IMG/VR virus record: IMGVR_UViG_3300027784_000053
Coordinates: 1-22,731 of that record
Reading direction: 5' to 3' (one strand)
DNA: 22,731 bases
From: a virus
Numbering within the stretch: position 1 is the first letter of the stretch; the number at the start of each line of letters is the position of its first letter. The position numbers and the translations under genes are program-made. This document shows, piece after piece, positions 1-22,731 of this stretch. The notes beneath the pieces were generated by a model. The model searched no databases. It was not told where the DNA came from and saw only the letters and a program-made list of their open reading frames with translations.

Positions 1-15
1 CAGTAAGGAGCCGAC

Positions 16-156
16 ATGACCCGCTATCTGCTGCCCCGGAAGTGCGAAGCCACGGACGAGGTCTGTGAGGACTGTGACGGTGACCCGTTGACGTGCCTTG
101 TCCGGTTCACCGAAGACGCCGGCCTGTACGACGACAACGACTACGAGGGTCGGTAA
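16..156 (+). CDS. small Cys-rich protein, possible zinc binder (46 aa)
   Basis: A 46-codon frame starts with ATG at 16 behind a good AAGGAG ribosome site (5-10, spacing 5) and ends in TAA. Four cysteines at residues 10, 17, 20 and 27 give C-x6-C-x2-C-x6-C, a spacing that would suit one zinc ion, and the C-terminus is rich in Asp. I do not recognise the family. Of its 46 codons, 38 end in G or C, far more than in the genes downstream, so it has host-like or recently acquired composition. The peptidase gene begins 30 bases later with its own ribosome site. The strong SD and high third-position GC support a real gene; zinc binding is inference. Confidence 0.65.
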   Translation: MTRYLLPRKCEATDEVCEDCDGDPLTCLVRFTEDAGLYDDNDYEGR

Positions 157-186
157 CGCCAGCTATTACTCTAAAGGAGTAAATAT

Positions 187-909
187 ATGTCTAGCGAAGT
201 AGGTTTAGGACGCCATTACTCACGCGATGAGCGTGACAATAAGTTTTTGACTGCACGCTATTTACTTAATCGTAAGTTTCCTAGGATAAGAGCACACCGT
301 TATTGGAATAGCAACCGTTGGTGGGGTGATCAGGGGGGTACTTCTCAATGTGTAGTATACTCTTGGGCACATTGTATTGAACGTCCTAATACTACTATCA
401 CACCTTGGAGGTCTGAAGGAGGGCATGAGCTTAGTTGGGGGTCATGGAGGTTTACAGGACAGCAGCCTCTCATCAACTTAGATGAAGCTTATAATTGGGC
501 ACAGCGTAATGACGAATGGCCCGGTACTGACTACGATGGGACTTCTGTTCGTGCAGGCGCTAAGTACTTGCATAAGCATGGTCATATTGAGAGCTATACT
601 TGGGCTTATGATGTCTATACAGTAGTACATGCTGTGAACACAGTAAGCCCTGTAGTAGCAGGTACCTTATGGACTATAGATATGTTCGTACCAGACAAGC
701 ACGGCTTCATTGAACCCACAGGTGACTCTGTAGGAGGACACGCTTACTTAATTGATGGAGTCAGCAACCGTAATAAGTTCTTCCGTATCAAGAATTCATG
801 GGGTAAGAATTGGGGACGCGGAGGATTTGCTCGCATTACATTCGATAACTTTGACAAGCTACTCCTCGCTCATGGAGAAGCGTGTCTACCTATCTTCAGA
901 GCTACTTAG
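187..909 (+). CDS. papain-like (C1 family) cysteine peptidase
   Basis: The 240-residue protein carries the full papain catalytic set: oxyanion-hole Gln49 and nucleophile Cys55 in WGDQGGTSQC (six residues apart, as in papain), His185 in GGHAYLIDGV, and Asn203 in IKNSWGKNWG. The segment DGTSVRAGAKYLHKHG (about 117-132) is also typical of C1 enzymes. There is no signal peptide, propeptide or membrane segment, so it probably acts inside the cell as a ready-made enzyme. AAAGGAG (173-179, spacing 7) supports the ATG at 187. It lies upstream of the recombination genes, not with head genes. The substrate is unknown: host proteins, a phage precursor or a defence protein are all possible. The family call is secure; the role is not. 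Confidence 0.9.
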   Translation: MSSEVGLGRHYSRDERDNKFLTARYLLNRKFPRIRAHRYWNSNRWWGDQGGTSQCVVYSWAHCIERPNTTITPWRSEGGHELSWGSWRFTGQQPLINLDEAYNWAQRNDEWPGTDYDGTSVRAGAKYLHKHGHIESYTWAYDVYTVVHAVNTVSPVVAGTLWTIDMFVPDKHGFIEPTGDSVGGHAYLIDGVSNRNKFFRIKNSWGKNWGRGGFARITFDNFDKLLLAHGEACLPIFRAT

Positions 910-919
910 GAGCAGCTAA

Positions 920-1108
920 ATGTTTAAGCATACAATAAGGCTTATGCATGATAGAGAACCATTAACTAGTAGGCTAGATAAGGCTGATTCTGATTCAGAT
1001 ATTGAAATTAATGTTCAGTCAATGGATTTACAAGCAGCTTGGGAGGAATTACTTACCCGTATGCCGACTGATTTATATGAAGCGCTTAGGAGGGCAATGC
1101 CTACATGA
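920..1108 (+). CDS. hypothetical protein (62 aa)
   Basis: The frame begins at ATG 920 behind AGGAG (908-912), 10 bases after the peptidase stop, and its TGA overlaps the ATG of the next gene (ATGA at 1105-1108). The middle of the protein is acidic (DKADSDSDIE) and the C-terminal half looks helical (AAWEELL...LYEALRRAM). I see no known domain, membrane segment or metal site. The tight coupling to the nuclease gene suggests co-expression with the recombination block, but nothing shows a function. Confidence 0.7.
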   Translation: MFKHTIRLMHDREPLTSRLDKADSDSDIEINVQSMDLQAAWEELLTRMPTDLYEALRRAMPT

Positions 1109-2157
1109 CAACCTATAGAACGAGCGAACGTATTACGTTTAAAAAGTGCCGCAGACTGTGGGACTACACCTCTCAGAACCGTATGGCACTCGAACCTACC
1201 CGTATGGACAACAACTTATCGTTCGGCATCGCCGTACACGTAGGACTGGAGGCTTATTACAACCCTGACACTTGGGACTACCTTGATGACAAGAGCAAGG
1301 CTGAAGTAGCAGTAGCTAAGTTTGTAGAAGAAATGACGCGGCAGCTTAAAGAGGAGAAGAAGGCTAACCTTGGCTCAGTGACCACAGAGCGCCAGCAGCA
1401 GTTTGATGAGTACATCGAACTTGGTACTGGAATGCTACGGCATTACGGCGAGTGGGCACCTGAGCGTGACCGTGAGTTGGGCCTCATCCCTGTGGCAGTA
1501 GAAGAGGCTATCAAGGTACCTATTGGAGAAGTTAACGGAGAGACTATATACTACCAGGCTCGCATAGACATGGTAGCGCGGCATGGCGACGGCTCTCTGT
1601 GGTTATGGGACCACAAGACAGCTGCGTATATGTCTACGGACTATGGCTACTTAGACCTTGACACTCAGATTAGCTCTTACTTCTGGATCTATGAGCAAGC
1701 CTTTGGTGAATTGCCAAAGGGTATGATGTATAATGAGCTTATCAAGAAGGTACCAGGACCCCCAAAGCAGCTAAAGAATGGTACGTTGAGTCAGGACAAA
1801 CGGCAAAACACTACTTTCGCTTTATACGTTAAAGAGATTGACCGGCTGGGGCTTGACAACGAGCCGTACGGTGCTATGCTTGATTACCTGGCCTCTAAAG
1901 AGGAAGACTACTTCAATAGAGTTAAGGTCACACGCAGTATAGCTGAGATAGAAGCACAAGCACAGTACATTAGGGCTGAAATCGTAGATATGCTCTACGA
2001 CCCAGCCATCTACCCAAACCCTAGTAAGCTCTATTGCAATCGGTGTGAGTTTCGTACTCCCTGCACCATTCGTAATGAGGGCGGCGATGACTCATTCCTC
2101 TTAGACGATAGAGCGCTCTATAGAGAGCGTGAAAGTGAGGAAGTAACCGTTGAGTAA
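1105..2157 (+). CDS. Cas4/RecB-like PD-(D/E)XK nuclease with Fe-S type cysteines
   Basis: A 350-residue nuclease of the PD-(D/E)XK superfamily (PDDEXK_1/Cas4 type). Visible motifs are His45 in FGIAVHVGLEAYY, Asp155 in RIDMV, Asp169-x-Lys171 in LWDHKTA, and Q188-x3-Y192 (QISSY). Cys15 near the N-terminus and Cys311, Cys314 and Cys320 near the C-terminus (C-x2-C-x5-C) match the four Fe-S ligands of Cas4/AddB-type enzymes. Such proteins are DNA exonucleases that resect ends. AGGAGG at 1088-1093 lies 11 bases before the ATG, which overlaps the upstream stop by 4 bases; the next gene starts before this one ends. With the neighbouring Sak4-like ATPase and DUF669-like protein it forms a typical phage recombination module. 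No CRISPR array is present, so a spacer-acquisition role is not supported. Confidence 0.9.
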   Translation: MTTYRTSERITFKKCRRLWDYTSQNRMALEPTRMDNNLSFGIAVHVGLEAYYNPDTWDYLDDKSKAEVAVAKFVEEMTRQLKEEKKANLGSVTTERQQQFDEYIELGTGMLRHYGEWAPERDRELGLIPVAVEEAIKVPIGEVNGETIYYQARIDMVARHGDGSLWLWDHKTAAYMSTDYGYLDLDTQISSYFWIYEQAFGELPKGMMYNELIKKVPGPPKQLKNGTLSQDKRQNTTFALYVKEIDRLGLDNEPYGAMLDYLASKEEDYFNRVKVTRSIAEIEAQAQYIRAEIVDMLYDPAIYPNPSKLYCNRCEFRTPCTIRNEGGDDSFLLDDRALYRERESEEVTVE

Positions 2158-2932
2158 AGTCAGCGAACTTTTAGACGGCGAGGAACCGCAAGCTAAGCCT
2201 AGAGATATAGCAGGCTTTCCTATCGTGTCAGTAGGCACTATGGAAAAGTATGTCAATATCCTTATCTATGGAGAGCCCGGTGTAGGTAAGACGGTTCTCG
2301 CTGGCTCTGCTGCGGCTGTAGACGCAATGGCTCCGGTCCTCCTGCTGGATATAGAGGGCGGAACCATGAGCCTCGCAGATACCTACGCCAACGTCGATGT
2401 CATCCGTGTGCTCCACTGGCGCGATTTGCAAAAGATTTACGACAAGTTGCTCAGTGGTGACCACGAGTATAAGACCATCATTCTTGATTCGCTCACAGAG
2501 GCTCAGAAGCTGTCTATGGGTGACATTATGAAGAGGGTAGCAAAGGAGGACCCAGACCTAGACCCTGACATTCCTACCATGCGAGCATGGGGTAAGAACA
2601 TCGAGCAGATGAGGAAGTTTACCCGTGCGCTGCGTGATCTACCTGTAAATGTAATCTACACAGCACTCGTAGACAGTGAGAAGGACAACCGAGGTAAGAC
2701 TGTAGCTCGTCCTAGCTTCCAAGGGAAGTTGAAGGGTGAGGTACCAGGCTTCATGGACATTGTAGCTTACTACTACATCAGGCAGGTTGGCGATAATCTT
2801 AAGCGCATCCTGCTGACGCAGCAGACAGACACTACCATAGCAAAGGACAGGAGCAACAAGCTGCCCAAGTTGATGGAAGACCCAACGATGCAAGAAATCT
2901 ACTCAGCAATCATCACTAAGGAGAGCAACTGA
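2150..2932 (+). CDS. Sak4/AAA_24-like RecA-fold recombination ATPase
   Basis: A 260-residue P-loop ATPase with Walker A GEPGVGKT (41-48), a LLLDIEGG strand (64-71), Walker B TIILDS (109-114), a NVIYTALVD strand (about 167-175) and the late AKDRSNKLP motif (231-239), the order seen in the AAA_24 / Sak4 group. Sak4 proteins are RecA-core single-strand annealing or exchange factors that usually work with an SSB encoded beside them; here the next gene is DUF669-like. The start is TTG at 2150, overlapping the nuclease stop by 8 bases, with GAGG at 2137-2140. Residues 1-30 look flexible and charged. The family is confident; recombinase activity is by analogy. Confidence 0.87.
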   Translation: MSKVSELLDGEEPQAKPRDIAGFPIVSVGTMEKYVNILIYGEPGVGKTVLAGSAAAVDAMAPVLLLDIEGGTMSLADTYANVDVIRVLHWRDLQKIYDKLLSGDHEYKTIILDSLTEAQKLSMGDIMKRVAKEDPDLDPDIPTMRAWGKNIEQMRKFTRALRDLPVNVIYTALVDSEKDNRGKTVARPSFQGKLKGEVPGFMDIVAYYYIRQVGDNLKRILLTQQTDTTIAKDRSNKLPKLMEDPTMQEIYSAIITKESN

Positions 2933-3363
2933 TGGTACGCATTAACTTCGCAGAGGTAGAGGACAGCCCACAGCTTCCCGCAGGGAAGTACCACTTCGCT
3001 ATTACTGATGGCGAGGTACGTGAAACCAGTGACACTAGTAAGCACCCAGGTAATGATTTCTGGAGCTTGGAGCTGACTGTACAGGACGGTGAGCAGCAGG
3101 GCCGTAAGCAGTACATGTCAATTATGCTGCCCCCGTACGAAGTCTTTACTCTTGCTCGTTTGATGAGGGTTACTGTCGGACAGCATGAGTACACTGAAGA
3201 CCAGCTTGCGTCTGGTGAGTTCGATGTAGAACTTGACGACCTTATGGGCCTTGAGTTTGTAGCTTCTGTTCGCCCACAGAAGGGCAACACTGACTACAAT
3301 GAGGTTCGTAACATCAAGGCTTTCGACCCGGAAGACTGGGAAGACGCTGACCTGCTTCCGTGA
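2932..3363 (+). CDS. DUF669-like putative ssDNA-binding protein
   Basis: A 143-residue protein with the pattern of DUF669 family phage proteins: an N-terminal F-x-E-VED...LPAGKYHFAITDGEV strand pair, a central NDFWSLELTVQDGE...GRKQYMSIML segment, a helical ...FTLARLM part, and an acidic C-terminus ending EDWEDADLLP. An acidic tail is a common feature of SSB-like proteins that recruit partners. TGATG at 2930-2934 joins it to the Sak4-like gene, so stop and start share one base. DUF669 proteins are usually found with Sak/Erf-type annealing factors and are thought to bind single-stranded DNA. The family call rests on pattern and context. Confidence 0.75.
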   Translation: MVRINFAEVEDSPQLPAGKYHFAITDGEVRETSDTSKHPGNDFWSLELTVQDGEQQGRKQYMSIMLPPYEVFTLARLMRVTVGQHEYTEDQLASGEFDVELDDLMGLEFVASVRPQKGNTDYNEVRNIKAFDPEDWEDADLLP

Positions 3364-3483
3364 CATAGTGTAAGCCGTGTGGTGGTTGAGCCGTCAGTAA
3401 CGAGCGCTGAGTTGGAAGCCCCCAACACCGACGGTCGATAAGCGCTGACCACCACACCTACTAGGTCGGCGGAGGTAGGTGTG
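3364..3483 (+). promoter_or_regulatory. structured leader of the primase-helicase gene, candidate translational switch
   Basis: This GC-rich spacer can form P1 (GTGTGGTGGT 3377-3386 with ACCACCACAC 3448-3457), P2 (CCGTC 3391-3395 with GACGG 3430-3434) and P3 (GTTGG 3411-3415 with CCAAC 3422-3426, six-base loop). AGCGCT at 3403-3408 can pair with AGCGCT at 3441-3446, which would be a pseudoknot across P2. A rival hairpin, CACACCTAC 3453-3461 with GTAGGTGTG 3475-3483, buries the GTG start codon (3481-3483) and one base of the GGAGG site. It uses five bases of P1's right arm, so the two states exclude each other. I do not recognise a known riboswitch class. The pairings are seen directly; regulation is inference. 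Confidence 0.55.
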
Positions 3484-5700
3484 AAACGGGTAACTAACGA
3501 GGAATTTTTCCGATTCCTGTTTGGAGAGGAAGAAGGTTACCTGTGCATTGTAGAGATAAGTAGGAACACGCAGAAGGTTAAGTCAAACAAGAAAGTTAAG
3601 CAGCACTTCTACATGTACCCACAGGAGCTTCCAAAGGTATTAGAACTTGTAGAAGCAATGAAGGCGCAAGTGGACCTTTACTTCGCTCCATTCTTGTTGA
3701 CTGAGCCTAAGCGTAAGAAAGCCTTTATCACTGATACTCCTACAGCGTGGGCTGACGGTGACCTTTGTCCCATTGAGTCACTTAAGCTAGAGCCCAGCGT
3801 TATTGTACGTAGCTCAAAGAGCGAAGACCAAGAGAAGTTTCACTTCTACTGGAAGTTCGATGAGCTACAACCGTCTGACGTAGGTGAGTCAATAAGCAAG
3901 CGGATTGCTTACACTCACGAAGCAGATGGCATGGACGTCAGTGGTTGGGACCTAACGCAGTTACTGCGTATTCCTAATACCTATAATCACAAGTATACCC
4001 CTCCAGTACAGGTTAGTCCTGCACTTCTTACAGAAGGATCTGTATACGCACCAGAGCATTTTGATAGTCCCTACCCGGAAGTAAATGGTCAAGTAGACTA
4101 TGTTGAGGTAGAGTCAATTGACTTGCCTGACGAGTCTGCAAGGCAGTTGCTATCTAGGTATAAGAATGCACTGTCACCACGAGCCATAGACCTGTTCGTA
4201 GAGGTACCACTTAATAACTGGTCATCACCTCTATACGAACTACAATGCACGCTGTTTGAAGCTGGACTCTCTAAGGAAGAGGTCTTTGTTATAGCTAACG
4301 AAGCAGCATGTAATAAGTATGCTAGGGATAACAGACCGCAGGCCCACCTGTGGAAAGAGATTCAAAAGGTCTATGCACAAGTACAAGCAAAGCAGGAAGC
4401 ACCACCGGAGGACGATTCTGATTTAACAGAGAGTATAGAGCGTCCTCCTATCTTACTTACAGAGGAAGAGGTAGAGCTAGTCCGTAAGGATAGAACCTTT
4501 ATAGAAGACTATACGGATTGGGCTAAGGGGCTAGGCGACGCTGCTACTCAGTATCACCCTGTGGGAGCATTCGTGATACTCAGTAGTCTTATGTCAGGTA
4601 CAGTACGTATCCCTACCTCATTCGGCACCCTAATACCTAACCTGTGGTTCTTGATTCTCGCCGACACTACTCTTACACGTAAGTCTACAGCTATGGATAT
4701 AGCTATGGATTTGCTGCTAGAGATAGACGACGACATCATGCTTGCCACAGATGGGTCTATTGAGGGCTTGATGACGGCTATGGGTACACGTCCTGGTCGG
4801 CCTAGTATCTTTCTGCGCGATGAGGTAACGGGACTCATCGACTCTATTTCTAAGAAAGAGTACATGGCTGGCATGATGGAGATGCTGACCAAGATGTATG
4901 ATGGTCGCCCTATGAAACGTATTCTTCGTAGGGAGACTATCAATGTTATTGATCCCCGCTTGATTTTCTTTGGTGGGGGCATCCGTAATAAAATGATGGA
5001 TATTCTTGACTATCAACATATCTCATCTGGCTTTCTACCCCGCTTCATCTTCGTGACAGCAGAGTCAGACATAACGAAGCTAAAGCCTATTGGTCCCCCT
5101 ACTACTGAGGGACAAGAGGAACGTGAGGCTCTAATAGAGTATTTAGATAAGCTGTATGATAAGTACAACTACAAGCCTGTTCGTTCTTCTAGTACCAGTA
5201 GTAAGGTTAGCTTTCCTAAGCACTGGCCTGTCCAGTTAACAGAGGAAGCATGGTACCTCTATAATTCATTTGAGGTCAAGCTACTCGACCATGCTATGAA
5301 GTCTATAGATCCTTCTATTATGACTCCTATGATGGACCGCTTGGCAAAGAGTGGATTGAAGGCCGCTGCTTTGTTAGCCGCTAGTAAGCTACCAGAAGAG
5401 AAGATTGTAGTAGAGAAGATAGACATACTACATGCTTTCTACTACATCGAGCAGTGGGTCAAGCACACTATCTACATCATCAACAATATAGGCAAGTCTC
5501 ACGATGAGAAACTGATTCAAAAGCTCTTTGACACTATCAACGGAAACCCAGGCATTCTCCGTAGTGAGATAATGCGTCGTAACTATATGTCGGCTCGTGA
5601 CGCTGAGCAGATTTTCCTTACTATGGAGCAGCGTGGACTAATCAGACGAGAAAAGAAAGGTGGGCGCGGTGAGCGAATTTACCCCTCAACAAGAAGATAA
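3481..5700 (+). CDS. primase-helicase (AEP/RepB-like primase + DUF3987-like ATPase)
   Basis: A 739-residue two-domain replication protein. The N-terminal third looks like an archaeo-eukaryotic-type primase: FITDTPTAWADGD (82-94, candidate metal-binding D-x-D), RSSKS...FHFYWKF (110-126) and the basic GWDLTQLLRIPNTYNHKY (155-172). From about 325 a P-loop ATPase of DUF3987 type follows: ADTTLTRKST (394-403) in the Walker A position, with Arg400 in place of the usual Gly before Lys401, and IFLRDE (443-448) as Walker B. The last 70 residues look like a winged helix (ILRSEIMRR...LTMEQRGLIRREKKGGRG). The start is GTG behind GGAGG (3471-3475, spacing 5). It probably unwinds DNA and lays primers for the downstream polymerase. 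Motifs support the fold; activity is inferred. Confidence 0.82.
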   Translation: MKRVTNEEFFRFLFGEEEGYLCIVEISRNTQKVKSNKKVKQHFYMYPQELPKVLELVEAMKAQVDLYFAPFLLTEPKRKKAFITDTPTAWADGDLCPIESLKLEPSVIVRSSKSEDQEKFHFYWKFDELQPSDVGESISKRIAYTHEADGMDVSGWDLTQLLRIPNTYNHKYTPPVQVSPALLTEGSVYAPEHFDSPYPEVNGQVDYVEVESIDLPDESARQLLSRYKNALSPRAIDLFVEVPLNNWSSPLYELQCTLFEAGLSKEEVFVIANEAACNKYARDNRPQAHLWKEIQKVYAQVQAKQEAPPEDDSDLTESIERPPILLTEEEVELVRKDRTFIEDYTDWAKGLGDAATQYHPVGAFVILSSLMSGTVRIPTSFGTLIPNLWFLILADTTLTRKSTAMDIAMDLLLEIDDDIMLATDGSIEGLMTAMGTRPGRPSIFLRDEVTGLIDSISKKEYMAGMMEMLTKMYDGRPMKRILRRETINVIDPRLIFFGGGIRNKMMDILDYQHISSGFLPRFIFVTAESDITKLKPIGPPTTEGQEEREALIEYLDKLYDKYNYKPVRSSSTSSKVSFPKHWPVQLTEEAWYLYNSFEVKLLDHAMKSIDPSIMTPMMDRLAKSGLKAAALLAASKLPEEKIVVEKIDILHAFYYIEQWVKHTIYIINNIGKSHDEKLIQKLFDTINGNPGILRSEIMRRNYMSARDAEQIFLTMEQRGLIRREKKGGRGERIYPSTRR

Positions 5701-5896
5701 CATCGAAGTTTCATTGGCTAATCTTAATGAACGTGTAAGTGCAGCAGCTTCTGAATATCTTAGCTATCTAGAGTCTGACCCCGAAAGTGATGTTATCTCT
5801 AACCTACAGGATGCTCTAGTAGATATGATTGCTATAGGTACTGTGGCATATACAGCTCTTGATAAGTTAGCTGGGTTGAAGGAGCAGGAACAGTGA
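5669..5896 (+). CDS. hypothetical acidic helical protein (75 aa)
   Basis: The frame overlaps the last 32 bases of the primase-helicase gene. I prefer GTG 5669 (MSEFTPQQ...), which has AAGG at 5657-5660 eight bases upstream; GTG 5660 would add MGA and has a poorer site. The product is acidic and mostly helical (LANLNERVSAAASEYLSYLE, then DALVDMIAIGTVAYTALDKLAGL), perhaps a small bundle or dimer, with no recognised domain. Its GTGA overlap with the next gene and its overlap with the primase gene point to translational coupling, so it may help the replisome, but this is not shown. Confidence 0.65.
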   Translation: MSEFTPQQEDNIEVSLANLNERVSAAASEYLSYLESDPESDVISNLQDALVDMIAIGTVAYTALDKLAGLKEQEQ

Positions 5897-6114
5897 TTCA
5901 CAAGACACTATCTACATATCAAGCTAACCTACCTTACGACGACAACCAAGAGCACCCTGATGGGGACCTGTGGCTTATCAGTGAAGAAGACTGGCCGCAA
6001 GTACCTTATGGCGTGAACTTAGAGGAAGCGACCACAGGGCGAGTCGTTAAGCATACTCAGCACACTGGCACACCTCACCTAAAATTAGGCATTAGAGGTT
6101 ATCATGGCGACTGA
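5893..6114 (+). CDS. hypothetical protein (73 aa)
   Basis: The GTG start at 5893 overlaps the previous stop (GTGA) and has AAGGAG at 5878-5883. The protein contains a DLWLISEEDWPQVPYGVNLEEA segment (about residues 25-45) and a His-rich C-terminal part (KHTQHTGTPH). There is no membrane segment and I do not recognise the family. It is the last gene before the GC-rich spacer upstream of the polymerase. Spacing and ribosome site support a real gene. Confidence 0.65.
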   Translation: MIHKTLSTYQANLPYDDNQEHPDGDLWLISEEDWPQVPYGVNLEEATTGRVVKHTQHTGTPHLKLGIRGYHGD

Positions 6115-6299
6115 GCGGTAAAGTCTGTGACGACCCAGCACCCTGTGGACCCCCTCCTACCCCCAGCTTCGACGGGGAGCCCGTCAGGTCGCGCAGGAGC
6201 GCGCGAGGGGGCAGCCCATAGCATCACACCACCTACCCCGCTATCTCACGGCAGGCGCGAGCTGACAGGGCCGCGCGCAGCACTAGTAAGGGATTCAGT
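6115..6299 (+). ncRNA. GC-rich branched structured element before the polymerase gene
   Basis: This 185-base spacer is far richer in G+C than its flanks. Outer stem: CCCTGT 6141-6146 with ACAGGG 6265-6270. Inside it are CCCCCTC 6150-6156 with GAGGGGG 6205-6211, which encloses two hairpins (GACGGG 6171-6176 with CCCGTC 6180-6185, loop GAG; CGCGC 6190-6194 with GCGCG 6199-6203), and then ATAGC 6218-6222 with GCTAT 6240-6244. It could be a structured RNA, a processing or attenuation site, or a DNA element such as an origin, lying between the primase and polymerase genes. GC-rich DNA folds easily, so function is unproven. No convincing promoter was seen. Confidence 0.45.
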
Positions 6300-8657
6300 A
6301 TGGTAAAACGACATCACCCCGAAGCTAAATGCGAAGAATGCCCTTTATATACAGTAGGCAAGTATGTACCCACAAACTATCAGGGTAACAAAACTGCTGA
6401 GTACGTATTAGTTGGAGAAGCACCTGGCGGTATGGAAGCTAAAGTAGGTAAACCATTTGTAGGTATGAGTGGTAAGCTGCTTGATGCTACGCTAGAAGAA
6501 GCAAGTATAGACAAGAGTAAAGCTGTATTAACTAATACCTGCCTGTGCCGTCCTCCTGCTAATGAGACTCCTACCCCCGCTAGCGTGAAAGCGTGTAAGC
6601 CTGCGCTTAAATCACTTTTAGAAGAGGTTAAGCCAAAGTACGTTGTAGCTATGGGTAACACTGCTGCTAGCGCGTTGCTCAACCGTAGCACACGTATCAC
6701 TAGGGACCGTGTGGGGCCACCAAAAGATGTAGGCAAACCTTATAAGCTAATTCCCACAGTCCACCCAGCAGCTACTCTACGGAATCCTAACCTGTTCCCT
6801 ATGCTCGCTGCGGATTTAAAGAAACTGAAGCCAGGAGCAACGAAGCAATGGAACCCGCCTGTCTATAAGGTGTATGACGATGAAGCTACAGCGTGTAGGG
6901 CGATTGCCCAGCTTCGTACAGCTAAGTCTTATGACACATTGGTTGTGGACCTTGAAGTTGGAGAAGAAAAAGACGACTCGTTCGGTCACCCTAATACGCT
7001 TCTTGCCGTCGGTATCGCATACAAGGATGACACAGCTATTGTAATTGGAGCCAATGCAGTCAAGAGCCGTCGTGTGCGGAAGGCTCTGTCTGATCTATTC
7101 TACAATAAGCAACTAGTCTGTCATAATGGGAAGTATGACCTTGGTGTGCTGTACCGTATGGGCTTCGGCACGTTTAAGTTGTATCGTGACACCATGCTCA
7201 TGGCATATACCATTGACGAAGTACCTGGCACGAAGGGTCTTAAGTACTTAGCCAAAGAACTACTTGGTGCTCCCGATTGGGATGAAGAGATTAAGCAATA
7301 CACCACAGGCAAAGACGGCAGTTGGGATAAGATTCCCAAAGACATTCTGTACAAGTACAATGCATATGACGTTAACTGTACTTGGGACCTGCTTCATTTA
7401 CTGCCCAATCAGATGGACGGGAATGACTGGCAGCTACATGACTTCCTATGTAGAGCTAGCGATGCTCTTATGCTTATTGAGTCTGATGGTATCTATATCG
7501 ACCAAGAGGAGCTAGAGCGTCTGTCTGTGGAGATGGAGTATAAGATTGAAGACGCCAAGAAGGAGCTACAGGAGTTTGCAGGCGAGTACATCAATAAGCT
7601 TACTCCAAAGCAACGTGAGCTTGTTGAAAAAGGTGGGGGCTTTAACCCCAACAGCCCCTTACAAGTTGCGGGCTTACTTAAGGCAATCAGCAGTATTACT
7701 TTTGTCACCACAGATGCAGAACAGCTTACGAAGCTACTCAATAAAGTACCACCACTAAGTACATTTGCAAAGCAGATGCTGTACTACCGCAAGATAACCA
7801 AACTATACGGTACCTACGTCAAAGGCACCACAGAGAGGATTGACGAGGATGGGCGGGTACGAACAAGTTACTTGCTGCATGGTACGGAAACTGGGAGGCT
7901 ATCTGCCAGAAATCCAAATGTGCAAAACGTGCCTCGCACTAGTGAGTACGGAAACATTAGGAAGGTCTATGCGGCTGCACCTGGGAACAAGTTTATCTAC
8001 GCAGATTACTCCAACATCGAAGGACGAGTAGTAGCAGTACTAAGTGGTGATAAGAAAATGATTGAGCTGATGAATGACCCTAAGTCGGACATTCACAGTA
8101 CTGTAGCTGAGTCTATCTTTGGGGCTGACTTTACAAAGGACAACAGGTTCATTGCTAAGAGTGTTGTACACGGAGCTAACTATGCTCGTACTGCACATGG
8201 TATAGCAGAAGGCTTAGGTATCCGTGTGGGAGAGGCTACAAAGGTCTACAACGGATACCACAATCTGTTTCCTAACGTCAAGCCGTGGCACGCAGCTATC
8301 AAGCACCAAGTAATCAATACAGATGAGGTACTTATTACCCCCTTTGGACGCAAGCGTAGGTTTGCTCTGATTGTCCCTGACAACATTGAGGATGTCTACA
8401 AAGAGGGCTTAGCCTTTCAGCCACAGAGCATCGCTAGTGACATCTGCCTGCGTGCAGCAGTACAGCTAAAGGAAGAGGGCTTCGCTGTCAGGCTATTAGT
8501 CCACGACGGTATCGGTATTGAGGTCCCTGTGGACGAGGTTGAGCAGGCCGTTCCACGTATCCGTGAGGTCATGGAGCAGTCAGGTAGGGAGTTCACTACC
8601 GTCGTGCCGTTCTACGTAGACATCAATGTCGGCGATAGCTGGGGAGAGGTAGACTGA
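6300..8657 (+). CDS. family 4 uracil-DNA glycosylase fused to family A DNA polymerase
   Basis: A 785-residue fusion. Residues about 1-175 are a family 4 (Fe-S) UDG: VGEAPG (38-43), GKPFVGMSGKLLD (50-62), TN..CRPP (79-86), HPA (155-157), and cysteines 11, 14, 83 and 99 in the family spacing. A 3'-5' exonuclease follows (D217-x-E219; N276/D280; Y353-x3-D357), then a family A polymerase: motif A DYSNIEGR (569-576), motif B R616-K620-H624-Y628, motif C H735-D736-G737. The exonuclease residues look intact, so proofreading is likely. H624 replaces the usual Phe/Tyr and G737 the usual Glu. It is presumably the main phage replicase, perhaps reading or removing uracil. AAGGGA (6288-6293) precedes the ATG. 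The stop overlaps the next start (TGATG). Confidence 0.93.
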   Translation: MVKRHHPEAKCEECPLYTVGKYVPTNYQGNKTAEYVLVGEAPGGMEAKVGKPFVGMSGKLLDATLEEASIDKSKAVLTNTCLCRPPANETPTPASVKACKPALKSLLEEVKPKYVVAMGNTAASALLNRSTRITRDRVGPPKDVGKPYKLIPTVHPAATLRNPNLFPMLAADLKKLKPGATKQWNPPVYKVYDDEATACRAIAQLRTAKSYDTLVVDLEVGEEKDDSFGHPNTLLAVGIAYKDDTAIVIGANAVKSRRVRKALSDLFYNKQLVCHNGKYDLGVLYRMGFGTFKLYRDTMLMAYTIDEVPGTKGLKYLAKELLGAPDWDEEIKQYTTGKDGSWDKIPKDILYKYNAYDVNCTWDLLHLLPNQMDGNDWQLHDFLCRASDALMLIESDGIYIDQEELERLSVEMEYKIEDAKKELQEFAGEYINKLTPKQRELVEKGGGFNPNSPLQVAGLLKAISSITFVTTDAEQLTKLLNKVPPLSTFAKQMLYYRKITKLYGTYVKGTTERIDEDGRVRTSYLLHGTETGRLSARNPNVQNVPRTSEYGNIRKVYAAAPGNKFIYADYSNIEGRVVAVLSGDKKMIELMNDPKSDIHSTVAESIFGADFTKDNRFIAKSVVHGANYARTAHGIAEGLGIRVGEATKVYNGYHNLFPNVKPWHAAIKHQVINTDEVLITPFGRKRRFALIVPDNIEDVYKEGLAFQPQSIASDICLRAAVQLKEEGFAVRLLVHDGIGIEVPVDEVEQAVPRIREVMEQSGREFTTVVPFYVDINVGDSWGEVD

Positions 8658-9094
8658 TGTACATAGCATTTGACCCTGGAGGCACTACAGGTGTCTGTGA
8701 GCTAGACCCTTTTAACTATGAAAAGATACGCTCGTTCAATATCACTAGCGACGATATACAATTGTTCGTGTGGGACACACTGAATATAGTAAAGCCCAGT
8801 ACTATCATCTACGAGCGGTTCGATTATAGGCCGTATCAAAAGACAGCAGACCTGACTCCTGTGGAAGTAATAGGTGTTATTAAGCTTTATGCTCAAGAGC
8901 ACCTTGATATAACACTTGTTCCACAGCAGCAGTTGAAAGGTGACAAGGGCTTCTGGACCGACGACAAGTTAAAAGCCCTTGACCTGTACCACAGTGGAGA
9001 GCACGGCCACTCGAACGACGCGGTCCGGCAGATGCTCTACTACGTGACGTTCACGCTGGGGGACCGCTACTTCGTGAATAGACTCACAGACTGA
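8657..9094 (+). CDS. RuvC-like Holliday junction resolvase (RNase H fold)
   Basis: A 145-residue protein with the RuvC/RNase H-fold acid residues: Asp6 in IAFDPGGTTGV, Glu53 in IIYERFDY, and a C-terminal HSNDAVRQM (His118, Asp121) in the place of the last catalytic Asp of RuvC-type enzymes. Phage members cut branched DNA left by replication and recombination. The ATG shares one base with the polymerase stop (TGATG), and the gene closes the early operon just before the shared terminator. Its 3' third is clearly more GC-rich than its 5' part. Assignment is good; the actual substrate is not shown. Confidence 0.82.
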   Translation: MYIAFDPGGTTGVCELDPFNYEKIRSFNITSDDIQLFVWDTLNIVKPSTIIYERFDYRPYQKTADLTPVEVIGVIKLYAQEHLDITLVPQQQLKGDKGFWTDDKLKALDLYHSGEHGHSNDAVRQMLYYVTFTLGDRYFVNRLTD

Positions 9095-9122
9095 GTATGC
9101 TTTCGTTTTAGTTATGCGATAA

Positions 9123-9198
9123 GAGAATAAGCAAGGGCCAGGCCGCCAGCACCCTAGGGGCACCGAAGGGAGGCGCGACCTGGCCCTTGTTTATTCTC
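9123..9198. terminator. bidirectional terminator between convergent operons
   Basis: GAGAATAAGCAAGGGCCAGG (9123-9142) is the inverse of 9179-9198 except for one pair (9131/9190, which is a G-U in the + transcript). In both directions a GC stem (AAGGGCCAGG with CCTGGCCCTT) is followed by a T-rich tract, so it can stop rightward early and leftward late transcripts. The 36-base loop is GC-rich and can form smaller stems (CGCC 9144-9147 with GGCG 9172-9175). The stop codon of the 129-aa - strand gene (9191-9193) lies inside the right arm. Confidence 0.85.
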
Positions 9199-9580
9199 CA
9201 TCAACATCAGATATCGGCCCAGCAAGACCATACTTGCGTAGCTTTTCATCTATGATTGTGTGTTGTTGGTAAGACCACTGCCTATGGCTTTCTAGGTCTT
9301 CACCCAACCTTTCTACAATTATCTGTATACCATTAAGCTTTTGACGCATAGAGTTGTTATTGTCTGAAGTAAGCTCCTTCAGTATCTCTTCTTGCTTACT
9401 TTTCAGTTGTTCAATGTCATATGTAGCTGGAGCTAGTACAACTTCTTGATGCTTCTTGCTAACCCACGTCAGTCCTGTTATTAATTTTATAGCAAGTAAT
9501 ATGAAAGCAGTAAGAGCGCCAGAGATAGCTCCAATGAGTATTATCCATTCTACTATAGGTGAAAAGTCTAACTCTGGCAT
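9191..9580 (-). CDS. one-TM membrane protein with coiled coil, lysis-linked
   Basis: A 129-residue protein with one strong membrane segment (about residues 9-36, VEWIILIGAISGALTAF then ILLAIKLITG), followed by basic residues (KK at 42-43) and a charged region with coiled-coil character (about 55-100). It is the last gene of the leftward operon, starting 7 bases after the amidase stop, with GAGG five bases before the ATG. Its position beside the endolysin suggests a second holin, an antiholin or another lysis accessory. No sequence motif proves this, and a small tail or membrane-anchored protein is possible. Confidence 0.7.
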   Translation of the reverse strand: MPELDFSPIVEWIILIGAISGALTAFILLAIKLITGLTWVSKKHQEVVLAPATYDIEQLKSKQEEILKELTSDNNNSMRQKLNGIQIIVERLGEDLESHRQWSYQQHTIIDEKLRKYGLAGPISDVDGE

Positions 9581-9587
9581 CTTATCC

Positions 9588-10310
9588 TCACTCCTCAGCG
9601 GTCACGTTGAACTTTGTAGGCATCTTCACGTCAGCCTTTACAGCCGTGCGGCCAGTAGCTATCTGACCAAGTGCAGCGTTCGTCTGCCACGTACGAGTAC
9701 GGATGGTAGTCTTGCCATCAGCAGCAGGAGCATCCCTACCCTCACATAGCTCTTTGTAGACTGCTTCTAGCATCTGTTCTTGCCTTGGCGTGAGAGCCAC
9801 GTCAGGCTCCTTTATAGTAGTATTGTGGTACTTACGAATCTCTCTGCGAAGTTGGTCGCCGGGGCACGTAGTACTAGTAAAGTTGCTGTGTGGGCGTACT
9901 TCTCGACCAGCATTGCCATTAGTACGAGCCTCTACTATGCACCACATTAGTGCTGATAGGGCATCCTTACTAACAGTCTGTCCTTCGCCACCTATCCACA
10001 CGAAGGCGTAGAACCTATTGTTGCCGTCTGTAGTACCTTGTGCAGCAGTACGTACTCCAAACCCTCTTCCAGCAAAGACGTAGCCGTGATTACAGAATCC
10101 CATAGTGTAGGCTATGTCAACCCAACCACGGGTTTCCATGTGGAATCTCTGCCACGCTTGCCATGTAGCAATGCAACCTGCATGAGTATTTATATTCTGT
10201 CTGCCCCCTCCCCAATGCACAGCACAGCCGCCACGGTAAGGCATGATGTTACGGCTGAATGAGTTGGGCCTAACCAGTCCAGCCTGCGTTCTGGTGATAA
10301 AGCCCTTCAT
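9588..10310 (-). CDS. endolysin, zinc N-acetylmuramoyl-L-alanine amidase (Amidase_2/PGRP type)
   Basis: A 240-residue lysin that should cut the bond between N-acetylmuramic acid and L-alanine in peptidoglycan. Zinc ligands of the Amidase_2/PGRP fold are visible: His32 in AVHWGGG, His141 in RPHSNFTST and Cys149 in TTCPGD; the core segment DIAYTMGFCNHGYVFAGRG (65-83) is typical. After about residue 170 lies a helical and then Ala/Thr-rich tail with no cell-wall-binding repeat that I recognise. There is no signal peptide, so export would depend on the holin. GGAG six bases before the ATG supports this start. Confidence 0.9.
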   Translation of the reverse strand: MKGFITRTQAGLVRPNSFSRNIMPYRGGCAVHWGGGRQNINTHAGCIATWQAWQRFHMETRGWVDIAYTMGFCNHGYVFAGRGFGVRTAAQGTTDGNNRFYAFVWIGGEGQTVSKDALSALMWCIVEARTNGNAGREVRPHSNFTSTTCPGDQLRREIRKYHNTTIKEPDVALTPRQEQMLEAVYKELCEGRDAPAADGKTTIRTRTWQTNAALGQIATGRTAVKADVKMPTKFNVTAEE

Positions 10311-10404
10311 GGTCTACTCCAGCGTCTTCGGGTTCTGCATACTGTAGCTCCGGTATGTCTAGCTGTTGCCATTCAGGCTCTCCCCAACTATCTACATCAG
10401 GCAT
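10270..10404 (-). CDS. possible small acidic overlapping gene (44 aa)
   Basis: This frame fills the gap between the holin-like and amidase genes. Its ATG (10404-10402) overlaps the last 8 bases of the holin-like gene and has AAGGA eight bases upstream; it ends in TAG at 10272-10270, inside the start of the amidase gene. The peptide is acidic and polar (MPDVDSWGEPEWQQLDIPEL...). Overlap at both ends, the ribosome site and the otherwise empty 86-base gap favour a gene. The short length and lack of a known relative keep this tentative. It might only couple translation of the holin-like and amidase genes. Confidence 0.45.
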   Translation of the reverse strand: MPDVDSWGEPEWQQLDIPELQYAEPEDAGVDHEGLYHQNAGWTG

Positions 10405-10588
10405 CGTCGTCATCCTTGTTAGGAGTCTGATATACACCGAAAGTAGTAAGCAATACTAGACCTATGACTTGCCACTGATGAGTAACGTCGATACCTGTAT
10501 CGACTCCTAACCAGTTAGCAAGAGCTGCGACCAACAACAAAGCAAAAGCTACGATGGCCTTCGCATATGGCTGCAATGCAGTTAGCAT
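10397..10588 (-). CDS. putative holin (63 aa)
   Basis: A 63-residue protein with two hydrophobic segments (about 11-27, AIVAFALLLVAALANWL, and 40-52, QVIGLVLLTTFGV) and a charged end KDDDDA, the make-up of a small holin. A very strong site, AAAGGAGG five bases before the ATG, points to high late expression. It lies two genes upstream of the amidase, the usual lysis-cassette arrangement. As holins share little sequence, the call rests on topology and place. Confidence 0.7.
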   Translation of the reverse strand: MLTALQPYAKAIVAFALLLVAALANWLGVDTGIDVTHQWQVIGLVLLTTFGVYQTPNKDDDDA

Positions 10589-10599
10589 GATAGCCTCCT

Positions 10600-10827
10600 T
10601 TATGATGCCAATTTGCCTAACACTATAATGTCAGGCCCGTTTACTATAGCCCACACAGTATCCCCTACACTAGGGCTATAAGTGTCTAAGTAACGAACCT
10701 CAGTTACTAAATCGTAGTCTTGTACTGTGATAGTGCCTAATTGCACACTGTTTACTAAATACTGCCTTAGAATTAGTCTATCTGAAAAGCGTTTAGTTTG
10801 TCTATCTAGAGCTTCAATAAAGTCCAT
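10600..10827 (-). CDS. small beta-rich tail protein, possible OB-fold hub partner (75 aa)
   Basis: A 75-residue protein sharing one base with the hub gene stop (TAATG). A helical N-terminus leads into beta strands and a PSVGDTVWAIVNGPDIIVLGKL ending (about 52-73), a pattern of OB-fold domains in phage tail hubs. It may add the barrel that fused hub proteins of other phages carry, but this is inference from pattern and position. It is the last tail-type gene before the lysis genes. Confidence 0.6.
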   Translation of the reverse strand: MDFIEALDRQTKRFSDRLILRQYLVNSVQLGTITVQDYDLVTEVRYLDTYSPSVGDTVWAIVNGPDIIVLGKLAS

Positions 10828-11972
10828 TAGACTCTGCCCTCACGCATAGTAAAATTCATTGACCCGTTGTATTCTAATGGAACGTTAAATTTGTCTAATA
10901 CGTATCTAGAAGAAAGCTTACTTCTAATACGGCTTAATTTAATTATGTCCCCCGCTTCATGTGCTGGATTTACAGTTACTATAACTCGCATTGTTTCTGT
11001 AGTACCTGTAACCTGCCGTAGTCTAGCCTTAGCAACTTCTTCTGCTTGCTCTACTGTACTTACGTAGTTAGAAATTAAAAAGGTAGGTACCATTCCATAA
11101 GGACTAGAGCCTGGAGGGTCGCCTACATACGTAGGTGAGGTTGGGTCTTCATCCATAGCTGTGTATTGTACAGGCTCTTCGTTAGTTGTAGACTCTCCTC
11201 TAACAATTACTGTGTTGAAAGTGTTTTCTATACTCAGACGTCTTGTATTGTAAAGCATAGTAGACGTAGGGCCTTCTTGATAGTGCCACACTGTAGGGCC
11301 TGTACTAACGTTAGGTACAGGTCTTAGAGTAACTATTCCGTTAAGGTTAAAGTATAATTCGTGGCCGATAGAGCTTGCCATCTCACGAGCATACTTCCAC
11401 CTATCGCCTCCAGCAAGGTCCCCTGAAGACCCAAATACTAATTGTGGAGTTACAAAGTTTATTGGCGGAAAGTTATATAAAAGTCCTGGTACTCCATCTT
11501 CTATAATACCTTTTATAGCAGTAGCATAATTAGTACCCATAGGTACAACGTAGTTCTGAAGTAACCTAGCACGTTCTACTAATCTTGCCCGGTCAAACAA
11601 ACTTAACTCTATAGACAAACTATCTACGTTGTCTTCTATGTTAGTGTCAAATATACGAAACACACCTAATGGTACTAATTCTTGCGTACCATCGTTAAAT
11701 TTTATTCCTCTATACAGACGTATTTCATTATTAGAAAGTGGGTGCAGTAAGGAATTAAAGTCATTTCTGCTAGGTACTTTGTCTCCGTCTTTACAAACTA
11801 ACTTAACTCTAGCTCGCCTTCTAGTAGAACTAGAAGAGTCTACACTAACATTACCGGATACAATGTTTAATTGATCTGTTATTAGTTCGTTGCCAGATAA
11901 GACCTCAGCCTTATATACAATCTTATGTGATTGCTGTACATAAGATTTAAACTTGTCGCTGATGTTATACAT
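10827..11972 (-). CDS. tail hub / baseplate protein (DUF5047-like)
   Basis: A 381-residue minor tail protein. The N-terminal half (VQQSHKIVYKAEVLSGNE..., SVDSSSSTRRRARVKLVCKDG, ...LVPLGVFRIFDTNIED) follows the DUF5047 pattern seen in actinophage tail proteins. The C-terminal half (GHELYFNLNGIVTLRP, ...ENTFNTVIVRGE, HEAGDIIKLSR) resembles gp27/Tal-type hub domains. It probably sits at the tail tip, closing the tube and carrying the adsorption apparatus. Its ATG overlaps the upstream stop by 8 bases, and it lies after the Dit-like gene, as hub genes usually do. Family confidence is good; the exact domain edges are not. Confidence 0.8.
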   Translation of the reverse strand: MYNISDKFKSYVQQSHKIVYKAEVLSGNELITDQLNIVSGNVSVDSSSSTRRRARVKLVCKDGDKVPSRNDFNSLLHPLSNNEIRLYRGIKFNDGTQELVPLGVFRIFDTNIEDNVDSLSIELSLFDRARLVERARLLQNYVVPMGTNYATAIKGIIEDGVPGLLYNFPPINFVTPQLVFGSSGDLAGGDRWKYAREMASSIGHELYFNLNGIVTLRPVPNVSTGPTVWHYQEGPTSTMLYNTRRLSIENTFNTVIVRGESTTNEEPVQYTAMDEDPTSPTYVGDPPGSSPYGMVPTFLISNYVSTVEQAEEVAKARLRQVTGTTETMRVIVTVNPAHEAGDIIKLSRIRSKLSSRYVLDKFNVPLEYNGSMNFTMREGRV

Positions 11973-14109
11973 TAAATGGGTCCGCTTGCTCGATCACTTC
12001 AATAGTAAATAATTGGTAATCATCTATAGTATTGACTACTGTCTGTCTAGTATTCTTACCAAAAGCGAAGTACCATTGACGCATAGGAGACTGTAGCAAT
12101 AAAGTCTTCTGCCTATTTATAAAGTCTAATAGCTTTTCTCGTTGTTCTTTACCTATAGTTTGTATAGTTATAGAGAATTCATCTAACCTTACTACATCAC
12201 GTATTATGACTTTATCTTTTCGGCCTAGTGCAGTAAACTCTGCCATATCTTCATGTATAGTAATGTTTAAATCAGAGCTACCATCTACAAACACTTCCAT
12301 CATATCTATAGAAGTATCTGGATCTTTAATAAACCACTTATTATAATATACTGTTACTGTTTGCATATTACTAGAAGTAGTAGTACCATTGACTGCGAAT
12401 GCTATTACTATGTATTCATACGTAACGCCACTTGCTACTTGATAATCAATAAACATACTGTTTATTGGGAATTCATCAACTAAAATAGCCCAATCAGTAT
12501 CACCAATTACTCTTCTACGAATACTGTTGTATTGAACTATTGGCTGATTTATTTCAGGGTCAGAGTCAGGGTTTTGTATATAAAGTAAGGTAAAGCCTCT
12601 ATCACTATCAGTATTTGCAGAAATTATAGGCGTTGGAGCTTTAGTATAGGTAACTTCGACGCGAATTTCAGCCCAAGGTGACCACAGACCGTCATTACGA
12701 ATTCGCCATCTAATCCACTCAAAACGATTATTGACTGGAAACTCTACTATAGCAGAGCGAGCACTACTACTTTCTACTATACCACTATCCCAGTAGACAG
12801 TATTAATATCAATGCTGCCGGCGTTGTCTGCTACTCTTTGCCCTTGATAAGCCTCTTGCTCACTAGCAGACCATTCAACTACTTGTGTTTCATCCCCAAT
12901 AATACTGTTATTTGCATGAGAAGTTATAGTGGGAGCGCCAGGTACTTCAGCAGCAGTAAATATTTCGTATTCAGACCAAGGACCTTCTAAGCCAGAAGCG
13001 TCATAGGTCTTAACTCTCCAGCTATGCTGTCCGACAGTAAAAGTATTGGCAGAGATAGTTCTCTGAGTCGATGTACTATTTACGTCCCAAGAATAAACTA
13101 TGGTACTCTCGCTATTTAGTACCTCACCTCTAGACCTAGATTGAGTGTCCCCAGAGTCAGGGTCATTAAACTGCCATTTAAATACCTGGGACTGTTCTAA
13201 ATTAATACTGGCATTGTCAATAGGAGATAAAAGCGTAGGAGTATTTGGAGGGCTATTTAATGTATCAATATAAAAGTTATCTAGTGACTGCCCATTTAAG
13301 TCTGAGGTAGCTCGACCTATACCATGCTTATTAACATTTATATGAGCTGAAGAAGTAGCTGAGATAGACGCACTGGTAGAACCATTTACAAATACTTGTA
13401 AAGACGTACCAACAGCTAGTAAACGTAAGCTGCTAGGGCTTGCAGTAGTAATGCCAAGCTGACTTACAGTACCGTTTACACATTGTTCAAGTATAGCTCG
13501 TCTATGAGTTGAAGTGGTAGAAATCCAAGTTTGTCTAGTCTCTCCTGTCAAGTAGGTACCACCAACTAGTCGATAACCGTGAGTGTGGCTTCCCCACGTC
13601 GAGGTTCCATCTGAAGTTGAGTGGGCATGGAACCACCCGAATTCACACTGAGAAAACGAAGGAGCAGTGGTATTTGAAGTACTCCACTTCGTTGCAATTT
13701 GAGTGTTACCTGAAAAAGCATTTACTAGTGCATCTGTATGGGTCTGTCCACAGTCTGTCGGATACCCGTGCTGGTAGCCTCGTGCCCACTCGTACTCAGT
13801 TATGTAGAACCCACTAGTTGTAGTAAACCGACGTACTCTAACTCGAATCCAATTGTCTTCATCAGTTACACGAGCATAAACTGCGTCACCACCATTACTA
13901 CTGGTAGTACAACGAACGTCTGCGTCCCCGGTAGGGGTAGTGATAGCAGATATAGGATTTAATGATCTACTTGTACTAGTATAAGCTCTATTACTAAGAA
14001 TTCTCCAAGAGCCGTTAATAGTTTCCCACGCAGGGCCGCCAGGTATAGTACCTAGCCCAGAGCCTTCTGGTGTATCAGCTCTGTTAAAGTCGTCAGTGTA
14101 AATTGTCAT
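11965..14109 (-). CDS. minor tail protein: ConA/LamG-like + FnIII repeats + Dit-like C-terminus
   Basis: I start at the ATG at 14109 (MTIYTDDFNRADT...), which overlaps the upstream stop as ATGA; GTG 14124 would add five residues but lacks a ribosome site. The 714-residue protein has an N-terminal lectin-like beta sandwich (about 1-280) opened by a His/Cys/Thr-rich insert (about 109-205), three FnIII-like domains (about 287-385, 388-488, 490-588), and a C-terminal domain (about 590-714: WFIKDPDTS..., FTALGRKDKVIIRD, MRQWYFAFG) like distal tail proteins. It would form the adsorption ring and bind host sugars. The FnIII and DFNRAD parts are clear; the Dit call is tentative. Confidence 0.8.
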   Translation of the reverse strand: MTIYTDDFNRADTPEGSGLGTIPGGPAWETINGSWRILSNRAYTSTSRSLNPISAITTPTGDADVRCTTSSNGGDAVYARVTDEDNWIRVRVRRFTTTSGFYITEYEWARGYQHGYPTDCGQTHTDALVNAFSGNTQIATKWSTSNTTAPSFSQCEFGWFHAHSTSDGTSTWGSHTHGYRLVGGTYLTGETRQTWISTTSTHRRAILEQCVNGTVSQLGITTASPSSLRLLAVGTSLQVFVNGSTSASISATSSAHINVNKHGIGRATSDLNGQSLDNFYIDTLNSPPNTPTLLSPIDNASINLEQSQVFKWQFNDPDSGDTQSRSRGEVLNSESTIVYSWDVNSTSTQRTISANTFTVGQHSWRVKTYDASGLEGPWSEYEIFTAAEVPGAPTITSHANNSIIGDETQVVEWSASEQEAYQGQRVADNAGSIDINTVYWDSGIVESSSARSAIVEFPVNNRFEWIRWRIRNDGLWSPWAEIRVEVTYTKAPTPIISANTDSDRGFTLLYIQNPDSDPEINQPIVQYNSIRRRVIGDTDWAILVDEFPINSMFIDYQVASGVTYEYIVIAFAVNGTTTSSNMQTVTVYYNKWFIKDPDTSIDMMEVFVDGSSDLNITIHEDMAEFTALGRKDKVIIRDVVRLDEFSITIQTIGKEQREKLLDFINRQKTLLLQSPMRQWYFAFGKNTRQTVVNTIDDYQLFTIEVIEQADPFNV

Positions 14110-14579
14110 GCTACAACCGCCCACAGAGCAGGAACGTTAGGCGGCTCCCATCCAACTTGTGTGGTGTGGCCTTGTAAACATTCGTACTTAATGCTATCAT
14201 ACAAGCGTACATCGCCGGGTACCACATCCTCTCCTGCGATCCATTGAGGTACTTCAGATATTTCTAATTCTGGAAGAATCTCCCACAGTTGCATGAGAGA
14301 CAGCACCTCTCCTAGATTCTGCCACACACCGTCAACGTTTTTTACTAAATTTACAGTCCAAACCCCTGTGGAGGACCTTCTTAAAACACGAAGTACTAAA
14401 CCCTCTGAGTCTTCAAAGAACCAGCGTACAAAACCGTCTCCTACCTGTACATGTAGCGTAGTAAGACCGTCAACTAAAAGCGCATCATCTAAAACGTTTA
14501 CTAAGACTGAGCGAGCTTCTTCCTCTGAAGCCTGTTGATTACTAAGCCACGTATCTCTAGCAGCTTCTCTAAGGCTCAT
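14106..14579 (-). CDS. tail-associated protein with C-terminal CBM5/12-type module
   Basis: A 157-residue protein. Residues about 110-157 carry the carbohydrate-binding module 5/12 pattern: W113, GD at 122-123, Y127, Y132-x-C134, H138, GW at 143-144, P146, and ALW at 151-153. Such modules bind chitin or related glycans and also occur on phage tails. The N-terminal 100 residues are helical, then beta, with no known domain (contains GVWTVNLVKNVDGVWQNLG). Its ATG shares a base with the tape measure stop (TGATG), so it is part of the tail operon and may sit near the tail tip. The host ligand is unknown. Confidence 0.8.
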   Translation of the reverse strand: MSLREAARDTWLSNQQASEEEARSVLVNVLDDALLVDGLTTLHVQVGDGFVRWFFEDSEGLVLRVLRRSSTGVWTVNLVKNVDGVWQNLGEVLSLMQLWEILPELEISEVPQWIAGEDVVPGDVRLYDSIKYECLQGHTTQVGWEPPNVPALWAVVA

Positions 14580-17500
14580 CAGTCGCTCCTAATTCTATCA
14601 ATAATCTCTTCAAAAGTCTTGTCTACGTAGTCTTGTACGTCCTGCATATTAGCACTATCAATGGGGCCGTTGAAGTTAAGTTCTACAGCACCCTTTTCTA
14701 TAGTAATAGTATCGCCAGAGGGAAGCTGGTCTTTCCTAAATACGTACTCATTCTGTCCAGTCTTGTTAAATGCTAAGGTGAGGCCAGGGGGCAGTATCCC
14801 TCCCCTATCATAGACTCCGATACCCGCATTGCGAATCCTGTCAATAGCTGTACGTATCTCGTCTAGGGTTCTGCCTTCTCCACCTATAACTTCTAGTGCC
14901 AGCCTTCTCAAACGCGCGTGCTCAGTTTCATCGTCTGTAGCAATAGTGACTCGACGGTTCTTGAACATCTCTTTTATAAGTTTCATAACTTCGGGCAAGC
15001 CAGCCTCTAAAGCACTAGTATCGCGCTTTCTGTGGGCATGTGCTTCCATAACTTCGGGCTTAACACCCGATATTGTTCCCATAGCCTCCGTCAGTTGTCG
15101 CACGGAGTCTGTAGCTACTCCAACATGGTATGCTAAGTCGATAAAGAATTCCAACTGTTCTGGACCATGCATAGCTAATTGGTGGCCCGCGTCAACAACT
15201 CCTAACATTGCTTGCATAGCAGCAAGCTCTGCGTCAGCAAGGTTGTGCTTAGCGTCGCGCAATTCATCAGTAATTTCAGCTTGACGCTTCTGCAATTCAG
15301 CAAGCTCATTCTGAAGGTCTATGACCTCTTGAGTAGGAGCTGTAGAGTCTAGCTCAGCTTGAGTTAAGTTCTCACGAGCAATCTGTAGCTGAAGCTCTGC
15401 TATACGCTGTTCCTCGCTAAAGTACTTAGCATCCTTACGTATCTTATTAAGTTCCTCTGTACCCTGAGCTAGTTCAATCTCGGCTATGCGTAGCTCACGC
15501 GCTGTGGCAGCGGTTTGCCCAGCACCTTCCTCTGCCTCCTGAAGCGCCTGAAGAGCGTCTGCTAGCTCTTTCTGCGCCTTGAAGGTCATAAGTAGGGCCT
15601 GGACCTCATCCTCAATGCCAGGGGCCACAGCCTGTACTGTCGCCATATCTAAGCGGGCCGCAGTAACCCTAGCCTGAGCGGCAGCGATGTCAGCCTCAGA
15701 GCCTTGCACAGCGCCCTGTAGCTCTTTGTACTGCTGTGTAAGCTCTTCTACCCGCTGCTCCTGCCGAAGCTCAGCAAGCTCTTGATCCATAGCAGCCATG
15801 CCATTAAAGAACCTGCCATAGGCGTGCTCAGCGTCCCTAAGAGCTTGAGTAGCAGATATGATGTTGAGTTCCTGCTGAGCAGTAACTCTTTGCGCTTCTT
15901 CCATAGCACGATTTAAGTGCAAGTACGTACGCTCAATCTGGTCATTTAGAGTGATGTACTCATTGTTCAAGCTAACGATTCTGCGCTCTGCATTAGCTAG
16001 CTCATGCTGAGCTTGATTCTGTACTCGCATAGCGCCAATAGCGCCAATCATATCCCTTGTGGCAGCAATGTTGGTCTGTGTGGCTGTGGACAAGATGTGT
16101 TCGTACTTATCAACGAACCTATTAGCCCAATTGTCTAAATCGGCGCCCCCAGCAGTAAAAGTACCGCCACTACTAGTAGGCCAATCACTTATACCAACAC
16201 TTCCACCTGTATTAAAATTGTTCAAGTTATCAAGGAAGTCCACACCAAGAGCGTCCACAGCAGAGCGGCGTAGTACATACTCGCCTCTCGTCAGCATGGC
16301 TAGGACGGTGTCTTCGTCAGGGCCACGACCGGGTATAATACCGCCCTTGTTTCTAAATCCTACAATATGTCCCATGCTATTGTATTGCGCTCTAGGAACA
16401 GCAGGCGGTTGTATAGCAGGCATCTTTGGAGTAACAGACTGTAACCCAAAGCCAAAGGACTCAGCTATTCCTACACCCATAGTACGAGCGTGCGCATTCA
16501 AAGAATCGCTTTGGTTGCCAAGCTGTGTACGCCAGTATTCTGCTGCACCTTCAGGGTCAAGGTGGTCACGTGTGGCAGCAGTAAACTCAATACCTATGTC
16601 CTTACCAATTTCCTTTGCTTGCTCAATTCCTACCCCTAAAGCTTCAGCAAGCTCTCGTACAGTAATCTCTCCCCCATTTTGTGCTATAATCCACATGGCA
16701 GACATAGCTGCTTCAAAGTTCTCTCCCATTATATCTCCCCCATTTGCAACGTAGGAGAGCATAAGACTCATCATAGAAGAGATTTCTTCGTTAGTAAGAT
16801 TGCCATACTTTTCTGCTGTAAAAGCAACCCTCTCCATAACTATTTGCATTTCATCTATAGAAAGCTCCCCGCCCTGTTCTATGTACTCCGCTACAGCTTG
16901 CATCATACTTTCTATATGACCTGTTACAACCTCTCCATACCTGTCTGTGGTTAAGATTACTGCTTCGAGTATGTCGTTCCAACTATTATTGACGTCTTCG
17001 CCATAGTTGTCTATTAAGCTATGTACTCCGTCAAGCATCTCATCTATGTGGTCCCTTACTACCTCACTAGTAAGAGCAGCATTAAGTCGAATAGCTCTTA
17101 ATATTTCTAAAAATTCATCTGGGTCAGCAGTAGCTAATACTGCCATAGCGTCAGGACCCGCATCACCCATAGCTAGTACAGCACCTATAACAGAAGTGAG
17201 GTCTTCAGTCATAAGGTCACTGTTGTTCCTGATAATAGTAGTCATATCAGTAAACATATCGCGTGTGGTATCGCGGCCGTCACTCATAGACGCCATCCAC
17301 AGTTGAAGAGCATCATCGTGTTCGCGCAATGATTCTAAGGGCTCTTCTAAGCCTTCATTAACCTTAGAAAGTGCGTCGCTCCAAGCAGTACTGATAGAAG
17401 TCAGGTTCCCCAGTACATTGCCAAACTCTTGTGCAGCTTGGCTAGCCTCTATTAAGTTTTCTGTCAGCTCACCAGTCTCTTCATCTACAATACCAAGAGC

Positions 17501-20500
17501 TATAGCAGCTTGATGTAGCTCATCATTCATTAGTCCCATGCTGTCAAGTTGCTCTATAAGTACCTTTATAGCTTCTCTACGCCTGGCGGCCTCTAGCCTA
17601 GTAGCATCGTTAGACTTGTCGTGCATACCTAGGTAGTCAGCCATCAACTCGCCAAGACCACCACGGGCACGAAGCTCAGCTTGAACTTGCTCTAAATTCT
17701 CCCTACTAGCTTGCAAGTTCCTCTGCATCTCATTACGTACTGTAATAAGTGCGGCTCTTTCAGAGTAATGCTGCTGAGTACGCTCTGTGTGGCTCATAGC
17801 ATTTATAGCGTCTATACGACTCTGAGTACGACGAATGAAACGTTCTTGGTCTGCTATGCCACTAGCACTTATCTCTAGGAACCTTTGCTGACTCAGCCCT
17901 GCGTCATGAATACTAGAAGTTAAACCTTCTTGTTCAATTCTAGTCTTCATTAACTCTGCACGAGCCCTACCTATATTCCTAGTGTAGTTAACAAAGTTGT
18001 CTACACTTTGGTCAATCTCGTCATTGTACCTTGATTGCGCTGCTACCATGTCAGAAACAAACTTGCGATTGTCTCTAACTTCCTTATTCATGAGGTAAAC
18101 AACGCCTACAATAGCTCCAAGAGTAGCTAATATAGCTCCCATTGGAGTTAGAGCAAAAGCTTTCATAGCACCAGCAGTAGCTAATGTGCCCGTTTTAAGA
18201 GCAAGCATCTTTGTAGTTAATGTACCAGTTACAACTAATAGAGGCTTAAACCCTGACATATAAGCAACAGTGAAGAGTGCAATAGCAGTTGTTATTGCTG
18301 CTAACCTTCCTTCTGCTGTATTAAACCATTCTACTGCTGTACGTATAGCTTCTGATACAGCCTCCCAATTGTATGCTAGATAAATCAAGGCACCTACTAC
18401 CGCCATTAATGCTACAGGAGTACCTAGTATAAACTTAAGTGCTGTCTGCCATGCAATACCCAACTGAGATACAATACCTACCATAAGTGTAATTGTACCT
18501 ATAACTATAAGCATTATACCTGTTATAGCCATTGCAGCAGAGCTTAGAGCCAAAAACCTAACTACAGCTGTCTTAGTCTCTTCGCTTAGATCGCGGAACC
18601 ACTGCATTAGAGCTTGTCCCGCTTCAACAAGCCTCATAACCACGGGTATAAGACGCTCACCAAGCTCCATTCGGAACACTTCTAATTGGTTCCTAAAGAG
18701 TTGAATTTGGTTCTGTGGCTCATTAAACATTATCTCATAGGCTCGCCGCATAGCGCCAGCGTTATTTTGTTGCTGCTCTACATGCCAAGTGAACCTATCG
18801 AAGTTTGTAAAGACGGTGTCGAAGAACCTACGAGCCTGGATACGGTAGCCAGCACCGCCAAATATGTCCCACATGGCCTGTGCGCGGCCAGGAGCAGTCA
18901 TGTGGCCTATCTCATCGTTCATAGCAGACAGTATGTCAATGAGAGGCAGGAACTCGCCTCGTTGGTCCCGTATAGCTATCCCAAGGTCTTCCATACGAGT
19001 AATGACCCTGGGATGAGCGATAAGCTCTAAGGCTCGCGAAGCCGCTGTAGTAGCCATTTCTGCACTCAGACCCTGCCTGGTCAGGAATGCAAGCATCGCA
19101 CCGCCAGTCTCAATCTCCTGGCCCGCACGCGCAAGGGCTGGAATCAGCTTACCTATGTTAGCAGAAAGCTGCTCGTAGGTGATAACACCACGACGTACAG
19201 TTTGGAACTGGAAGTCCTGCACTCTCTGTAAGTCTTGAAACTCTAAGTTCATACCATTCAAGATAGCAATGGTAGACCGGGCAGCTGCTTCGATGTTAGT
19301 GTTACCTGCCACAGCCTCTTTAGCGAAGCCTTCTAGCAGTTTCTGAGCTGTAGGAACATCTGCTCGCAGAGATGAGAAGATGAAGAACATTGTGCTGCCC
19401 ATAGTATCCATAGCAGCAGGTATGTCTGTTCCTACTATCTGACCAATCCTAACTAGCCCTTCAATAGTAGCAGGAGTGTCATTCTGAATCTGTGTCATAG
19501 CGAGTGCCATACCATAACGGAATGACATAGCCTCTGTTGCCATACTGCTTAGAGAGGCAACTCCCTTACGACCAAAGGACGTTAAAGCTGCACCTGCAAT
19601 GGTAGCAGCAATACCAATACCTAAGAGTCTAGCAGCAATTAACTGCTGCCTTTGTAAAGCAGCACGTTGTAGCTGAGCTTGTTCTTCATACCTTGCGCGC
19701 TCAGCAGCGCCCATCCTCTTTAGTGCAGCTTGGTGCTGTCTAGACTCCTCACCATAACGGCGACCAGCCTCTTTCAGCATATTGCGGTTGCGCGCTTCTC
19801 TATCTTGAACCTGCTTTACATAGGCATTGTGCCTATCTACCTCAGCTTGGCGTTCCCTACCTAAAGCAGCTATTCTGTCTTGAGTAGCACGCTCACTAGC
19901 TGTCTTAGCGTCATTAGCCGCATTTACCCTAGCATTTTTAGTTTGGTCTATAAGACGCTTATCGGCAGCATGAAATTCTTTTCTAGCATCAAGTTCTCGT
20001 TGAAGGTCACCCATAGCCTTTGCGTTACGGGCACTTTCTGCTCGCCACATATCTCCAATGCGACTAGCATATTGCCTCTGAGTTATCCTACCCTGCTCTA
20101 GTGCGTCGCTATACCTTCTAGCTCTTAAGTAAGCTTGATGAGACTCAGAATTAGTTCTAACTTGTTGAGCAGCTTGCTTACTTAATCCTTTAGTATACCT
20201 TGAAGTGGCATCAGATTGTCGTTCTAATTGATTAGTATAATCTTTAGCTACTTTAATAGCATTTTTTCGTGAAAAAAGTCCTGCTTGCATAGTAGTAAGA
20301 TTTTCACGAATGACTTGATTGCGTTCTTTAAGTTGATTATATGCAGCCCTATTCCTTTCTGTATCTACTCTTAAAGCATCATTATTTGCTTTAGTAGCAG
20401 TAGTATGTGCCCTTGTTGCAGCAGTTACGTCATCCTGTAAAGTACGAGCGTAGTCTTTATGGCTTTGAGTAACTAGCTTACTTAAATGTGCGTTATTCTC

Positions 20501-20803
20501 TAAATTACGTTGGTGCGTTCTATATGCAGCAGAACTCTTACCTATAGCAGCTTCTTCACGAGCAAAAGACTTTGTTATAGAATCATTAATAGTTTTAGCA
20601 TATCTAGTTGCAGCCTCTTGATTCTGCTGGATCATTCGATTCTGGTTCGCCATAGACCTATTCAACTTGGTTTGCAGTTGAGTGTCTACAGCCTGAATTG
20701 CCTTACCCAAAGCACCAAACGCACCGCCAACATTGCGAATCTCCCGTGACGCATAGTCACGAGCACGAATCATCAACAATACGTCACGGGAGGTAAGCGA
20801 CAT
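14579..20803 (-). CDS. tape measure protein (2074 aa)
   Basis: The longest gene here, giving the tail its length. About 1-390 is a charged coiled coil; a hydrophobic helix (about 391-410) leads into a PhageMin_Tail/TP901-type core (about 430-650). Four or more hydrophobic segments lie at about 750-910. Residues 1243-1374 hold three 44-residue repeats. GG-x-PG-x-G-x-D-x-DTVLAMLTRGEYVL (about 1484-1506) is the usual C-terminal tape measure motif, followed by a second coiled coil and a late YDRGGILPPG segment (about 1996). At about 1.5 angstrom per residue the tail would be near 310 nm. The start (20803) shares one base with the frameshift product's stop. Confidence 0.95.
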   Translation of the reverse strand: MSLTSRDVLLMIRARDYASREIRNVGGAFGALGKAIQAVDTQLQTKLNRSMANQNRMIQQNQEAATRYAKTINDSITKSFAREEAAIGKSSAAYRTHQRNLENNAHLSKLVTQSHKDYARTLQDDVTAATRAHTTATKANNDALRVDTERNRAAYNQLKERNQVIRENLTTMQAGLFSRKNAIKVAKDYTNQLERQSDATSRYTKGLSKQAAQQVRTNSESHQAYLRARRYSDALEQGRITQRQYASRIGDMWRAESARNAKAMGDLQRELDARKEFHAADKRLIDQTKNARVNAANDAKTASERATQDRIAALGRERQAEVDRHNAYVKQVQDREARNRNMLKEAGRRYGEESRQHQAALKRMGAAERARYEEQAQLQRAALQRQQLIAARLLGIGIAATIAGAALTSFGRKGVASLSSMATEAMSFRYGMALAMTQIQNDTPATIEGLVRIGQIVGTDIPAAMDTMGSTMFFIFSSLRADVPTAQKLLEGFAKEAVAGNTNIEAAARSTIAILNGMNLEFQDLQRVQDFQFQTVRRGVITYEQLSANIGKLIPALARAGQEIETGGAMLAFLTRQGLSAEMATTAASRALELIAHPRVITRMEDLGIAIRDQRGEFLPLIDILSAMNDEIGHMTAPGRAQAMWDIFGGAGYRIQARRFFDTVFTNFDRFTWHVEQQQNNAGAMRRAYEIMFNEPQNQIQLFRNQLEVFRMELGERLIPVVMRLVEAGQALMQWFRDLSEETKTAVVRFLALSSAAMAITGIMLIVIGTITLMVGIVSQLGIAWQTALKFILGTPVALMAVVGALIYLAYNWEAVSEAIRTAVEWFNTAEGRLAAITTAIALFTVAYMSGFKPLLVVTGTLTTKMLALKTGTLATAGAMKAFALTPMGAILATLGAIVGVVYLMNKEVRDNRKFVSDMVAAQSRYNDEIDQSVDNFVNYTRNIGRARAELMKTRIEQEGLTSSIHDAGLSQQRFLEISASGIADQERFIRRTQSRIDAINAMSHTERTQQHYSERAALITVRNEMQRNLQASRENLEQVQAELRARGGLGELMADYLGMHDKSNDATRLEAARRREAIKVLIEQLDSMGLMNDELHQAAIALGIVDEETGELTENLIEASQAAQEFGNVLGNLTSISTAWSDALSKVNEGLEEPLESLREHDDALQLWMASMSDGRDTTRDMFTDMTTIIRNNSDLMTEDLTSVIGAVLAMGDAGPDAMAVLATADPDEFLEILRAIRLNAALTSEVVRDHIDEMLDGVHSLIDNYGEDVNNSWNDILEAVILTTDRYGEVVTGHIESMMQAVAEYIEQGGELSIDEMQIVMERVAFTAEKYGNLTNEEISSMMSLMLSYVANGGDIMGENFEAAMSAMWIIAQNGGEITVRELAEALGVGIEQAKEIGKDIGIEFTAATRDHLDPEGAAEYWRTQLGNQSDSLNAHARTMGVGIAESFGFGLQSVTPKMPAIQPPAVPRAQYNSMGHIVGFRNKGGIIPGRGPDEDTVLAMLTRGEYVLRRSAVDALGVDFLDNLNNFNTGGSVGISDWPTSSGGTFTAGGADLDNWANRFVDKYEHILSTATQTNIAATRDMIGAIGAMRVQNQAQHELANAERRIVSLNNEYITLNDQIERTYLHLNRAMEEAQRVTAQQELNIISATQALRDAEHAYGRFFNGMAAMDQELAELRQEQRVEELTQQYKELQGAVQGSEADIAAAQARVTAARLDMATVQAVAPGIEDEVQALLMTFKAQKELADALQALQEAEEGAGQTAATARELRIAEIELAQGTEELNKIRKDAKYFSEEQRIAELQLQIARENLTQAELDSTAPTQEVIDLQNELAELQKRQAEITDELRDAKHNLADAELAAMQAMLGVVDAGHQLAMHGPEQLEFFIDLAYHVGVATDSVRQLTEAMGTISGVKPEVMEAHAHRKRDTSALEAGLPEVMKLIKEMFKNRRVTIATDDETEHARLRRLALEVIGGEGRTLDEIRTAIDRIRNAGIGVYDRGGILPPGLTLAFNKTGQNEYVFRKDQLPSGDTITIEKGAVELNFNGPIDSANMQDVQDYVDKTFEEIIDRIRSD

Positions 20804-21449
20804 CAGCGCTTCTTTCTACTTTGGGCTTTCTCTTCCGCCTTGCGTTTTTGCTCTTCTTTCTTTTGACGCTCATGTTGTAGGTCTAGAACTATATTCATAT
20901 GAAGCACTATCCAGTAGTCTTGGTCTAACAACCCTCCCTCATTAGGTAGTACTCCAAACCTATCACACATGTTTACTAGGTTAATGTACTCGTAGACTTT
21001 AGAGTTATCTACATGTTGGTCCCAAACTATAACTCTGTTAGCGTCTACTCTGAACTGTTCAAAGGGTCGTCATCGTCTGCCTTGTTAAACCCATTGTACT
21101 CGTCAATGAGGTCTGCAATCTCTTCACCCACAGTGGGGTCAAGATTAGCGAAGGTCTTAGAACTGCGGAAGTCAAGTTGGTGTCCGTTGTCGTCCTCAAG
21201 GTTGTGATCAACTATACAGATTTGGAATTCGTAACGAGTAACTACCTCGTTAGCCATCTCCATAATTGCCTCGGTATCCTTACCTTGCCCCTTCATGCTC
21301 ATCTTGGAAATCATGTCACGACGCTTAAGGAACTCTCCATAACTCATCTTACGGAGTACGACGAAACCAGCCTCTTCTCCATCAGAAGACGGCAGCGTTT
21401 TAAGCTCGAAACGGTCAGTACGTGCAATATCTACAGTTGCTTTTGGCAT
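20803..21449 (-). CDS. tail assembly chaperone, long frameshift product (about 215 aa)
   Basis: Ribosomes shifting -1 at CCCTTTG (21066-21060) leave the 134-residue frame after Leu130 and read 85 more codons to TGA at 20805-20803. The added part begins EQFRVDANRVIVWDQHV, has a helical middle (YEYINLVNMCDRFG), and ends in a basic KKEEQKRKAEEKAQSRKKR-type tail. This matches the gpG/gpGT pair of lambda-like and actinophage tails, where the minor long form binds the tape measure protein that follows at once. The extension lacks a ribosome site or early start of its own, so frameshifting is the likely way it is made. Confidence 0.85.
21045..21449 (-). CDS. tail assembly chaperone, short product (134 aa)
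   Basis: I start at ATG 21449 (MPKATVDIARTDRFEL...), which has GGGAGG eight bases upstream (21463-21458); the upstream Met at 21551 has no such site. The protein is acidic toward its end (ADDDDPLNSSE) and lacks membrane segments. Its place between the tail tube and tape measure genes, plus the overlapping -1 frame, marks it as the gpG-type tail assembly chaperone, which holds the tape measure in form during tube growth. Sequence alone would not give the family; the arrangement does. Confidence 0.85.
   Translation of the reverse strand: MPKATVDIARTDRFELKTLPSSDGEEAGFVVLRKMSYGEFLKRRDMISKMSMKGQGKDTEAIMEMANEVVTRYEFQICIVDHNLEDDNGHQLDFRSSKTFANLDPTVGEEIADLIDEYNGFNKADDDDPLNSSE
21060..21066 (-). other. 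programmed -1 frameshift site (CCCTTTG)
   Basis: On the - strand the zero frame reads GAC CCT TTG AAC, so C CCT TTG fits X-XXY-YYZ exactly. Slipping gives CCC TTT then GAA. The zero frame stops at TAG (21047-21045), five codons on, while the -1 frame stays open for 85 codons to the tape measure start. No strong downstream hairpin was identified by eye. Confidence 0.85.
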
Positions 21450-21491
21450 TGTAGTGGCCTCCCTTTGGCCTATTCGTATTAGTACTAGCGA

Positions 21492-21536
21492 GAGTGCTGG
21501 CAGTCCTACTGGCTCAGCTAGGGCTACCAGCAACTC
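21492..21536 (-). promoter_or_regulatory. long hairpin in the leader of the chaperone gene
   Basis: GAGTGCTGG (21492-21500) pairs with 21527-21536 with one bulged base, and AGTCCTA (21502-21508) with TAGGGCT (21519-21525, one G-U), about 16 pairs with a 10-base loop. It lies between the 64-aa gene and the chaperone ribosome site (21463-21458). No U-run follows in the transcript, so it is more likely an mRNA processing, stability or attenuation element than a full terminator. Confidence 0.5.
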
Positions 21537-21551
21537 CCACAACTCAGTCAA

Positions 21552-21746
21552 CTACTCAGTGACCTCGCCCTCAACGGGCTCAGCCTCTTCATCGTCGTCC
21601 GCGAGCAGTTCCTCACGGGTCTTACCAAGGAACTCCCCTTCGGGGCGATTACCAACGACTACGAAACCGTCAGCCTTAGCCTGCTTGACGTCAGGGCCGC
21701 GGACATCCTTCACTTCTTGCGTGTCTGGGTTGTAGACTTTAGGCAT
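21552..21746 (-). CDS. small acidic protein in the tail operon (64 aa)
   Basis: A 64-residue protein (MPKVYNPDTQEVKDVRG..., then VKQAKADGFVVVGNRPEGEF) with a strongly acidic end (ADDDEEAEPVEGEVTE). It lies between the tail tube and chaperone genes and is somewhat more GC-rich than its neighbours. AAGAG lies seven bases before the ATG, a fair ribosome site. I recognise no domain. It is flanked by hairpins on both sides, so its expression may be set apart from its neighbours. It may be a minor structural or assembly protein. Confidence 0.65.
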   Translation of the reverse strand: MPKVYNPDTQEVKDVRGPDVKQAKADGFVVVGNRPEGEFLGKTREELLADDDEEAEPVEGEVTE

Positions 21747-21769
21747 TAGCAGCTCTTTCTCTTAGTGAA

Positions 21770-21787
21770 CCCCACAGGTCAGTGGGG
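21770..21787 (-). promoter_or_regulatory. hairpin after the tail tube gene
   Basis: CCCCAC (21770-21775) pairs with GTGGGG (21782-21787) around a six-base loop. It follows the double stop (TAATAA) of the tail tube gene in the leftward transcript, but only TTCACT comes after it. A weak terminator or a 3'-end stabiliser that keeps tail tube mRNA abundant fits best. Confidence 0.55.
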
Positions 21788-21795
21788 GAGCGTTA

Positions 21796-22731
21796 TTAAG
21801 CAGGAATAGTAACATCCTCTTCAGTCGTAATAGTAATCTTGTAGGAACCGTCAAGAGTCGTGTCATTTACACCAATGTACGTCGTGCTACTACGAACAAG
21901 GTCACCTACGCCGCTGAGGTTTACAGCGTAAGCATCAATAATAGCAGCAGCCATTTCGATAGAAAACTTATTATTAGCCGACTCGCTAAGAGCAACAGTT
22001 ACTGACTGTTCAGTAAGAGTCTTAAAGATGTCGTATTCAGTGCGGTCATCAAAGTCTCGGTCAAGAGTAAGCTGTACGTCACGCTCACCGAACTTAATAA
22101 ACTGAGCCCCAAGTACGTCCTTCAAGCGGTACTGAACCTCTCCGTTGTCGTTAATATCAAACGAGAAGTTGTCCGCGTCAAAGATTTGACTCTCAGTAGG
22201 AATCTGCAAGTTCCAAGTACCAGCACCAAACGGTACATCGTCAGTGTACGTAGGAGTAGCAGGAACGCTCACAGACTCTTCGGCAGTACCAAGAATATTG
22301 TACGTTACAGTAGCCATATCATTGTCAACACCAAAGTTCATGTTAGAAACAACGCAGCCAGTGTAGCCGAATGCTTCTGCACCCCTAACCACAGTGATAC
22401 TCATAGTGTTATTAGCTAACGCACCGTGCGTAGGAGAAAACTCATACTCAAACGGCGTAGTAGCTACCGTCTGAGTTAAGTCACCTCGCGCGCACAACAG
22501 CATGTATGGCAGTACGTCCGTCAGAAGCTCGGACTCGATAGCTCCTTCTACGTTACCGTTACCCGGTACGGCACCAATAACGTCCGTAGTACCACGAATC
22601 ACTCGACGCCAGTTAGTATTCTGAGTCCAAGTTACAGACTCACTCATAATAGGGAAGAACTTAGTAGGAGCTATGTACGTACCGCTAGTCGATTCAATGC
22701 CGATTCCAATAAAACCGGCAGCACCAATGGT
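21796..22731 (-). CDS. major tail tube protein (5' end outside the window)
   Basis: The frame is open to the right edge of the window, so the true start lies beyond it. The 28 codons before the first in-window Met (22647) read ...GFIGIGIESTSGTYIAPTKF..., the typical beginning of Phage_tube_2 type tail tube proteins, and that Met has no ribosome site. The visible 311 residues are beta-rich (MSITVVRG, CVVSNMNFGVDNDMATVTYNI, VQLTLDRDFDD) and lead to TAATAA. The product should stack in rings to form the tail tube and be made in large amounts. The later C-terminal part (DGSYKITITTEEDVTIPA) ends in a plain strand. Confidence 0.82.
   Translation of the reverse strand, partial: TIGAAGFIGIGIESTSGTYIAPTKFFPIMSESVTWTQNTNWRRVIRGTTDVIGAVPGNGNVEGAIESELLTDVLPYMLLCARGDLTQTVATTPFEYEFSPTHGALANNTMSITVVRGAEAFGYTGCVVSNMNFGVDNDMATVTYNILGTAEESVSVPATPTYTDDVPFGAGTWNLQIPTESQIFDADNFSFDINDNGEVQYRLKDVLGAQFIKFGERDVQLTLDRDFDDRTEYDIFKTLTEQSVTVALSESANNKFSIEMAAAIIDAYAVNLSGVGDLVRSSTTYIGVNDTTLDGSYKITITTEEDVTIPA

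Follow-up and report, generated by a model that had tools for sequence, protein, structure and literature searches.

What is held in the gap between the SSB-like gene and the primase-helicase gene of this phage replication operon, and does it control access to the primase start codon? The initial annotation had read two mutually exclusive RNA folds in this gap, with the layout of a riboswitch, a protein-bound leader or a temperature switch. We compared the gap with its counterparts in related phages and followed the predicted stems through them.

The replication operon and its relatives

The window analyzed here, 22,731 bases long, spans an entire IMG/VR virus record and is possibly a partial phage genome. 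Its plus strand carries a replication operon encoding a PD-(D/E)XK nuclease, a Sak4-like ATPase, an SSB-like protein, a DUF3987-type primase-helicase and a UDG-PolA fusion. The SSB-like gene matched the PHROG SSB families phrog_6015 (E = 2.7e-6) and phrog_378 (E = 1.9e-4), and the call is backed by a matching gene order in relatives, with the counterpart in Curtobacterium phage Nonagon annotated as 'SSB protein'. The primase-helicase matched PF13148 (E = 1.1e-18) and the DNA primase family phrog_10514 (E = 7.6e-109). Three other places in the window were recorded. An ORF at 187-909, close to where the replication gene block begins, has the look of a papain-type cysteine protease by eye, and a GC-rich non-coding stretch of 185 nt at 6115-6299, directly 5′ of the UDG-PolA gene, folds ordinarily (z = +1.5). 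Where the replication genes converge with the minus-strand genes, the gap holds a stem of about 24 positions with a 28-nt loop (9123-9198), which looks like a bidirectional terminator.

Searches with the primase initially gave two relatives, and profile queries raised the number to 44 and then to 80 loci. Named phages were found by tblastn with the primase at about 23–32% identity, and several of them maintain the gene order Cas4-type nuclease, ATPase, SSB and primase. A close relative of the window was not found among these, the best having 61% identity in the primase; the SSB protein of the window as a query gave no closer ones, and the DNA of the region had no real match in the phage records. 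Extraction of the SSB–primase gaps yielded 94 distinct sequences, 86 of which were usable. One of the gaps (L031:2627-2821) contains about six GGCGCCT iterons spaced by about 35–40 nt, an origin- or operator-like arrangement.

The sequence inside the first stem of the window, P1, is not conserved in the relatives and weakly resembles that of a single locus, L115; a search with an exact 23-mer from this interior gave no match. Taken by themselves, the two interiors are not significantly similar (49 of 2000 shuffles were equally good), and the score of the whole-gap alignment with L115 was reached by none of 2000 shuffles. A pattern search for P1 together with the GTAACG core shared by the window and L115 returned 54 matches, nearly all of them without a P1-like stem, which was closed only by L186, the contig of L115 itself, and perhaps by L183. 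The matches are thus mostly chance, and an element common to the window and L115 is possible.

Predicted stems in the gap of the window

The features of the locus are collected in Table 1. The perfect 10-bp P1, the three pairings that it encloses and the perfect 9-bp hairpin containing the GTG start were all recovered exactly where the initial annotation had placed them. The SD sequence GGAGG (3471-3475) lies at the loop edge of the start hairpin. Since the AGCGCT pairing and P2 are not nestable together, a pseudoknot is possible within P1. The spacing of P1 to the genes on both sides is typical of the compact gaps in relatives.

Table 1. Positions of the genes and predicted RNA features around the SSB–primase gap of the window.
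Feature	Position	Strand	Sequence	Remarks
SSB-like gene (OB-fold type)	2932-3363	+		Stop TGA 3361-3363; 5′ of the stem
SSB–primase intercistronic region	3364-3480	+		117 nt; holds the structured RNA
P1, 5′ arm	3377-3386	+	GTGTGGTGGT	13 nt past the SSB stop
P1 interior	3387-3447	+		61 nt; variable domain holding P2, P3 and the possible pseudoknot
P2	3391-3395 / 3430-3434	+	CCGTC / GACGG	
Possible pseudoknot	3403-3408 / 3441-3446	+	AGCGCT / AGCGCT	
P3	3411-3415 / 3422-3426	+	GTTGG / CCAAC	
P1, 3′ arm	3448-3457	+	ACCACCACAC	Ends 23 nt ahead of the primase start
Start hairpin, arms	3453-3461 / 3475-3483	+	CACACCTAC / GTAGGTGTG	Covers the spacer and the GTG start
Primase-helicase gene, DUF3987-containing	3481-5700	+		GTG start

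Among dinucleotide shuffles of the window gap, a perfect stem of at least 10 bp arose in 0.35% and a stem of at least 9 bp covering the start codon in 0.05% (P = 0.0005), both being features hand-picked in the initial annotation. The folding energy of the whole gap is ordinary (z = −0.9), with 38 of 200 shuffles equally good.

A stem at a fixed place across the relatives

Substantial structure was observed in the gaps of the relatives. The 86 distinct SSB–primase gaps had a mean folding z of −3.1, and 73% of them fell below −2, as against a mean of −0.66 and 17% for 66 control same-strand gaps from the same contigs, which were defined by rough ORF-based gene calls (MWU p = 1.3e-12). Perfect stems of at least 10 bp were present in 50% of the SSB–primase gaps and in 6% of the controls, and a smaller, earlier comparison agrees with this result. 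The constant feature is one long stem matching P1, which usually ends 21–28 nt ahead of the primase start; the typical member has a stem of 10–18 bp enclosing from 3 to more than 100 nt, and about 16 of 87 gaps lack a stem of at least 9 bp. The first stem starts at a median of 10 nt past the SSB stop, and this spacing does not depend on how long the gap is (rho = 0.16, p = 0.19). Longer gaps instead have the primase start farther from the stem (rho = 0.61, p = 1e-8), so the anchor of the stem is the SSB stop codon and not the primase start.

No sequence core is common to the 86 gaps, and only near-identical phages have the same stem sequence. As only the shape of the stem is conserved, sequence searches are blind to the element. 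At three loci (L108, L121 and L132) six stem pairs are altered on both sides while the flanks and the CGCACC loop are kept; the L077 group shows two such double changes, and the pair L007 and L013 shows one double change and three changes of G-U type. Four further loci (L111, L130, L109 and L104) have the bases after the stem in common and stems that are unrelated. Strong stems contain 66 G-U against 15 A-C oppositions (p = 9e-9), and the plus-strand folding energies are better than those of the minus strand (p = 3e-6). The compensatory pairs and the G-U bias indicate that structure rather than sequence is under selection in the stem. The strand bias means that the stem folds as the sense strand, which fits mRNA and is also compatible with plus-strand single-stranded DNA.

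The covariation was shown in the stems of relatives, and P1 of the window is joined to this family by position and shape. The initial annotation had let its proposal depend on compensatory changes in relatives; these were seen for the P1-like stem, but the start-covering stem is absent from the same gaps. A real structured RNA in the gap is thus indicated, P1 being the portion whose position and shape the relatives conserve; the structure is well supported, and the function of the stem is what we infer below.

On the whole contigs of six relatives (L187-L204), other stems of 12–24 bp were located in about 3–10 gaps per genome by rough gene calls, many with interiors of 20–55 nt and some sharing TTAGAC/GTCTAA or CCGTGTGG motifs. 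The long stems elsewhere in these genomes suggest that the element may not be particular to SSB and primase.

The hairpin over the start codon

A riboswitch, a thermosensor or a start-codon switch, as first proposed, draws on the 9-bp stem over the GTG, which shares bases with P1 and is rare in shuffles, and on the SD zone being mostly paired in the folding model. The claim that P1 and this hairpin exclude each other overstates the case. The 4–5 bp junction that they share does compete and migrates, but in each stem the five to six innermost pairs are about 100% formed in the computed ensemble, so that the two largely co-form; imposing the complete P1 costs 3.6 kcal/mol, and imposing the complete start hairpin 0.5 kcal/mol. 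A stem of at least 7 bp over the start is absent from all 85 other distinct gaps, the 3′ arm of P1 shows no preferential complementarity to the start region of its own phage over those of other phages (p = 0.12), and the stem, as shown above, follows the SSB stop. Mutually exclusive folds that hide or free the start or the SD sequence were not conserved in the relatives, nor did the 86 gaps reveal an aptamer core conserved in sequence and structure. The remark that the region belongs to no recognized riboswitch class was borne out, with no riboswitch or ribozyme family of Rfam matching the window even at E ≤ 10; over the relatives, Rfam returned only tRNAs, all outside the gap. We consider control of the primase start by alternative folds to be very unlikely. 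The start hairpin, to judge from the gaps compared, is specific to the window and may be a translation-damping feature, or chance.

tRNAs and tRNA-like folds in the same gap

Sense-strand tRNAs were observed in the SSB–primase gap of Anansi, Molivia, Yappy, Pioneer3 and Jojan60, with Yappy and Jojan60 having a stem directly past the SSB stop and then the tRNAs. At two other loci the gap contains a predicted tRNA with the anticodon TTA inside the outer stem (L015:1688-1762 and L030:2263-2337); this anticodon would read the UAA stop, and an ochre suppressor or a decayed tRNA is possible. The gaps of L011 and L017 contain folds with a T-arm in which ARAGORN calls no tRNA, and a search with RF00005 did not confirm the tRNA-like folds of L011, L017 and L041. 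In the window, no tRNA cloverleaf was found by ARAGORN or RF00005. The gap end of the Stenotrophomonas virus Jojan60 (L053:2725-2916) resembles the tRNA-like ends of tmRNA (GGGGCATGATGGTTTCGAC...GGGTTCGATTCCCAGATGCTCCACCA), and ARAGORN made no call on it. The presence of tRNAs in the same slot supports a role at the RNA level, and suggests that different RNA folds are able to serve there.

Function of the stem

The best explanation, to which we give a probability of about 0.5, is an intercistronic mRNA processing or stability stem that would separate the levels of SSB and primase made from one transcript. The region 3364-3480 would be transcribed within the replication operon mRNA (nuclease, Sak4-like ATPase, SSB, primase and polymerase), which would fold into P1 right past the SSB stop and enclose the variable domain, and the single strand left beside P1 would just suffice for ribosomes ending SSB and starting primase. 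The stem would act on the mRNA as a processing element, a decay barrier or both, being either a site for a double-stranded-RNA nuclease or a block to 3′-5′ exonucleases, and in some relatives tRNAs or tRNA-like folds might do the same job through tRNA-processing enzymes. Abundant SSB and scarce primase would in this way be uncoupled and made at different levels. The stem does lie in an untranslated gap directly past the upstream cistron, as in stability hairpins, and the conservation of pairing only, after a high-need cistron and before a low-need one, fits a processing or decay-barrier stem. Nearly all members carry no U-tract, and in compact gaps the primase start comes only about 23 nt later, which makes read-through mRNA the presumable source of primase. 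A plain decay barrier would not obviously be expected to change its stem sequence as rapidly as is seen here.

A position 7–15 nt past a stop codon would suit a transcription attenuator, in which the long stem would partially terminate transcription after SSB and so reduce that of primase, and a few members (L024 and L039) do resemble classic terminators with T-runs. However, a U-tract was seen past only 5 of the scanned stems, the tails being about one third T, and the roughly 23 nt to the primase start offer no space for a new promoter, so that read-through would be needed; the tRNAs that occupy the same place are not terminators. In the window no terminator-like site was found at 3364-3480, where the tail CTACTAGG does not provide the immediate U run that follows the GC stem of an intrinsic terminator. 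We regard attenuation as unlikely. A slightly lower probability is given to a hairpin in single-stranded DNA that serves as a replication start or a primase recognition site, comparable to the ssi sites of RSF1010. Its place is fixed beside SSB and primase, the strand asymmetry agrees with plus-strand single-stranded DNA too, and the gap of L031 has iteron-like GGCGCCT repeats; yet several G-U pairs per stem suit RNA more than DNA, the anchoring to the SSB stop and the avoidance of the ribosome-binding zone fit mRNA, the stem sequence freely changes completely, and the cumulative GC skew of the window takes no turn at 3.4 kb.

A protein-bound operator, at which SSB or primase would bind the stem in its own mRNA and repress translation, appears improbable. 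Nucleic-acid-binding proteins are encoded next door, and the fast turnover could reflect protein-RNA co-evolution, but the members have no loop or bulge motif in common and the stem lies at the 3′ end of SSB and not over the primase start. The diverse contents of the gap (tRNAs, tRNA-like folds and plain stems) might also come from an insertion-tolerant spot that gathers small RNA genes with no shared function. Most members nevertheless keep the stem, with compensatory changes and fixed spacing, which makes this explanation highly improbable.

We tentatively consider, as a possibility on the doubtful side, that the element belongs to a widespread and undescribed class of intercistronic RNAs in phages, with the post-SSB position and the pairing fixed, the stem sequence rapidly replaced between conserved flanks and around a conserved loop, and tRNAs able to substitute. 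Such a class would amount to a modular slot for RNA punctuation, on which diversifying selection possibly acts. Literature searches, where many subscription journals lay outside reach, found no description of this element. The element points to a role in regulation or processing within the core replication operon of a large phage group whose members are mostly uncultured, and it raises the questions of why the sequence of an RNA stem would change faster than the surrounding bases and by what means tRNAs could stand in for the stem. Members with named hosts, in phages of Arthrobacter, Curtobacterium, Clavibacter and Streptomyces, make the element testable.

Comparison with known systems

Theta ribozymes, which are minimal HDV-like ribozymes, are pseudoknotted phage RNAs often found near tRNAs (PMC10879173), and the window resembles them in its possible pseudoknot. 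As an HDV-like or theta ribozyme, read by eye at 3387-3447, the candidate was rejected, its pairing not fitting the nested double pseudoknot with a catalytic C of these ribozymes: its P1 has 6 and not 7 bp and its P3 5 and not 3 bp, with extra junction bases, and Rfam gave no HDV match. The sense-strand tRNAs and tRNA-like folds that several relatives carry in this gap recall tRNA punctuation, the processing of mRNA at flanking tRNAs as in mitochondria, though neither the window nor the majority of members has a tRNA there.

In phage T4, gp32 and gp43 repress translation of their own mRNAs at the gene 32 and gene 43 operators. These likewise place structured mRNA adjoining the genes of replication proteins, but the stem described here is anchored to the upstream stop codon and does not lie over the ribosome-binding site.

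The malE-malF REP element and the puf operon hairpins are stems just past a stop codon within an operon, between a product in high need and one in low need, and the stem described here has the same placement. Unlike them, it varies extremely in sequence, frequently surrounds a long domain and is replaceable by tRNA-like folds, and it shows no palindromic consensus repeated across sites as REP elements do. The RNase III sites of phage T7 (R1.1, R1.3 and others) lie between cistrons as stem-loops and set off early and replication genes from one another. The stem described here is likewise a predicted intercistronic phage stem-loop beside replication genes, but without the T7-type consensus or internal-loop pattern and probably in different hosts. 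By analogy, the element would work like the intercistronic stability hairpins and the phage RNase III sites, with membership in either family being putative.
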